This document shows, piece after piece, positions 1-64,000 of a stretch of DNA of 64,000 nucleotides. The stretch lies in NCBI GenBank assembly GCA_029245345.1, contig JAQWPM010000012.1, forward strand, positions 1 to 64,000, read 5' to 3'. The notes under the pieces are model-generated. The model did not search any database, was not told the origin of the DNA, and saw only the letters and a list, made by a program, of their open reading frames with translations. Position 1 is the stretch's first letter. Each line of letters begins with the position of its first letter. The position numbers and the translations under genes are program-made. This DNA is from Longimicrobiales bacterium. Lineage in GTDB: Bacteria > Gemmatimonadota > Gemmatimonadetes > Longimicrobiales > Gaopeijiaceae.

Positions 1-180
1 GAGCAGCAGCTTCCTCTGCAGGAGCGTCCTCAGCTTCGGCCTCGGGAGCAGCAGCTTCCTCTGCAGGAGCGTCCTCAGCTTCGGCCTCGGGAGCAGCAGC
101 TTCCTCTGCAGGAGCTTCCTCAGCTTCGGCCTCTGGAGCAGCAGCTTCCTCTGCAGGAGCTTCCTCAGCTTCGGCGTCTG
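1..180 (-). repeat. Four tandem 45-bp repeats inside rpsP
   Basis: Units span 1-45, 46-90, 91-135 and 136-180. The first two are identical; the third and fourth differ at only a few positions (gcgtcc to gcttcc, ctcggg to ctctgg/gtctgc). The period is a multiple of three, so copy-number change keeps the frame and only lengthens or shortens the acidic tail. More copies may lie beyond the left edge. Confidence 0.95.
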
Positions 181-631
181 CAGCAGCCTCTGCAGCCGCA
201 GTCTCTGCAGCAGCTTCAGCAGCAGCAGCTTCAGCAGCCGCAGCTTCGGCAGCAGCAGCCTCGGCAGCAGCTTCAGCAGCGGCAGCAGCACCGGCCTTTA
301 CCTCGGCAGCTTGGCGGGCAGCGAGTTGTTCGGCACGTTTGGCCTCACGCTCTTCTTTCCCGACCTCGCCCAGAGCGACCGTGGCGTCTCCGCCAGCACG
401 CGCCTTGGAGATCAGCGACTTCACCGTCGTGGAAGGCTGTGCACCCTCTCCGATCCAGTGATCGACGCGCCCCAGATCTATGACCAGACGAGCGGGGTGT
501 GAAAGCGGCTTGTAGTAGCCGAGCGTCTCGACAAATCGGCCATCACGCGGGGAAGCGCTATCGGCGACGACAACCCGGTAGTGGGCCTTCTTTTTCCGGC
601 CCATACGCCGGAGACGAATCTTTACGGACAT
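1..631 (-). CDS. rpsP: 30S ribosomal protein S16 with long repetitive Ala/Glu tail (partial, runs off left edge)
   Basis: Reading leftward from the ATG at 631, the protein begins [20 protein letters not shown], the typical S16 start. The conserved core ([23 protein letters not shown]) fills about the first 85 residues. S16 is a small-subunit assembly protein that binds 16S rRNA. After a short Lys/Arg/Glu-rich linker comes an Ala-rich stretch (encoded by 181-300). It is followed by at least four tandem 15-residue units of the form [15 protein letters not shown] (encoded by 1-180). At over 210 residues it is more than twice the family's usual 80-90, and no stop is reached in the window. S16 proteins with extended tails are known in some phyla, but the exact 45-bp repetition here is unusual. 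The ORF is open-ended, so the real C-terminus is unseen. The usual upstream neighbour ffh lies at 4474-5835 on the same strand, separated by three unrelated genes. Confidence 0.93.
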
Positions 632-920
632 GTTCTCAATGGTCTGACGGTACGTCCGCCCGCCGCAAAGACGCGAGGGGCGAGTCCAGACAGCTGTTTA
701 CCATGCGCTGGACAGAGGGATACGATAAAAGAGTCGGTAGTGACTGTACAGCGATGAGGGTCGATCCAAGTGAAGGGTCCATTCGCCACGGCTACCGCTG
801 CCCAAGCCACGTTCGTAGCTTCGGCCCGATCACCCCCCCCCGAGTCGGGAGCCGAACGTAGCCGCCGAGCCAGAAACACAGTTCCCTGTCGTCGTTGTCG
901 GTGCCGGAGCGGCAGGCCTA
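632..920. other. Divergent intergenic region between rpsP and the flavoprotein gene
   Basis: This is the shared upstream region of rpsP (leftward) and the flavoprotein (rightward). I see no strong sigma-70 consensus. A GAGAA sequence just upstream of the rpsP ATG may be its ribosome-binding site. A run of nine C at 833-841 lies in the part that must encode the N-terminus of the flavoprotein (see that entry). No RNA gene is evident. Confidence 0.5.
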
Positions 921-2105
921 ATGGCCGCCCTATTCGCGGCGCGGGCCGGCGCCCCTGTCGTGCTGATTGAGGGGAGCAAGGACGGCGGCAGGAAGATCCT
1001 GATCAGCGGCGGTGGCAGGTGCAACATCCTGCCCTCCGTAGTTCATCCTGAGCGGTACACCACCGAATCGTCACCGAATACTCTGAAGAAATTGCTACGC
1101 GCCTGGCCGCTCTCTGAGCAACGAAGCTTCTTCGAGGCGGAGCTTGAGATGCCGCTCGAACTCGAGGAGGAGTCGGGAAAGTTGTTTCCCGCCAGCCATC
1201 AAGCGCGGGACGTCCGCGACGGGTTGGTCCGGCGCGTACGGGAGGCCGGCGTGCAGATCTGGTTCGACACCCGTGTGACCCAAGTCCAACCCCATGGAGG
1301 CGCTTGGCTAGTGGAAATGGGCGACGCCCCACCGCTAAACGCCCAGGCGGTGATTCTGGCGACCGGGGGCCTTTCGGTGCCAGCCACTGGCAGCGACGGG
1401 TTCGGACTCGGACTCGCGCGCCGGCTGGGCCATGTGGTTCACTCAACGTACCCGGCCCTGACGCCCCTTACCGCCACACCCCATCCCCACGTGGACCTCT
1501 CCGGCATTTCGCTGACCGCGACGCTCTCGGCCCCAGGAACAAAGCCGGCCTTCTCAACTCGAGGTGGCTTCCTCTTCACGCATCGGGGTTGGAGCGGCCC
1601 CACCGTACTCGACGCGTCCCACCTGGCCATCCGAGGGCGAACCGACGGCGAACGCCAAGAGATCACGGTCCAGTGGACCGCAGATGATGCGGAGACCTGG
1701 AATGCCCGGCTCTTGGGAGGCCACTCCGCCGTGAGGTCGCTGGTCGCCGACGCCATTCCGAAGCGACTCGCCGACGCATTGCTGGTTGAGTGCGGCGTGC
1801 CGCTGGACGCCCGGACGTCCCAGCTAAAGCGCGATGAACGCCAGCGGCTCGTCGCAGCACTCTCGAGGTATCCACTCCCCTGGACGGGCGACGAGGGATA
1901 CAAGAAAGCGGAGGTCACCGGTGGTGGCGTGGCACTGTCCGAAGTGGACCCTCGAACGCTCGAGAGTCGTCGCGCCCCAGGCCTCTACCTTTGTGGGGAG
2001 ATCCTAGACGCTTTCGGACCTATTGGTGGCCACAATTTCTTGTGGGCCTGGTCGACTGGGCGAGCAGCGGGGAACGCGGCCGCCGAACACAGTCAGGCTA
2101 GCTGA
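921..2105 (+). CDS. BaiN/HI0933-family NAD(P)/FAD-dependent oxidoreductase (5' end uncertain)
   Basis: This is a flavoprotein of the HI0933/BaiN family, whose members bind FAD and act as reductases of largely unknown physiological substrate. The C-terminal FAD signature is clear: GLYLCGEILDAFGPIGGHNF followed by WAWSTGRAAG. A second Rossmann-type segment ILATGGLSVPATGSDGFG lies near residue 150. The dinucleotide motif VVVVGAGAAGL is encoded at 888-920, upstream of the first in-frame ATG at 921, so the true N-terminus is further left. The frame is open back to 819 but contains no ATG, GTG or TTG. If the nine-C run at 833-841 were eight, the frame would join an ATG at 770 (MKGPFATATAAQ). This is either a homopolymer error, slippage, or a non-standard start. 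The family call is firm; the start is not. Confidence 0.85.
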   Translation: MAALFAARAGAPVVLIEGSKDGGRKILISGGGRCNILPSVVHPERYTTESSPNTLKKLLRAWPLSEQRSFFEAELEMPLELEEESGKLFPASHQARDVRDGLVRRVREAGVQIWFDTRVTQVQPHGGAWLVEMGDAPPLNAQAVILATGGLSVPATGSDGFGLGLARRLGHVVHSTYPALTPLTATPHPHVDLSGISLTATLSAPGTKPAFSTRGGFLFTHRGWSGPTVLDASHLAIRGRTDGERQEITVQWTADDAETWNARLLGGHSAVRSLVADAIPKRLADALLVECGVPLDARTSQLKRDERQRLVAALSRYPLPWTGDEGYKKAEVTGGGVALSEVDPRTLESRRAPGLYLCGEILDAFGPIGGHNFLWAWSTGRAAGNAAAEHSQAS

Positions 2106-2112
2106 CCGCTGG

Positions 2113-3108
2113 CTAACGCGGCCGTCCCGCCCGGAAGGCAGCCGGTAGCGGCTTCGCGACAATCTGCGTGAGAATTGCCAACGCATCGAGCGCAGTCACA
2201 GTGCCGTCATAGGACTCCGGCTCACCGTCTTGGTTCAGATCGAGATCGGGCGCCACATCGCAGGCGGACGCGTCTGACCCGACGGGCAGCAATCCACCAA
2301 CGACCGCCGTGAGGCACATCAGTGCATCCAATGAAGTCAGACTGCCATCACCACTCGCATCACCCCACATGCCCACTCCAGTAGACAAGAGCGCGTCGTA
2401 TACCGACATGCCGATGGAGAGATCAGTTTCACCCGTACTCAGCAGTGACGAGACGTGGAGATCAATCCGAGTCGTGTCTCCCGGTGCTTGCAGGATGACC
2501 ATCTCGAGTTCGGCGGCTCTGGTGCTATCCGTATTCTCGGCCCCGTCAGGATTGGTCGCCACGAACGAGACGGTACCTTGGCTCACCGATGCGAGGTCGG
2601 GCGTGAAGACCCCGGCCCAATCCGCACCCGTGATCTCTACGAAGGCCACCTTTGTAGTGTCCCACGACAGGCCGGCGTCGAACCAACCCGCCGCTTGCCC
2701 CGAGCCCGAGACATCAAGCCACACCGGCACCTTGATCGTGTCCCCACTGAAGACGTGCTGATCCTCTACCCAGGCCGTGGACGGTGTCGCTGCCGGAGCG
2801 ACACCACGGTGGTCGCTAACCGCGAACTGGAAGATCCTACCCTGTCCGCCGGAACCACTTGACGCGACGTAGACCACTCCGACTGGCTGGAGGTCGAGCA
2901 GAAGATGATTCGAAGGACCGACCTCTCCGTGAGAAACGCGAGCTCGATGGCGTCGCCTCCGTGGCCCACGAAGCCGTGTAGGCACGGGATTGATCAGCTT
3001 TGCGCAATAGGCTTGACGTAGCTTACATTTCCCAAGGTTCTGAGCCACTTTCAGCGACAGGCAGTCGAGATTTGACGAGCTGCAGCCGTCCACAGCATGA
3101 GCGTCCAC
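2113..3108 (-). CDS. Cohesin-like / dockerin-like domain protein, N-terminus probably lost
   Basis: The believable part is roughly residues 80-331. A beta-rich module (about 110-230; VPVWLDVSGSG, FDAGLSWDTTKVAFVEITG, QGTVSFVATNPDG) resembles cohesin-type folds. Two dockerin-like calcium loops follow: GDASGDGSLTSLDALMCL and DLNQDGEPESYDGTVTALDA. Such pairs occur at the C-terminal ends of secreted proteins in Gemmatimonadota and related phyla and are not necessarily cellulosomal. The first 80 residues are Arg-rich and lack a signal peptide, and they overlap the 5' end of the plus-strand gene, so they are probably not natural protein. In another frame, 2860-2970 reads FVGHGGDAIELAFLTERSVL, vaguely like the HGGEA tail of di-haem oxidoreductases. 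That would fit a longer gene broken by frameshift, but this is weak. It ends 7 bp from the convergent flavoprotein stop. Confidence 0.6.
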   Translation of the reverse strand: MDAHAVDGCSSSNLDCLSLKVAQNLGKCKLRQAYCAKLINPVPTRLRGPRRRRHRARVSHGEVGPSNHLLLDLQPVGVVYVASSGSGGQGRIFQFAVSDHRGVAPAATPSTAWVEDQHVFSGDTIKVPVWLDVSGSGQAAGWFDAGLSWDTTKVAFVEITGADWAGVFTPDLASVSQGTVSFVATNPDGAENTDSTRAAELEMVILQAPGDTTRIDLHVSSLLSTGETDLSIGMSVYDALLSTGVGMWGDASGDGSLTSLDALMCLTAVVGGLLPVGSDASACDVAPDLDLNQDGEPESYDGTVTALDALAILTQIVAKPLPAAFRAGRPR

Positions 3109-3131
3109 CCACAGTGGGCGAAATCGCCCGC

Positions 3132-4439
3132 GTGCGGGTGTCGGCGTTCGTCATCGTCCTGATGGCTGTGCTCACGGGTTGCGAGCCAACCGTGACCGGG
3201 CCGGAGCCAGTCACGCCGCCCAACGCGCTGGGTAATCCGGTAGCGGGGCACATCGGGTTCGTGCAGAGTTGTGCGCAGTGTCACTCAAGTCACGACGGTT
3301 ACGATCTCGCGGCCTTCGGTTTCTCGAGTTTCGATGTGTTCCGGCGCAGCCTGAGTCATGTAGACAGTGCGACGAGCCTAGACATCACGGCGTACATCGA
3401 GACCTTGAAGCCCGTTGTTTCGTTCGGGAGCCCTCCGTTTCAGCCTGGTGGGGGGGTTGGGGAAGGCGATCAGAAGTATTGGAGCGACGCGCTCGGAACG
3501 TCCGGGTGGCCCACCGGCCTGACGGCCGATGTATTGCGGGCCATCAACCCGAGATCTCTCCAAGTCCCGCTCGCGATGCCCGAGTGGTCACTGGAAGATT
3601 CCGCCGAAGACTGGATGCCGGACGTCCGGCTTCCTAGGGAGGTGCTGGATTACTCGGGAGGTGCCATACGGACCAGGCTAGCTGCCTACTACTCCGACCC
3701 GACCGAATCCAATCTCCTCCGTGTCCTAGAACCGTTCAAGGCCGCGACCGAAGGGCCCGAGTTGTTGTGTTGGCAACTGGACCCGGACCCTTGTTTCGAC
3801 GCACGCCGCTGGATGGCAAGTCTCGGTGCGCAGCACTACCTGCGCCTCGGCGCGCCTGAGGCGGTGCCCGTCGAGGTGGCGCAGGCCTGGTGGGACGTGG
3901 GCACGTCGGCGATCGCGCTCAGTGGTGTAACGACAGACCAGGAAAACTACGCGGGTTTTGACCGTGTGATCGCGTCGATCTACATCATCGGTGCCCGCTG
4001 GATGTACCTGGCCTATTCGTATCATCCAGAGGCGTTCAACGAACCCAGTGGGTACATGAGCACGTTTATTCAGGCGCAGGAGCTACCGCGCGTGGCCGTG
4101 TTCGTGGCGCTGAGGCGCATGGTCGGGAATGGACCCGCCCATCAGGAGCACGCGGATCAATTCCTTCAGGACGGCTTTCTCGCCGTCAGAAGTGCGATGC
4201 TGGCCGACTCGGTGGAGGGCGGGTATGAAAACACGGTGGGACCGGGCGTCACGGAGTTCGTGTTCGATTACTACGTCGACCGTCTGGAGGCTGGGAGCCC
4301 CGCCGGTCTCGACTCGAGGGCTGCCCTTGAGATGGTCACATTGACCTGGAATGAGGGCGAGCGGTGGTTGGCTGAGGATTCAGCCATCCGAGCCCGTGTC
4401 ATAGCCCTTCGCGAGCGGGTGGTTGAACTCCTGCAGTAG
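3132..4439 (+). CDS. Lipoprotein with a single c-type haem motif, unknown function
   Basis: I start it at the GTG at 3132, which gives a short lipoprotein signal ending in LMAVLTGC (lipidated Cys codon at 3180). The open frame reaches back to a TTG at 3000, but that N-terminus is implausible. About 25 residues after the Cys comes FVQSCAQCHSSHDGYD, a CxxCH haem-attachment motif. No second haem motif is visible. The remaining 330 residues have no family I recognise: a Trp/Tyr-rich, probably helical segment (GARWMYLAYSYHPEAF) and an acidic C-terminus. The expected location is the periplasm, anchored in a membrane. It ends 34 bp from the convergent ffh gene. A role in periplasmic electron transfer is an inference from the haem motif alone. 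Confidence 0.65.
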   Translation: MRVSAFVIVLMAVLTGCEPTVTGPEPVTPPNALGNPVAGHIGFVQSCAQCHSSHDGYDLAAFGFSSFDVFRRSLSHVDSATSLDITAYIETLKPVVSFGSPPFQPGGGVGEGDQKYWSDALGTSGWPTGLTADVLRAINPRSLQVPLAMPEWSLEDSAEDWMPDVRLPREVLDYSGGAIRTRLAAYYSDPTESNLLRVLEPFKAATEGPELLCWQLDPDPCFDARRWMASLGAQHYLRLGAPEAVPVEVAQAWWDVGTSAIALSGVTTDQENYAGFDRVIASIYIIGARWMYLAYSYHPEAFNEPSGYMSTFIQAQELPRVAVFVALRRMVGNGPAHQEHADQFLQDGFLAVRSAMLADSVEGGYENTVGPGVTEFVFDYYVDRLEAGSPAGLDSRAALEMVTLTWNEGERWLAEDSAIRARVIALRERVVELLQ

Positions 4440-4473
4440 TCTCAGCGGAATTCGCATACATCATCGGCTGGAC

Positions 4474-5835
4474 TCAGCGCCCGAACGGCATCCCGGGGAG
4501 ACCCCCGCCCATTCCGGGCATCCCGCCGCCCCCGCCACCCATCATGCCCTTCATCTGCTTCATGAATTTCCGCATCTCCTTGAACTGCTTCATGAGGCGA
4601 TTCACTTCGGCGACGGGGCGACCACTGCCCTTCGCGATCCTGGCGCGGCGTGAACCGTTCAAGATCGCCGGCTTCCTGCGCTCATCGGGCGTCATCGACA
4701 AGATGATCGCTTCCACGTGTTTCATACGCTTGGGGTCCATGTTCGCAGCCGGGATCTTCATGCGTCCCGCCCCTGGAATCAGCTTCAGCAGCTGATCGAG
4801 TGGGCCCATCTTCTGTACCTGGCGCATGGCCACGAGGAAATCTTCGAGCGTGAAGCGCCCTTCCCCGAGCACCTTCTTCTGGAGCTTCTCCTGCTCCTCC
4901 ATATCCATGGTGACCTGAGCACGCTCGACCAGCCCGATCACATCACCCATCTGGAGGATGCGACCCGCGAGTCGCTGAGGGTCCGCCGCGTCGAGGTCAT
5001 CCACGCCCTCGCCGACACCCACGTACCTGATCGGCTTCCCGGTCACGCCCCTGATGGACAGAGCGGCACCGCCACGCGCGTCACCGTCCATCTTCGTCAT
5101 GACAACACCGGTGATCCCCAAAGCCTCGTCGAAGCCCTGGGCGATCTTCACTGCCTCCTGCCCCGTCATCGCGTCTGCAACGAGCAGGATCTCGTGGGGC
5201 TGCACCGCATCACGAATGCGCCCCAACTCGCCCATGAGCGCCTCCTCGATCTGGAGACGACCCGCGGTATCCACGATGAGGACCGAGTGATTGTCGGCCA
5301 CCGCCTTTTCTTTGGCAGCCGAAGCCGCAGCGACCGGATCGCCCTCGAAGTCACCCGCGACCACCGGCGTGCCGATCTGTTCCCCCAGCATCTTCAACTG
5401 CTCGATGGCCCCTGGGCGCTGAAGGTCGCAGGCCGCCAGCAGAGGCGTCCGGCCCTCGCGTCCGAAGCGGCGAGCCAGCTTGGCCGCCGAAATAGTTTTT
5501 CCGGAGCCCTGCAGCCCGACCATGAGAATGACAGTGGGCGGCTTGGAGGGATGCTCGATGACAGTCGGCCCATCACCAAACAGATAGGCCAATTCGTCAT
5601 GGACGATCTTGACGATCTGCTGACCTGGAGACACCGCCTTGAGGACCGCTTCGCCGAGGGCCTTCTCTTGTACCCGGCCTAAGAACTCGCGCGTGACCTG
5701 GAAATTCACGTCGGCCTCGAGCAGGACCCTCCGTACCTCCCGGAGGCCCTCTTTGATCATGGCCTCGTTGAGAACGCCACGCTGCCGGAGCTTCTTGAGC
5801 GCTCCGTCTAGTTTTGAGCTGAGTTCGTCGAACAT
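4474..5835 (-). CDS. ffh: Signal recognition particle GTPase Ffh
   Basis: Ffh is the protein subunit of the bacterial SRP. It binds signal sequences and 4.5S RNA and docks with FtsY to deliver membrane proteins co-translationally. The 453 residues show the N domain, then the G domain with GLQGSGKT (P-loop, about residue 105), DTAGRLQ, TKMDGDARGGAALS and the GVGEG closing motif. The Met-rich M domain follows, with the SGSGR-type RNA-binding stretch (AKGSGRPVAEVNRLMKQF), ending in a Gly/Met-rich tail (GMPGMGGGLPGMPFGR). Length and order are normal. It lies 35 bp downstream of purA on the same strand and may share its transcript. The 4.5S RNA gene is not visible in this window. Confidence 0.97.
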   Translation of the reverse strand: MFDELSSKLDGALKKLRQRGVLNEAMIKEGLREVRRVLLEADVNFQVTREFLGRVQEKALGEAVLKAVSPGQQIVKIVHDELAYLFGDGPTVIEHPSKPPTVILMVGLQGSGKTISAAKLARRFGREGRTPLLAACDLQRPGAIEQLKMLGEQIGTPVVAGDFEGDPVAAASAAKEKAVADNHSVLIVDTAGRLQIEEALMGELGRIRDAVQPHEILLVADAMTGQEAVKIAQGFDEALGITGVVMTKMDGDARGGAALSIRGVTGKPIRYVGVGEGVDDLDAADPQRLAGRILQMGDVIGLVERAQVTMDMEEQEKLQKKVLGEGRFTLEDFLVAMRQVQKMGPLDQLLKLIPGAGRMKIPAANMDPKRMKHVEAIILSMTPDERRKPAILNGSRRARIAKGSGRPVAEVNRLMKQFKEMRKFMKQMKGMMGGGGGGMPGMGGGLPGMPFGR

Positions 5836-5870
5836 GATCCCTCTACGGCGTCGCTAGCGTGCGGGTTCCG

Positions 5871-7157
5871 TCAATCGACGGGAATAATCTGGTTGCGCTT
5901 CGTACCCACAGAGATCCACTCAACCTTAGCGAGGGTCAGTTCCTCGAGCCGATCCAGATATGCCCGCGCGTTCGTAGGGAGGTCTTCAAGGCGACGTACG
6001 TGCCCCGTAGGCGCTTCCCAACCGGGCAACGTCTCGTAGACCGGCTCGACAGAGGAAAGTGACCAGGTGTCTGCAGGGAACGTGTCCGTGACACTCCCGT
6101 CCGGCATCCGATACGCGGTCGCGACCTGGAGCTCGGGCAGCGTATCCAACACATCGAGCTTCGTAACCGCGATGCCAGTCAGTCCGTTGACCTGAGCAGC
6201 ATGCCGAGACAGGACCGAATCAAACCAACCGCAACGTCTCGGCCGACCGGTCGTGGCACCGAACTCTCCGCCGAGCATACGAACATGCTCGTCCATCTCA
6301 GGCTCGAACGCACTGGGGAGTGGGCCTTCACCGACTCGCGTCGTATATGCCTTCACCACGCCAACCACCGAATCGATGGCTGTGGGCCCAATTCCGGTGC
6401 CCGTCGCGGCTCCCGCAGCGGTCGTGTTCGACGACGTAACGAAGGGGTATGTGCCGTGATCCAGGTCGAGAGCGGTCCCTTGAGCGCCTTCGAGAAGCAC
6501 ACGCTTCCCGGCACGGAGCGCCGCAGAAATTTCCGGGCCGGTGTCCGTCGAAAGCGAAAGCAGTCGCTCACCGAGGCTCATAGCCTCTTCCATGGCGGCA
6601 TCCAGCTCCCCTGTCCCGACACCGAGCTGATCCAAACGGCGACATACGCGCTCTTTGGCCGAATCAACCAGCTTCGCCAAGCGCTCGGGGTTCCCGAGGT
6701 CGATCACGCGTACACCGCGACGTCCGGCCTTGTCCTCGTAGGCCGGTCCAATTCCGCGGCCTGTCGTGCCGATTTTCGTGGTCGCCGCCCCCTCAGCCGC
6801 CTTGTCAAGCATGCGGTGGTAGGGAAGTAGCAGCTGTGCCCGCTGGCTCACACCCACGCGACCTGTGAGATCGATCCCGCGCTTCACCAGCGCATCGTAT
6901 TCATCGAAGAACTGCCGGATATCGAGCACGACGCCGTTGCCTAGAAGGCAGCGTTTTCCGTCGTGCAAAATCCCCGAAGGGATCTGATGAAGGATGAACT
7001 CAGACTCGCCGACGTGAACTGTGTGACCGGCATTCGCCCCGCCTTGGTAGCGAGCGACGATGTCGACACCCTCCGACAGGACATCGACAATCTTCCCTTT
7101 CCCCTCATCTCCCCACTGGCAACCGACGATGACGGTGCACTTACCCTGAGCAGGCAT
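5871..7157 (-). CDS. purA: Adenylosuccinate synthetase
   Basis: PurA joins IMP and aspartate using GTP, the first committed step from IMP to AMP, in the cytoplasm. The signature GCQWGDEGKGKIVD is at residues 12-25 if translation starts at the ATG at 7157. QGTALDLDHGTYPFVTSSNT and the C-terminal GTKRNQIIPV are also present. The open frame extends 16 codons further to 7205, but those residues (MPQTPRC) do not match the family, and the 7157 start gives the normal length of about 428. A strong hairpin at 7210-7244 lies about 50 bp upstream of this start. Confidence 0.96.
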   Translation of the reverse strand: MPAQGKCTVIVGCQWGDEGKGKIVDVLSEGVDIVARYQGGANAGHTVHVGESEFILHQIPSGILHDGKRCLLGNGVVLDIRQFFDEYDALVKRGIDLTGRVGVSQRAQLLLPYHRMLDKAAEGAATTKIGTTGRGIGPAYEDKAGRRGVRVIDLGNPERLAKLVDSAKERVCRRLDQLGVGTGELDAAMEEAMSLGERLLSLSTDTGPEISAALRAGKRVLLEGAQGTALDLDHGTYPFVTSSNTTAAGAATGTGIGPTAIDSVVGVVKAYTTRVGEGPLPSAFEPEMDEHVRMLGGEFGATTGRPRRCGWFDSVLSRHAAQVNGLTGIAVTKLDVLDTLPELQVATAYRMPDGSVTDTFPADTWSLSSVEPVYETLPGWEAPTGHVRRLEDLPTNARAYLDRLEELTLAKVEWISVGTKRNQIIPVD

Positions 7158-7205
7158 GATCTCCAGCGCGTTTTGAAAGCCTGAACAACGCGGGGTCTGG
7201 GGCAC

Positions 7206-7244
7206 GAGAAAACGGGCCCTCCCCGCGCGGGGGATGGCCCGTTT
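7206..7244 (-). terminator. Rho-independent terminator or leader hairpin upstream of purA
   Basis: The arms AAACGGGCC (7210-7218) and GGCCCGTTT (7236-7244) pair perfectly, enclosing a GC-rich inner repeat. Read on the minus strand the hairpin is followed by TTTTCTCG. It either ends transcripts coming from the aldolase gene (7580-8488) or acts as an attenuator in the purA leader. The sequence alone does not decide. Confidence 0.7.
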
Positions 7245-7579
7245 GACCGGTGTATCCTTTGGGAAAAGCTAGGCGGGGCTTCGGGGGGTGTCAACGAACC
7301 CCTGCTTCGATGTGGCTGTTCGTTTTGCGTTTGTGGTTCGTTGGCACCTCCACTCAGTGGAGGCACACCGCCAGCCACGAAGAAAGGCTACAACCCCCGT
7401 GCCCAGAAGGAACGGGAGGGGCCACCGTGTCTCGGAGTTCCCAGCGACGGCTCGAGGCTATGCCTCGGAGCGAAGTGAGCGAGAAACGAAGATGACTCGA
7501 CGCAGTGACAAGACGCCCGGACAAAACCAGCCCGAACGAAGCGCCCTCGCCGGGAACTCCGAAACGCGGTGGTCCCGTC
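7245..7579. other. 335-bp gene-free region with nested inverted repeats
   Basis: No convincing ORF is present. An 11-bp perfect inverted repeat (TCGGAGTTCCC at 7432-7442 and its complement at 7552-7562) bounds a 131-bp segment. Inside it is a short hairpin CGAGGC-TAT-GCCTCG (7453-7467) followed by a GAGCGAAGTGAGCGAG stretch. A palindrome CCACTCAGTGG lies near 7350-7363. The style (outer inverted ends, inner hairpin with a TATG-like loop, GAAG-rich flank) resembles the element between thiS and thiG. It could be a structured RNA or a small non-autonomous repeat; I recognise no known RNA family. Confidence 0.45.
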
Positions 7580-8488
7580 CTAGACTACAACGCCTTCCAG
7601 TAGGCCGGCTGCGTCCAGGATGCCTCGGATCTCTTCGATTCGTGCGTCGGACGCTGGTGCCAGCGGAGGGCGGGGTGCGCCGCCGTTGAAGCCAAGGATG
7701 TCCATGCCTGCCTTCACTCCGGGAACTCCCATGCCGCCGACGATCTGATTATGGACCGGGACGATGCGTTCTTGGAGTTGGCCGGCTTCCGCGGTCCGTC
7801 CATCCTTGAATGCGACCGAGATGTGCGCGGCGGCACTGGAAGCCATCAGGCCCACGGCGACGATTCCGCCGACCGCACCGGTTTCGAGGGCGCCATAGAG
7901 AATGGCCCCCGACCCTACCATGACCTGGAAATCGTCAGCACATGCTTCGACGAGTTCCCCGACGAGTTCGAGCTTACCGCGCGAGTCCTTGATGCCCACG
8001 ATGTTGTCGACGCGCGACAGTTCGGCAACCAGTCCGGTCGGGAACTCCAACGTGCTGAGACGTAGGGGCACCTGGTAGATCAGCACCGGTAACGGGGATC
8101 CCGCGGCAACCGCCCGGTAGTGCCGGTCCAGCACCTCGGGTGTCATGGCACCTTTGAAGTACGCGGGCGGACTCACCAAGACCGCATCGGCTCCAGCGGC
8201 AGCAGCCTGCTCACAATTGCGAATGGTGTGTCGGGTGGACTCTCCACCGGTACCTACGATGATGATCCTGTCCGCAGGGACGACCTCGCGAGCAGCTTCG
8301 ATGAGGTCCTTACACTCAGCTTCATCCAGGAAGACGGACTCCCCGGTCGAACCAGCGATCAAGATTCCGCTGATCGGGTCCTCGAACCAACGCCTGAGAT
8401 TGGCGCGGAACGCGACGACATCGATGTCGCCGGTGACAGGGTCAAACGGTGTAGTAACCGGCAGAAAAGTACCGCTGAGGTCGATCAT
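7580..8488 (-). CDS. DapA/HOGA-family class I aldolase or synthase
   Basis: This TIM-barrel enzyme belongs to the dihydrodipicolinate synthase superfamily, which forms a Schiff base with pyruvate-type substrates. Visible features are GILIAGSTGESVFLDE (substrate loop), the Tyr of VLIYQVP and the Schiff-base Lys of VGIKDSRG near residue 165. The segment GGESTRHTIRNCEQAAAAGADAVLV is closer to 4-hydroxy-2-oxoglutarate aldolase (HOGA) and similar sub-families than to true DapA, and no lysine genes are adjacent. I therefore leave the substrate open. Length (302) is normal. It starts 9 bp after the pilT stop and is probably co-transcribed with pilT. Confidence 0.85.
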   Translation of the reverse strand: MIDLSGTFLPVTTPFDPVTGDIDVVAFRANLRRWFEDPISGILIAGSTGESVFLDEAECKDLIEAAREVVPADRIIIVGTGGESTRHTIRNCEQAAAAGADAVLVSPPAYFKGAMTPEVLDRHYRAVAAGSPLPVLIYQVPLRLSTLEFPTGLVAELSRVDNIVGIKDSRGKLELVGELVEACADDFQVMVGSGAILYGALETGAVGGIVAVGLMASSAAAHISVAFKDGRTAEAGQLQERIVPVHNQIVGGMGVPGVKAGMDILGFNGGAPRPPLAPASDARIEEIRGILDAAGLLEGVVV

Positions 8489-8497
8489 ATTTTGGTC

Positions 8498-9628
8498 CTA
8501 GCCTCCGAAAATCTGGGTTATTTCGTCTTGCATGTTCCCATCTCCGGCCTTCTCGCCACCCGCCGGGTCGTTGAACATGTTCATCTTCAAATCAAAGTCC
8601 GCCGAGTTGCTTGCGGCAGCCATGGCGAGTTGGAAGTCCACCACTCCGCTCTTCACGAGATCCATGAGATGCTGGTCGAAGGTCTGGGAGCCATAATGAT
8701 CCTTCCCATCTGCGATCAGATTCGAGATGTCGTCCATGCGGACCGGGTCCCGAATGCAGTCCCGGATCGTAGCCGTCACGGGCATGATCTCCATAGCGGC
8801 CACCCGCCCGCCATCCTTCTTCTGCACGAGGCGCTGACTAAGGACCGCCTGAAGCGACTCTGCGAGTCGAATCCGGATCATGTCCTGCTCTTCCGGCGGG
8901 AAGACCGCGATGATACGCGAAATCGTCTGCGTGGCGTTCTTTGTGTGCAGCGTGGACACCACCAAGTGACCCGTCTCAGCCGCCTTTAGGGCAATCTCAA
9001 TCGTGGTCTTGTCTCGCATCTCACCAATGAGAATCACATCGGGGTCCTGGCGCAGCACCGCACGCAGGCCCGAGACAAAGGACTCGGTGTCGGTGCCGAT
9101 GCCCCGCTGCGAAATGGAAGACTTGTTGTCGCGGTGCAGGAACTCGATAGGGTTCTCGAGCGTGACGATGTGAAGCGCCTTGTTCTTGTTCATCCAGTCG
9201 ATCATGGCCGCCATCGTCGAACTCTTGCCCGATCCCGTGACACCGGTCACCAGAATCAGACCTCGTTCGTGGTTCGCGATCTTGTCGACCATCGGCGGCA
9301 AGCCTAAGTCGCTCGTCGACGGAATCTCGATTGGGATGGAGCGCATGACGATCATGGGCGAGCCGCGTTGCTTCATGATGTTCACACGAAACCGGCCCAC
9401 GCCTGGAATGCCCCACGAACAGTCGTAGTCCAGCATCTTATCAAAGTTCTGTCGATCCTCTTCGTGAGGGATCAACTTGAGCGCGATACCCGTCACTTGC
9501 TCCACGGACAACCGCTGCTGCGTGAGCGGCTGAAGTTCACCGTGGATACGCGCGCGAATGAAGTCACCCGTCTTGATATGGATGTCGCTCGCGCCGCGCT
9601 CAATGGCGGCTTTGAACAATTCCTGCAT
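8498..9628 (-). CDS. pilT: PilT-type twitching-motility ATPase
   Basis: PilT is the hexameric ATPase that drives type IV pilus retraction from the cytoplasmic side. Features in order are the N-terminal PAS-like domain (GASDIHIKTGD), Walker A GVTGSGKSSTMAAMI near residue 135, the Asp box, Walker B in DVILIGEMRDKTT, and the His box HLVVSTLHTKNA. The end differs from classical PilT: ADFDLKMNMFNDPAGGEKAG with a short acidic tail. At 376 residues it is slightly longer than typical PilT (about 345), so a PilU-like role is possible. A pilin gene lies far away at 59492-59887 and no other pilus genes are here. Confidence 0.92.
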   Translation of the reverse strand: MQELFKAAIERGASDIHIKTGDFIRARIHGELQPLTQQRLSVEQVTGIALKLIPHEEDRQNFDKMLDYDCSWGIPGVGRFRVNIMKQRGSPMIVMRSIPIEIPSTSDLGLPPMVDKIANHERGLILVTGVTGSGKSSTMAAMIDWMNKNKALHIVTLENPIEFLHRDNKSSISQRGIGTDTESFVSGLRAVLRQDPDVILIGEMRDKTTIEIALKAAETGHLVVSTLHTKNATQTISRIIAVFPPEEQDMIRIRLAESLQAVLSQRLVQKKDGGRVAAMEIMPVTATIRDCIRDPVRMDDISNLIADGKDHYGSQTFDQHLMDLVKSGVVDFQLAMAAASNSADFDLKMNMFNDPAGGEKAGDGNMQDEITQIFGG

Positions 9629-9709
9629 GGATGATCCTCCGAAGCGTCTCAGCGATTCACCGATAATAGCTACCCGGACGCAGCCTCGCGAAAGGCCGCG
9701 CCCTGGTCG

Positions 9710-10726
9710 CTACAGGGCATCGCGCCAGTGCAGTCCCATCTTTGACTTCACCTCATCGATCGTAGCGCGGGCAATCGTACGCGCCCGCTCTGCGCCATCA
9801 TCCAGGATCTGGCGCACCTCACTCGGATTCGCGTTGTAGTAGGCGGCCTTTTCACGATACGGGCCAAAGGCCTCCGCGATGTTGTCCGCCAGGATACGCT
9901 TGCAGTCCACACAACCGATCGTACCTCCTCGGCACCGTGTTTCGATGTCGGTGCGGGCGTCTTCACTCGCGAAGAACTGATGCAGGCTGAAGACGTTGCA
10001 CACCTCAGGCCGCCCAGGGTCGTCCCTGCGAACCCGCTGCGGATCCGTGACCGCAGTGCGCACCCGGGCCCACACATCTTCCGGTTCAGACAACATCGGC
10101 ACGGTGTTGTTGAGCGACTTGCTCATCTTGGCGTTGCCGTCGAGCCCCATGATCCGCCCAACATTTTTCTCAATGAGCGGCTCAGTGATCGGGAAGGTCT
10201 CTCCGTACGCCGCATTGAATTTCCGAGCGATCTCCCGAGTGAGTTCAAGGTGCTGACGTTGGTCTTCACCCACGGGCACTCCCTCGCCCTTGTACAAGAG
10301 GATGTCCGCGGCCTGCAAAATCGGATAGTTGAGAATCCCAGCAGGGATCGACTCAAAATGCTGCGACTTGTCCTTGTACTGAGTCATCCGTTCGAGGTCA
10401 CCCACGGGCGTGACCGCGTTGAACAGCCAAGCGAGGCTCGTGTGCTCCTGGACATCCGACTGTACGAAGATGATGGCCTTTTCGGGATCGAGGCCCACGG
10501 CGAGGTACGACACGGCGAGATCGAAGACGTTCTTCGGCATCTCAGCAGGATCTCCGCCCGCTGTGATGGCGTGCTCGTCCACGATACACCAAAGACAGTC
10601 GTACTCGTCTTGCATCTTCACCCAACGGCGAAGCGCCCCTAGATAGTTACCCAGGTGTGCTTCTCCGGACGGCTGCATGCCGCTGAAGACGCGCTTCTTT
10701 CGGCCGGTCGTGGTGTTTTCGTTCAT
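9710..10726 (-). CDS. trpS: Tryptophanyl-tRNA synthetase
   Basis: This class I aminoacyl-tRNA synthetase charges tRNA-Trp. The HIGH-type motif is PSGEAHLGNYLGALRRW at residues 20-36. The KMSKS loop reads DGNAKMSKSLNNTVPM near residue 200. A Cys cluster CRGGTIGCVDCKR follows near 275, as in one TrpS subgroup. Length 338 is normal. The 5' leader contains an 8-bp hairpin (10769-10792) but no T-box sequence. It lies 81 bp upstream of pilT; a GCCCTG/CAGGGC hairpin overlaps its stop codon. Confidence 0.96.
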   Translation of the reverse strand: MNENTTTGRKKRVFSGMQPSGEAHLGNYLGALRRWVKMQDEYDCLWCIVDEHAITAGGDPAEMPKNVFDLAVSYLAVGLDPEKAIIFVQSDVQEHTSLAWLFNAVTPVGDLERMTQYKDKSQHFESIPAGILNYPILQAADILLYKGEGVPVGEDQRQHLELTREIARKFNAAYGETFPITEPLIEKNVGRIMGLDGNAKMSKSLNNTVPMLSEPEDVWARVRTAVTDPQRVRRDDPGRPEVCNVFSLHQFFASEDARTDIETRCRGGTIGCVDCKRILADNIAEAFGPYREKAAYYNANPSEVRQILDDGAERARTIARATIDEVKSKMGLHWRDAL

Positions 10727-10768
10727 GGGATCGGAACGAGGAGAGGTTGAGTGCGTACGTTGGTACAG

Positions 10769-10816
10769 GGCGGAGGATGTCTCCCCTCCGCCGGCACGCT
10801 AACTTAGCGGGTGCCT
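10769..10816. promoter_or_regulatory. Two hairpins in the trpS / plus-strand divergent region
   Basis: GGCGGAGG (10769-10776) pairs with CCTCCGCC (10785-10792). The next segment, GGCACGCTA to TAGCGGGTGCC (10793-10816), forms a second imperfect hairpin. They lie 43 bp upstream of trpS and 35 bp upstream of the plus-strand gene at 10851. They may be transcription-control structures; no promoter consensus is clear. Confidence 0.3.
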
Positions 10817-10850
10817 TTCAGATCGGGGACCCTGATCGCCGTCGCACCCT

Positions 10851-11918
10851 ATGGCTCGCACCATGAATCTTCGAATCTTGAGAATCGTCAGCTTCGCACT
10901 TCTGGTGCTCGCCCTGGCTCCTGCCGCCGCATCCGCGCAGAACGTGCGCGGTTTTGTTTTTGGCGAAGATTCCGGAGCTCCTCTGGGTGGGGTCCTGATC
11001 CGTCTGCTCAGCCGGACCCTCGAGCCGATCGATACCACACGCACCGACATCCTGGGGCGCTTCTCCTTTCAGGCCAACGGGCCCGAGCGTTATGTGGTCG
11101 TCGCTGAAAAGACCGGCTTCGGTGCGGCACCCGAGATCATCGAAGTCGGCCCCATCCAGCTGGCACAGGTCGGCGTGACGATCTCTATGGCTTCGATGGG
11201 CATCGCGGACGTTGAGGAGACTCTCGGCGACGAGCGAATCGCCCATATTCGGGGGCAAGTGGTCGTTGCGAGTACGGGCGACGGAGTCGAGAACGCCGAG
11301 ATCACAGACATGGCCACAGGCCGACAGGTCCTAACGCGGTACGACGGGCGTTTCGTGTTGGGTGACGTACGCCCCGGTCCGATCCGTATCCGGGCAGACC
11401 ATCTGGGATACACAGCGCGGGAGTGGGCTATAGACACCCAGCCCGGGACCTCGTACGACGCATGGATCCCGGTGGAGGAAGAGGCCATTCCCCTGGACGG
11501 TATCGAAGTCACGGTGCGCTCCCGTGCTGTAGCCAGAAAGCTGCAACCAGTGTTTGAGCGTATGGAACGTGGCCTCGGCGGCATCTATCTCACAGCCACC
11601 GACTTCAAACGCCGCGGTTACGGCCCGGTCGCTCAGATGCTGCAAGGGTTACCCAGTACCTCAGTGACCGGCGCGGGCTTCCGCTACCAGATGCGCTTTC
11701 GGCGAGGAATGCAGCAGGGCAACGCAGGGTGCGCCCCTGAGATCTGGCTGGACGGAATACGGGTTGTACGCTCGGGCGATGACGTGAGCGAGTTCATGGC
11801 GTTGAACACCGTAGAGGTCGAGGTCATCGAACTCTTCCCAAGCGCGAGTAGCATTCCGCTGGAGTACTCGACATCTGCGTTCTGCATGGTCGGGCTGTGG
11901 ACCAAGCGTGGGGGCTGA
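10851..11918 (+). CDS. Secreted protein with two CarboxypepD_reg-like domains and a TonB-plug-like domain
   Basis: A signal peptide is evident (FALLVLALAPAAASAQ, cleavage about residue 26-30). Residues 27-105 (VRGFVFGEDSGAPLGGVLI) and 125-205 (IRGQVVVASTGDGVENAEI) are carboxypeptidase-regulatory-like beta-sandwich domains. From about 225 the sequence (VARKLQPVFERMERGLGGIYLTATDFKR) resembles the plug part of TonB-dependent receptors, but the protein stops at 355 with no barrel. Such stand-alone proteins are frequent in Gemmatimonadota; their role is unknown and they probably act in the periplasm or outer membrane. Its 3' end overlaps the GTG start of the next gene by 11 bp. Confidence 0.75.
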   Translation: MARTMNLRILRIVSFALLVLALAPAAASAQNVRGFVFGEDSGAPLGGVLIRLLSRTLEPIDTTRTDILGRFSFQANGPERYVVVAEKTGFGAAPEIIEVGPIQLAQVGVTISMASMGIADVEETLGDERIAHIRGQVVVASTGDGVENAEITDMATGRQVLTRYDGRFVLGDVRPGPIRIRADHLGYTAREWAIDTQPGTSYDAWIPVEEEAIPLDGIEVTVRSRAVARKLQPVFERMERGLGGIYLTATDFKRRGYGPVAQMLQGLPSTSVTGAGFRYQMRFRRGMQQGNAGCAPEIWLDGIRVVRSGDDVSEFMALNTVEVEVIELFPSASSIPLEYSTSAFCMVGLWTKRGG

Positions 11919-12723
11919 CGCCGGGCTGGACTCTCTGCTCAACACGGCCCGGGAGGCGGCTGAGGCTGCAGTAGCAATTCACAGAAGAGACGCGGGTCGG
12001 GTCCTCTTGGCTGGCGCCACGATCAAGGCCAGGGCCGACTACGTCTCCCAGACCGACATCGACGCTCAAGAAGTAGCACTCGCTGTGATTCAGAGGAATC
12101 ACCCGGATCACTTGATCCTCGCGGAGGAGAGTGACGAGTCGGTCGAGGAGCAGCTCGCGCGCTGGGATGGGCGCCCACTGTGGATTGTGGATCCTTTAGA
12201 TGGAACAGCCAACTTCCTTCACGCCCACCCACACTACTGTGCTTCTGTGGCGGTAGCCGTGGACGGTGATCCTGTGGCTGGAGCGGTCGCGAGTGGATCC
12301 AGTGGGGAGCGGTGGTGGGCCGCAAAGGGGCACGGCGCCTTCAAAGGCGGGCGGAGAATTTCGGTCTCGTCAGAACGGCCACTGAGTTCTGCGATGGTCG
12401 GGACCGGATTTCCGTTCAAGATCCTCGAAGTCCTCCCTGAGTACCTAGGTGAGCTTGGTCGGGTGCTCCCTGCTGCTTCGGGCGTAAGGCGGGCTGGAGC
12501 CGCAGCGCTGGACCTCTGCTACCTCGCACAGGGGTCACTCGACGCGTTCTGGGAGAAGATCCTCATGCCGTGGGATTTCGCGGCCGGGCTCGTGCTCGTC
12601 CGAGAGGCCGGCGGGGTGCTCGCCCGTCCCGACGGAAGCCCGTTGGACATCGCTACGGGACCTGTAACAGGCGCGAACTCCGCACATCTACTCCAGGAAT
12701 TGCAAGCGATTCTCGACGGCTGA
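11908..12723 (+). CDS. Inositol monophosphatase-family phosphatase
   Basis: This metal-dependent phosphatase belongs to the IMPase/FBPase superfamily, which includes SuhB, CysQ and HisN-type enzymes. Metal-binding motifs are present: AEESDES near residue 70, WIVDPLDGTANFLH near 90 (the DPxDGT motif) and MPWDFAAGLVLVREAGG near 215 (the WD motif). AAKGHGAFKGGRRI is also typical. Length 271 is normal. Translation probably starts at the GTG at 11908, inside the end of the preceding gene, which implies coupling. The substrate cannot be told from sequence; inositol-1-phosphate, histidinol phosphate or PAP are all possible. Confidence 0.9.
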   Translation: MGADAGLDSLLNTAREAAEAAVAIHRRDAGRVLLAGATIKARADYVSQTDIDAQEVALAVIQRNHPDHLILAEESDESVEEQLARWDGRPLWIVDPLDGTANFLHAHPHYCASVAVAVDGDPVAGAVASGSSGERWWAAKGHGAFKGGRRISVSSERPLSSAMVGTGFPFKILEVLPEYLGELGRVLPAASGVRRAGAAALDLCYLAQGSLDAFWEKILMPWDFAAGLVLVREAGGVLARPDGSPLDIATGPVTGANSAHLLQELQAILDG

Positions 12724-12754
12724 AACCCGCCTCGGCCCTCCGGCAGCGGGTCTT

Positions 12755-13285
12755 CAGCGACTGATTCGCCATCTCCTCACCGAGAGCTTGTTGATCTCGC
12801 TCGCAGCAGCCGGGCTCGGCATCGCGTTCGCGTACAAATTGAACTGGGCGATGGTTTGGATCTCCGCGGGCACCGAGGAGAGCTTCAACATGGCTGAACT
12901 AAACGGGCGGGTACTGGCGTTCACATTACTCGTCTCACTCGCCGCCCCGCTCGTCTTCGGCCTGTTCCCGGCCCTGCGTGCGTCTTCGGCGGAGCCACAA
13001 GCCCCACTCCGAGATGGGCGCTCGGCAGACAGAGATCGGTCCGGCAAGCGAGCCCGGGGCTTCTTGGTCACGGCACAAGTGTCCATGGCGCTCACCCTAA
13101 TGATCGTGCGGGCTGGTGGCTCCGTTCGGCCGCAGTCGGCTCCTTGGAAACCTGGTGTTCGGGATCAGCCCCACCCATCCCGTGACATTCATCGGAGTGC
13201 CCTTGGTTTTGGCAGCGGTCGGGACGCTCGCCAACATTCTCCCAACTCGGCGAGCAACTCGCTTGGACCCTGCCAACACACGCTC
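12755..13285 (+). pseudogene. Remnant of an ADOP/MacB-FtsX-type permease, internally deleted
   Basis: In one frame 12755-13110 encodes QRLIRHLLTESLLISLAAAG, then membrane segments, PALRASSAEPQAPLRDGRS and RARGFLVTAQVSMALTLMI. This is the middle of an ADOP permease (acidobacterial duplicated orphan permease family). In another frame 13119-13285 encodes GRSRLLGNLVFGISPTHPVT and ANILPTRRATRLDP, the very C-terminus. Roughly 300 residues of periplasmic domain that should lie between them are missing, and the N-terminal half is absent. The first frame is open into the downstream protease gene, so an automatic caller would make a false 1005-residue fusion. Expression is unlikely. Confidence 0.85.
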
Positions 13286-13330
13286 CGGGCCGACTGGCGG
13301 AGATCCCGGAAGCGCACAGAACGCGCTGGT

Positions 13331-13375
13331 AGGATGGAGGGCGGCCGGATACTTTGTCGGCCGCCCTCTTCGTTT
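13331..13375 (+). terminator. Intrinsic terminator upstream of the metalloprotease
   Basis: GAGGGCGGCCG (13337-13347) pairs perfectly with CGGCCGCCCTC (13358-13368) around a 10-base loop and is followed by TTCGTTTG. It probably closed transcription of the now-decayed permease. Confidence 0.6.
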
Positions 13376-13399
13376 GCACCCGAACTTCGGAGAACGAAC

Positions 13400-15805
13400 A
13401 TGAAACGCTCAGACACCTTACTGACGCTCCTACTCGCTTTGGCCACCTCGGCCTTCGTCCCCGCACATCTCTCCGCATCCCCATTCGTGTGGCAGGAAGA
13501 AGAACAAGCGGATGAGGAGGACGAGGGCGAAGGAACGTCATACAGCGACGTCATCACCGACGAAGCCGTATCCAGCCAAGGCCTATTCGACACACACATG
13601 ATTGGCACTGATCTCTTCTACGAGATCCCTCTCGACATGATGGGCCGTGAGATGGTGCTCCTCACCCGGATCGCGCGTACCCCCTCTGGTGCGGGATACG
13701 GCGGATCGAAGGCCAACACCTCCACGGTGCGCTGGGAACGTGAAGGCGATCGCGTCCTCCTACGTCTGGTGAGTTACCAGAACTTCGCAGACGACACGAC
13801 AGCGATCGCAGGTGCCGTGAGAAATTCGAATTTTGAACCCATCATCATGGCGTTCGACGTCGAGACGATGCCTGAGGACTCGATGGCGGTCGTGGTTGAA
13901 GTGACAGACCTGTTCACGGAGGACATCGCGCTTCTAGGCCTCCAGAAGTCCCGTCGAACGGCATACAGCGTGCGCCGCGTCGACGCGGATCGGACCTACG
14001 TGATGCGCGCCTCGGCGTTCCCTAGGAACGTCGAAGTGAGACGCGTGCTCACGTACGATGCAACGGAGCCGCCTTCGAACTCTGCCAGCAACACACTCTC
14101 AATGGAGATGCATCATTCGATGCTCCTCCTCCCTGAGAATCCGATGGAGCCGCGCATGTGCGACGAACGCGTCGGCTACTTCAGCACGAGTCAGACAGAT
14201 TACGGGCTCGACACTCAGCGAGCGGTCGAGACGTGTTACGTAACGCGTTGGCGCCTGGAGCCGAGCGACCCGGCCGCGTTCGCGCGGGGCGAGTTGGTCG
14301 ATCCGGTCCAGCCCATCGTATACCACATCGACCCGGCGACGCCGCCCAAATGGGTGCCTTACCTCAAGCAGGGCGTCGAGGACTGGCAGGCTGCCTTCGA
14401 GGCAGCGGGCTTCAGCAATGCGATCATCGCGGTGGATGCACCGGACGATCCGAATTGGGACCCAGAGGACGCTCGCTACTCGGTCATCCGTTACCTGGCC
14501 TCCGACGTCCAGAACGCTTCGGGCCCACACGTACACGATCCGCGATCGGGTGAGATCCTGGAAAGCGATATCCAGTGGTACCACAACGTCATGAACCTGG
14601 TGCGCAACTGGTACTTCATTCAGACCGCGGCGGCGAACGAGGAAGCCCGTGGCGTGACGTTCTCGGACGAAGTCATGGGTGAACTGATCCGCTTCGTCTC
14701 AGCCCATGAGGTCGGACACACGATCGGGCTGCAGCACAACATGCAGGCTTCGTCCGCCTACCCGGTTGAGCAGCTCCGGACACGCTTCGTGTGTGAAATG
14801 GGCGTCGCGCCATCCATCATGGACTACGCTCGCTTCAACTACGTCGCGCAGCCTGGGGACGACACGTGCTTTATGCCACTGGTCGGGCCGTATGACAAAT
14901 TCGCGATCGAGTGGGGCTACCGACCGCACGCTGGTGAAGACCGGAACACGGAAAAGGCCATCCTTCGGGACTTCGTCGCGGACATGCAGGAAGACCGCAC
15001 GTACCTCTTCTCCAGCTCGACGGGGAGTGATCCGTCAGCACTCTCGGAAGCGATTGGCGACGACGCGATGCGTGCGTCCGACTATGGCGTTGAGAACCTC
15101 AAGCGCGTCACGGACAACCTACGCGACTGGACCCGTGAAGACGGAGAGGACTACACGCAGCTGCAGGAGCTGTACAACAACGTGGTCAGCCAGTGGAACC
15201 GATATACCGGCCACGTCGTGAACAACCTTGGGGGCGTCGTTCGTACCCGCAAACGGCAGGATCAGGACGGCGTACCGTACGAAATGGTACCGCGAGACAT
15301 GCAGTCTCGGGCCATGGAGTACATGAACCGTCAGGTCTTCGCGACCCCCGTTTGGCTGCTGAACGCCGACATCTTGGACCGTTTCCAAGGCAGTGGCGCG
15401 ACGGACTTGGTACGGGCCCGCCAGTCGTCTGCACTGAACCAGGTGCTGAACGTGGCTCGTATGAAGAGGCTGATCGAGCAGGAGGCGTTTAATGGGAACG
15501 ACGCGTATGGGCTCGGGCAGATGCTCGACGACCTACGTGGCGGTGTATGGGCCGAAGCTCAGAGTGGGGGCGAGACCGACACCTACCGCCGAAACCTCCA
15601 ACGTGCATATCTGGATCGCATGGGGGTCCTGATGGAAGACGAGGACGCCCTTCAGACCGACATCGCCCCGTTCGTTCGGGGACAGCTAGGTGCGCTGCGG
15701 GGTGAACTCGCCACCGGCGCAGATGGGATGTCGCACCGTGCGACACTCCTGCACTTCCACGATGCGATCCAACGCATCGACGCGATCCTAGATCCGAACG
15801 GTTAG
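13400..15805 (+). CDS. Secreted zinc metalloprotease (DUF5117/DUF4953-type metzincin)
   Basis: Translation starts at the ATG at 13400, preceded by GGAG and followed by a signal peptide (LLTLLLALATSAFVPAHLSA), giving 801 residues. An acidic linker (EEEQADEEDEGEG) follows the signal. The catalytic site HEVGHTIGLQHN (about residue 438) is the HExxHxxGxxH zinc motif of metzincins. SIMDYARFNY about 35 residues later serves as the Met-turn. Flanking regions match the DUF5118/DUF5117/DUF4953 arrangement of large secreted bacterial metalloproteases common in Bacteroidota and Gemmatimonadota; the substrate is unknown. The open frame reaches back to 12788 through permease debris, which is not part of this protein. 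A strong bidirectional terminator follows at 15821-15862. Confidence 0.9.
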   Translation: MKRSDTLLTLLLALATSAFVPAHLSASPFVWQEEEQADEEDEGEGTSYSDVITDEAVSSQGLFDTHMIGTDLFYEIPLDMMGREMVLLTRIARTPSGAGYGGSKANTSTVRWEREGDRVLLRLVSYQNFADDTTAIAGAVRNSNFEPIIMAFDVETMPEDSMAVVVEVTDLFTEDIALLGLQKSRRTAYSVRRVDADRTYVMRASAFPRNVEVRRVLTYDATEPPSNSASNTLSMEMHHSMLLLPENPMEPRMCDERVGYFSTSQTDYGLDTQRAVETCYVTRWRLEPSDPAAFARGELVDPVQPIVYHIDPATPPKWVPYLKQGVEDWQAAFEAAGFSNAIIAVDAPDDPNWDPEDARYSVIRYLASDVQNASGPHVHDPRSGEILESDIQWYHNVMNLVRNWYFIQTAAANEEARGVTFSDEVMGELIRFVSAHEVGHTIGLQHNMQASSAYPVEQLRTRFVCEMGVAPSIMDYARFNYVAQPGDDTCFMPLVGPYDKFAIEWGYRPHAGEDRNTEKAILRDFVADMQEDRTYLFSSSTGSDPSALSEAIGDDAMRASDYGVENLKRVTDNLRDWTREDGEDYTQLQELYNNVVSQWNRYTGHVVNNLGGVVRTRKRQDQDGVPYEMVPRDMQSRAMEYMNRQVFATPVWLLNADILDRFQGSGATDLVRARQSSALNQVLNVARMKRLIEQEAFNGNDAYGLGQMLDDLRGGVWAEAQSGGETDTYRRNLQRAYLDRMGVLMEDEDALQTDIAPFVRGQLGALRGELATGADGMSHRATLLHFHDAIQRIDAILDPNG

Positions 15806-15820
15806 CGACAACATCTAGAT

Positions 15821-15862
15821 GAAAAGCGGCGGGGTCCGGGCTGACGCCCGGACCCCGCTTTC
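15821..15862. terminator. Bidirectional terminator between protease and hsp20
   Basis: GCGGGGTCCGGGC pairs perfectly with GCCCGGACCCCGC around a TGAC loop. AAAA on one side and TTTC on the other allow use from both directions. It sits between two convergent genes. Confidence 0.85.
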
Positions 15863-15882
15863 AATTCCACCGGCGGCGCGAG

Positions 15883-16332
15883 CTAGTTCTTCGCGATCTC
15901 GATCTTCCGGCCCTGAGCTTCCTCGGACTTAGGGAGCGTCACGGTGAGGAGACCGTTCTCGAAGTGCGCGCCAATTCCCTCGGTCTGAACGGACCGCGGA
16001 AGCTGGAAGCGGCGCTTGAATGCACCATACCGGCGTTCGCGCACGTGATGGCGAATTTCCTCCTCGCCCTCGGTCCTGATCTCGACCTTTTCTCCAGAAA
16101 CCGTGAGAACGCTGTTTTCGAGATCGATGGACAGGTCGGACTCATTTACTCCGGGCAACTCGATGGTAAGGGACAGCTCATTCTTACCCTCCGCGATGTT
16201 GACCGGTGGGACGAAGCCCGACCGGTCCGCGGGTGTTTCCTCAAAGAAAGGCGACAGGCGATTCGATGCCTCTTCGATGCTACGTCGGGCAGAAGGACGA
16301 GCGTTCCGGAGGGTGTATTGGGTGATGGCCAC
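15883..16332 (-). CDS. Small heat-shock protein, Hsp20/alpha-crystallin family
   Basis: This ATP-independent holdase chaperone of the cytoplasm prevents aggregation of unfolding proteins. The alpha-crystallin domain spans about residues 42-140: NELSLTIELPGVNESDLSID, VLTVSGEKVEI, RRYGAFKRRFQLPRSV and NGLLTVTLPKSE. The short N-terminal arm (MAITQYTLRNARPSARRS) and 149-residue length are typical. A consensus sigma-54 promoter lies about 75 bp upstream of the ATG (separate entry), which predicts control by RpoN and an enhancer-binding activator rather than by HrcA/CIRCE; no CIRCE element is visible. Confidence 0.95.
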   Translation of the reverse strand: MAITQYTLRNARPSARRSIEEASNRLSPFFEETPADRSGFVPPVNIAEGKNELSLTIELPGVNESDLSIDLENSVLTVSGEKVEIRTEGEEEIRHHVRERRYGAFKRRFQLPRSVQTEGIGAHFENGLLTVTLPKSEEAQGRKIEIAKN

Positions 16333-16405
16333 GATGGGCTCCTTTTTGAGGTGGGCACCAGCCTAGCCGACGCCCGAGTTGGATTGACTTCCCGCGGGAG
16401 CCAAG

Positions 16406-16421
16406 TGCAACGGCCGTGCCA
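16406..16421 (-). promoter_or_regulatory. Sigma-54 (RpoN) promoter of hsp20
   Basis: On the minus strand the sequence is TGGCACGGCCGTTGCA, which matches the RpoN consensus TGGCACG-N4-TTGCW at every fixed position, with correct GG/GC spacing. Transcription would begin about 12 bases downstream (near 16395), leaving a leader of about 60 bases before the ATG at 16332. The upstream region 16425-16547 could hold the activator site; no clear palindrome is seen. Confidence 0.8.
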
Positions 16422-16547
16422 AAGGAAAGCCACCAAGAACCTGCCAAAGTGAACTGCATCAATAGGTTACGTCGCCCTCGGCCTGCCGGATCGGCACATC
16501 ACCTGTGACGGACCTGCCGAACAGGCAACATCCAAGACACCGAGCCC

Positions 16548-17465
16548 CTAGGGCTGGTCACCGAGTTCGGAGAGCGCCATGCGAGCCGCCCCTGCAGGCG
16601 GATCGAGTTCGCGGCTCGCCAAATCCACAGCCAGCTGTTGGACGGCGCCATTGAGGCGTCTGTGGAGCGGTCCTCCTTTCCACACGAGTCCACCCCAGAC
16701 ACAAAGCGTGGGTCGACTCTGCCACGGGCCTGATCTCTCGACGCCCACGGTAATGTGGCCGACCAACTCTTCAACAGCCTCCGAGAGAATTCGCTCGGCT
16801 ACCCCATCCCCGGCGTCAGCGACTTCCGTGACAGCGGGGGCCAGTGCGGCAATGTCTGACTTCGAAGCCGACGCCGCCCACGCGATCAGGTCGCCGGGTT
16901 CCTGCCCGCTGGAGTGCACAAGAGCCTTCCCGGTCAGCTCTGTTTCAGGCCCGCGCCCATCCGCGGCGGCAGCCACGCTCCGCAGAGCTTCACGACCAAT
17001 CCAATAGCCGCTGCCTTCGTCGCCCATGTCTTGCCCCCACCCGCCGACACGAATCATGTGCGCGCCTGGGCTTCTCGCCCACAGAATGGAGCCGGTCCCT
17101 GCGATAAGCAGGATGCCTGGCTCGGCGAGCGGGAACGCGTCCGAGAAGGCCGCTTCCACATCTGTGCCGACAAAGACTCGCTCGGCGAGACTGGCCTCCA
17201 TCAGAGACGCTCGCACAGCAGCCTGGACGTCATCTCGGCCCGCACCGGAGAGTCCAGCCCAGAGCACGTCGACCGGAAGGGTGACATCCGCATCTTCGAG
17301 TGCCCGAGCCACTACGGATACCACTGCAGCGGACACCGCTCCCGGATCGTCCAGGGTCGCAACGGCACCCGGACCTTCTGCTCGAGCCATCTCATGGCCC
17401 GTCTCGTCCAGAACCACAGCGCGCGTGCTGGTGCCCCCACCATCCACGCCCACCACGATCCGCAT
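16548..17465 (-). CDS. BadF/BadG-family sugar kinase (N-acetylglucosamine/MurNAc kinase-like)
   Basis: This ASKHA-fold kinase begins MRIVVGVDGGGTSTRAVVLD (phosphate-1 loop). LLIAGTGSILWA (phosphate-2) is near residue 110, followed by the GGWGQDMGDEGSGYWIGREA motif, characteristic of eukaryotic-type GlcNAc kinase and of bacterial MurK, which phosphorylates MurNAc and GlcNAc. From the ATG at 17465 it has 305 residues, the normal size. The ATG overlaps the TGA of the symporter gene by one base (TGATG), so translation is coupled. In this locus it should phosphorylate amino sugars imported by the symporter; specificity for GlcNAc, MurNAc or both is an inference. Confidence 0.85.
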   Translation of the reverse strand: MRIVVGVDGGGTSTRAVVLDETGHEMARAEGPGAVATLDDPGAVSAAVVSVVARALEDADVTLPVDVLWAGLSGAGRDDVQAAVRASLMEASLAERVFVGTDVEAAFSDAFPLAEPGILLIAGTGSILWARSPGAHMIRVGGWGQDMGDEGSGYWIGREALRSVAAAADGRGPETELTGKALVHSSGQEPGDLIAWAASASKSDIAALAPAVTEVADAGDGVAERILSEAVEELVGHITVGVERSGPWQSRPTLCVWGGLVWKGGPLHRRLNGAVQQLAVDLASRELDPPAGAARMALSELGDQP

Positions 17466-18898
17466 CACACAGACCGTTTGGGAAACGCGAAGCCCGCGAG
17501 CCACCCGACGATCAGGGTGATCGTAGCACCGGTGGGTACGTACCACGGCCACGCCATCGCGCCTCGAAGAAGCGTCACCGACCCGATCCCGACCGCGACC
17601 CCAATGATCGCCGCTGTCTGCCCTGGCTTGGTGGTAAGGACACCCAGGGCGAAGACTCCTAACAGGCCACCGTAGACGAGCGCGGCGACTCCTAAAGCCA
17701 CCTCAACAGCTGAGGTGCCCTGGGACAGCGGGATAAACAGCGTCGCACCTCCAATCAGAAGCGCCGCCCACACCAGCGTGAAGATCTTCCCAGCCTTGAG
17801 AATCCGAGCCTCGTCGTCGCGAGCTCCAGCCAGCGGAGCCCAGTAGTCGTAGGCCGTCGCGGACGCGAGAGAATTGATAGATGACGACAGGGACGACATA
17901 GCCGCCGCGAAAACCCCGGCGATCAGGAGTCCAGTCAGTCCCGGCGGAAGCTGCTGGACGATGAACGTCGCGAAGATCTCGTCCGTGGAATCGAACGCGG
18001 CACCCTCGTAGAAGGCCCACAGGCCGATTCCCACCATCAAGAAGAGCAGGAACTGGAAGATCACCACCACTCCGCTACCGATGAGTGCCTTCTGGGCCGA
18101 TCGCTGGTCTCTGCAAGTGAGCAGACGTTGGACAATGAGTTGATCGGTTCCGTGCGAGGCCATCGTGAACACCGCGCCTCCAAGAACACCCGCCCAGATC
18201 GTATATGCAGTTGTGAGGGTCCAGGAGAAGTCGATCACCTGGAGCTTGCCCGCCAGATCGGCATCGGCTAATGCGCTACCCCATCCGCCAGGCACGAGCG
18301 CCTGAATGGCGACGAGCGTGACTAGTGCACCAAGCAGGTACAATCCCATCTGTACGGCATCGACCCAAACCACCGCCTTGATGCCCCCGAAGTACGTGTA
18401 AATCACCGTCAACACTCCGATCACAGCAATCGACACCGGATACGGCCAGCCTGTGATCAGTGCGAGCGGGATCGCCGTGGCGAACAACCGCACCGAATCG
18501 GCCAGTAACCGCGTGACCATAAAGATGGCCGAGGTGAAGCGCCGTGCCCCGAGTCCGAACCGATCTTCCAAGAGGGCGTAAGCCGTCGAGAGTTCCCCCC
18601 GGTAGTAGGCGGGCAGAAAAAGTGCGGATACCGCGACACGACCCGCCAGGTACCCGAGCGTCAGTTGCAGAAAGACAAGACTCCCGGCATACGACACACC
18701 CGGCACACTCAAGAACGTCAGCGTACTCGTTTCCGTGGCCACCACGGAAAGCATGACTGCGACCCACGGGAGCGACCGGCTCCCTAGGAAGTAGTCGGTT
18801 CCGCCGGATTGGCCGCGCCCGAGCCATGCACCCCAAGCGGTGGTAGCGAGCAGGTAGACGATTAGGACGAAGAAATCGAGTGTGGTGAAGCCGGTCAT
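17465..18898 (-). CDS. Sodium:solute symporter (SSS family), probably for an amino sugar
   Basis: This integral membrane protein of 477 residues has about 13 predicted hydrophobic segments. SSS family signs are YFLGSRSLPWVAVMLSVVAT near the N-terminus, YTYFGGIKAVVWVDAVQM in the middle and LLIAGVFAAAMSSLSSSINSLASA toward the C-terminal half (sodium-site region). It is likely to import a sugar with Na+. The start overlaps the stop of the upstream chimeric gene by four bases (ATGA), and its own stop overlaps the kinase start. Between cell-wall hydrolases and a GlcNAc/MurNAc-type kinase, the expected substrate is GlcNAc, MurNAc or a related sugar. Confidence 0.9.
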   Translation of the reverse strand: MTGFTTLDFFVLIVYLLATTAWGAWLGRGQSGGTDYFLGSRSLPWVAVMLSVVATETSTLTFLSVPGVSYAGSLVFLQLTLGYLAGRVAVSALFLPAYYRGELSTAYALLEDRFGLGARRFTSAIFMVTRLLADSVRLFATAIPLALITGWPYPVSIAVIGVLTVIYTYFGGIKAVVWVDAVQMGLYLLGALVTLVAIQALVPGGWGSALADADLAGKLQVIDFSWTLTTAYTIWAGVLGGAVFTMASHGTDQLIVQRLLTCRDQRSAQKALIGSGVVVIFQFLLFLMVGIGLWAFYEGAAFDSTDEIFATFIVQQLPPGLTGLLIAGVFAAAMSSLSSSINSLASATAYDYWAPLAGARDDEARILKAGKIFTLVWAALLIGGATLFIPLSQGTSAVEVALGVAALVYGGLLGVFALGVLTTKPGQTAAIIGVAVGIGSVTLLRGAMAWPWYVPTGATITLIVGWLAGFAFPKRSV

Positions 18899-19890
18899 GA
18901 TGCACCCTCGCCTAGTGAAGCCGTAGCAACCTGCGGGGTCTCAGTGGGGACACCGTCGCGCAGGGCGACGTAGGCTTCCATCGCATAGTACGCGGGAAGT
19001 CCAAGCGCCCTCAGGAGCTCCGCTGTCCCGCGGTTACGATCCACAACCCGCTGCCAAAACTCTCTCGGATCGGGCCCCGGGAACGGAGCCGAGTCCTTTT
19101 GCGATTCGTGCTTGAAGATCGCCTGGATCTTCTTTCTAAGCTCCTCTTCAGAGAGCGGAACCAGCACAGTCGCTTCATTGACGTTCCACTCTTGCCAGGC
19201 CCCACGATAAAGCCAGAGTTCGGGCGGATCGCCTTCGAACAGGGCGAGCGCCGCCTCAACCGCTTCGAGACACATGCGATGGGTCCCGTGGGGATCGGAC
19301 AGGTCTCCCGCAGCGAAGATGATGGAGGGACGCTTCTCATTCAGAAGTTCGAGGACAATGTCCACGTCGGCGGAAGAGATGGGGTCCTTCTTCACCTTCC
19401 CCGTCTGATAGAACGGAAGGTTCAAGAACCGCCCACTCGAGGCCGACAGCCCAGATGCTTCCAGACCTGCGATGGCCTCGGTTTCCCGAATGATCCGCTT
19501 CAGGGCCTGGACGTCATCGATGTCGACATCCGCCGGGTCTTTCCCGGCGAGGTTCTGGTGAATGCCGTCGGACAGCTCGTTCACAACGCCCGGTTCACCG
19601 AGGCCGACGGCTTTAGACGCTCTTTGCGAGAAATCGAGGTAGCGCCGGACCTCGTGGTCGAACACCGCAATGTTACCGGAGGTCTGATAGGCCACGGTGA
19701 CCCGGTTTTCGTTCTCTGCGAGCTTCCGGAGCATGCCTCCCATCGAGATAACGTCGAGCCACCACGGAAGTGAGCGACCGCCTAGGAAGTGCTCACTCAG
19801 CGAGGACCCTGCTCGCCGCGACATCGCGACCCCAATGGCGCCGGCGAACGCGAAGCAGAGGGCGATTATGGCCCAATCGAGGAACGTCAC
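18895..19890 (-). CDS. Chimera: N-terminus of a sodium symporter joined in frame to the PIG-L half of a NagB-like protein
   Basis: Residues 1-46 are the start of an SSS symporter: one membrane helix (WAIIALCFAFAGAIGVAM), then LSEHFLGGRSLPWWL. From residue 46 on (codon near 19753) the sequence is the C-terminal domain of the long NagB-type proteins (glucosamine-6-phosphate deaminase plus PIG-L deacetylase): VISMGGMLRKLAENENRVTV, AGDLSDPHGTHRMCLEAV, YRGAWQEWNVNEATVLVPLS, FKHESQKDSAPFPG. The symporter body (about 430 residues) and the whole deaminase domain are absent. The PIG-L metal motif HPDD is cut at the junction so that only its last Asp remains; the second motif (HGTHRMC) survives. Both ends keep ATGA overlaps with neighbours, implying an original order symporter-nagB-symporter. 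Either a real in-operon deletion or an assembly error; an active enzyme is unlikely. Confidence 0.8.
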   Translation of the reverse strand: MTFLDWAIIALCFAFAGAIGVAMSRRAGSSLSEHFLGGRSLPWWLDVISMGGMLRKLAENENRVTVAYQTSGNIAVFDHEVRRYLDFSQRASKAVGLGEPGVVNELSDGIHQNLAGKDPADVDIDDVQALKRIIRETEAIAGLEASGLSASSGRFLNLPFYQTGKVKKDPISSADVDIVLELLNEKRPSIIFAAGDLSDPHGTHRMCLEAVEAALALFEGDPPELWLYRGAWQEWNVNEATVLVPLSEEELRKKIQAIFKHESQKDSAPFPGPDPREFWQRVVDRNRGTAELLRALGLPAYYAMEAYVALRDGVPTETPQVATASLGEGAS

Positions 19891-22800
19891 GGAGTACGCT
19901 TTCTCACAGGCTGGTCAGTGATAGCGAGCAGAGCCGCGTCTGCGACAGCGCGCCTCAGCGGTACATGTTTCGAATTCTCACGGCTCGGGTGGACCCGGTT
20001 GGTGAGCAGGATCACCCACACGTCCAGTTCGGGATCCATCCAGATGGACGTCCCGGTATACCCGGTGTGACCGAACGCACTCGAGGTCACGTAGTCACCC
20101 CCAGACGATCGCTCGCCGGGTGTGTCCCAGCCCAATCCTCGGGTGGACGTCTCGTCGAACCGGGTGGTGAACATCGAAAGCACCCCTGGATCGACGATCT
20201 GCTGAGCGATCCCTCGGCCTAGTGGGCACGGCACTCCGGCATCATCACCGGGCTGACAGGCTGGTGACTCTCCGCCGTTGAGCATCATCTGGGCGAAGAC
20301 GGACAGGTCCACGGCAGTGCTGAACAGCCCGGCATGGCCAGCCACACCACCCATAGCGTCCGCATTCTCGTCGTGTACTCGGCCCCACACGAGCTCGTCA
20401 CGCCAGAGCGTGTCTACCTCGGTCGCGGCGATACGCGGCTTCAAGGAAGCGTCCGGCCGGTATCGAGTTTCGGCCATTCCCAGCGGATCCCACAGTCGCT
20501 CTTGGAGGAGCGCATCGAGCGTCTGGCCCGATACTTCTTCGATGACCCACGCCAACGTCATGATGCCGATATCCGAGTAGATGGTCTCGAGACCCGGATC
20601 CATGTCGAGCGGCTCGTCCGCTGCTGCGTTCTTGTAGGCCTCGAGTCCTTCGTGGTCGAAGAACCACCGACGGAAAGGCGGCAGGCCCGTCCGGTGAATC
20701 AGCAGTTGCCGCACGGTGATCTGGTTCTTTCGTTCGTCCCCTCTGGACCACCATGGCAGATACTGAACCACGGGCGCATCGAGATCGAGGGCCCCGTCAC
20801 CAACGAGCATCATGGCTGCAGTCGTCGTCCCCACAACCTTCGAGACAGACGCCATGTCCCAGATCGAGGTTGTGGTGGTCGGACGCCCACTCCCGTATGC
20901 GAGTTCGCCGTACGCGTCGAGCTTCACGAGTCGTCCGTGCCGGCCGATCGCCACAGTCGCGCCAGAGAAGGCAGAGTCGTCGAGTCCGGCCCTGATGATG
21001 GAATCGACTCTCGCGAGTCCTTCGGAAGACATCCCGACGGAAGCCGGATCGGCTACCGTCTGATCTTGGCCGGAGATCCCACCTTCACCCGTGCGTGCAA
21101 CGATTCCCGCCGCAACAAGCGGGTCATCCACCACGCGAGTCACGACCCGGGTCGTCACCTTGTCTCGATTCAACCCGTGACCCAGATCGAAGAGCGGAGG
21201 GATCTGGATCGGCAGGCGACCGGTGATGGCCTCCTCACCAAAGAGCGCCGCAACCGCTGCGCGTTGGGATACTTCCCGGTCGCCCCAGGCTACCATGTAG
21301 CTGGACACGTCGGGAAGCGCGCGAACCAAATACGGGCTAGCGAACGACAACAGGACGGTGGGTCTCTGCCGTGCGCTGGAGTTCACCAATCTGCTAAAGC
21401 GCTCTGGGAGCGCATCCGCTCCGGAGCCGGCTCGTGTGTGGAGATAAACGCTGACGATCACGCGGTCGGCACCTTCCACCGCAGCCGCGGCCGCCTCGTA
21501 AGCGGCCTCATCGCTGCGCTCGTCGATGCGGACCTCACGAGCGCTCGGAACCCGAGAGAGCAACCCAGCCGCAAATGCGCGGTTGGCCCACAGCCAGGTC
21601 GACGGAGCGTACCGCACATGGACCGTACGGACGGGGTCTTCAGCTCGCATCGGCACGAGGCCCGCGTCATCCTGTACCAACGTCATGGAGCGCGCAGCAG
21701 CGGTGTCGGCGAAGGCGAGGTGTGCACCCGAGCCCACGACATCGTCTACGGCATCCAACGACACGAAGCGATTCCGATGCAGCCCGAGTTTGGCCTTCAT
21801 CTCGAGAAGCCGGCGTGCCGAGTTCTCGAGTCGACGGCGGTTGATACGACCCGCATTGACCGCCGCCACCACGGCGTTGATCGCGGCTGACACATCCTTG
21901 GGCGACAGAATGACATCCGAGCCGGCTTCAACAGCGCGGACCGATGCCTCACCGATGCCATACGCATCCGTGATCGCACCCATGGTCATGGCGTCCGTGA
22001 ACAAGACGCCATCGAACGCCAGATCCGCCCGCAGCAATCCCGTCATGATGTCAGGCGAAAGCGTGGCCGGAGGACCGTCGACCCCGAGGATCTCAGGCAG
22101 CGCCACGTGTGCCGTCATAATCGCGTCCACACCCGCTTGGATCGCATGATCGAAGGGAACGAGCTCGACCGCATCCAGGCGTGCCCGGTCAGCCGGGATG
22201 ACTGGCAGATCGACGTGTGAGTCGACCGAGGTGTCGCCATGCCCAGGGAAGTGTTTCCCCGTCGTGAAGGCCCCTCCCTCCTTCGCTCCCCGGATGAACG
22301 CAGCACCCATACGTGCCACGAGCTGGGGATCGGCCCCGTACGAGCGACTCGCGATGACCGGATTGTCGGGGTTGTTGTTCACGTCCAAGACCGGAGAGAA
22401 CAGCAGGTGGACGCCGGTCGCCCGAGCCTCGACGGCTGTAATGCGGCCGTACTCGAAGGCGAAGCGCTCGTCGTTGACCGCCCCAAAGGCCATAGTCGGC
22501 GGAAACGACGTCCCTCCGCCCTGCGGCAGCATGGATGGGAGGGCATAGGACCCGTTGATGCGCATCCCCGGCCCACCGTTCTCGAAGTCCGCCGTAATCA
22601 ACAGGGGGATCTCGGCCCGCTCCTGGAGGGCGTTGAGCTTCGCGACGTAAGCGTGGGGTGTTCCAATGGAAGGCGACACGCCGCCGATCTTGTCCGTGAC
22701 CACCCATGTCTCGAGGGGTTCGAAGTCCGGGCTGCTCGGCGACACGTAGCCGCCGGGAATCCACTCGATCACGAGCTGCCCGACGAGTTCCTCCAACGAG

Positions 22801-22961
22801 AGGCTCGCGAGGGTCTCGTCGACCCACTCCTGGGCGTCGTCGTCCAAGTCATTGATACGACCAAAGGGCTTCGGCACGACCGTACCCGTCTGACCGGAGC
22901 ACCCGGCGACAACCAAAACGACTGTGAGCGCGAGGGCACGCACCGGGTTAGTTGCGACCAC
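19887..22961 (-). CDS. Lipoprotein fusion: GH3 N-acetylhexosaminidase (NagZ-like) plus class C beta-lactamase/AmiE-like serine hydrolase
   Basis: The 1024 residues begin with a lipoprotein signal (ALTVVLVVAGC). The GH3 domain, residues about 35-380, carries GKHFPGHGDTSVDSH (NagZ His/Asp dyad loop) and FDGVLFTDAMTMGAI (nucleophile Asp). A GH3 C-terminal-type domain follows to about 600. From about 640 comes a penicillin-recognising serine hydrolase domain: SVSKVVGTTTAAM (SxxK), YSDIGIMTLAWV (YxN-like) and HTGYTGTSIW (HTG, KTG-equivalent). In Bacillus subtilis the MurNAc-L-Ala amidase AmiE belongs to this serine hydrolase family and works with NagZ, so the fusion probably couples GlcNAc removal with peptide release from muropeptides; this is inference. 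The start overlaps the previous gene by 14 bp, and the stop overlaps the chimera start (ATGA). Confidence 0.87.
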   Translation of the reverse strand: MVATNPVRALALTVVLVVAGCSGQTGTVVPKPFGRINDLDDDAQEWVDETLASLSLEELVGQLVIEWIPGGYVSPSSPDFEPLETWVVTDKIGGVSPSIGTPHAYVAKLNALQERAEIPLLITADFENGGPGMRINGSYALPSMLPQGGGTSFPPTMAFGAVNDERFAFEYGRITAVEARATGVHLLFSPVLDVNNNPDNPVIASRSYGADPQLVARMGAAFIRGAKEGGAFTTGKHFPGHGDTSVDSHVDLPVIPADRARLDAVELVPFDHAIQAGVDAIMTAHVALPEILGVDGPPATLSPDIMTGLLRADLAFDGVLFTDAMTMGAITDAYGIGEASVRAVEAGSDVILSPKDVSAAINAVVAAVNAGRINRRRLENSARRLLEMKAKLGLHRNRFVSLDAVDDVVGSGAHLAFADTAAARSMTLVQDDAGLVPMRAEDPVRTVHVRYAPSTWLWANRAFAAGLLSRVPSAREVRIDERSDEAAYEAAAAAVEGADRVIVSVYLHTRAGSGADALPERFSRLVNSSARQRPTVLLSFASPYLVRALPDVSSYMVAWGDREVSQRAAVAALFGEEAITGRLPIQIPPLFDLGHGLNRDKVTTRVVTRVVDDPLVAAGIVARTGEGGISGQDQTVADPASVGMSSEGLARVDSIIRAGLDDSAFSGATVAIGRHGRLVKLDAYGELAYGSGRPTTTTSIWDMASVSKVVGTTTAAMMLVGDGALDLDAPVVQYLPWWSRGDERKNQITVRQLLIHRTGLPPFRRWFFDHEGLEAYKNAAADEPLDMDPGLETIYSDIGIMTLAWVIEEVSGQTLDALLQERLWDPLGMAETRYRPDASLKPRIAATEVDTLWRDELVWGRVHDENADAMGGVAGHAGLFSTAVDLSVFAQMMLNGGESPACQPGDDAGVPCPLGRGIAQQIVDPGVLSMFTTRFDETSTRGLGWDTPGERSSGGDYVTSSAFGHTGYTGTSIWMDPELDVWVILLTNRVHPSRENSKHVPLRRAVADAALLAITDQPVRKRTP

Positions 22962-24897
22962 TGGTGTTTTCCTTGCTCGGAATCGTCAATCCATCTCCGA
23001 TCTCGTAGAGCGGTGGGATACGCGTCGGTATTCGACCTTCAATATCGAATTCACCAAATAGTGCACCCGCAGCGGCCCTTTGGCTGGCCTCGGACCCACT
23101 CCAGGCAAGCATATACGCGCGGACGTCCGGGAAGGTGGTGACGAGGTAAGGGTTACCGAACGAGACCACCACATGAGGGATTCCCGCTTCGTCGAGGTCC
23201 TCGATAAAGCCAATCAATTCTTCAGGGAGCGCCATCGAGCCCTGATAAGAGACAGCAGTCACATAGGTGCTGACGACCACTAGTGCCTGCTGGCGAGCCT
23301 GGCGCATGAGGCCTTCGTACACCCCAACGTTCGAGTCTCGGGTGATGCTCGCGTTCGTCAGCCGAGGATAAGTCGAACGCAACCGTCGGTTGAAGTAGCG
23401 GCCCGCCAATACGTCCGACTCGCGTCGGTAGGAAACGGACATCACCCGCGCCGTTCGGGTTCCCCGAAGCGGAAGTAGATTCCCGCCGTTCTTGAGAACC
23501 GTGATGGACGCCTCAGCGACTCTTCCGGCTGCTTCGACATGCTCCGGTATGCCGACACTTTCGAAGACACCCTCAATGGGCACCGTGCGCTCCTCGTGAA
23601 GTCCCATTCCGGCCTTGGTCTCGAGCAGTCTCCGCACGGAATCGTCCAGACGGGCCTCGGAAATGCGCCCCGACTCGACAGCTGCCACGATCCCGTCCAC
23701 CGCACGCTTTGGCGAGGGCGGCATAAGGATGACGTCGGCCCCGGCCTCAAAGGCTCGCACAGCGGCTTCTTCAGCACTGTGCTGACGCGCGATGGCACTC
23801 ATGTCCATGGCATCTGTGAAAAGGAGGCCGTCGAAGTGCATGTCTTCCCGCAACAAATCGGTGAGAATTGCGGCAGACAACGTCGCCGGATCCCTGAGGC
23901 CATTGTTCAGCGAGGGCACCGAGATGTGAGCGGTCATCACCGCACCCATACCCGCATCGATCGCAGCTTGGAACGGGAATAACTCGACCGAATCCATTCG
24001 AGCGCGATCGTGAGTGATCAGGGGGAGGGCCATGTGGGAATCCACATCTGTGTCACCGTGTCCGGGAAAGTGCTTCCCTGTAGCGATGCCTCCGTTCTCC
24101 TGCACTCCGCGCACGAACGCTGCACCGAGTGCGGCAACCTGTGCTGGATCCTCTCCAAACGAGCGGACGTTTATCACGGGGTTGTCTGGGTTGTTGTTGA
24201 CGTCCAGAACGGGAGCGAACGGCACGTGGATGCCCACTGCTCGTGCTTCCACCGCCGTCACACGGCCCATGACGTAGGCAAGCTCGGTATCTCCCGCTGC
24301 GCCCAGCGCCATGAGGGAAGGAAAGTCGGTGGCCCCACCGAGTTCGATCGTCCCCGGCATCTGCACGGCCCCTCGCATGCGGAAGCCCGCACCCGTCTCG
24401 AGGTCGGCCCCTACGAGGAGTGGGTATTTCGAGTGCACCTGGAAATCGTTCAGCTTCGCGGCCACCTCGGTGGGCGAGCCGACGGACATGATCACACCCC
24501 CGATCCCTTCTTCCTCGATGTAGTCGAGCACCCGGTCGTGGCTAGAAGAGCCCTCCGGAGCGAAGTCGCCGAGCACCCACGGCATGATCAACTGCCCAGC
24601 CTTCTCGCGGACGGTCATCTCCCTAAGCGTGCGCTCTACCCAAGCGGCTCCGGTATCCAGATCTCGAGCCAGAGGCTCCGGATGGATCATCGGCTCCACA
24701 GGTGGACCAGAGGGACTTTGTTCGAGGCCTAAGGAGTCCTGAACCTCTGGTGATTCGGCCGGAACGGGCGGGCTCGCGGCCGGTTCTGGCGTCACCATGG
24801 GGGTCGGTGACCCACAGGAGACGAGGCCCAGGGCCAAGATCCACACCTTATGCGATCTAGGCGTGAACGGGTCGGGACGGGCTTGGATTGACAGCAT
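22948..24897 (-). CDS. Lipoprotein GH3 beta-N-acetylglucosaminidase, NagZ-like
   Basis: I start it at the ATG at 24897, giving a lipoprotein signal ending VWILALGLVSC; the frame is open to 24945. A Pro/Glu-rich linker precedes the GH3 catalytic barrel. The barrel carries GKHFPGHGDTDVDSH (acid/base His-Asp loop specific to NagZ-type enzymes) and FDGLLFTDAMDMSAIA (nucleophile Asp). A C-terminal alpha/beta domain ends near residue 649. NagZ removes non-reducing GlcNAc from muropeptides. The two-domain exported form resembles the secreted NagZ of Bacillus rather than the cytosolic single-domain enzyme of E. coli. It is a paralogue of the first domain of the next gene, and heads the leftward operon. 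Confidence 0.88.
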   Translation of the reverse strand: MLSIQARPDPFTPRSHKVWILALGLVSCGSPTPMVTPEPAASPPVPAESPEVQDSLGLEQSPSGPPVEPMIHPEPLARDLDTGAAWVERTLREMTVREKAGQLIMPWVLGDFAPEGSSSHDRVLDYIEEEGIGGVIMSVGSPTEVAAKLNDFQVHSKYPLLVGADLETGAGFRMRGAVQMPGTIELGGATDFPSLMALGAAGDTELAYVMGRVTAVEARAVGIHVPFAPVLDVNNNPDNPVINVRSFGEDPAQVAALGAAFVRGVQENGGIATGKHFPGHGDTDVDSHMALPLITHDRARMDSVELFPFQAAIDAGMGAVMTAHISVPSLNNGLRDPATLSAAILTDLLREDMHFDGLLFTDAMDMSAIARQHSAEEAAVRAFEAGADVILMPPSPKRAVDGIVAAVESGRISEARLDDSVRRLLETKAGMGLHEERTVPIEGVFESVGIPEHVEAAGRVAEASITVLKNGGNLLPLRGTRTARVMSVSYRRESDVLAGRYFNRRLRSTYPRLTNASITRDSNVGVYEGLMRQARQQALVVVSTYVTAVSYQGSMALPEELIGFIEDLDEAGIPHVVVSFGNPYLVTTFPDVRAYMLAWSGSEASQRAAAGALFGEFDIEGRIPTRIPPLYEIGDGLTIPSKENTSGRN

Positions 24898-24970
24898 CGC
24901 GTAGAGGCGACTCGAGTAGGTGGAATTCGCTTGCGTTGACGGCATCGGACGCGACCCCGAAGCTTGCCCT
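24898..24970. promoter_or_regulatory. Divergent promoter region of the cell-wall locus
   Basis: Only 73 bp separate the leftward GH3 start (24897) and the rightward NamZ start (24971), so both transcripts must begin here or just inside the genes. GCTTGCGTTGACGGCATC contains a possible -35-like TTGACG for the rightward gene, but no good -10 follows. Shared regulation is likely. Confidence 0.35.
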
Positions 24971-26323
24971 ATGAAAAAGACAAATCGTGGGCGCGCGCAG
25001 CGCCGAGTCTGGGACGGTCGAGAAGGTACCGGCTACCCGAAAACGTCACAATCCTGCTTCACTTTCCTGCTGTGTCTTACCCTAGGAGCGTGCGGCGTTC
25101 CGGGTGGAGACGCCGCGGAAAGCACAGGACAGGACGCTGCCATTGGTGTCCGCTCCGGCATCGAGGTCCTGATCAGCGATTCGTTGCATCTCGTCCGTGG
25201 GAAACGGGTCGGGCTGCTCACGAATCATACGGGCGTCTATTTTCGAGACTTCGAGCAGGAAGCTGGAGCCCCGCGGGAGTTCGGAAGCATGATCGACGCA
25301 CTCCACGAGTCACCAGATATGGATCTCGTGGCCCTCTACGGTCCGGAGCACGGCATCCGCGGTGAGGAACGAGCGGGAGCTCACATCGAGAGCGGGGTCG
25401 ACGACAAGACCGGACTCACGATCCACTCACTGTATGGACAGACACGCCGTCCCACGCCTGAGATGCTGGAAGGTGTGGACGTTCTGGTCTTCGACATGCA
25501 GGACATCGGCGCTCGATACTACACCTACGTCTCCACCATGGCCTACGCGATGGAAGCGGCTGGTGAGAACGGTGTCCCTTTTGTGGTTCTCGACCGCCCG
25601 AACCCCATCCGAGGGGACGCGGTGCAGGGCAATGTGCTGGATCCGGAATACTCGACGTTCGTCGGGCTGTACCCCGTCCCAATGAGACACGGCATGACCG
25701 CGGGTGAACTCGCTCGCATGTTCGTCGGCGAATTCGGCATCGACGTGGATCTCACGGTCGTGCCCATGGAGGGCTGGCGGCGCTCCATGACCTTCGAAGA
25801 GACTGGACTGCCTTGGGTGGCCCCGTCCCCGAACATCCCGACCCAAGAAAGCGCGCTGGCCTATCCGGGCACGTGTCTCTTTGAAGGCACGCCTCTGTCG
25901 GTCGGGCGCGGAACCGAGCGAGCCTTTCAATGGATCGGCGCACCGTGGCTGGACGGCCCCGCCCTCGCTGAGGCCCTGAACGGGTATAACCTGGAAGGGG
26001 TCAGCTTCGAGGCAGTCACATTTACGCCCTCCAACGCCGGCGACAGGAAGTTCGAAGGCCAGGAAGTGTCGGGCGTCCGCTTGGTCCCATCCGCAACGAA
26101 CTACGATGCCTCGAAGGCTGCGGTCGCCATGCTGATCGAGGCACGAGCGATGTCCGGCGACGATTGGTCGTGGAGCGTGGGACACTTCGACCGGCTTGCT
26201 GGAACAGATCAGTTGCGGATTGGGCTGGACGCTGAAGAGAGCTTCACCGCATTGGTCTCCACGTGGGACGCTCAGACGTCCGCATTCGAAGTATTGCGTG
26301 CCCCCTACCTGATCTACAATTGA
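24971..26323 (+). CDS. namZ: NamZ-like exo-beta-N-acetylmuramidase (DUF1343, GH171), lipoprotein
   Basis: DUF1343 proteins were identified as GH171 exo-N-acetylmuramidases (NamZ), releasing terminal MurNAc from glycan ends. The N-terminus carries a lipoprotein signal (FTFLLCLTLGAC). Family sequence includes RVGLLTNHTGV, YGPEHGIRGEERAGAHIESG, VDVLVFDMQDIGARYYTYVS, DRPNPIRGD, LYPVPMRHGMTAGELARMF and APSPNIPTQESALAYPGTCLFEGTPLSVGRGT. I use the ATG at 24971; the open frame reaches 24920. The stop TGA overlaps the next ATG by one base (TGATG), so it is coupled to the M14 gene. In Bacillus subtilis, namZ lies with nagZ and amiE; the same functions recur here divergently. Confidence 0.9.
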   Translation: MKKTNRGRAQRRVWDGREGTGYPKTSQSCFTFLLCLTLGACGVPGGDAAESTGQDAAIGVRSGIEVLISDSLHLVRGKRVGLLTNHTGVYFRDFEQEAGAPREFGSMIDALHESPDMDLVALYGPEHGIRGEERAGAHIESGVDDKTGLTIHSLYGQTRRPTPEMLEGVDVLVFDMQDIGARYYTYVSTMAYAMEAAGENGVPFVVLDRPNPIRGDAVQGNVLDPEYSTFVGLYPVPMRHGMTAGELARMFVGEFGIDVDLTVVPMEGWRRSMTFEETGLPWVAPSPNIPTQESALAYPGTCLFEGTPLSVGRGTERAFQWIGAPWLDGPALAEALNGYNLEGVSFEAVTFTPSNAGDRKFEGQEVSGVRLVPSATNYDASKAAVAMLIEARAMSGDDWSWSVGHFDRLAGTDQLRIGLDAEESFTALVSTWDAQTSAFEVLRAPYLIYN

Positions 26324-27657
26324 TGAAGACTCTCGCGCTGTTCGGAGCTGTTTTCCTCGCTGCCTGCGGGGGTAGCACCGGTGCCGCACCTGCATCGACG
26401 GCGTCCGCAGCAAGTCCTAGCCCTGAGCCACATGCCACGACTGCCGGCACGACCACCGCCGCCGCATTGATCGATCTGTACTCCGGAACAAGGGTCCCAG
26501 GACTCGAAGATCGACGCTTCAACCATGACACGTATTGGAACGCGGTGGCCCCATTCCTGGGGGGCAACGTGTCGTCTCGGGTCGCAGGAGAGAGCTCCGA
26601 GGGCCGGGAGATCCGCCATCTGACGTTCGGCTCGGGCCCGACGACGGTCCTGCTGTGGTCACAAATGCACGGCAACGAAAGCACCGCGTCGATGTCACTC
26701 GCAGACATCGTACGGTTCTTCCATGAGCGCGGTGATCACCCGCTGGTTCGACGTATCGCCCAAGGCGCGACGATCCACATGGTCCCCATGCTCAACCCGG
26801 ATGGCGCGGAGCGTTTCCAGCGAAGGAACGCACAAGGGATCGATGTGAACCGCGACGCTCGTCGACTCCAGACGCCCGAGGGACGGACGCTCAAGGCGGT
26901 AAACGACGCCCTCCAACCCGACTTCGGATTCAATCTGCACGACCAGGGGGCGGCGGTTCGCGTGGGCACAACGGACCGAGGAGTCGCGATCGCGCTGCTG
27001 GCCCCCGCGTTCAACGAAGCCCGCGACGTCGACGCGAAACGACGTCGTGCAATGCAGGTCGCCTCGTTGATCATCGAGGCGATGGACCCACTGGTCGGCG
27101 GTCAGATCGCGAAATACGACGACACGTTCAATCCGCGTGCCTTCGGCGATCTCATGGGCCAGTGGGGTGCGAGCACAGTGTTGATCGAGTCAGGCGGGTA
27201 CACGGACGACCCCCAGAAGCAGCATCTCCGGAAGACGAACTTCGTAGGCATCCTGAGTGCGCTCGATGCCATCGCTACCGGCCGGTACGCCGACTACAGC
27301 CCAGACGACTATGAAGAGCTCGCCTACAACGGTCGACGAGTGCCCGATCTACTCATCGTCGGGGGCACGATCGCGGTGCCCGGAGTACCGCCCCTCGCCG
27401 CAGACATTCTGCTCAACTACGACCGGCCGCTCATGTTCGAGGCAGGTGTGATCTCAGACATTGGTGACATGGGCCTCACAGAGGCTCAGGACACTTTAGA
27501 CGTCTCGGGCCTGTTCCTGATTCCAACTCGCGAAGCACTCGACGAGGATGGCGGCCTGAATACCGGAGCGCCGGCTTACTTCATCGTCGCAGAAGACCCC
27601 GAGGGCCGACGGGTCCGGTTCAGGTTCGAGGGAGAACCGCCCCGCAGGGAAGACTGA
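26323..27657 (+). CDS. M14-family zinc carboxypeptidase lipoprotein, possible muropeptide peptidase
   Basis: The ATG at 26323 overlaps the namZ stop and gives a lipoprotein signal (LALFGAVFLAAC) followed by an Ala/Thr/Pro-rich linker. M14 zinc ligands and catalytic residues are visible: SQMHGNEST (HxxE), NPDGAERFQRRNAQGIDVNR (substrate Arg region), FNLHDQG (third ligand His) and VLIESGGY (catalytic Glu). Length 444. M14 enzymes include animal-type carboxypeptidases and bacterial enzymes that cut the gamma-D-Glu-meso-Dap bond of wall peptides. Its coupling to namZ argues for the second kind, but this is inference from context. Confidence 0.85.
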   Translation: MKTLALFGAVFLAACGGSTGAAPASTASAASPSPEPHATTAGTTTAAALIDLYSGTRVPGLEDRRFNHDTYWNAVAPFLGGNVSSRVAGESSEGREIRHLTFGSGPTTVLLWSQMHGNESTASMSLADIVRFFHERGDHPLVRRIAQGATIHMVPMLNPDGAERFQRRNAQGIDVNRDARRLQTPEGRTLKAVNDALQPDFGFNLHDQGAAVRVGTTDRGVAIALLAPAFNEARDVDAKRRRAMQVASLIIEAMDPLVGGQIAKYDDTFNPRAFGDLMGQWGASTVLIESGGYTDDPQKQHLRKTNFVGILSALDAIATGRYADYSPDDYEELAYNGRRVPDLLIVGGTIAVPGVPPLAADILLNYDRPLMFEAGVISDIGDMGLTEAQDTLDVSGLFLIPTREALDEDGGLNTGAPAYFIVAEDPEGRRVRFRFEGEPPRRED

Positions 27658-27682
27658 CGCCAATGACCCGGGGGCCTCAAGG

Positions 27683-27960
27683 CTAGTCCGCCTTGAGTAC
27701 CTCGATCGGACCCGCCGCCGTCGCTTGGATCGCGGGTCGAATGCAGGCAACTAACACTCCCGTGCCAAGAAGCACAGCCACACCCACGAACGTGAGCGGA
27801 GCGCCCGGTTCCACGCCATACGAGGAAGCTACCCAGTAGGCGTGAGGTACCCATCACGGCACTGAGCCCAATCAGAAGTCCGGCACCCGATATGCGCATC
27901 CCTTCAGGACGAGCAGGAGTGGCCGCCATTGCGCGCACGGCGAGGTGCCTCAGGCGGGTC
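27683..27960 (-). pseudogene. Remnant of ADOP permease C-terminus with a frameshift
   Basis: On the minus strand, 27960-27822 encodes PEGMRISGAGLLIGLSAVMG and TSRLLGSFL. After a one-base shift near 27821, the frame continues YGVEPGAPLTFVGVAVL, GVLVACIRPAIQATAAGPIE and VLKAD, then a TAG at 27683-27685. This is the last 90 or so residues of the FtsX-like domain of an ADOP/MacB-type permease. The rest is absent; the D-amino-acid transaminase gene begins immediately upstream. Confidence 0.8.
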
Positions 27961-27975
27961 AGCCGCTCGGCCTCA

Positions 27976-28848
27976 CTACTCGGTCCCGACCGCCGCACCC
28001 TTCGTCTCCTCGACATAGGCTCGGAACAGGTCCGACAGGTGTCGAGCCACTGGACCAACGGTGCCGTCGCCCACCGGCCGGCCGTCCACTTGGACACACG
28101 GTTTCACTTCGCCGGTCGTACCGGTGTAGAAGACCTCGGACGCTCGACGCAGTTCTTCGAGCTGAATCGGGCGTTCCTCATGCGCGATCCCATGCTTGGC
28201 AGCGAGTTCAAGGACCACGGCTCGTGTGATGCCGGGTAGGATGTGGTTGGTCTTAGGGTGGGTGACCGTCACGCCATCGATGACCGCCCACACGTTCATG
28301 TGGGCACCCTCGATAGCCACTCCATCTCGCACGAGGATCGCATCATCAGCACCCTGGTCGATCGCTTCCTGGAAAGCCATCGCGTTGGGCAGCAGGCCGA
28401 TCGTCTTCACGTCCACACGGCTCCAGCGACGATCCGGCACAGTTGCCGCGGTGAAGCCTTCGGTCCAACGCTCATCCGTGGGGCGGTCCCAGGTCTTCGC
28501 ATAGGCGTAGACCGTCGGCTGGACGGGGTCCTTCGGGAAGTAATGAGTGCGCGGCGCAGCGCCGCGCGTGATCTGCAGATAAACCAAAGATGTCGGCGCG
28601 TCGGCAAGTCCGTTCTCTGCGATTAACCGACGATGCATCGCTTCCAAGCCATCAACAGGATAGTCGATGCGTATCCAGGCGAGACCCTTTTCCAACCGCT
28701 CCAGGTGTCTGTCGAGCCCGAACGGGGAACCGTGGTAGAACGGGGTGACCTCGTACAAACCGTCGGCGAGGAGAAATCCGCGGTCGTCGGGAGAGATCTT
28801 GGCTTCCTCTTTGGGAAGGAACTCGCCGTTCAGGAAGACAGTGCTCAT
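27976..28848 (-). CDS. PLP class IV aminotransferase, D-amino-acid transaminase-like
   Basis: This fold-type IV PLP enzyme begins MSTVFLNGEFLPKEEAKISP at the ATG at 28848, giving 290 residues. RGFLLADGLYEVTPFYHG is the N-terminal signature and VDVKTIGLLPNAMAFQEA holds the PLP-binding Lys. GADDAILVRDGVAIEGAHMNVWAV and YTGTTGEVKPCVQVDG complete the class IV pattern. The closest well-known type is D-alanine transaminase (Dat), which interconverts D-Ala and D-Glu for the cell wall; branched-chain transaminase is a less likely alternative. The open frame to 28932 lacks family similarity. Confidence 0.88.
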   Translation of the reverse strand: MSTVFLNGEFLPKEEAKISPDDRGFLLADGLYEVTPFYHGSPFGLDRHLERLEKGLAWIRIDYPVDGLEAMHRRLIAENGLADAPTSLVYLQITRGAAPRTHYFPKDPVQPTVYAYAKTWDRPTDERWTEGFTAATVPDRRWSRVDVKTIGLLPNAMAFQEAIDQGADDAILVRDGVAIEGAHMNVWAVIDGVTVTHPKTNHILPGITRAVVLELAAKHGIAHEERPIQLEELRRASEVFYTGTTGEVKPCVQVDGRPVGDGTVGPVARHLSDLFRAYVEETKGAAVGTE

Positions 28849-28929
28849 TGCTGGACCTGTGCAGTAAAAAGAAGTGCCGCGCGATGACTCGGGCCGTTGT
28901 CGCCCAAAGATGACGAGCCCCGGTAAAAA

Positions 28930-28968
28930 CAAAAGGGGGAGCGTTCCGAAGAACGCTCCCCCTCATTT
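28930..28968 (-). terminator. Intrinsic terminator after pspA
   Basis: AGGGGGAGCGTTC (28934-28946) and GAACGCTCCCCCT (28951-28963) form a 13-bp perfect stem with a CGAA-type tetraloop. On the minus strand it is followed by TTTTGTTTTT. On the plus strand CATTTTT follows, so it may work both ways. Confidence 0.9.
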
Positions 28969-28991
28969 TTCGCGTGAACGACCCGATGGAA

Positions 28992-29861
28992 TCAGGTGTC
29001 TACGTTGTTCTCTCCGAGCGACTCGAATTCCGAGAGCAACTCAGCCTCTGGAATCGATGCAGCCTCCTCCTCGGAAACCTCCTCGACCTGCGCTTCCTGG
29101 ACTGCCGGAGCAGCCTGGGCCGCGGCGGGTGCGTCACCCGCTTCCAGTTGCCTGACCTCTTCCGAGCCTTCACCGATAAGACCCATCTGGCTCTTGAGCG
29201 CGAGGAGCTTGTCCTCGAGGTCCGCACCGCCAGCGTCCCCGCCGGCTTCGAGCTTGAGGAAGTCCTGTTCGAGCGAGTCGCCACCGAGCGCCTCTGTAAC
29301 CTCGGAGTGCGCGATGACCTTGCGCTCCTCGTCCTCGATCTTGTCCGCCATGCGGTTGAACGCCTCGAACGCAGACGTGTCTGAAAGACCAGACATGGTC
29401 TCATGAATACGGCGCTGGGCCTGCGCTCTCTTCTGCTTGGCGATCAGGAGGTTCCGCTTGCGCTTGGCCTCCTCGATCTTGTCGTTGAGCTGACGGAGCG
29501 AACCCTTGAGCTTCTCCGTCTCACCCGCCTGCGCCTGCCATGTCTGCTGAATGACGCGCGCGCGTTCGGCGTGCTCTTGCTGGCGGATCAGCGCCTGCTT
29601 AGCCAGATCGTCACGTCCCTCCTTAACCGCGAGCATCGCCCGATGCTCCCAATCCCGGGACTGCTTCACCTCATCGTCCAACTGCGCCTTGAGCTTGCGC
29701 TCGTCAGCAATGGCCGCCGCAACTTCGCGCTTGGCTTTCGCCAGCTGGTCCCGCATGTCGATGATGATCTGGTTCAACATCTTCTCAGGATCTTCAGCCC
29801 GAGAGATGAGATCATTGATGTTCGACTTAATCATCGTCGAGAATTTTGTGAAAATGCTCAT
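28992..29861 (-). CDS. pspA: PspA/IM30-family membrane-stress protein with acidic C-terminal extension
   Basis: PspA proteins are ESCRT-III-like coiled-coil proteins that bind and protect the inner membrane. The amphipathic start MSIFTKFSTMIKSNINDLIS is followed by EDPEKMLNQIIIDMRDQLAK and a long coiled coil (about residues 25-185) rich in Lys, Glu, Gln and Arg. From about 225 an extra Ala/Glu-rich acidic tail (EAQVEEVSEEEAASIPEAEL) extends to residue 289, longer than the usual 220-230. It starts 3 bp after the stop of the YbjN-like gene and ends before a strong terminator. Confidence 0.93.
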   Translation of the reverse strand: MSIFTKFSTMIKSNINDLISRAEDPEKMLNQIIIDMRDQLAKAKREVAAAIADERKLKAQLDDEVKQSRDWEHRAMLAVKEGRDDLAKQALIRQQEHAERARVIQQTWQAQAGETEKLKGSLRQLNDKIEEAKRKRNLLIAKQKRAQAQRRIHETMSGLSDTSAFEAFNRMADKIEDEERKVIAHSEVTEALGGDSLEQDFLKLEAGGDAGGADLEDKLLALKSQMGLIGEGSEEVRQLEAGDAPAAAQAAPAVQEAQVEEVSEEEAASIPEAELLSEFESLGENNVDT

Positions 29862-29864
29862 CGA

Positions 29865-30293
29865 TTAACCCTCCGCCCCTTCGGCCGCGCTGCTGTCAGC
29901 GGCAGCGACGCCAGCCAGCGCACGAACGCGTTCCATATGACCTGTTGCAGCCAACTCGATGGATTCCATCGATGCACGCAATTCATGGAAGTCGAGCGTT
30001 TCGAGCTCGAGCGTATCGCTCAAGATCAACTCGCCTTCTTCGATGCCGTAAGCGCCATGCACGACGTCCGTCGCATTGAGCTCCAGTAGCGTCCGATAGA
30101 GCTCCATCTCGGACGCGAGCGTCTCGGGAAGATCCATGAGCTTCATGCGGATCAGCAAGAGTGCGTCGGCGTGATGGACGACTACGGGGAGTCCACTGTT
30201 ATGGCCCCGTACAAGGTACATACCCTCGTCGACCTCCTCATACTCGATGTCCATACGAATCAAGAAGCTCTCAAGATCCTCTCGGGTTACCAT
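29865..30293 (-). CDS. YbjN/CesT-like small acidic protein, partner of PspA
   Basis: The 142 residues begin MVTREDLESFLIRMDIEYEE, followed by YLVRGHNSGLPVVVHHADALL and a hydrophobic LLLIRMKLMDLP helix. LYRTLLELNATDVVHGAYGI and ELILSDTLELETLDFHELRA complete an alpha/beta pattern like the YbjN domain and type III chaperone (CesT) fold. No enzyme motif is seen. Four bases separate its stop from pspA, so the two are made together, which suggests a binding partner or regulator of PspA. The C-terminal Ala/Ser/Glu tail is probably disordered. Confidence 0.75.
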   Translation of the reverse strand: MVTREDLESFLIRMDIEYEEVDEGMYLVRGHNSGLPVVVHHADALLLIRMKLMDLPETLASEMELYRTLLELNATDVVHGAYGIEEGELILSDTLELETLDFHELRASMESIELAATGHMERVRALAGVAAADSSAAEGAEG

Positions 30294-30499
30294 GACCGTC
30301 TCCGTTCTCTGAGTCTCCGCGGGGCGGAATGTCGATTCCGTATCTAGGACCGAACCCTACGGCCCCGCGCGAATCCCGGTTTCTTACCGGGCGATTGTCC
30401 TGCTACCCCAAGCCACCGGGACCATTAAAGGTAAAGCGTCTTCTGCTGCGTTGCAGTACTTACCCGCGCTGGACGGGCAGCGTGCCCCCCACAAGCAGC
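30294..30499. other. Intergenic region between uvrA and the ybjN-like/pspA operon
   Basis: These 206 bp must hold the uvrA terminator and the promoter for the ybjN-like/pspA operon. Visible hairpins are CCCGGT/ACCGGG (30375-30391) and GGGCA/TGCCC (near 30475-30487). Unlike enterobacterial psp, no sigma-54 consensus is present. I see no ORF or RNA gene. Confidence 0.45.
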
Positions 30500-33415
30500 C
30501 TAGGACTCCAACAATGGCGCCAAATGCTGGCCTGTGTAGGACTCTTTCACCTTAGCCACTTCCTCAGGCGTTCCTTCCACGACGATACGGCCACCACCCG
30601 CTCCACCTTCAGGGCCGAGATCGATGACCCAGTCAGCGGTCTTTACTACGTGTAGGTTGTGCTCGATCACGACAACTGTATTTCCGAGGTCGACCAACCG
30701 ATGCAGGACGTCGAGCAGAACGCGAACGTCCTCGAAATGCAATCCGGTGGTGGGTTCGTCAAGGATGTACAACGTCTGGCCTGTGGCCTTCTTCGAAAGC
30801 TCGGTCGCCAATTTCACGCGTTGCGCCTCACCACCCGACAGCGTTGTGGCGGACTGACCGAGGTGCACATACCCAAGTCCGACGTCGTGAAGCGTCTGGA
30901 GCTTGATCTTGATCTTAGGGACCGGCTCGAAGAAATCGAGAGCGTCCTCGACCGTCAGGTCGAGCACGTCCGCGATGTTCTTACCCTTGTAGTAGACATC
31001 CAAGGTCTCGCGATTGTATCGACGACCGCGACAGACATCACAGGGCACGTACACGTCCGGTAAGAAGTGCATCTCGATCTTCACGAGGCCGTCGCCCGAA
31101 CACGCCTCACAACGGCCGCCCTTCACATTGAAGGAGAAGCGCCCCGGCCCGTAGCCTCGCATCTGGGACTCGGGCAAATTCGCGAAGAGCTCGCGAATCG
31201 GCGTAAAGAGCCCGGTGTACGTCGCCGGATTCGAACGCGGCGTGCGACCAATGGGCGACTGATCGACATCGATGACCTTGTCGATGAGTTCGAGCCCGTG
31301 GATCGCGTCGTGGCCGGCTGACACGAGCTTACTGCGATAGAAGAGGCGCGCGAGGGCATGGTAGAGCGTCTCGTTCACCAGTGTGGATTTTCCGGATCCG
31401 CTGACTCCGGTCACGCAGATGAACGCCCCCAAGGGGAAGCCGACGTCGATCTTCTGCAGGTTATTTCCCCGTGCTCCGCGCACGGTGAGTATGCGTTCCG
31501 GCGAGGGAGGCCGGCGCTCCTTCGGGACGGCGATTTCGCGATCCCCCCGGAGGTACGCGGCGGTGAGGGAACGCTCTGACTCCATGAGCTCCTCATAGTT
31601 CCCACTCGCGACGACCTCTCCCCCATGGCGACCTGCGCCGGGCCCGAGATCCACGATGTAATCCGCCATTCGGATCGTGTCCTCATCATGTTCGACGACA
31701 ACGACGGTGTTTCCGAGATCACGAAGGTGCTGCAGCGTGGCAAGCAGCCGGGCGTTGTCACGCTGGTGCAGTCCGATAGAAGGCTCGTCCAAGATGTAGA
31801 GCACGCCGACCAGCTGGCTTCCGATCTGAGTCGCGAGTCGAATTCGCTGTGCCTCTCCACCCGACAAGGACCCGGCAGAGCGGCCAAGCGTGAGGTATTC
31901 CAGACCCACATCCCGAAGGAAACGAAGGCGCTCACCGACCTCTTTGAGGATGGGTCCAGCGATCTCCGCTGGAAGCGGCCGAATGGGGTTCTTCTTCCTC
32001 GACTTCTTGGGCTTCTCGCCACGGGCTTGTACTGGCAATCCATCGATGAAGGCAGCCGCGCCCCCGATGGACATCTCGACGACATCTCCCAACGATTTTC
32101 CGCCGATCGTCACGGCACGGGACGATGCCTTCAAGCGGGTCCCCGAACAGGTTCCACACGAGAGTGTCGACATGTAGTCGTCCAGCTGGTTCCTGACGAC
32201 TTCCGACTGTGTCTCGCGATAACGCCGCTCCACGTTCTCCAGCACACCTTCCCACTTGTCCTGGTAATGCCCATCGAACTCGCCCGCACCCGACTTGTAC
32301 GGGAACCGGATCTTCATGTCGCCGGAGCCGTGGAGCACCGCGTGGCGGACATCGTCTTCGAGTTGGCCCCAAGGCGTGTTCGGGTCGAACTCGTACGCCT
32401 CAGCCAGACCGGGGATCACGGAGCGCCGCAGGTGGCCGGACGGGTCACCCCAGGGAAGGATGACGCCTTCCAGGATGGACACGGACGGGTCCGCTGTCAG
32501 GAGGTTGGGATTGACCTCTTTTCTGGTTCCTAACCCGCCACAGTCTTCACAAGCGCCATAAGGAGAATTGAACGAGAACTGACGCGGCTCAAGCTCCGGC
32601 AGACTCGTCCCACACGTATCGCACGCATAGTATTCGCTGAACACGTGTTCGACCGGATCACTCTTCTTGACGTGCTCGATGACCTCCATGATCCCGTCGC
32701 CCGTACGAAGCGCCGTCTCCACGGAGTCCGCCAAACGCTCCCGATCCTTTTCGCGCACCACGAGCCGGTCAACAACAACTGAAATGTCATGGTTCTCGTA
32801 CCGGTTCAACTGCGGAGGTTCAGTGAGGTCATACGTCTTGCCGTCGACTCTGACTCTGACGAAACCCTCCTTCCGCGCCTTCTCGAACATGATGACGAAT
32901 TCACCCTTCCGCCCCCTAACCAGGGGAGCGAGAACCTCTATTCGATTCCCCTCCTCCAAGGCCAGAAGCTGATCCACAATCTGCGTGGCAGATTGCCGGA
33001 TGACCGGGTCACCGCAAGTGGGACAGTGGGGTGTACCGGCCCGAGCCCAAAGAAGCCGGAGGTAGTCATAGATCTCCGTGACCGTGCCAACGGTTGAGCG
33101 CGGGTTTCGGCTGACCGTCTTCTGCTCAATAGAGATGGCCGGCGACAGACCTTCGATCGAGTCGACGTCGGGTTTCTCCATGAGCCCCAGGAACTGACGC
33201 GCATAAGCGGACAGGGACTCCACGTACCGGCGTTGGCCCTCGGCGTAAATCGTGTCGAACGCCAGGGATGACTTCCCTGAGCCTGAAAGACCGGTAATTA
33301 CGACCAGTTTTTCACGAGGCAGCTCGACGTCGATGTTCCGCAGATTGTGCTCGCGGGCACCGCGGACAATGAGTTTCTCGGACGCGGCGGTGGCCGACTT
33401 GGAAGTTTTTGCCAT
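30500..33415 (-). CDS. uvrA: Excinuclease ABC subunit A
   Basis: UvrA is the damage-sensing ATPase of nucleotide excision repair. It starts at the ATG at 33415 ([20 protein letters not shown]); the open frame to 33484 is not family-like. The first ATPase has [20 protein letters not shown] and the second [15 protein letters not shown]. Both ABC signatures are present: [20 protein letters not shown] and [19 protein letters not shown]. Zinc-binding Cys clusters CPTCGDP, CDTCG...CEDCGG and CEACSGDG...CDVCRG are intact. The C-terminal Gly-rich turn [20 protein letters not shown] is typical. A Lys-rich insert ([14 protein letters not shown]) precedes the first signature. 971 residues, normal. Confidence 0.97.
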
Positions 33416-33541
33416 AGCAGGGGAAGTTAACGGCCGGGGGTGGGCGGGTTCAATCCGCTTGTGTAGAGCGACGGCGTCCCCCATCTGGCGCGGGGGTCAA
33501 GGCGAGCGGCTCTCCACACCCGCTCCGCGCGGGTCACTTCG

Positions 33542-33566
33542 AAAAACACCAGCTCCTCTGCTGGTG
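33542..33566 (-). terminator. Intrinsic terminator after tamB
   Basis: On the minus strand CACCAGC-AGAGGA-GCTGGTG is followed by TTTTTCG. It lies 57 bp after the tamB stop and probably ends the long minus-strand operon. A second GC hairpin (CCCGC/GCGGG) lies near 33518-33532. Confidence 0.85.
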
Positions 33567-33622
33567 ATGCCGGCGGAATGGGGCGCGGAGGAGCGATCCT
33601 GGGCCTTAGCGTCAGGCCTCGG

Positions 33623-36600
33623 CTAGTATCCCCACTCTCGGAAAATGAAGACTCCGAGGATCTGGGACGGCGCGATACCCAACCCGCTCAGCCCGATGCT
33701 ACCACTCCTCAGGAATCGATCCTCAAAGAACCCTTCGACGGTGTAGTCGTCGTTCAGAGCCCACTCTAGTCGAGCACCTCCGAAGGGGCTCCCGCCGCTC
33801 TGCCGAGCCTGCAGCGGACGGAAGACCAAGACGATAAAGGCGTCCTGCCCCACGTACTGTCCGATCTCGATCTGTGAGTTCGTGATCCCGGAGGCGAATC
33901 CAACGTTGCCAGCCTGAGTGATCGACAAATAGTCCACACCGATTCCCTGCGAGAGGGCGGCACCAAGCTGACTCGCCACGGCGCCGGACACGAGGGTCGT
34001 AATGGCACCGGTGGCCGCGCCGGCCACTGACCCAGCTGCTCCCGCCAAGAAGCTCTGCTGACCCGTAGCCAACTCGGAACTCGACCGGCCGAAAATCAGG
34101 TAGCTGATGAGGTCGGACTCAGCCACGCCCGCCTCTTCCGTGGCAAGCGTAACTCTCGGAAGTGTGAGCGTTCCCTCCACGGTCGCGTTTACCTCGAGCG
34201 CCTCCACGAACCGGCGTCGAATCCTACTCATCGCTTGGATGTCGAGCACGGGATTTACACCGGGGATCCCCGCAAAACCAACGGTTCCACCGGTCACGTC
34301 GAAGGTGCGTCCGAGCACAGAATACGATCCCCGAAGAGCTTCCAGCTCCCCAACGAGGACGATGTCTCTCTGGATGCGATCGTACCGCACAAACAGATCA
34401 CCACCCATCTCAATGGACATTTCCTCTGACCGCATCCACGTATCGCGCGGGACCGAGAGATCGACTTCCACAGTGAGACTCTGTAGAAAGGGGTTCTGGA
34501 TATCCCGAATGAGTGATTGGGTCTCGAAAACAGTCGTGTCTGCTCCAAACAGCCTCGGATCGGACAAGTCGACAACTTCCGCGTTCCGCGCGAACTCGTT
34601 CACGAAGAGTGTGCCCGCATCCACTTGCAGGGCCCCGGTCACCCGAGGTCTCCCGAAGGGGCCCCTGAGCAAGAGGTCGCCGCTGATCCTGCCCTCCATG
34701 TCGAGTCGATTGACCGCTTGGAAGTTGGAAAAGGCAAACGAGAGATCGAGTCCAGGATTGCGGAGTGGAACCAGCGTGACTGTTCCGCTCACCGTGGACT
34801 GTCCGGTTGCCGAGGAACTGAGATCGACGGTCACCGTGCGATCCGGATTCAGCGTCAGCGCACCAGTCACGTCAGCGTGGCGCACGCCGAGCGCGTCAAT
34901 GGACCAGGCTCCTCCGGCGAGCGTCATCTCGCCATCGGGCCGAGGGGCGTCGAGCGTGCCTCTCACGGTCACCGAACCATCGACGATCCCCACTACATCC
35001 TCGAGGACCTGGAAGTACGCCAACGCCAGGGAAGCATCCAACGAGTCGGCGCGCACGGCCAGGTCCATCACCCTTGGAGGCGTGCGGTCCAAGACCTCGC
35101 TCAACGCGAGATCCAACGGCACGCGCCCGCTCACGGCGAAGACCTCGTGATCGCCCGACCAGGCACTCGTCGCCACCTGCGCCTCCTGGCCAGCGTATGT
35201 CAGTTCACCGGCCAACCGTGACAGTTGGACATCCTGAAGCACCGGGTCCTCGATGGCCCACTGAGCCGAGATCGCGGGATCCTCAGCGACCCCATCTACA
35301 GACAACGTGAAGTCGGCGTGTCCACCGCCGGTCCAGTCGTCCATTTCCAGCATGCGGGCGACCCGCCCGAGGTGAAGGCCCTCTACGACCAGGTCGAAAT
35401 CCGACGTTCCACTGCGAGACAGACTCCCCGCAGCGGTCAAGCGCATGGGGTCATCGCCGGGTCGTGTGATTTCCAGATCATCCACAACTAGGGATGTTCG
35501 ATCCCACCTCAGCTCCGTGGGGCGAGCCAGCGAGTACACGAGGGAGTCGACGCTCGCCGTTACCTCATCGAGGGCAAGTCCCCCACCAAGCGAATCGAAA
35601 GCGAATCGCCCACGTCCTTGGATCTCCTCACCAGGGCCACGAACCACATCCAAAAACGCCGCTCCAGCTCTCGAGATCATGTCTCCATCAAAATGGGCAG
35701 ACGTGAACGATCGACCTTCCCACTCCACGCCATGCATATCGAGGACGACGTCCCACGCGCCGTCCAACGCAGGCAGGTCCCGGGCCGTCATCCGGAGGTG
35801 CGCACTGTCGGCTTGGTTGTGACCGTAGATGGCTTGGCGGACGTCCATGGTGAGTTCTACGTTGAGCGCGTCCACCGAGCCCACGAGTCGCACACTACCG
35901 TTCGCCACACCGTGCATACGCACGTCGATCGTGTCTGGCAAAGCATCGACTTCTACGCCGTCCCATGCCAAGAGGGTGGTCTCGATCGCGGTTAGCGTGT
36001 CCTTGGCGATCACGGTGTCCCCCAGCAACAAAGGCCGGAGTCCGGCGAGCGATTCGGTCGAGAAATCGAGGTGCGCCTCGCCGTCCAGCGGAGCTGCCAT
36101 ACCCAAGCGGCCGTTCCCTGTGAGGCGGACGCCTCCCAGAAGAGCGTCCAGGCTATCCACAGTCAGGATTCCCGCCGACGCTCTCATGTGCGCGGTGACA
36201 GTATCCACGTGCAATCCGCCGATTCGCGCCCGTGTCGACGTCAGCGTCGCCGCGGCGTCCATCGAATCCAGGCGGACCCCCCTCCCTTCCATGGACAGTC
36301 CCCCAGACCAAAACGACGGTGCAGGAAGCCGACCGGTGATCGTAGAGAGCGAGATCTCCTCCGCGGTGGCGTCGAACCGGTAGAAGGAGCCTGGCCGACG
36401 CATGTCGAACACGCCGTCGAAGAGTACACGCCCGTCTGCGGCGTCGAGGGCGGCCCTGATGCTCACGTCCCTGAGCCGTCCTTCCGCACGCCATGTCCCG
36501 GTAAGCGTCCCACCCAGGTCGACGTCCGGGCTCATCGCAGAGAACATGCCCAACGAAAGGGGAGCCAAATCCCCTTGTACGTCGAGAATCCACTCACCTG

Positions 36601-38179
36601 TATCGGTCCGGCGCACCGCCCCGCGAGCGATAGCACGCGATTCCATAAGGCCATCCGTTCGATGCGTGGCATCCGCCACGAAACGGAGCGCATCGTCCAC
36701 TCTTCCCGAGATGTCCAGATTGAGCGTGCCAGTGCCTTCCATGAGGATAGCCGGGAAGAACGCCTCGACCAGCTCGTAGTTCACCGGGTTCATCCGAGCC
36801 TCGAATCCCGAGGCTCCTGGGTTCACTCCACTAAACAACGTGCCACTGAAGTCGGCGGTGGTGGCCGCACCCCCATATCCGCTCGGGACCAGTGTCAGCC
36901 GTCCCGTCGCCACCGTTCTGGCGAGCGTCCCGTTGATGCGAACCTCCCCGCTCAACCAGCCATTGAGGGGGGCTTCTCTTGGAACCCACGGCTCGATGCG
37001 ATCGATATTGACTGGGCTGGCGGTGAGGTCCAGGTCCTCGAACACGAGTTCACGCCCGAATCGGGCCGTGCCCGTGGCAGTGAGCGTGCTCTCTTCCACC
37101 TGCATCTCGAAGTCCTGGAAGCGGACTTCGACGTCGCCGTCGACACGCACGCTCGCCGCGCCCCTGAATGAGCCCGCCGGAATGCGCGGGTCGATCCACG
37201 CGAAGTCAGTGAGATCTCCCGCTCCATCCGTTTCGGCCGCCGACTCGAAAATCCACACGTCACCGCCCTCCCGCGGCCCCACCGAGAGGTCGCCACGAAG
37301 AAGTGACCCAGGAAGTCTGAACGCCCCCGATTCCACTCTGATGCCACCCCGCCCGAAGGTGAGTTCCCCGAACGCCTCATCGACCCGGAGTGGTTCGGCG
37401 AGAATCGCAGCATCCATTGAAAGGGAAGCGAGCCTGGCTCGGAGGTATTCGTCACCCCCGCTCAAATCGAGCTCGGCGTCCTCTAAATCGAAGTCGATCG
37501 CCTCGAACGCGAGCCGGTCTAGCCGGCCCTCACCGTCAGGCGACTCGACCGTGGTCCCTCTCCCGTCTTCGCTCGCCGGGTGCAAAATCTGAACCACACC
37601 CTCACGGACCCCGATGCGCCCAAAACGGATAGGCTCTGTCGGGCCACCAGAAACACTATCGACTCCGTCGGAGTCGACTCTGGGCCGAAGCAGGCGAGTG
37701 ATGTTCACTCTCTCCTCCGAGGCGAGTCGCGAGATCTCCAGGTCGAGTCCCCACACCACGAGTGAAGACACCTCGGGGGCACCCGCGAAGAGCGCGACAG
37801 GGGAATACCGGAGTTGAATGGAGTCCGCAGTGAGGAGTCGTCGATGGTTCTCGGCCGTAAGTGTCACGTTCGTCAGCGTTGCGCCCGTAAGGAGCGTGCC
37901 GCTCCGCACACCCTGCACTTCGAGTGTGCCGAGCAGTGCGTCCTCCGCACGGCTGAGGACCCCGTCCAGTAGCATTCGTTGGCCTCGCCCGCTCTGCACC
38001 ATCACTGTCGCGAACAGCAAAACGCTCAACACACCAGCACCAGCCCAACGCATCACCCGCCGTGCGGCCTCACGCTTGCGACCCCGGCGTCGCAGCACGG
38101 GGTCGCCGCTTTCCGAGCCGGCTTCGGGCTGCGAGATCTCCGGCGCACCCGCCACCGGTTCCTCGTGCTCCGAACCCAC
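33623..38179 (-). CDS. tamB: TamB-like translocation/assembly protein (DUF490)
   Basis: TamB-type proteins are long beta-taco lipid conduits anchored in the inner membrane and spanning the periplasm; they aid outer-membrane protein and phospholipid transport. An N-terminal cytosolic tail ([18 protein letters not shown]) precedes one membrane helix ([16 protein letters not shown]). Some 1100 residues of repetitive beta structure with AsmA-like segments follow. The C-terminal DUF490 domain contains [40 protein letters not shown] and [12 protein letters not shown], and the protein ends FIFREWGY, an aromatic barrel-insertion-type end. At 1518 residues it is of usual size. Its start overlaps the tamA stop by one base (TGATG). 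Confidence 0.92.
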
Positions 38180-40419
38180 TAGAAGGCCTGTCCGATGGAG
38201 ATGTGGAGTTGAAAACGCCTGAGCGACCAGGAGGAGGAGTGCCCGAAGAGCACCGTCGGAGTGAGCAGCGCGATGTTCTTCGTCCTTACATAAGGCGCAA
38301 AAACCCCGTTGATGCTGAGCTTCGCTTCTTCGTTGTCCACGCTCGGGTCGAACGGCCTGATCTGTGACGTCACTACGGAGAGCGCCTGCCCGCCGCGAAA
38401 ACGATACGCCACGTCGACCCGGATTGGGCCGATGGGGCTCAGGTAACGCACGCCGGCGCCCGGAGTGATTTCGAGATCGGCAAGCGCCGCACGCTCTTTG
38501 ACGGCCCAGACCTGCCCTACATCGGCAAAAACCACGCCTTCGAATGAGCTTGAGATCCCGAAGCGGATGTCGAGATTGGCTTCCAGAAGTCGCGTCCCGC
38601 CCGTGGGGCGCGGGATGAAGCCGGCGTCTCCAAGCGGTGTGGCATCACACGACAGGTCCATGACCTGGGCTGGTGTGCATGCGGCGGTAACACTCGTGCT
38701 GCTCACAGTCATGAGACGCACCGGATCCAACACTTGAAGGACGCGAGGTCCCAGTCTGCTCTGTGCGAACCCTCTAACGGAGTTCGCACCCCCTGCATAA
38801 AAGCGCTTTTCGGGCTGTACGATGTCGACTGCGTCCCCTCCACGCACCAATTCGCTGAAGGGGCCCGCGCCTACCCACCCACCCCGAATCCGCGCTGCGA
38901 CAACTCCCGATCCAAACGCGTTATAGGTCGCGGCCTCGGCTAAGAACCGATCGTAGCGGAAGTTGGATCCGGTCCAGCCCGCCGCGTGCTCCAGGTCCAA
39001 CGCGAGTGAATACCCTCGGGTGGGGTTCAGCGGATTGTTCGCGAGATTGCGCGAGAAGCTGATCCCAATGGGAGCGATCATGTTTACGTCGTCGAGGATG
39101 TCGATGTCCTCGGGCGTGCACACCAAGAAGCCCGTGCAGAACAAGAGCTCCGCAGCTTCGAGCCGAGACAGCTCAGGCCGATAGGAGATCGTAAGCGACG
39201 TCTGCGGACCAATCGCACGAGTCAACGCCACCTGCAGGCCCACAGCTTGGCGGACAAAGACGTCCGGCAGACTCTGTCTCTCACCAAAGACCGAGGCGAC
39301 AAATGAATTGCGCGTCGAAAAGATCCAGGGCTGCGCAAAGTCTATCGAGGCCAGCCAGTTCAACTCGCCGAATTCTTCCTTGCCCGCCTGTGGGCAAAGG
39401 ATGTCCCTGAACTGCGGCGTGAGAAGGTTCGACACGCGCGCACGGGCCTGAAGGATCCGGCCACCTCCCCTGAAGTTCCGAGCCGTCCAGCGGGTCTCCA
39501 GATCGAAACACTCTGCGTTACTCAGGCCAGCGCCATATCGGACCCGGTACTCATCACCCTCGGTGACATCCACTCGAACCGGAATCACCGAGTCTGTGGC
39601 GTTCGCGAAGTCAGGCTGGACCGTCGCACTGCGCATGATGTCGAGGCCGAAGAGCCGCGACTGACTCTCGAACAGTTCGGCACCGCGATATAGATCTCCT
39701 TCACGGAACTCGAGCGTGTTGCGGATCGTGGCGTCGCTCAGAGACTCGTTGCCGAAAATCTCGACTGGCCCGTAGTACGCGCGCGTTCCCACCTCGACGG
39801 AGTATGTCACTTCCGCACCGTACGGGTCGTCGGCCGGAATCCTGAAGCGACGGAATACCTCTACCCGAGCATATCCTCTGTTCGCGAGCCGATTCTGAAG
39901 CGAATCCCGAGTCGCCTCAAGGGCGATCTGGCTCAAGCGGTCACCAGGCAGAAGAGGCAGGGTCGCGGTGATCTCGGGGTCATTGAAGCCCTCGACACCC
40001 TCTACGGAAATGCTTCTTACCAAGACTGGTTGTCCTTCGACCACGAGAAACGACACCTCTGCCGTTCCCTCCTCATGCATGGTTCGGGCCGTATCTACCG
40101 TCGCTTCTCGGAATCCGCGGATCTGGTACCACACCTGAAGACGCAGCCGGTCCAGCGGAATCTGCCGCTCCTGCAAGTAGAACTCTTGCAGGGCAAAGTC
40201 CGCTCCGGCCCAGCAAAAGGGGGAAAAGATCGCCGAACGGCACTCGGTCTCTCGGGTGACGATGGCCCGCGCCAGGGAATCTCTGGGGAACGACTCGTTC
40301 CCTTCGAAACGGACGGAAACCACTTCTGTACGACCGATTTGTGCAGAACCGGTGGCGGGACAAACGGCGGCCGCCACCAATACCCCCAGGCAAACGAGCA
40401 CGGGGCTGAACCGGGACAC
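38179..40419 (-). CDS. Omp85-family outer-membrane assembly factor (TamA/BamA-like)
   Basis: A signal peptide (LVCLGVLVAAAVCPATGSAQ) leads into POTRA domains: VVSVRFEGNESFPRDSLARA, VRSISVEGVEGFNDPEIT and YGPVEIFGNESLSDATIRNT. A 16-strand Omp85 barrel follows. Its hallmark GGANSVRGFAQSRLGPRVL (VRGF/Y loop motif) is near residue 560 and GPIRVDVAYRF is near 690. The last residues FQLHISIGQAF form a C-terminal insertion signal ending in Phe. 746 residues. It inserts proteins into the outer membrane; coupling to tamB favours TamA, although the extra POTRA units are also compatible with BamA. A small membrane-protein gene ends 2 bp upstream. Confidence 0.9.
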   Translation of the reverse strand: MSRFSPVLVCLGVLVAAAVCPATGSAQIGRTEVVSVRFEGNESFPRDSLARAIVTRETECRSAIFSPFCWAGADFALQEFYLQERQIPLDRLRLQVWYQIRGFREATVDTARTMHEEGTAEVSFLVVEGQPVLVRSISVEGVEGFNDPEITATLPLLPGDRLSQIALEATRDSLQNRLANRGYARVEVFRRFRIPADDPYGAEVTYSVEVGTRAYYGPVEIFGNESLSDATIRNTLEFREGDLYRGAELFESQSRLFGLDIMRSATVQPDFANATDSVIPVRVDVTEGDEYRVRYGAGLSNAECFDLETRWTARNFRGGGRILQARARVSNLLTPQFRDILCPQAGKEEFGELNWLASIDFAQPWIFSTRNSFVASVFGERQSLPDVFVRQAVGLQVALTRAIGPQTSLTISYRPELSRLEAAELLFCTGFLVCTPEDIDILDDVNMIAPIGISFSRNLANNPLNPTRGYSLALDLEHAAGWTGSNFRYDRFLAEAATYNAFGSGVVAARIRGGWVGAGPFSELVRGGDAVDIVQPEKRFYAGGANSVRGFAQSRLGPRVLQVLDPVRLMTVSSTSVTAACTPAQVMDLSCDATPLGDAGFIPRPTGGTRLLEANLDIRFGISSSFEGVVFADVGQVWAVKERAALADLEITPGAGVRYLSPIGPIRVDVAYRFRGGQALSVVTSQIRPFDPSVDNEEAKLSINGVFAPYVRTKNIALLTPTVLFGHSSSWSLRRFQLHISIGQAF

Positions 40420-40421
40420 GA

Positions 40422-40604
40422 TCAGTCGTCCCCGAATCGGGGTAGGTCCACCCGCTCGGCGATCTCCGTTCGTACGGGCTCACGAGCGAGTAACATCCGA
40501 GCGAAGTAGAACGTCACTACGCCCACTCCAGCCGCGATCGCCGAGGACACAGCAGCTGCACGTACGTTCTCAGAACGGGTCGGCCGGTTCCTCAGGTAGC
40601 GCAC
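40422..40604 (-). CDS. Small single-span membrane protein, unknown
   Basis: Sixty residues: a basic start (MRYLRNRPTRSENVRAA), one hydrophobic helix (VSSAIAAGVGVVTFYFARML) and an acidic, soluble end (REPVRTEIAERVDLPRFGDD). It sits 2 bp after the phosphoesterase stop and 2 bp before tamA, so it is almost certainly translated within the operon. The positive-inside rule places its C-terminus in the periplasm. No family recognised; a helper of the phosphoesterase or of the TamA/B system is possible. Confidence 0.65.
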   Translation of the reverse strand: MRYLRNRPTRSENVRAAAVSSAIAAGVGVVTFYFARMLLAREPVRTEIAERVDLPRFGDD

Positions 40605-40606
40605 GC

Positions 40607-41461
40607 TTAGTCCTCCTGGGGGAACGCCCCGGGGTACGCGGTCTTCATCGGCGTACCCGGACGCGGAACAGAAACCGTCTCACCTGGCTCGAACGCGCTC
40701 CCATGGGACTCGAAGAAATGAGGCGTTACTTCGATCGTGTCCTCGAGCACCTTCACGATGTTGCAGCTGTTCTTGCGGTGTTCGGGTCCACGCCCCCGGC
40801 GAGAGGTGGTCGTACCGGTGTGGATCAGCGGAACGCCCGCCCGGTCACCCGGGATCACATCGCGCGACGAGGCAATCAAGGTCTGATGGATGTGCCCGCT
40901 CAGCACGACATCCACCTGCATGTCTTCGATCTCCTGGAGGATCTTCCGCCCGCCAGGTAGGGGTGCGCCCCCCTCGCCATCTGGCGGAGACACAAAATGA
41001 TGGTGAACCACCAAGACCCGCGGCCCCCCAGGAGGGACTTCATCGAACGCTTTTCGCGCGAAGGCGAGTTGATGCCTCTGAATTCGCCCATTTACGATCG
41101 CGCGGTACGGGCTGGCCGAGTTCAATCCGACGATCATCGACCCAGCGACCCGCACGACGGAATCCACATCCCGTGGGATGTGATGCCGCCAGCGCCAGAA
41201 CGGCGTGACCGCCCGCTCCCAGATACGATAGAGCGGCACGTCGTGGTTCCCAGGTGTCACCACGAGGGGAACCCTAGGCAGTCGCTCTAGGAAATCCCAG
41301 GCGGCCTTGAATTCGCGAGGCTTCGCACGCTGCGTAAGGTCGCCCGAAACCACAATCAGATCCGGCATCACTTCGAAGGCGAGACTACGGAAAGCATCTC
41401 CCGCTCTCGGGCGAAATGGCTTCCCGAACTGCAAGTCGGAGGCGTGAAGAATGGTCAGCAC
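40607..41461 (-). CDS. Calcineurin-like metallophosphoesterase
   Basis: A binuclear-metal phosphoesterase of 284 residues. Its motifs are SDLQFGKP (first motif, Gln in place of the usual His), VVSGDLTQRAKPREF (GDLT), VTPGNHDVP (GNHD), VLVVHHHFVSPP and LSGHIHQTL (GHxH). Relatives include CpdA/Icc-type cyclic-nucleotide phosphodiesterases and LpxH-like enzymes; the sequence does not decide the substrate. It lies between lgt and the tamA/tamB pair in an unbroken minus-strand series. Confidence 0.88.
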   Translation of the reverse strand: MLTILHASDLQFGKPFRPRAGDAFRSLAFEVMPDLIVVSGDLTQRAKPREFKAAWDFLERLPRVPLVVTPGNHDVPLYRIWERAVTPFWRWRHHIPRDVDSVVRVAGSMIVGLNSASPYRAIVNGRIQRHQLAFARKAFDEVPPGGPRVLVVHHHFVSPPDGEGGAPLPGGRKILQEIEDMQVDVVLSGHIHQTLIASSRDVIPGDRAGVPLIHTGTTTSRRGRGPEHRKNSCNIVKVLEDTIEVTPHFFESHGSAFEPGETVSVPRPGTPMKTAYPGAFPQED

Positions 41462-41469
41462 AGCGCGTC

Positions 41470-42312
41470 CTAGGCTGCGGCCTCAGCGGGCCGGCCCAGC
41501 TTCGTCATACCGTAGATGCCCACCCCGATGATTCCCAGCGAGATGATCTGAGCCAAGGTAAGGACTCCGAAGAACCGATCGTCCTTGGCCCGCAAGAACT
41601 CGACCAGGAATCGTTCCGCGCCCGCGAAACCCAACCAGAGCATGAACAGCCATCCCGCGTTGTGCTTATGGCGCCGAATCTTCCACAAAAAGAAGAACAC
41701 CGCCGTGCTGATCCCGACCTCGTACAACTGGGTCGGATGTACCGGCAGTACCTGTCCGTATTTCTCGACTAAAGCCGGATCGACGGAGATCCCAAGCGCC
41801 TCGATGTTCGAGACGGTGGTCGCCGGGTAACCCTTTGGGAAGGCGATACCGACCCAAGAATCAGTCGGAACACCCCAATCATCACCTACGAGGAAGCAAC
41901 CCATCCGGCCCACGCCGTAGGCCATCGCCAGCCCTGGAGCGACCACATCTGCCATGGTTGGTAGAGGCAGCTTCTGCCTGCGGATCTCCCACACGACCAA
42001 CGCCGTGGCAAGTATGAATCCGCCGTACCACACCAATCCACCACGCGACAGAATCAGCGCCGCTGGATCTGTCGCCAGTCGAGGGTAATTCAGCAGGATG
42101 TAGTAGATCTTGGCACCCAAGATTCCGCCGACGACACCCATAAAGACGAGGTCCCAAGCCTTGTCGGGATCTTCGCCAATGCGGGCCATTTCGGCACGGA
42201 TCAGATATCCGCCCGTGAGGAACGAAAAGAGCATGAACACCCCGAATGAGGTGACCGCCTCTCCGCCCATGAAGGGAACCCAGGCCGGAAATTCGAAAAT
42301 GATGGGATACAT
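41470..42312 (-). CDS. lgt: Prolipoprotein diacylglyceryl transferase
   Basis: Lgt transfers diacylglycerol to the lipobox Cys of prelipoproteins, the first step of lipoprotein maturation. About seven hydrophobic segments are visible. The Lgt signature region reads YGVGRMGCFLVGDDWGVPTD, a variant of the GRxGNF(I/V)N pattern, and the conserved HPTQLYEVG follows near residue 185. GLVWYGGFILATALVVWEIR is also family-like. 280 residues, normal length. The window has at least five Lgt clients among its own genes (3132, 19887, 22948, 24971, 26323). Confidence 0.92.
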   Translation of the reverse strand: MYPIIFEFPAWVPFMGGEAVTSFGVFMLFSFLTGGYLIRAEMARIGEDPDKAWDLVFMGVVGGILGAKIYYILLNYPRLATDPAALILSRGGLVWYGGFILATALVVWEIRRQKLPLPTMADVVAPGLAMAYGVGRMGCFLVGDDWGVPTDSWVGIAFPKGYPATTVSNIEALGISVDPALVEKYGQVLPVHPTQLYEVGISTAVFFFLWKIRRHKHNAGWLFMLWLGFAGAERFLVEFLRAKDDRFFGVLTLAQIISLGIIGVGIYGMTKLGRPAEAAA

Positions 42313-42384
42313 GAGCCTAACTTCGCGTGAGGAGGGAGTTATCGAAACAGGTAAACCGGGACATTCGGGTCAACAAATGCCCCC

Positions 42385-43434
42385 CTACCGAAGGCCAGGG
42401 AATTCGAGTCCAGCGGAGGCGGACGCATCGAAGCCGCTCACGTCACCCCTGTCATAACGAAAGCGAGCGGCCCGCGCGATCATTGCTCCATTGTCCAACG
42501 ACAACCGCGGGGACGCGTGGAACAACCGGCCATGCGCCCCGAGGCGTTCCGAAAGCGCTTCTCGAAGCCGGAGATTCGCAGCAACACCTCCTCCAATCAG
42601 TACCCGGTCGCACTGGGTCGCGTGGACGGCTCGCATTGTCTTAGAAGCGAGGACGTCGACCGCAGCTTCCTGAAAGGCAGCGGCAATGTTCGGGCGTTCG
42701 GCCCCGACACTCTGCTCATGCCCCACACGACGCGTCAAATCCACCACCGCCGTCTTGAGCCCACTGAACGAAAAGTCGAAATACGCCGCTTCATTCAGGC
42801 TTTGGTTTCTGCGGAGCATGGGGCGAGGAAGGACGTGTTTCTTGGGGTCACCAAGCACCGCCACACGCTGAATCTCAGGGCCGCCCGGATACGAGAGACC
42901 CAAGAGTTTGGCGACCTTATCGAAGGCCTCGCCAGCCGCATCATCCCTGGTCTCGCCAAGCAGTCGATAGTCACCCCATTCGGGAACATGCAACAACATG
43001 GTGTGGCCGCCTGACACCAGCAGCCCGACGAAGGGGGGCTGGGCCTCGGGGTCCTCGAGAGACGGGGCGAATAGGTGCCCCTCCATGTGGTGCACTGGCA
43101 CGAACGGGCGCCCGAGCGCGAAGGCAGCTGATTTGGCCCAGCACACACCCACGAGTAGCGCGCCAATGAGCCCCGGCCCCGCCGTCGCGCCGATGAGGTC
43201 CACCTGCTCAAGTGTTACGCCAGCCTGAGCCAAAGCCTCGTCGACCACCACGTCGATCTTCCTCAGATGCGCACGGGCCGCGATCTCAGGGATCACCCCG
43301 CCGAAAACGGCATGTTCGTCCTGCGAGAGAATCACATGCCCCAGCACGCGATTGTCACCGTCGATCACTGCAGCCGAGGTCTCGTCACACGAAGTCTCGA
43401 GACCCAGAACGAGGGGGCCGCGGGCTGTGCTCAC
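42385..43434 (-). CDS. tsaD: tRNA N6-threonylcarbamoyladenosine transferase TsaD
   Basis: TsaD is the ASKHA-fold catalytic subunit that transfers threonylcarbamoyl to A37 of ANN-decoding tRNAs. LGLETSCDETSAAVID opens the protein. The metal-binding HxxGH is HHMEGHLFAPSLE near residue 115, and LLVSGGHTMLLHV and GLSYPGGPEIQRVA are typical. The C-terminal DNGAMIARAA is present. Length 349 is normal. The start overlaps the ybbR stop by four bases (ATGA). Confidence 0.96.
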   Translation of the reverse strand: MSTARGPLVLGLETSCDETSAAVIDGDNRVLGHVILSQDEHAVFGGVIPEIAARAHLRKIDVVVDEALAQAGVTLEQVDLIGATAGPGLIGALLVGVCWAKSAAFALGRPFVPVHHMEGHLFAPSLEDPEAQPPFVGLLVSGGHTMLLHVPEWGDYRLLGETRDDAAGEAFDKVAKLLGLSYPGGPEIQRVAVLGDPKKHVLPRPMLRRNQSLNEAAYFDFSFSGLKTAVVDLTRRVGHEQSVGAERPNIAAAFQEAAVDVLASKTMRAVHATQCDRVLIGGGVAANLRLREALSERLGAHGRLFHASPRLSLDNGAMIARAARFRYDRGDVSGFDASASAGLEFPGLR

Positions 43435-44414
43435 CAGCCGCTAGCGTCCCCTCCGCCCGCTAGGTCGGCAGCCCTCCGTACCGTCACGACGTCCGTCGAC
43501 GGAACTGCGGTGACGAGATCAGGCACGCCATCGATTTGAAGCGGCACACGGCGCTCTTCTCCCGGAGCCATGCCCGTAAGCAACTCCCCCTGCACCCATA
43601 CACGTAGAAGCTCCGGCTGGATTCCGGTGACCAGCGTTCTCGCCCCCGTAACCCTGAGCTGGACCGACAGCGGGTCCACCACGACTTCAGTGCCTATCCG
43701 TTCGGTGTCTACGAAGACGGTAAGTCCGGACAACACGCGCTCGACCACTGACTCGAGTCGGACCCCTACGGTGGCCGTAGTCGGCACCAACATGACCCCA
43801 AACAAGCCCGTCGTGTCCAGAGCGACGTTGAAGACCCCGGACGCCTGAACGGCGGTGAGGTCGAAGGGGCTCAAATGCACAGAATCCAGACCTTCGATCC
43901 GGCTCCGCGGACCCCGGATTCGTACCTCACGTGGGTTGAGCCCGAGCGGGCTCGCCAAAGCCATGTTGGACGGCACAGCCCCGCGCGTGCGCAGCGCAAT
44001 GGGGAGCGTACGCGTCATCGCTCGCTCTAGAGAGACGCGGATGTTCACCGGAGAAAGCGATTCAACGGACAGGCCGCGACCTTCACCCAAACCAACCCAT
44101 TCTCGCCGAAGTGAGACGAGCGTGTCCGCGGAGTTGATCCCTTCGAGTGGGACCCGAACCGTGGTGCCTTCACGTGCGAGTCGAATGATCTCTCTAGCGG
44201 GTCCGCCTAGGCGTAGTTCAACCTGAGCAGGACTGGGAGGTGCAGCCAAAGTCCAAGCTGTATCTGCGACGGAGACGATGATGGGGATCGACGAGAATGT
44301 CTCTTGGTTTCTCGGCTCCGTTTGGACCAAGCCCCAGAGAAACACGGACAGACCGAGCGCAGCCAGCTTGAGTCGCCAATTGTGCAGAAGCACCCTGCCC
44401 GGCCGCGAAGCCAT
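43431..44414 (-). CDS. YbbR-like (CdaR-type) domain protein
   Basis: Residues 8-30 form an N-terminal membrane anchor (NWRLKLAALGLSVFLWGLVQ), the usual YbbR beginning. Three or so YbbR beta-domains follow (for example NIRVSLERAMTRTLPIALRT; PREVRIRGPRSRIEGLDSVH; DTERIGTEVVVDPLSVQLRV). In Firmicutes such a protein (CdaR) regulates the diadenylate cyclase CdaA, but no cyclase gene is in this window. It is coupled to tsaD and starts 3 bp after the thioredoxin-like gene. Confidence 0.85.
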   Translation of the reverse strand: MASRPGRVLLHNWRLKLAALGLSVFLWGLVQTEPRNQETFSSIPIIVSVADTAWTLAAPPSPAQVELRLGGPAREIIRLAREGTTVRVPLEGINSADTLVSLRREWVGLGEGRGLSVESLSPVNIRVSLERAMTRTLPIALRTRGAVPSNMALASPLGLNPREVRIRGPRSRIEGLDSVHLSPFDLTAVQASGVFNVALDTTGLFGVMLVPTTATVGVRLESVVERVLSGLTVFVDTERIGTEVVVDPLSVQLRVTGARTLVTGIQPELLRVWVQGELLTGMAPGEERRVPLQIDGVPDLVTAVPSTDVVTVRRAADLAGGGDASGW

Positions 44415-44417
44415 GTG

Positions 44418-44975
44418 CTACTGCCCGAGGAGGCGGAGGACGAGCGCGTGATTCACGGGCGAATCCCAATGGGTTCCACCCGCGACCTTCTTGTAGATGA
44501 TGCCGTCTTTTCCGATCAAAAAGGTCTCTGGCACGCCCGTTGTCTGATAGACCCGCTGAACGTCACCAGCCGGGTTATGGAGAATGCGAAAGGTGAGACC
44601 CAAGTCCTGAGCGAAAGCGTCGAGGTCGCCACCCGGTCGGCCGAACGAATCGGCTTGCCCGAATGGGGCATCGATGCTGATGGCGAGTATCTCGAAGTCT
44701 TCGTTGTCGAGTTCTTCGTAGAGACGTTGCATCGAGGGCATTTCTTCGAGGCACGGACCACACCAAGTGGCCCAAATGTTCACCAGGACGACTTTGTCCG
44801 CGTAGTCCGAAATGGCGACATCCGTACCGTCCATCGCCCGCGCCACGAACTCGGGTGCGACCTCGCCCGTGATTACGGGTTGATAGCTCTCACGTCCGGC
44901 CCACGCCACGATGACAACCGTGACGGCTCCGAGGATGGTCCATAGATAGGGAGAGCGAGCAAAACTGCGCTTCAT
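44418..44975 (-). CDS. TlpA/ResA-type membrane-anchored thioredoxin
   Basis: An N-terminal anchor (YLWTILGAVTVVIVAWAG) precedes a TlpA-like thioredoxin domain. It contains DYADKVVLVNIWATWCGPCLEEMPSMQRLY (active site CGPC near residue 72) and the cis-Pro region TTGVPETFLIGKDGII. Such proteins act in the periplasm as reductants in cytochrome c maturation or disulfide reduction. 185 residues. Cytochrome genes are not adjacent, but a CxxCH lipoprotein occurs at 3132-4439. Confidence 0.92.
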   Translation of the reverse strand: MKRSFARSPYLWTILGAVTVVIVAWAGRESYQPVITGEVAPEFVARAMDGTDVAISDYADKVVLVNIWATWCGPCLEEMPSMQRLYEELDNEDFEILAISIDAPFGQADSFGRPGGDLDAFAQDLGLTFRILHNPAGDVQRVYQTTGVPETFLIGKDGIIYKKVAGGTHWDSPVNHALVLRLLGQ

Positions 44976-45051
44976 GTCGAGGCTCGAAAAGCGTTGCGAG
45001 ACAACGGATCGGGACGTCTACTGACGTCACGATTGCTACGACGCCGTGCGG

Positions 45052-45897
45052 TCATTGTTCCCTCTGTCTCGCCCGGCGTCCCACCGACAATCGGACCTCA
45101 GCCCCACGCTCCAGCTCAGTGTCCACGGCAGGCTCCTGCTCTACCACGATGCCCTGGTCACGCCCGAAGCGGAAGACCTCGGCTGTCTCGGCCACAACGA
45201 GGCCGAGTGAGTCCAAAATCTGCACCGCCTCATGTTCTTCTAGGCCTAGCACGAGAGGCATGAGAACGAGGGGCGGTCCCGTACTCACGACCATACGAAC
45301 ATCAGATGGAAGCGCTAGGATCGAATCGGCGGGGGGGATCGTTTCAATAATCCGGCCTCGAGGCACTTCGGCCTGAGCGGTATCGAGCAAAACCCTGAAG
45401 CCGCTGCTTTCCAGGACAATGCGCGCACCGGCCTCGTCGAGCTGTGTCACGTCAGGGATCGAACGGAGCTGAGGGCCCAAAGAAATCGTGACCCGAATTT
45501 CAGTCTCCGGGCGTGCGATCTGCCCAGCCAGGGGAGCCTGGCCCACGATCAACGCTGCAGGGACCGACGGATGGAGCAACGAGTCGATGACTCCAAGTTG
45601 CAGACCCGCATCAGCAAACCGCTCTCGCGCACTCGCTAGGCCCATGCCGCGGACGTCGGGAACCTCGAAGAGGTCGCCCAACGGTTCAGGCGCAGGGAAG
45701 ACCCATTGTGTCGCAGCGATGTACCCGCCGCCCCAACCGAAAAGCGCGAGAGCCGCGACAAGGAGCCACGGCATGGACCGCTTGGTGCTTGGGTCCTTCT
45801 TCTTCGCCAGCTGCTTCTTGGGCGCCGCCGCCTTTTTCGGCGACTTCCCCTTGCTCTTTCCACCACGTCGACGCGCAAGCGACCCGCCGAGTCTCAT
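45052..45897 (-). CDS. Membrane protein with three PASTA domains, no kinase domain
   Basis: A Lys/Arg-rich cytosolic arm (SKGKSPKKAAAPKKQLAKKK) precedes one membrane helix (PWLLVAALALFGWGGGYIAA). Three PASTA units follow: VPDVRGMGLASARERFADAG, IPDVTQLDEAGARIVLESSG and MPLVLGLEEHEAVQILDSLG. PASTA domains bind muropeptides or the stem peptide of peptidoglycan and usually form the outer part of PknB/PrkC kinases. Here the cytosolic kinase is replaced by a basic tail. The gene overlaps the stop of rsmB by four bases, reminiscent of the rsmB-prpC-prkC order of Firmicutes. Confidence 0.88.
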   Translation of the reverse strand: MRLGGSLARRRGGKSKGKSPKKAAAPKKQLAKKKDPSTKRSMPWLLVAALALFGWGGGYIAATQWVFPAPEPLGDLFEVPDVRGMGLASARERFADAGLQLGVIDSLLHPSVPAALIVGQAPLAGQIARPETEIRVTISLGPQLRSIPDVTQLDEAGARIVLESSGFRVLLDTAQAEVPRGRIIETIPPADSILALPSDVRMVVSTGPPLVLMPLVLGLEEHEAVQILDSLGLVVAETAEVFRFGRDQGIVVEQEPAVDTELERGAEVRLSVGRRARQREQ

Positions 45898-47207
45898 TCG
45901 GATCTCCTCAGACGCGCTGCGAACGATCCATCGAAGCCGGCCTCATGCGGGAGTACCGACAGGTAACCGTGCTCGTCGATGAAGTTGGACGAGACCGATC
46001 CAGAGTTTTCGATCGTGAAGTCGGGGTGCGCGTTCAGGAACGCTTCGATTCGCTCCCCGTTCTCTTCAGGCTCCAACGTGCACGTCGAGTACACCAACAA
46101 TCCGCCCCTCCCCACAGTCGTGGCGCCTGCCTCGAGCATTCGGTCTTGAACGGCCGTGAGCTCCGTCACCGACTCCGGGCGTAAACGCCACCGTGCATCT
46201 GGATGTCGTGCCAAGGTGCCCGTACCTGTACACGGAACGTCGAGAAGAACGACGTCAGCGTCCACCAAGGGCGGGTGAGCAGCATCCGCAACCACACAGC
46301 TGACTCGGCGGCCTGTTCGATCTGCGTTCTCTCGCACCATACGTATGCGTGACTCCGAGCGATCTGCGGCGACGGTATAGGAAGCCCCGACAGAGGCAGC
46401 GAGCGCCTTTCCGCCTGGGGCAGCACAAAGGTCTGCAACCTTCGTGCCCGGATCGATATCCATGTACCGAACAACCAGTTGAGCCGCAGGGTCCTGAACG
46501 ATGGAGCCCGGCAGGACAGACAGGGCCTCAGAGGGCGGAGTACTCCATGCGAGCCGGACGGCGCTAGGAACGTCCTGAACCGATCGTGCCGTGATACCTG
46601 CCTGGGCCAGGAGCTCGACCGCAGCGTCCTGGGATTGGTCTAGAGAATTCAAGAAGGTCGTCGGCCGGCCGTTGTTAGTATCCACGAGCGAGCGGACCTC
46701 TTCCGGACTCCAGCGTGCCAACCATCGATCGATGAGCCACCGCGGGTGGGAGCCCCACGTCGAGAGATAGTCGGCAGGGTCGGTCGTCCAATCAGGGAAC
46801 TGGTCGTCCCCATCGCCATCCTCCGACACACGCCTCAGGACGGCGTTGACCAACCCCGCGGCGCCCTTCCCCTTCAGCTCTCGGGCTCGGTCCACCGACC
46901 CGGACACGGCCGCATAATCAGGGACAGAACCCATGTAGAGGATCTGGTATGCGCCGAGGCGCAGCACCTCGAGCACGTCCTGCTGCAGGGATGCCAGTCC
47001 CTTGTGTATATGCTTGGCCAGTAGGTGGTCGAGTCGTCCCCGCATACGCGTCGTACCGTACGCCAAGTCATGTGCGAATGCCCGCTCGCGCGGATCGAGG
47101 CCCACCAGCGCAGCCCCTAAGGCGATATCGAGCCGGCGTCCGCGTTCGACTTGAACGCGGATGACGTAGGCGGCATCTCGCCCTGTCGTGATGTCCCCGC
47201 TCGTCAC
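45894..47207 (-). CDS. rsmB: 16S rRNA (cytosine967-C5)-methyltransferase RsmB
   Basis: The N-terminal NusB-like domain (residues 8-145; DAAYVIRVQVERGRRLDIAL, LAYGTTRMRGRLDHLL) precedes the SAM-dependent Rossmann domain. That domain has DLCAAPGGKALAASV (motif I), VLLDVPCTGTGTLARHPDAR (motif IV with catalytic PC) and LLVYSTCTLEPEENGERI (motif VI with TC). 437 residues, GTG start at 47207. rsmB is normally next to fmt; here thiE-thiS-thiG lie between them. Confidence 0.95.
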   Translation of the reverse strand: MTSGDITTGRDAAYVIRVQVERGRRLDIALGAALVGLDPRERAFAHDLAYGTTRMRGRLDHLLAKHIHKGLASLQQDVLEVLRLGAYQILYMGSVPDYAAVSGSVDRARELKGKGAAGLVNAVLRRVSEDGDGDDQFPDWTTDPADYLSTWGSHPRWLIDRWLARWSPEEVRSLVDTNNGRPTTFLNSLDQSQDAAVELLAQAGITARSVQDVPSAVRLAWSTPPSEALSVLPGSIVQDPAAQLVVRYMDIDPGTKVADLCAAPGGKALAASVGASYTVAADRSESRIRMVRENADRTGRRVSCVVADAAHPPLVDADVVLLDVPCTGTGTLARHPDARWRLRPESVTELTAVQDRMLEAGATTVGRGGLLVYSTCTLEPEENGERIEAFLNAHPDFTIENSGSVSSNFIDEHGYLSVLPHEAGFDGSFAARLRRSE

Positions 47208-47241
47208 GAACGGAAGGACTCTGAGGAGGGTCGTAGCACGA

Positions 47242-48054
47242 CTAGTCGAGCATCCCGGTGGTCGGGGAAGAGGGCACAGCGATCTCGCGTGACGGCATGC
47301 GGCCGGCCAGAAACGCCAAACGGCCCGCGAGAACCGCGTGTTTCATCGCGTGTGACATCCGAACCGGATCATCCGCTGCCGCCAACGCCGTGTTCATGAG
47401 GATACCATCCACGCCCTGCTCCATGGTGACGCACGCGTCGGAAGCCGTGCCGACACCCGCATCCACGATCACGGGCACCTCGAGACGTCGTTTGATCTCA
47501 CGGATGAAGTACGGGTTCACTACACCGAGTCCGCTTCCGATCGGGCTTGCCAGAGGCATCACTGCAGCGCATCCCGCGTCTTCGAGACGAAGCGCCGTGA
47601 TAAGATCGTCGTTGGTGTAGGCCATGACCTTGAACCCTTCGTCGGCGAGGGTCTTCGCCGCCTCGAGCGTGGCATGCACGTCGGGAAGCAGCGTCGCCTC
47701 ATCCCCGATCACCTCGAGCTTCACGAATTCGTTGAAACCCGCGGCTCGGGCGAGACGCGCATATCGGATCGCGTCCTCGGCAGTGTAGCAGCCCGCGGTG
47801 TTCGCCAGCAAGAAGAACTCATCGGGACTCAGATGATGGAGGATGGCTTTCTCTTTCGTGCGGTCGAGATCCACGCGCCGCACCGCGACGGTGACCATCT
47901 CGGCCCCACTGGCTCGGATCGCATCGAGCATGATCTCGTTGGTCGTGTACTTCCCCGTCCCGACAATGAGTCGCGATTGGAAGTCCACACCGCCGATCTG
48001 GAACGAGCCGTCTAACGCTCTCGCCGTTTGGTACGTGTCTTTGGGATCAGTCAT
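47242..48054 (-). CDS. thiG: Thiazole synthase ThiG
   Basis: ThiG builds the thiazole phosphate moiety of thiamine from 1-deoxyxylulose-5-phosphate, dehydroglycine and ThiS-thiocarboxylate. SRLIVGTGKYTTNEIMLDAI is at residues 27-46, with the Schiff-base region VTVAVRRVDLDR. LANTAGCYTAEDAIRYARLA, KLEVIGDEATLLPD and GIMPLASPIGSGLG-like VMPLASPIGSGLGVVNP follow. VIVDAGVGTASDACVTMEQG completes the barrel. The ATG at 48054 gives the normal 270 residues; the open frame to 48099 simply reads into an inverted-repeat element. Only AAAAAAAG precedes the ATG, so the ribosome-binding site is poor, perhaps because the element was inserted there. Confidence 0.95.
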   Translation of the reverse strand: MTDPKDTYQTARALDGSFQIGGVDFQSRLIVGTGKYTTNEIMLDAIRASGAEMVTVAVRRVDLDRTKEKAILHHLSPDEFFLLANTAGCYTAEDAIRYARLARAAGFNEFVKLEVIGDEATLLPDVHATLEAAKTLADEGFKVMAYTNDDLITALRLEDAGCAAVMPLASPIGSGLGVVNPYFIREIKRRLEVPVIVDAGVGTASDACVTMEQGVDGILMNTALAAADDPVRMSHAMKHAVLAGRLAFLAGRMPSREIAVPSSPTTGMLD

Positions 48055-48062
48055 CTTTTTTT

Positions 48063-48333
48063 GAAGGCTGTTGAAGAAGTACAGCGGGTCTCGTTCCACG
48101 CGCCGAGGGTGTCAAGTTCGAGGCGGTGCGACGACGCGATGCTTCGCATCGGGGAGAAGCACCAACGACCAATGTGACCCCTCGCCGCTGTAACCCGAAG
48201 GGCGCACGGGGGTTGCGGGCTCATGCGTCGTCTCTCCTCCTCACCGTAGCTATGGCTACGCTTCGTCCTCGTTCCTACCATGATCTCCGCAAGACCCCTG
48301 CGCGAGACCCGCTGCACTTCTTCAACAGCCTTC
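48063..48333. repeat. 271-bp MITE-like or structured RNA element with 31-bp terminal inverted repeats between thiS and thiG
   Basis: The left end (48063-48093, GAAGGCTGTTGAAGAAGTAC...) and the right end (48303-48333) are complementary at 30 of 31 positions. The inside (about 209 bp) has no ORF but carries two further hairpins: GATGC-TTC-GCATC (near 48139-48151) and CGTAGC-TATG-GCTACG (48245-48260). The element ends 4 bp after the thiS stop and 8 bp before the thiG ATG. I see no clear target-site duplication. It is either a small non-autonomous mobile element or an RNA structure controlling thiG; it does not contain the TPP-riboswitch core. Confidence 0.8.
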
Positions 48334-48337
48334 ACAC

Positions 48338-48550
48338 TCAGCCACCGCCCACGAAGTGGACGAGTTCGATCACATCACCTTCCTGGATGCCGAATTCACC
48401 GTACCGATCACGCTCAAGGATCTTCTTGTTCAACTCCACAACGATCATTCCGGGGTGGAGCTCGAGCGACTCGAGAAGGGTGTGAACCGTGTGCCCTCCA
48501 TCGATGCCGCGTTCCTTGCCGTTCAACCGCACCTGGATCTTGTCACTCAC
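48338..48550 (-). CDS. thiS: Sulfur-carrier protein ThiS
   Basis: This ubiquitin-fold carrier of 70 residues ends in the required GG (ELVHFVGGG). VRLNGKERGIDGGHTVHTLL and HPGMIVVELNKKILERDRYG match the family. Its C-terminal thiocarboxylate donates sulfur to ThiG. The start overlaps the stop of the upstream thiE-like gene (ATGA). No thiF or other sulfur-loading gene lies in the window. Confidence 0.93.
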   Translation of the reverse strand: MSDKIQVRLNGKERGIDGGHTVHTLLESLELHPGMIVVELNKKILERDRYGEFGIQEGDVIELVHFVGGG

Positions 48551-49197
48551 AGCAAGACACCTCCTGTCGGCGCGAACCGAAGGGCGTCGAGTAACCGCCC
48601 CACTGCTCCCGCTGGATCCTCGTTAGCCCAGACGCTCCGTACAACCGCGACTCCGTGGCCCCCGGCATCAATGATCTCTTCGACCTGTTCAGGTCCCACA
48701 CCACCGATCCCGATGACCGGCTGGCCATTGGCCTCTCCTGCAGATCGAGAAACCAACTCGACTCCCACAGCTTCGGTGTCAGGGTGACTCGGTGTACGAA
48801 AGAGCGCACCCACGAACACGAAATCTGCGCCCTCGGCCACAGCTCCACCCACCTCGGCTGAACTGTGGCAGGACGACCCGATCATCGCGTCGGCCCCTAG
48901 CAGCTCACGAGCCTGGCGAACGCCGAGACAGCGCCGCCCCAGATGGACCCCGTGCGCCCCCGTTGCCATAGCGATATCCACACGGTCGTTGATCAACAGG
49001 CGGGCGCCGACCTCGTCGGCCACCGCCACAAGATGTGAGGCCACATCGAACACCACTCGCCCGTCGCTTCGCGGTCCACGCACATGAAGAGCGATCTCAG
49101 CTCCACCTGCCGTAATGACCTCACGGGCCAAGCGGAGAAAATCACCTCGGGCCAGAATCTCGTCGTCCGTCACGACGTGTAGGCGCGGCACCCTCAC
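48547..49197 (-). CDS. ThiE/TenI-family thiamine phosphate synthase-like protein
   Basis: This TIM-barrel protein joins the thiamine genes. RLHVVTDDEILARGDFLRLA opens it; INDRVDIAMATGAHGVHLGR, GSSCHSSAEVGGAVAEGADF, FVGALFRTPSHPD and IGIGGVGPEQVEEIIDAGGH are family motifs. The N-terminal site that in ThiE reads like QLREK is here IALHVRGP, lacking the usual Lys, so it may be a divergent ThiE or a TenI-type thiazole tautomerase. I start it at the GTG at 49197, which overlaps the fmt stop (GTGA) and gives 216 residues; the open frame to 49239 is not family-like. Confidence 0.85.
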   Translation of the reverse strand: MRVPRLHVVTDDEILARGDFLRLAREVITAGGAEIALHVRGPRSDGRVVFDVASHLVAVADEVGARLLINDRVDIAMATGAHGVHLGRRCLGVRQARELLGADAMIGSSCHSSAEVGGAVAEGADFVFVGALFRTPSHPDTEAVGVELVSRSAGEANGQPVIGIGGVGPEQVEEIIDAGGHGVAVVRSVWANEDPAGAVGRLLDALRFAPTGGVLL

Positions 49198-50186
49198 TCG
49201 AAGCACTGCCCGGGCGTCACAGTGCGTCCGATCACCCAATCCCGAACGCTCATGCGACGCCTGCCCGGCGGCTGCACTTCAGTAACCAGCACGCCCCCGT
49301 CCAGCGTCTCGATCACGACGCCGTTCTCGGCATCAGCGACGACAACCTCGCCCGGCACGGGCGGGTCCTTCGCCGGAGGTGGTCCCCCATTGCCCCCAGG
49401 TCCCGGTTCGCCTGGAGGATCAATGACATGATTCGGTACAACCTTGGACCTGAAGAGCTTGATCGGCAAACCGGCCAACTCGGACCACGCACCCGGCACG
49501 GAGTCCATTCCACGAATGTGCTGCGAGACCTCCACAGCGGTCCGCCGCCAATCGATACGCGCCACCTGACGACTCACCTTGGGGGCGAACGTGGCCAAGT
49601 CGTCATCTTGCGGCTCACCCTTGATGTCCGCGGCCGTCATCAGAGTCAAAGCCTCGATGAGAGCGGCAGCGCCCAACTCGGACAAACGTACTGTCAGCTC
49701 CGAGGCGTTCTCGTCTTCGAAGATCGGTTCTTCGACCGTGTGCAGGATCGGGCCGGCATCCATGGCCTCGACCATACGCATGACGGTCACTCCGGTTTTG
49801 GAGTGGCCACGCGCGATCGCCCAGTTGATCGGCGCCGCGCCGCGGAGCTCTGGCAGGAGCGACGCGTGGACGTTGATCGATCCAAGGGCGGGGACATCGA
49901 GCACCTCTCGCTTCAGAATGTGCCCATAGGCCACTACAACCGAGATATCGGGCTGGAGCGCTGCAATTTCGGCGAGAAAGTCGTCCCCACGCGGACGATC
50001 CGGCGTGAGGACCGTAACGCCCTGCTCGATCGCGACCTGCTTGATCGCGGAAGGCTTCAGTCGGCGGCCACGCCCCGCTGGCCTGTCAGGCTGAGTGACA
50101 ACACCGACGATCTCGTGGCCTTCTTCGTCCAAGGCGCGCAGTGAAGGGACGGCGAAGTCGGGCGTCCCCCAGAAGAGGACTCTCAC
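49194..50186 (-). CDS. fmt: Methionyl-tRNA formyltransferase
   Basis: Fmt formylates initiator Met-tRNA. From the GTG at 50186 it begins MRVLFWGTPDFAVPSLRAL, matching the family start, and AGGCGGAAGA just upstream is a good Shine-Dalgarno site. PDISVVVAYGHILKREVLDV and NVHASLLPELRGAAPINWAI carry the catalytic Asn/His residues. A Gly/Pro-rich insert (GEPGPGGNGGPPPAKDPPVP) interrupts the C-terminal beta-barrel domain. The start overlaps the def stop (GTGA). Confidence 0.95.
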   Translation of the reverse strand: MRVLFWGTPDFAVPSLRALDEEGHEIVGVVTQPDRPAGRGRRLKPSAIKQVAIEQGVTVLTPDRPRGDDFLAEIAALQPDISVVVAYGHILKREVLDVPALGSINVHASLLPELRGAAPINWAIARGHSKTGVTVMRMVEAMDAGPILHTVEEPIFEDENASELTVRLSELGAAALIEALTLMTAADIKGEPQDDDLATFAPKVSRQVARIDWRRTAVEVSQHIRGMDSVPGAWSELAGLPIKLFRSKVVPNHVIDPPGEPGPGGNGGPPPAKDPPVPGEVVVADAENGVVIETLDGGVLVTEVQPPGRRRMSVRDWVIGRTVTPGQCFE

Positions 50187-50692
50187 TCTTCCGCCTGGAG
50201 CTTCTTCCACTTCTTCATGAGCATGCGTCGCTTCAGAGCACTGACACGATCAATGAAGAGAACACCGTCTAGGTGATCGATCTCATGCTGGAGGGCACGC
50301 GCGAAGAGTTCTTCTGCCTCTACTGTCATGGGCTCCCCTTCGGGTGTGAAGCCCTTGATGATGACGGAGTAGGGTCGGCGTACAAGCTCTTCCATCCCAG
50401 GAATGCTCAAGCAGCCTTCCGTTGACTTCTCCGTATCATCGCTGGACCAAACGACTCTAGGATTCACCATGGCGAGCCTCGCATCCGGCTCATCTTCGAG
50501 CCGCAGGTCGATCACGATCAGGCGTTTTGAAATTCCGATCTGGGGAGCCGCGAGACCAATGCCTTCCGCGTGGTACATCGTCTCGAACATGTCGCGGACG
50601 AGTGACCCGAGGCCCTTGTCGAAGTCCTCGATTTCTTCTGCCTCTGCACGGAGGACCGGATCACCAAGGAGAACGATTTCGCGCAACGCCAT
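50183..50692 (-). CDS. def: Peptide deformylase
   Basis: This iron/zinc deformylase acts on nascent proteins. All three motifs are intact: EGIGLAAPQIGIS (motif 1), EGCLSIPGMEE (motif 2 with ligand Cys) and LQHEIDHLDGVLFIDR (motif 3, HExxH). 169 residues. It is coupled to fmt, the common def-fmt arrangement, and starts 2 bp after the yajC stop. Confidence 0.96.
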   Translation of the reverse strand: MALREIVLLGDPVLRAEAEEIEDFDKGLGSLVRDMFETMYHAEGIGLAAPQIGISKRLIVIDLRLEDEPDARLAMVNPRVVWSSDDTEKSTEGCLSIPGMEELVRRPYSVIIKGFTPEGEPMTVEAEELFARALQHEIDHLDGVLFIDRVSALKRRMLMKKWKKLQAEE

Positions 50693-50694
50693 TC

Positions 50695-51033
50695 CTACTC
50701 GTCCTTCGCGTCCTTCGTGCCAGCCCTCGGGTCGATCACGGCGGCGATCCGCCCCCGATCGACCGTCAGCCGGGTGTTATCACCCGTCTTCACGGTAAGA
50801 CGAGACTCTTCGACGTGGACGACCTTCCCGATGATCCCACCGTTCGTGATGATCTCATCACCATTGGAGAGGTTCTTCAACATGTCATCGTGGCGCTTGC
50901 GTTCCTTCGCCTGCGGCCGGATGAGCAAGAAGTAGAAAATCGCGAAAACCAGGCCCATTTGGACCATAAGAACCATGCCTCCGCTCGCGCCATCACGAGG
51001 AACGGCGAGCAGAGCATAAAGGGGCAGCGTCAA
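50695..51033 (-). CDS. yajC: Preprotein translocase subunit YajC
   Basis: YajC accompanies SecDF. A single helix MVQMGLVFAIFYFLLIRPQA is followed by KERKRHDDMLKNLSNGDEII and the beta-rich TNGGIIGKVVHVEESRLTVK. I place the start at the TTG at 51033 (MTLPLYALLAVPRDG), which has GGGAG seven bases upstream and gives 112 residues, the usual size. The open frame to 51198 runs into the end of tgt and is not natural. No secD or secF follows, although tgt-yajC-secDF is a common order. Confidence 0.9.
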   Translation of the reverse strand: MTLPLYALLAVPRDGASGGMVLMVQMGLVFAIFYFLLIRPQAKERKRHDDMLKNLSNGDEIITNGGIIGKVVHVEESRLTVKTGDNTRLTVDRGRIAAVIDPRAGTKDAKDE

Positions 51034-51058
51034 AGTCGATCTCCCAGCGTAGTTATAT

Positions 51059-52246
<1,188 letters not shown>

Positions 52247-52366
52247 TCAGCCCCCCTTCACCGTCTCAGTCTCCAAAGGATTGCTTTGCGGCACATACTA
52301 TCTTTTTGCGTCACCTGCTCTTCGGACTCGCGCCTGCAGCCCGCATGTCACGCACCACACCAGCAG

Positions 52367-52835
52367 ACGTGCTGCGCAAGAGATCGCTCATCGGCGGAGG
52401 GCAGATTCGCACGCAGGGTGGGCGACATGCTCGTGATCGTCCACGTGGGGACGGCCTGAGCCTTGGTCGTCGGAGCCGCGCTTTTCACGCGCAGCTTCAC
52501 GACACTGGTTGGCGTGCCTCTGGGGTTGGAAGCCGAAGACGTCTTCACGTTTGAGGTCCACTTGCCGCCGTCGCGCCATGAGGACGGAACGTCACGGGAT
52601 GCGTTCCACACGCTCTTCCAGGAACGGGTAGGATCACTGGCCAGCGCAGAGGCGATCGGGGCGACGCCCTGGCTGCCGGTGAAAGATCGCTATCACAGCT
52701 GGGGATCCGGAGGGTTCAGACGACCCAAGGAACAGGGACTTCTTTCCCACGGGTGTGAGGATCTTCGCGGGCGTCGGCCTGATTTCCGCTTGGCTCCCTG
52801 CCCGGCGGGCGACCGGAGTGGACACCGTGCAGAGG
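52367..52835 (+). pseudogene. Remnant of an ADOP permease with an in-frame stop and large internal deletion
   Basis: The frame encodes RRVGDMLVIVHVGTA, then a TGA at 52457-52459, then ALVVGAALFTRSFTTLVGVP, FEVHLPPSRHEDGTSRDAFH and EAIGATPWLPVKDRYHSWGS. This is the start of the second half of an ADOP permease. Near 52750 the frame changes and only the extreme C-terminus remains (FAGVGLISAWLPARRATGVD). Several hundred residues in between are missing. The 160 bp upstream, back to the tgt start region, hold nothing recognisable. Confidence 0.8.
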
Positions 52836-52880
52836 CCTACCACGAAGTACAATCCACCGAGCGGAAGGCTGCCTCGAACG

Positions 52881-52919
52881 AAAAGGGCCCAGCCACATGA
52901 AGTGGCCGGGCCCTTCCTT
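52881..52919 (-). terminator. Intrinsic terminator after the M28 peptidase
   Basis: AAGGGCCC-A-GCCAC and GTGGC-C-GGGCCCTT form a long stem with one A/C mismatch and an ATGAA loop. On the minus strand it is followed by TTTTCG. It lies 20 bp after the stop at 52938. Confidence 0.8.
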
Positions 52920-52937
52920 CGAATGCCTCTCGTCAGA

Positions 52938-54464
52938 TCACGAAACGGGGCGTTCCGGCTTTCTCGGCATCATCTCGTCGCGCATGGCGAGCGCGTACAC
53001 CGTCGCAGCAACAACAACCGCCGCCTGCTGAAGGTCCGCGATGACGAGGTGGTCGAACGTATCGAGTTCGGTGTGGTGCGTGTTGATGCCGTACTCGATG
53101 GGATCCTGAATGAAGTTGAAGCCCGGGATGTTCGCCCGGTCGAACGACTGGTGATCCGTCCCGCCCGTGTCCCCGTGGCGAACCGCCACGACCCCAAGGT
53201 CGCGGAAGGGCCACAGGATCTGCTCGAACACCGGGATGGCTGCCTCATTCGACTGGTCCCAGATCCCGCGCAGGCGTCCAGTCCCGTTATCGACGTTCAC
53301 ATAAGCGGAGATCTTGTCATGGAGTTCCTCGTGGTTCGCGACGTAGGCACGGGAGCCGAGGAGGCCCTGCTCTTCACCACTCCACAGTCCGATTCGGATC
53401 GTGCGGCGCGGCTGCACGTCGATCGCCTTCAAGATGCGCATGGCTTCCATCATGATGGTAGAGCCGGCCGCGTTATCCGTCGCACCACCGCCCATGTGCC
53501 ACGAGTCGAGGTGCGCACCGAGCATGACATACTCGTCGGCTTTGTCCGTGCCCGGGATCTCGGCGAGAGAGTTGTACTGGTTCAGGTCGTCTTCGTAGAA
53601 CTGATTCTCGACCATGATCTCTAGCTCAACCGGATATCCGTTCGTGACGTTACGGAAAATCTGGTTGTACTGCTCTTTGGACAGCGCGACGTGCGGAAGC
53701 CCCTCAGGGGCCCCACTCTCGCGGCTCCCGGCCGACCCGCCACGGATGACACCGTCGTCACGCGAGGAGATGCGAAGCACCCCTGCCGCGCCCTCGGACG
53801 CCGCCATTTCAAAGATGGCTTGCTGAACAGCACGCTGCGCCCTCATGCGGGCGAAGAGAGCCGCGTTCCCACCCCGGCCACCGCGGCCAGTCTGGGGAGC
53901 CGGCTCCAAAAGGGATTCGAGCGAGGACCTCCGTGGCGTGTGCTCGAACTCGGGCTCGAAGTCTTGCAGTGCCTCTACCAAGAGGAACTTGCCACCGAGC
54001 TGTCCTTCGTACTTCGTGGTGGCGTCTTCGACACTCTCCGCCTGGATGACCACGGCTTCACCGCGCACCAAACCGTCCGTGCTACCCGTCCACGCCATCG
54101 GCTGCCCGTGTAGCGGCTGCGATACAGGCGTGAGGATCCGTCCCGCATATCCCATGTTCTTCCAACCGCGTCCAAACTCTCCCCATGGCTCGACCACTGC
54201 GTTGGCGAGGCCCCACTCGTTGAACTTCTCGACGGTCCAAGCGTTGGCCTCGGCCATGCCTGGCGAACCGGTAAGCCGTGCCCCGATGACCTCAGTGAGG
54301 TGGCGGGCCAGGGCTTCGATCTGTGACCGTTCGAGTCCCTCTTCACGGATCTGGGCGACGACATCGAGATCGACGGCCTCCTGAGCGACCTGCGCGGCGG
54401 TCGGCGCGGGAGCCAGCAGTGCACCGAGCGCGAACACGGACGCAATCTTCGAATGCAAACGCAT
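52938..54464 (-). CDS. Secreted M28-family zinc aminopeptidase/carboxypeptidase (plasma glutamate carboxypeptidase-like)
   Basis: The ATG at 54464 gives a signal peptide (IASVFALGALLAPAPTAAQ) and 508 residues. A protease-associated-type insert (about 130-290) with a Gly/Arg-rich loop (QTGRGGRGGNAAL) precedes the catalytic core. Binuclear zinc residues are visible in GAHLDSWHMGGGATDNAAG (His, Asp), WSGEEQGLLGSRAY (catalytic Glu plus ligand Glu), YVNVDNG (Asp) and NTHHTELDTFDH (His). The arrangement matches M28 peptidases of the PGCP/CPQ type, exported to the periplasm or outside. The open frame to 54617 has no start-like sequence. Confidence 0.9.
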   Translation of the reverse strand: MRLHSKIASVFALGALLAPAPTAAQVAQEAVDLDVVAQIREEGLERSQIEALARHLTEVIGARLTGSPGMAEANAWTVEKFNEWGLANAVVEPWGEFGRGWKNMGYAGRILTPVSQPLHGQPMAWTGSTDGLVRGEAVVIQAESVEDATTKYEGQLGGKFLLVEALQDFEPEFEHTPRRSSLESLLEPAPQTGRGGRGGNAALFARMRAQRAVQQAIFEMAASEGAAGVLRISSRDDGVIRGGSAGSRESGAPEGLPHVALSKEQYNQIFRNVTNGYPVELEIMVENQFYEDDLNQYNSLAEIPGTDKADEYVMLGAHLDSWHMGGGATDNAAGSTIMMEAMRILKAIDVQPRRTIRIGLWSGEEQGLLGSRAYVANHEELHDKISAYVNVDNGTGRLRGIWDQSNEAAIPVFEQILWPFRDLGVVAVRHGDTGGTDHQSFDRANIPGFNFIQDPIEYGINTHHTELDTFDHLVIADLQQAAVVVAATVYALAMRDEMMPRKPERPVS

Positions 54465-54552
54465 ACTTCTACCTGGACTGCGGGTGGATGATGAATAGGA
54501 ATCTGGAAATCTACTGACTCCGGCGGAGCCGGAAAGTCGGACAACTACAGAG

Positions 54553-55614
54553 TTAGGGAAGAAGCGCCATGGCGTCGCCGTACGAATAGAAGCGATACCC
54601 TTCCGCAATCGCTTCATGGTAGGCCGACATCGTTCGGTCGTAACCCGCGAAAGCGGACACGAGCATGAGCAGCGTCGACCTTGGCAAGTGGAAATTGGTC
54701 AACAATCCGTCTACCACACGGGGCCCGGCCGGCGGGCGGAGAAACAGGTTCGTGGTACCCGAACCAGCTACCACTTCCCCGGCCTCGTTCACGGCCGACT
54801 CGAGTGTACGCACAGCTGTGGTGCCGACGGCCCAGACGCGCCCACCAGCCCGCTTGGCGTCGTTCACAATCGATGCGGCCTCAGATGTCACCGCATATCG
54901 CTCATGGTGCATCTCGTGCTCAGCGGGATCGTTCGTCTCGACGGGTCGGAACGTCCCGATGCCAACGTGGAGGATGACTTCCGCGCGCATCACACCTCGT
55001 TCGGTAAGCGAGTCGAGCAACTCAGGAGTGAAATGCAGGCCGGCCGTGGGCGCCGCCACTGACCCGGCGGTACGCGCATAGACGGTCTGGTAGCGCTCCC
55101 GATCCAGTGGTTCCTCTTCACGGCCCATGTAAGGCGGCAGCGGCATGTGACCGTGCCGGTCGAGCGCCTCGTCCACAGTGAGGTCGGTCACGAGCCTCAC
55201 GGTTCTGCCTCCGCCCGGCGCGCCACCAAGGATTTCTACCGAGAGATCCTCCCCAATGATGACTTCACGACCCGGCTTGAGTTTTCCTCCGGGTCGAACC
55301 AACGCCTCCCAAACGAGTGGGTCATCGGAGTCGGGTGCCGGGCGCATCAGAAAGACCTCGGCGCGCGCCCCAGTAGGCTTGTGCCCGACGAGTCTCGCCG
55401 GGAGCACCTTGCTCTCGTTGACGACCAAGACATCTCCGGGGTGGAAGAGCTCCACGATGTCCGCGAACCCAAGGTGACGGGATGGTGCTGAACCCGTCCT
55501 GGGGAGCACAAACAGTCGACTGCCGTCGCGCCGCGGCGCCGGATAGCGCGCGATCAGTTCGTCCGGGATCTCGTACTCGTAGTCGGAGACGAGCGAGCCG
55601 TCTGGGCTCCTCAA
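54553..55614 (-). CDS. queA: S-adenosylmethionine:tRNA ribosyltransferase-isomerase
   Basis: QueA makes epoxyqueuosine in tRNA from preQ1-tRNA and [23 protein letters not shown] opens it. [20 protein letters not shown] and the family block [20 protein letters not shown] are diagnostic, as is [20 protein letters not shown] followed by [15 protein letters not shown]. 353 residues. The TTG start at 55614 overlaps the ruvB stop (TTGA). Confidence 0.95.
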
Positions 55615-56657
55615 GACTCCTCTACGAAGAGCGTGCCTTGGGGTCCTTTCTTAGCGTCCGCAATCGTGTACCCCAGACGCTGGAACGCGCGTGGCGTAGC
55701 CACCCGTCCCTGGGCTGTGCGCATCAAGAAGCCTTCCATGATCAAGAAGGGCTCGTAGACCTCTTCCAGTGTGGTCGCATCCTCGCCCATCGCAACTGCG
55801 AGCGAATTCAGCCCCACCGGCCCTCCTTCGAATTTTTCGATGAGGGTCCTCAGCACACGGGTGTCCATCTCGTCCAACCCGAACTCATCCACGTCGAGAA
55901 GAGTCAACGCATCTCCAGCGACCGACTCGTCGATCCGGCCATCCGCCCTTACTTGAGCAAAGTCACGGACGCGGCGCAGCAGCCGGTTCGCGACACGCGG
56001 CGTGCCTCTAGAGCGACGAGCGATTTCCACCGCTCCCTCGGTCGTGACCTCCACGCCCAAGATCTCGGCACTTCGGCGAATGATGATCACGAGTTCTTCG
56101 GGCGGGTAAAAATTAAGCCGCTGGACGATGCCGAAACGTGCACGCATCGGGGCCGTGAGAAGCCCAAACCGCGTGGTAGCACCCACCAATGTGAACTTCT
56201 CGATCTTCATGATCATCGTATCCGCCTTCGGACCGTCGGAAAGACGGATGTCGACTTGCCAGTCCTCCATAGCCGGATAGAGGAACTCCTCGATCACGGG
56301 CCGCAGACGATGGATCTCGTCGATGAACAGGATGTCGCCCTCACGCTGATTCGTGAGAATGCCAACCAGGTCCGCGGGCTTTTCGAGCACGGGACCCGAG
56401 GTGGTCTTGATGTTCACACCCATCTCGCGAGCCAGGAGCGAAGCGAGCGTCGTCTTGCCGAGTCCAGGAGGACCGTGAAACAGCAAATGATCGAGGGCTT
56501 CGCCACGGAACTTCGCCGCCTCGATGGCGATGGACAGCGCCTCGCGGACCTTCTCCTGCCCCACGAACTCACTGAGACGCGTCGGGCGAAGCTTGGGACC
56601 GGCCTCGACGTCTTCTTCTAGCGTCTCGGGCGTTGTGACGTGGGTGTGTTCGTTCAT
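55611..56657 (-). CDS. ruvB: Holliday junction branch-migration helicase RuvB
   Basis: This AAA+ motor drives branch migration with Ruv[21 protein letters not shown] is the family start. Walker A is [20 protein letters not shown], Walker [21 protein letters not shown], sensor 1 [18 protein letters not shown] and the winged helix [20 protein letters not shown]. 348 residues. It lies 10 bp downstream of an unknown gene that separates it from ruvA. Confidence 0.97.
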
Positions 56658-56667
56658 GCCGGAGAAT

Positions 56668-57423
56668 CTAACTCATCAGAAGCGGCTGGCGCTTCGCCCG
56701 GATCCGACTCTTGGTCGCGTCCATCTGCAGGCAACGGGAGAGTGTTGGAATTGGGCGACATCGGACCCGCCGGGGTGGGAGACTCGTCCGGGCGGGAGGG
56801 GCTTCGACGGCCCCGAGCTTGGCCCGAGCTTGCACCGTGTTCGATACGACGAGCCCACCCGGTCTCTCGAGCGCGGAAAGCAGCGCATCGATGATCTCCG
56901 GGCGTACCTCCTTCGACCCGTGCGCGAGACGCCCCGGCCTCCCATCGAGCGCCTCCAGCAACGAACCGTGGCCCATCCCCTCCAACGCATCGCCAGCGTC
57001 GTCCGCCAGCTTGCGTTTTCGCTGGCCTTGGCGGCGCTCGAGAAGCCGGATTCGGCGAAGCTGTCGTTCCATTTCACTCTCGTCGTCCGGAATGGCCACT
57101 TCGTCGAGCACGGCCCGGAGGAGTTCGAACATACGGACCAGGCGCTCCGGGTCGGTAATACGAGCGGGCGCATGATCGTGGAGAAGATCAACCTCGTCAG
57201 GGTCTGTGCCTCCCACCATGCCTTCGTTGTCGCTGATGCCAAAGCGCATCTTTTTCACCGGCACCCGCTCCCGCTCCCGGACGATTTCGTTCGTGAACAG
57301 GTCAGGAACCGTATCCGGCCGCTGTTGCCTACGAGCGTCATACACCGCACCTACTTCAGCCGCGACCTGCCGCCAGACGCCGGAACGCTTCTGATTCGCC
57401 CCTTTTCCGAACGAGACCAGCAT
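56668..57423 (-). CDS. Unknown protein encoded between ruvA and ruvB
   Basis: 251 residues, starting at an ATG that overlaps the ruvA stop by one base (TGATG) and ending 10 bp before ruvB. That spacing and ordinary GC-rich third codon positions support it as a real gene. The middle is highly charged and probably helical or coiled coil ([20 protein letters not shown], then [15 protein letters not shown]); the C-terminus is Arg/Pro-rich. I see no signal peptide, membrane segment or enzyme motif. No known Ruv partner comes to mind. Its position suggests a link with recombination, but that is only guilt by association. Confidence 0.65.
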
Positions 57424-58016
57424 CAGTCTCTTGCGAGTGCTCGCCGGATAAGCTCTTCCGTGGAGTCCGGAGCGCCGGCCTCGATTACGGCGCGTACCGC
57501 GCTGTCCGCAGCGCTGAAGGAGAAGCCGAGAGCTACCAGTGCCTGAACCGCCTCCTGGGCACCGCTAATCGATCCGGGCTTCGTTGGCGTGACGATGGCG
57601 AGATCGGCCACTTTGTCGGCCAACTCGAGAGAGATCTTCTCCGCCTTCTTCTTACCGATGCCGCTCACCTGCTGCAGCGCCACGAGATCTCGTTCGACGA
57701 GGGCGCGGGCGAGTCGCTCCGCGTCGTACGTCGACATCATAGCCAGAGCCACTTTGGCGCCGACCCCGGACGCCGACAGCAACCGTCGAAAGAGCGTCCG
57801 CTCGTGCGCCTCGATGAATCCATAGAGGGCCACAGATGAGTCGGTCACCACCTGCAGCGTTCGCAGCTGGAGCGTCGCACCCGGAGAAGGCAGCCGTTGA
57901 AGGACGGTCAGCGGGATCTCCACCTCGTAGACGACCCCACCAGGAGTCTCGATCTCGATCCGATCCGTGTCCCGAGTCAGCAAGACGCCGTTGAGTCTAG
58001 AGATCATGCCGGGCAC
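57423..58016 (-). CDS. ruvA: Holliday junction-binding protein RuvA
   Basis: The tetrameric RuvA holds the junction for RuvB. MISRLNGVLLTRDTDRIEIE begins the OB-fold domain. The helix-hairpin-helix motifs read RRLLSASGVGAKVALAMMST and LVALQQVSGIGKKKAEKISL. A flexible linker precedes domain III (QEAVQALVALGFSFSAADSA). From the M3 of the open frame the length is about 195, normal. ruvC ends 6 bp upstream. Confidence 0.95.
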   Translation of the reverse strand: MPGMISRLNGVLLTRDTDRIEIETPGGVVYEVEIPLTVLQRLPSPGATLQLRTLQVVTDSSVALYGFIEAHERTLFRRLLSASGVGAKVALAMMSTYDAERLARALVERDLVALQQVSGIGKKKAEKISLELADKVADLAIVTPTKPGSISGAQEAVQALVALGFSFSAADSAVRAVIEAGAPDSTEELIRRALARD

Positions 58017-58022
58017 CCGAGA

Positions 58023-58505
58023 TCAGACATTAGCAAAACTCCCGAGAAACGAGTGACACAGCGCAGCGGCGACCCCATCGGACGCATCGTGCGGGGTCGG
58101 AGGCTCCTTCAATTTCAGCAATTGCATCACCATGAACGCGACTTGTTCTTTCGTGGCATTTCCCGTTCCTGTCACCGCTTTCTTGATCTGACGCGGTGCG
58201 TACTCGGCAATGGACACATCGTGGAGCGCTCCAGCCAGAAGAATAGCTCCACGTGCGTGTCCGAGCTTCAGCGCGCTTTGCGCGTTCTTCCCGTGGAAGA
58301 CGTCTTCCACGGACATCGCGAAGGGCTGATGACGGATGATGAGTCCAACCACGGCTTCGTGGATCTCACGAATGCGTGCAGTCAGCGGCTCATTCGCCGA
58401 CGTCCTGATCACCCCGCACTCCACCAACGAGACAGCGCCCCCGCCCTTCCGAGCAACGACGCCAAATCCCGTAACCGCCGTGCCTGGGTCAATCCCCAGG
58501 ATGAT
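58023..58505 (-). CDS. ruvC: Holliday junction endonuclease RuvC (no standard start codon visible)
   Basis: RuvC cuts Holliday junctions. The first catalytic Asp lies in IILGIDPGTAVTGFGVVARK, encoded from about 58505 leftward, and the later acidic residues in SVEDVFHGKNAQSALKLGHA and the C-terminal HDASDGVAAALCHSFLG are intact. Between the yebC stop (58542-58544) and this motif the frame has no ATG, GTG or TTG; the next candidate, a TTG at 58427, would delete the catalytic Asp. Translation may start at one of two ATC codons (58505, 58502) or a CTG (58499), or the sequence may have a small error here. I set 58505 as a working start, giving 160 residues, the usual size. Confidence 0.88.
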   Translation of the reverse strand: MILGIDPGTAVTGFGVVARKGGGAVSLVECGVIRTSANEPLTARIREIHEAVVGLIIRHQPFAMSVEDVFHGKNAQSALKLGHARGAILLAGALHDVSIAEYAPRQIKKAVTGTGNATKEQVAFMVMQLLKLKEPPTPHDASDGVAAALCHSFLGSFANV

Positions 58506-58541
58506 CTGACCCGCGTCGATTTCGTCGATCTCAGCGGCCCT

Positions 58542-59288
58542 TTACGTCGCGTCGGCGAGAACGGCTTCGTCGATGTCGGCGTTCGAGTGCACCTTCTGCA
58601 CGTCGTCCAGATCGTCGAGCGTGTCGAGCAGGTGCAATAGCTTCTCCCCGTCCCGCCCGGCAACCGCTACCTCGTTCTTGGCGATGCGCGTGAGTTCGGC
58701 CGAAGCGGCTTCGATACCTGCTGCTTTCATAGCGTCCTGAACCGCCATGAAGTCCGATACTTCAGCGATCACAACGAACTCGTCGCCTTCATTGGTCACA
58801 TCTTCCGCACCGGCTTCGATCGCAGCGTCGAACACGGAGTCCTCCGTGTACTTCGCAGCATCGATGGTAATTTGCCCTTTCCGGTCAAACTGCCAGGCCA
58901 CGGACCCCTCGGTCCCCAAGCTGCCGTCATTCTTGTTTAGGGCGTGGCGGACGTCCGCTACGGTGCGGTTCTTGTTGTCCGTGAGGCACTCGATGTAGAG
59001 TGCGACCCCACCGGGCCCGTATCCTTCGTAGATCGCCTCTTCGTACGCGACCCCCGCCAACTCGCCGGTTCCTTTCTTGATCGCCCGCTCAATGTTCTCG
59101 GCGGGCATCGAGTTGCCCTTCGCTGTGTCCACCGCCAGACGGAGGCGTGCGTTGTACTCTGGCTCACCACCGCCTTCCCTAGACGCCACCGTGATCTCAC
59201 GAATCAGCTTGGTGAAGAGCGCACCGCGCTTGGCGTCGGTGACTCCTTTCTTGCGCCTGATCTTGGACCACTTGTTATGGCCGGCCAC
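58542..59288 (-). CDS. YebC/PmpR/TACO1-family protein
   Basis: The highly conserved start MAGHNKWSKIRRKKGVTDAK is present, followed by FTKLIREITVASREGGGEPE, NSMPAENIERAIKKGTGE and YEGYGPGGVALYIECLTDNK. 248 residues, normal. Members act as transcription regulators or, as with mitochondrial TACO1 and some bacterial YebC, as helpers of translation through difficult stretches such as polyproline. It precedes ruvC, as in many bacteria. Confidence 0.95.
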   Translation of the reverse strand: MAGHNKWSKIRRKKGVTDAKRGALFTKLIREITVASREGGGEPEYNARLRLAVDTAKGNSMPAENIERAIKKGTGELAGVAYEEAIYEGYGPGGVALYIECLTDNKNRTVADVRHALNKNDGSLGTEGSVAWQFDRKGQITIDAAKYTEDSVFDAAIEAGAEDVTNEGDEFVVIAEVSDFMAVQDAMKAAGIEAASAELTRIAKNEVAVAGRDGEKLLHLLDTLDDLDDVQKVHSNADIDEAVLADAT

Positions 59289-59491
59289 ACAACCTCCGGG
59301 GATACAACTTCAGATGGCGGGCTGCACGCCCGAAACAGAGGTAGAAAAGTACGGCTAGCCGCCAAAGGGGCAAATCGCCACTGAGGATGCTTCACGCCGA
59401 AGTCTTGCACGCTTCTACCAAGGGGAATAATGTCGGTCTCCGTGAGCATGACCAGGACCGGGGACATTCATTCCCCCCCCAGGAGGAACAG
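59289..59491. other. Intergenic region upstream of the pilin gene
   Basis: This divergent region lies between yebC (leftward) and the pilin gene (rightward). A run of eight C (59473-59480) directly abuts the pilin Shine-Dalgarno AGGAGGA (59481-59487). No sigma-54 or sigma-70 consensus is convincing. Confidence 0.4.
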
Positions 59492-59887
59492 ATGGTGCCG
59501 AAGAACCAGAAAAGCGGCTTTACCCTCATCGAATTGCTGATCGTCGTGGTCGTTATTGGCATCCTGGCGACCATCGCCATCCCGAAGTTCTCCTCCATGC
59601 GGACAAAATCGTACATCGCCGCCGTAACCTCCGACCTCAAGAGCACGGCGAGCCAGCAAGAGATCTACTTGACCGACAACAACACTTACGCGGCGACGAC
59701 GACCGCTATGGACCAGACGTTGACGGATGCTGTGACTGTAACGGTCAACGAGTCCGATGGGCGCGGGTGGGCGGCGACAGCGACGCACTCAGGTCTGTCA
59801 GGTCAGCAGTGCGGGATCTACTACGGCAGCGCGTCGGCATCAAACGGGTCTCCCGCCACGCAGCCAGGCACGGTCGCCTGCAACTAG
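59492..59887 (+). CDS. Type IV pilin-like prepilin
   Basis: A classic class III signal: the short basic leader MVPKNQKSG, with predicted cleavage before FTLIELLIVVVVIGILATIA, including the Glu5 of mature pilins. The globular part (about 100 residues) contains two Cys (QQCGIYYG and the final VACN) that could form the C-terminal disulfide loop. The ATG at 59492 has a strong AGGAGGA four bases upstream. It could be a major pilin or a type II secretion pseudopilin; pilT at 8498-9628 supports the pilus option. 131 residues. Confidence 0.9.
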   Translation: MVPKNQKSGFTLIELLIVVVVIGILATIAIPKFSSMRTKSYIAAVTSDLKSTASQQEIYLTDNNTYAATTTAMDQTLTDAVTVTVNESDGRGWAATATHSGLSGQQCGIYYGSASASNGSPATQPGTVACN

Positions 59888-59932
59888 CGGGCATGCAGAG
59901 GCCTGCTCCGTAAGAGCGGGCCGGCCCACGGA

Positions 59933-61234
59933 CTACCGCCGGTCGTACCCGCCGCCGAAGCCCGCACTGCGGAACCGGTTGTTCACCACGTTGTTGAAGA
60001 TCGACCCGAACTGAATCGAGAAGCCAACCTGGATGCCGTAGTTGAAGCTGGTGGCTTCCTGCTGGAGCCGAAGCAGCGTCTCCGCATCCGTGGCGTCATC
60101 GAGCGGCAGATAGATCTGGTCGTTGACCCAAGCGATGTCCCCTCGAATGTTTACGCTGAAGCCCCGAACGATGCGGACGTCAATGTCACCACGGATCGCC
60201 AGGTTGTTGCGCTCGAAGTCACTCAAGAAGTGCGAGCCGGTCATGCGCAGCGATGCATCACCCCACTCCTGACGCTGGGAGAATTGCATCTGGAGCGACT
60301 GCTCATACCGCAGTTCCGACGTCTCATTATAGATCGTGGGTTCGATGTAGTCGCGGTATGCCGGTCCGACCTTGTAGAAGAACGTGAAGGCACGTCGGGT
60401 CGCCTCGTCGTACGGAAAGACGCTGTATTCAATGGCAGGCGTGACTTCGACTCGGAAGTTCTGGTTGAATCGGGTCATCCGACCAGCTTGGCCCTGGATC
60501 CCGATCGACCAGTGGTCGGCGACCGAGTAGACGATGAGCGGATTGAAGCCCCAATCCGTCCGAACGTTGAGGAAGTTGCCGTTGTCGAGTTCGATATCGA
60601 CCCGGTTGTAGTTGATGTTCCCGTTGAAGTTCATCTTCCACGTCGGGGTGATCCGGTTCGCCGAAAAACTCCCATTGAGCCGAGTGGTGCTGCGCGTCGA
60701 CTCGCCGTCCAAGTTGCCGCTGCCGTTGAAACGGAAGACCCACAGGTTCCACGGATCGTCCACTTCGTCCTGCGACACCAGGCGGCGTCCTGCGCCTGAA
60801 CTCTCCGGTGCGGGACCCGTGAGGCTCACAAGGCCACGGTAGCCGGCTTGCTGTGCATAACTGGCGATCCCGAGTCCGAGCGCATGCGAGATGCCGTCGA
60901 GTTGCTCTCGCTCCGTGTCGGTGGGAAGCGTCTGGAAGAGGTGGGTGTCCTCCCATCCTTCCGCCTGGCCGTGTCCGATGAAGTCGAGACGATATTCATT
61001 CCCACCCGCCCCGGTCGTCTGGCTGGTCATGATGACGTGGACATCAGCGACTTCTTTGTCGTTGACCCAGTTCACCCAATCGATTTCAGTGCGGTAGTAC
61101 TGACTGTTGCAGTTCCGGCCGTTGCAGTCGAAGAAGACATTGGGTCGGACGTTCTGACTCTCTGCGAGCGACGGGGCCCCGAGCGTAAGGAGCCACACGA
61201 GAGCGAACGGAATATGTGTAAGGCGCAGGCGCAT
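59933..61234 (-). CDS. Probable outer-membrane beta-barrel protein of unknown function
   Basis: The ATG at 61234 is followed by a signal peptide (IPFALVWLLTLGAPSLAESQ). Residues 25-150 have a conserved-looking soluble region (NVFFDCNGRNCNSQYYRTEI, VHVIMTSQTTGAGGNEYRLD) with a possible Cys pair. The remaining 270 residues alternate hydrophobic/aromatic and polar residues in barrel style (for example KMNFNGNINYNRVDIELDNG; YGIQVGFSIQFGS). No family name is recognised with confidence; similar proteins occur in Bacteroidota/Gemmatimonadota as hypothetical proteins. 433 residues. Confidence 0.7.
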   Translation of the reverse strand: MRLRLTHIPFALVWLLTLGAPSLAESQNVRPNVFFDCNGRNCNSQYYRTEIDWVNWVNDKEVADVHVIMTSQTTGAGGNEYRLDFIGHGQAEGWEDTHLFQTLPTDTEREQLDGISHALGLGIASYAQQAGYRGLVSLTGPAPESSGAGRRLVSQDEVDDPWNLWVFRFNGSGNLDGESTRSTTRLNGSFSANRITPTWKMNFNGNINYNRVDIELDNGNFLNVRTDWGFNPLIVYSVADHWSIGIQGQAGRMTRFNQNFRVEVTPAIEYSVFPYDEATRRAFTFFYKVGPAYRDYIEPTIYNETSELRYEQSLQMQFSQRQEWGDASLRMTGSHFLSDFERNNLAIRGDIDVRIVRGFSVNIRGDIAWVNDQIYLPLDDATDAETLLRLQQEATSFNYGIQVGFSIQFGSIFNNVVNNRFRSAGFGGGYDRR

Positions 61235-61475
61235 GTGCGTGGGCAGCCGTGTTGTGTACCGAGTGAATCCACCGCTTGGCGGACAGCCAAAAAGGTAACG
61301 CGAGCGATGCTCCTCTCGGAGACCAGCAGAGTCGCACACGTGTCCGGAAACCAAGACACCTGCATGGGTGGTTTGGTTGAAGCGTCAGCCGTATCGGCGC
61401 AGTCTGGCGCTGGCTAATCCGGACAAACACCTTTCGCGTGCGGCCATCCCCACATCCCCTCCCCTCAGCCAGGCA

Positions 61476-62009
61476 ATGCGCACCGATCTCAGCAAAGGCG
61501 TGATCTACGCCCTCCTGTTCTGCCTGTCCGGACTCTTGGCGCTGATCGCCATCGGGATCGTGTTTCCCGCGCCCCCGGAATTGGTCGCGACACCCCACCC
61601 CGCGTATCCGTCAATGTTGGTCAGTGGTTCTGGCGCACCTGGGGATTCGTGGACGCTGTGGGCGGGATACGTGTCAGGTGTGCTCGTGCTCGGCGTGTTG
61701 ATCGCCTTCGTCTTCATCGGCGTGTCTCCGAAATCGAAGCTAGGGCGACGTCTCATGGGCGTTTCATCCGCTCTGTACGTGGTGACGTTCATCGCCCTTC
61801 TCGTGACAGATGCTACCTACGCCACTGAAGGATTCACCGGCACCATCTTCGGCTTCCCTCCGCCCACGGCCTGGATGATCCACGGCATGTGGCATATCCC
61901 CTGGCTGATGGTGCTCGTCTACGTGGTGCTATGGGACTCAGTGTCCTACACCCCGGAAGCTGAAGCCCGTTTCGAAGCCCTCATGGAAACCAAGCGGAGT
62001 GAGCATTGA
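61476..62009 (+). CDS. Four-span membrane protein coupled to a sodium symporter
   Basis: From the ATG at 61476, 177 residues with about four hydrophobic segments: VIYALLFCLSGLLALIAIGI, LWAGYVSGVLVLGVLIAFVF, LYVVTFIALLVTDATYAT and IPWLMVLVYVVLWDSVSY. Its stop overlaps the TTG start of the symporter (TTGA). Small membrane proteins paired with SSS transporters are known (YhdT with PanF, YjcH with ActP), though this one is not clearly homologous. It may be an accessory subunit. Confidence 0.78.
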   Translation: MRTDLSKGVIYALLFCLSGLLALIAIGIVFPAPPELVATPHPAYPSMLVSGSGAPGDSWTLWAGYVSGVLVLGVLIAFVFIGVSPKSKLGRRLMGVSSALYVVTFIALLVTDATYATEGFTGTIFGFPPPTAWMIHGMWHIPWLMVLVYVVLWDSVSYTPEAEARFEALMETKRSEH

Positions 62010-63484
62010 ACCGCGGTAGCGTCATCCTCACCGCCGTAATTATCTACCTGGGTGTGTGCATCGGTGTTGGGTTATGGGCCATGCGACGGACCAAGTCGAG
62101 CAACGACTTCTTCATGGGTGGGCGGAACCTGGGGCCTCTCGTGATCGGTTTCGCTGCATTCTCGAGCACACTCAGTGGCTTCGGCTTCGTCGGTGGCCCC
62201 GGCCTCGTCTATCGGATGGGAATGAGCTCGATCTGGATGGTGGTCGTGAGTGCGATTTCCATCGCGATCGGGTTCTCCGTTGTTGCCAAGCGCGCGCGGT
62301 TGCTCGCCCAACTCGGAGACTGCATCTCGCTCCCGGACGTCGCTTACCTCCGCTTCCGAAGCAATCTCGTGCGAGGCCTCTTGGCGGTCGTCGTGCTTCT
62401 CGGGGTCTTGGGTTACCTGGCCACTCAGATTCTCGCGATGTCGGTGGTCCTCCAAGAAGTGCTGCGGGACGCAAATTTCTTTCCGGATATCAGTCTGGGA
62501 ATGACCGTCACGGTGTCGACCTCAGTGCTGCTCTTCTACACGGTGACTGGCGGGATTATCGCGTCTGTATATACCGACTTGATTCAGGGCATCATCATGG
62601 TCGTCGCCGCTGTCCTCGTGTTCGGGACCATCCTGACCACGTTCGACGGAGGCATGGCAGAAATCAGTTCGATCATCGCGGCGGACGACGCACAGGCTAT
62701 GGGTCCATGGGGGACCATAGGCGTTTTCGGGGCGATGTCGTGGATCCTAGTGTTCTCGCTGGGGGGAGCTGGGCAGCCCCACGTGGTCACGAAGTACATG
62801 ATGATTAAGGAGGTTCGCGGCCTGAGGACCGTCATCCCGGTCATGGCAGGAGCCTACATGCTCGCGGCGCTCCTGTGGATCGGCCTCGGCCTGGCCATGC
62901 GGGCGCTGGTCCTCAGCGGTCGGCATGACGTGCTCGCCGCGCCTGATATGGCCGCGGCCGCGTTCCTTCAGGGCTTCACCAACCCGGTTCTCGCCGGGGT
63001 GGTATTCGCCGCGCTGCTCGCCGCGATCATGTCCACGGCGGACAGCTTCTTGAACGTCGGGACCGCCGCAATCGTCCACGATATCCCGAACGCATTGATT
63101 GGTCGGTCCGTAAAGAACGAGCTTTTATGGGCTCGGGCCACCACGGTCGGGCTCTCGGTCTTCGCGGCGATCATCGCGGTCTACAGCGGTGAACTCGTCG
63201 CGCTACTCGGTGCCTTCGGGTGGGGAACCTTCGCGGCTGCGTTCGTCCCCGTGCTCGCCATCGGACTTAATTGGAAACGAGCGACCCCTCGTGCGGCAGT
63301 CGTTGCTATCGTGGCCAGCCTAGCTATCAACTTCGGGACGCGTGTGGCCGGGGTGTCAGCCCCCTACAGTACGGATATGGGCGCCGTCGCCTTAGTGGTC
63401 TCGATGTTCCTGTTCATCGTGGTGTCGCTGATGGACAAGCCGGCGACGATCGACCCCGACGTCGGACTCGTGATGGAGCTCTAA
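62006..63484 (+). CDS. Sodium:solute symporter (SSS family)
   Basis: 492 residues with about 13 hydrophobic segments. MRRTKSSNDFFMGGRNLGPL, then FSSTLSGFGFVGGPGLVYRM, is the family N-terminus. VTGGIIASVYTDLIQGIIMV lies mid-protein. The sodium-site region reads GVVFAALLAAIMSTADSFLN. The substrate is unknown. It is distinct from the symporter in the cell-wall locus, and its neighbours (a small membrane protein and an amidase on the other strand) do not define a pathway. TTG start at 62006, translationally coupled. Confidence 0.9.
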   Translation: MNRGSVILTAVIIYLGVCIGVGLWAMRRTKSSNDFFMGGRNLGPLVIGFAAFSSTLSGFGFVGGPGLVYRMGMSSIWMVVVSAISIAIGFSVVAKRARLLAQLGDCISLPDVAYLRFRSNLVRGLLAVVVLLGVLGYLATQILAMSVVLQEVLRDANFFPDISLGMTVTVSTSVLLFYTVTGGIIASVYTDLIQGIIMVVAAVLVFGTILTTFDGGMAEISSIIAADDAQAMGPWGTIGVFGAMSWILVFSLGGAGQPHVVTKYMMIKEVRGLRTVIPVMAGAYMLAALLWIGLGLAMRALVLSGRHDVLAAPDMAAAAFLQGFTNPVLAGVVFAALLAAIMSTADSFLNVGTAAIVHDIPNALIGRSVKNELLWARATTVGLSVFAAIIAVYSGELVALLGAFGWGTFAAAFVPVLAIGLNWKRATPRAAVVAIVASLAINFGTRVAGVSAPYSTDMGAVALVVSMFLFIVVSLMDKPATIDPDVGLVMEL

Positions 63485-63490
63485 CAGGCT

Positions 63491-64000
63491 TCAGCGTCCC
63501 GGCGCTTCCTCGAGCTGGGGAGCACGCCTGGCATGAGTCGCCTGCTCCATCGCATACGCCCAACTAAGCAGTTGCGGCTCACTCCACGTGTCACCGATCC
63601 ACGCGAGGACGAATGGGCTTCCGTCCTCATAGTACGAATAAGGAACGGTCACGGTCGGGAGTCCGATGTCGTTGATGATATTGCTCGGAATCTCAGCCCA
63701 GTCGTTCGGCCGGCTCTCCGGGTTCTCTGGGTCGTGCACGAGCGGACGATTCGGCGTTCCTGACTGCGGGAAGAAGAGACCGTCTAGGTCGTGCTCCTCC
63801 ATGACACCCCGGAAGAGCGCACGGATCTCTATGCGCCATGCCTGAAACGCGTCCCCGGACTCGGTCGCACTCGGGAGCGCCGGGACAGGAGGCGGGCCAC
63901 CACGGCGACCACGGCCCCGACCGAACGAGCGACCCGTAAGTTCTTCCCACTCTGCGATGCTGTTGAACGGAGCGTTCGGGCCAAGGCCCCGAAAGTAGAG
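63491..64000 (-). CDS. Amidase-signature-type protein, C-terminal part (runs off right edge)
   Basis: The frame is open from the right edge to the stop at 63491. The visible 169 residues include AWRIEIRALFRGVMEEHDLD and DGLFFPQSGTPNRP, typical of the late part of amidase-signature enzymes. INDIGLPTVTVPYSYYEDGS, then PFVLAWIGDTWSEPQLLSWA and a final YAMEQATHARRAPQ, match the usual C-terminus. A Gly/Arg-rich loop (RSFGRGRGRRGGPPPVPALP) lies near the edge. The catalytic Ser-Ser-Lys part is outside the window. It converges on the symporter, with 6 bp between stops. Confidence 0.8.
   Translation of the reverse strand, partial: LYFRGLGPNAPFNSIAEWEELTGRSFGRGRGRRGGPPPVPALPSATESGDAFQAWRIEIRALFRGVMEEHDLDGLFFPQSGTPNRPLVHDPENPESRPNDWAEIPSNIINDIGLPTVTVPYSYYEDGSPFVLAWIGDTWSEPQLLSWAYAMEQATHARRAPQLEEAPGR

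Follow-up and report, generated by a model that had tools for sequence, protein, structure and literature searches.

The open reading frame (ORF) at 18895–19890 on the reverse strand of the window (the whole 64,000-nucleotide stretch of DNA analysed here) raises the question of whether two genes of one operon have been joined into a new membrane protein, or whether it is what remains of their loss. An initial annotation had read this ORF, which encodes 331 amino acids from a GTG start, as an in-frame chimera of a symporter N-terminus and the PIG-L part of a NagB-type protein. The locus lies on an 871-kb contig (C12) of the source genome (G000; 3.79 Mb in 30 contigs, 98% complete), in an operon whose first and second SSS symporter genes we refer to as SYM1 and SYM2. 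Its features are:

24920–26323, forward strand: divergent NamZ-type exo-beta-N-acetylmuramidase (PF07075, 291.5 bits; PF20732, 143.5 bits)
22948–24945, reverse strand: GH3 glycosidase (NagZ-like), the operon's first gene (PF00933, PF01915)
19887–22961, reverse strand: NagZ-like GH3 domain with a beta-lactamase-fold domain after it, hereafter GH3-lactamase (PF00933, PF01915, PF00144)
19756–19890, reverse strand: SYM1 remnant, GTG start and codons 1–45 (first transmembrane segment, then loop), identified by identity to relatives' SYM1 and by hydropathy
19751–19762, reverse strand: deletion junction, placed by reference to G018 for SYM1 and to G018, G104, G105 and G008 for NagB
18895–19755, reverse strand: nagB remnant, the PIG-L part at the C-terminus, running from the final Asp of HPDDD through to the stop (NF002557, PF02585, alignment to intact NagB)
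17465–18898, reverse strand: SYM2, an intact SSS symporter (PF00474, 118.6 bits; TIGR00813, 209.6 bits; 85% identical in G001)
16548–17465, reverse strand: BadF-type sugar kinase (PF01869, 108.9 bits), whose ATG overlaps the SYM2 stop (TGATG)

The divergent NamZ, the two NagZ-like GH3 enzymes and the kinase together suggest a pathway for salvage of peptidoglycan amino sugars. Against the N-acetylglucosamine kinase model NF046058, the kinase scored 96 bits, which is under the cut-off; it is 55% identical between G000 and its sister species G001, whereas its operon neighbours are 78–85% identical. Elsewhere in the window, the start of an ORF at 12788–15805 (positions 12788–13450, forward strand) resembles the broken end of a permease, upstream of a metalloprotease-like gene, and is possibly another gene remnant.

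Alignments to relatives, together with the PF02585 and NF002557 matches, bore out the reading of the ORF as an in-frame chimera. Residues 1–45 match the N-terminus of an SSS symporter that is intact in relatives (about 70% over residues 1–50), and this piece is 62–78% identical to the intact and truncated SYM1 of relatives; the symporter origin originally proposed therefore stands, with a length of 45 rather than 46 codons. Residues 46–331 align to residues 351–632 of the NagB-PIG-L protein of G018, with 60–73% identity in relatives. PF02585 matched at 37 bits, above its gathering score of 28.2, starting at profile position 11, while NF002557 matched positions 383–650 of 653 at 372 bits, under its curated cut-off of 384. 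Neither PF01182 (the N-terminal NagB deaminase domain) nor PF00474 (SSS symporter) matched the ORF product, which has one hydrophobic segment (hydropathy maximum 2.1 within residues 1–27, followed by arginines) compared with a transport core of at least 10 transmembrane segments. Relative to SSS symporters (PF00474, TIGR00813), the 45 codons thus keep the GGRSLPWW loop and a single transmembrane segment, the first; all further ones are missing. The C-terminal 286 residues are collinear with the two-domain NagB-PIG-L protein ("glucosamine-6-phosphate deaminase-like", NF002557/PRK02122, as in G018), but the ORF has lost the deaminase domain entirely, together with the first part of the PIG-L domain, HPDD included.

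The junction, at about 19755/19756, cuts the metal-binding motif as first described: of HPDDD (NagB residues 347–351 in G018) the last Asp alone is left, and the HPDD of PIG-L deacetylases (PF02585) is absent from the ORF. With this motif lost, PIG-L catalysis would not take place, and the remnant is expected, from its sequence, to be catalytically dead, even though residues of the second half of the domain are kept, including the HxxH of SDPHGTH. An AlphaFold model (mean pLDDT 67, below 50 in the symporter part) was distantly similar to PIG-L/LmbE deacetylases (BC1534, 2IXD; MshB, 1Q74; BshB, 6P2T), with a best query TM of 0.45, but those enzymes possess the HPDD that the remnant lacks; since the underlying alignment consisted of intact homologues, the model is silent on the stability of the truncated protein. 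The start and stop overlaps noted earlier are present on both sides, the GTG start overlapping the GH3-lactamase stop (GTGA) and the ORF stop overlapping the SYM2 start (ATGA).

A deletion remnant implies relatives in which both genes are intact, adjacent and in the same order. Among the Gemmatimonadota MAGs used for comparison, which included Longimicrobiales and Candidatus Palauibacter, this arrangement was found in three members of the same family (G018, G104 and G105), whose operons read GH3, GH3-lactamase, SYM1, NagB-PIG-L, SYM2 and BadF kinase in one direction, with an intact SYM1 of 587 amino acids and an intact NagB-PIG-L of about 633. The predicted ancestral order of symporter, nagB and symporter is therefore confirmed, and other relatives carry different remnants. 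DNA is indeed missing, although the amount is larger than the roughly 2 kb first estimated: relative to G018, about 2.68 kb has gone, beginning at SYM1 codon 46 and ending at NagB residue 350. Among database entries, five records titled Gammaproteobacteria (L123, L125, L127, L129 and L157) carry a Gemmatimonadota-type nagB with 63–69% identity, and are probably mislabelled or misbinned contigs.

In-frame deletion between neighbouring operon genes can give rise to gene remnants and fusions. The present case resembles these in that two adjacent genes are joined and the intervening DNA is lost, but differs in that several different in-frame events have occurred at one locus. Literature searches found nothing on NagB with PIG-L, and no paper bearing directly on in-frame deletions linked to operon coupling or to gene fusion.

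The NagB C-terminus was found in 72 of 154 genomes of the order, and in these 72 it lies in a long frame everywhere except in G000, G001, G114 and pieces at contig ends. In G001, the sole other genome of genus g1 compared, SYM1 1–50 is joined in frame to NagB 512. The SYM1 codons lost in G000 are kept by G001 and the NagB residues lost in G001 are kept by G000, and because each keeps sequence that the other has lost, neither junction can be derived from the other by further loss; judged from these sequences, they would represent either two independent deletions or separate enlargements of one smaller ancestral deletion. Within genus g20, two contigs of G106 (C116 and C76) are identical over 80 bases of SYM1, beyond which they diverge into two in-frame alleles: 52::388, at the end of one contig, and 64::512, which precedes SYM2 on the other. 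The 52::388 junction is common to G020, placing one junction in two species; G020 also carries a second, frame-shifting deletion, yet its ORF continues without interruption until a GTGA overlap with SYM2. SYM1 is missing from G114, where NagB residues 1 to about 18 are joined in frame to residue 519 (residues from about 19 to 518 being lost). Short SYM1 frames in G016, G002, G101 and G094 were considered as deletions and rejected, as they are contig ends.

Both SYM1 and nagB are often absent altogether in genera g6, g50, g51 and others, and at 11 loci where neither is left, the GH3-lactamase stop and the SYM2 start share a 4-base overlap. In G123, contigs C42 (L095) and C79 (L178) carry nagB-plus and nagB-minus operons with flanks 99–100% identical, so that either the loss is polymorphic in the sample or the bin combines two closely related strains. 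Some of the different in-frame events at this locus are apparently segregating within one sample. A genome search for the PF01182 NagB-type deaminase found none in G000, G001, G114, G106 or G020, while the same search did match in genomes with intact nagB. G000 retains a full-length SYM1 paralogue (C21:441165–442889; 50% identity to G018 SYM1), a possible reason for the dispensability of SYM1.

The remnant pieces were located by six-frame searches, so out-of-frame remnants would also have shown. The first deletions were nonetheless in frame in all five cases (chance 0.004), or in five of six when the second deletion of G020 is counted (chance 0.018). Between G000 and G001, dN of the pieces was 0.12–0.13, equal to that of SYM2 and GH3-lactamase; dS between these genomes is near saturation, and a formal dN/dS for the remnant therefore has little power. 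Measured against intact relatives, the G000 PIG-L piece showed amino-acid distances in the usual range. In the g20 SYM1 piece, 10 of 15 base changes fell at third positions, and the amino-acid changes numbered 5, where neutrality predicts 10.1 (P 0.003, provided that the deletion is shared by descent). These substitution data would be compatible with recent loss, with selection for an open frame, or with a retained role, but selection for an open frame by itself would not account for the few amino-acid changes in the g20 piece.

From these observations, we consider it probable that the ORF is what a natural in-frame deletion left behind, one stage in a repeated loss of the SYM1-nagB cassette that is tolerated through translational coupling. 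By comparison with the intact operons, this lineage lost about 2.68 kb, taking with it SYM1 and, for this assembly, the only NagB-type deaminase of the genome. The product, almost certainly a non-functional fragment, would combine a single transmembrane segment with a PIG-L piece that has no catalysis. Ribosomes would move on from the GH3-lactamase gene across the remnant and so reach SYM2 and the kinase, such that in-frame deletions would be tolerated, while frame-breaking ones would cut downstream expression; such coupling of the operon is the probable reason why the remnant has stayed in frame. Coupling is not strictly needed, given the 94-base spacers before SYM2 in genus g50 and the stop of the G114 remnant, which does not overlap SYM2. 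Also counting against the reading as a whole, the pieces lack signs of long neutral drift, a pattern that fits recent loss or a retained role.

The left breakpoints, at SYM1 codons 45, 50, 52 and 64 of 587, are clustered (about 0.0002 under a uniform model), and several intact SYM1 copies contain an inverted repeat, TGGTGGC/GCCACCA. This raises the unlikely but conceivable alternative of a mutational hotspot, in which a hairpin or repeat around SYM1 codons 44–55 starts deletions regardless of selection, and which could act as a cause within the preferred reading. The hairpin is a weak candidate for the cluster, ranking within the strongest 5–23% of SYM1 windows, and few bases are shared at the junctions, g20 excepted. 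Moreover, the uniform model leaves out selection against longer truncated membrane proteins, which would explain the cluster equally well.

It is rather doubtful that SYM1 codons 1–45 to 1–64, the last 115 NagB residues, or both, have been kept repeatedly for a function, whether as a small membrane-anchored regulatory protein or as a translated bridge ORF for expression of SYM2 and the kinase. Assembly error, whereby the genome would have an intact SYM1-nagB but about 2.7 kb was skipped, or strains were mixed, during assembly, is improbable. Mixed strains do yield alternative contigs at this locus in G106 and G123, but the G000 locus sits in a long contig of a near-complete, 30-contig assembly, and searches elsewhere in it found neither another nagB piece nor a close match to the middle of SYM1. 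The junction shares only about 2 bp, so no repeat accounts for a skip; different in-frame deletions in independent assemblies, and the 52::388 junction common to two species, make an error less likely still.

Finally, a working chimera, in which the first transmembrane segment anchors the PIG-L-like domain at the inner membrane face for a non-catalytic binding or regulatory role, agrees with the intact frame, start and overlaps, the hydrophobic segment and arginines, the HxxH and a substitution pattern that is not relaxed, but seems highly improbable given the loss of HPDD and with it the expected metal ligands, the low pLDDT and distant PIG-L likeness of the model, and an architecture that is not conserved, since G001 is without the whole active site and G114 without the symporter part. 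The suggestion of a PIG-L-like domain on a membrane anchor thus holds formally, in that the ORF encodes it, but fails in that HPDD and the segment preceding it are gone. A new, working membrane-anchored PIG-L enzyme is very unlikely; the differing remnants of relatives lose even more of the domain, pointing to gene loss.

We conclude that the ORF, going by these sequence comparisons, looks like a real but ordinary deletion remnant, one of a series of parallel in-frame losses that is unusually well sampled, and it should not be annotated as a membrane-anchored PIG-L protein. Repeated loss of the cassette would end in clean removal of both genes, and peptidoglycan amino sugar would then go to biosynthesis and not to glycolysis. 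Within a single bacterial family, this pair of operon genes is being lost again and again, through partial in-frame stages and with alleles that still seem to segregate. This makes the locus a natural setting in which to ask whether the survival of a deletion depends on translational coupling.
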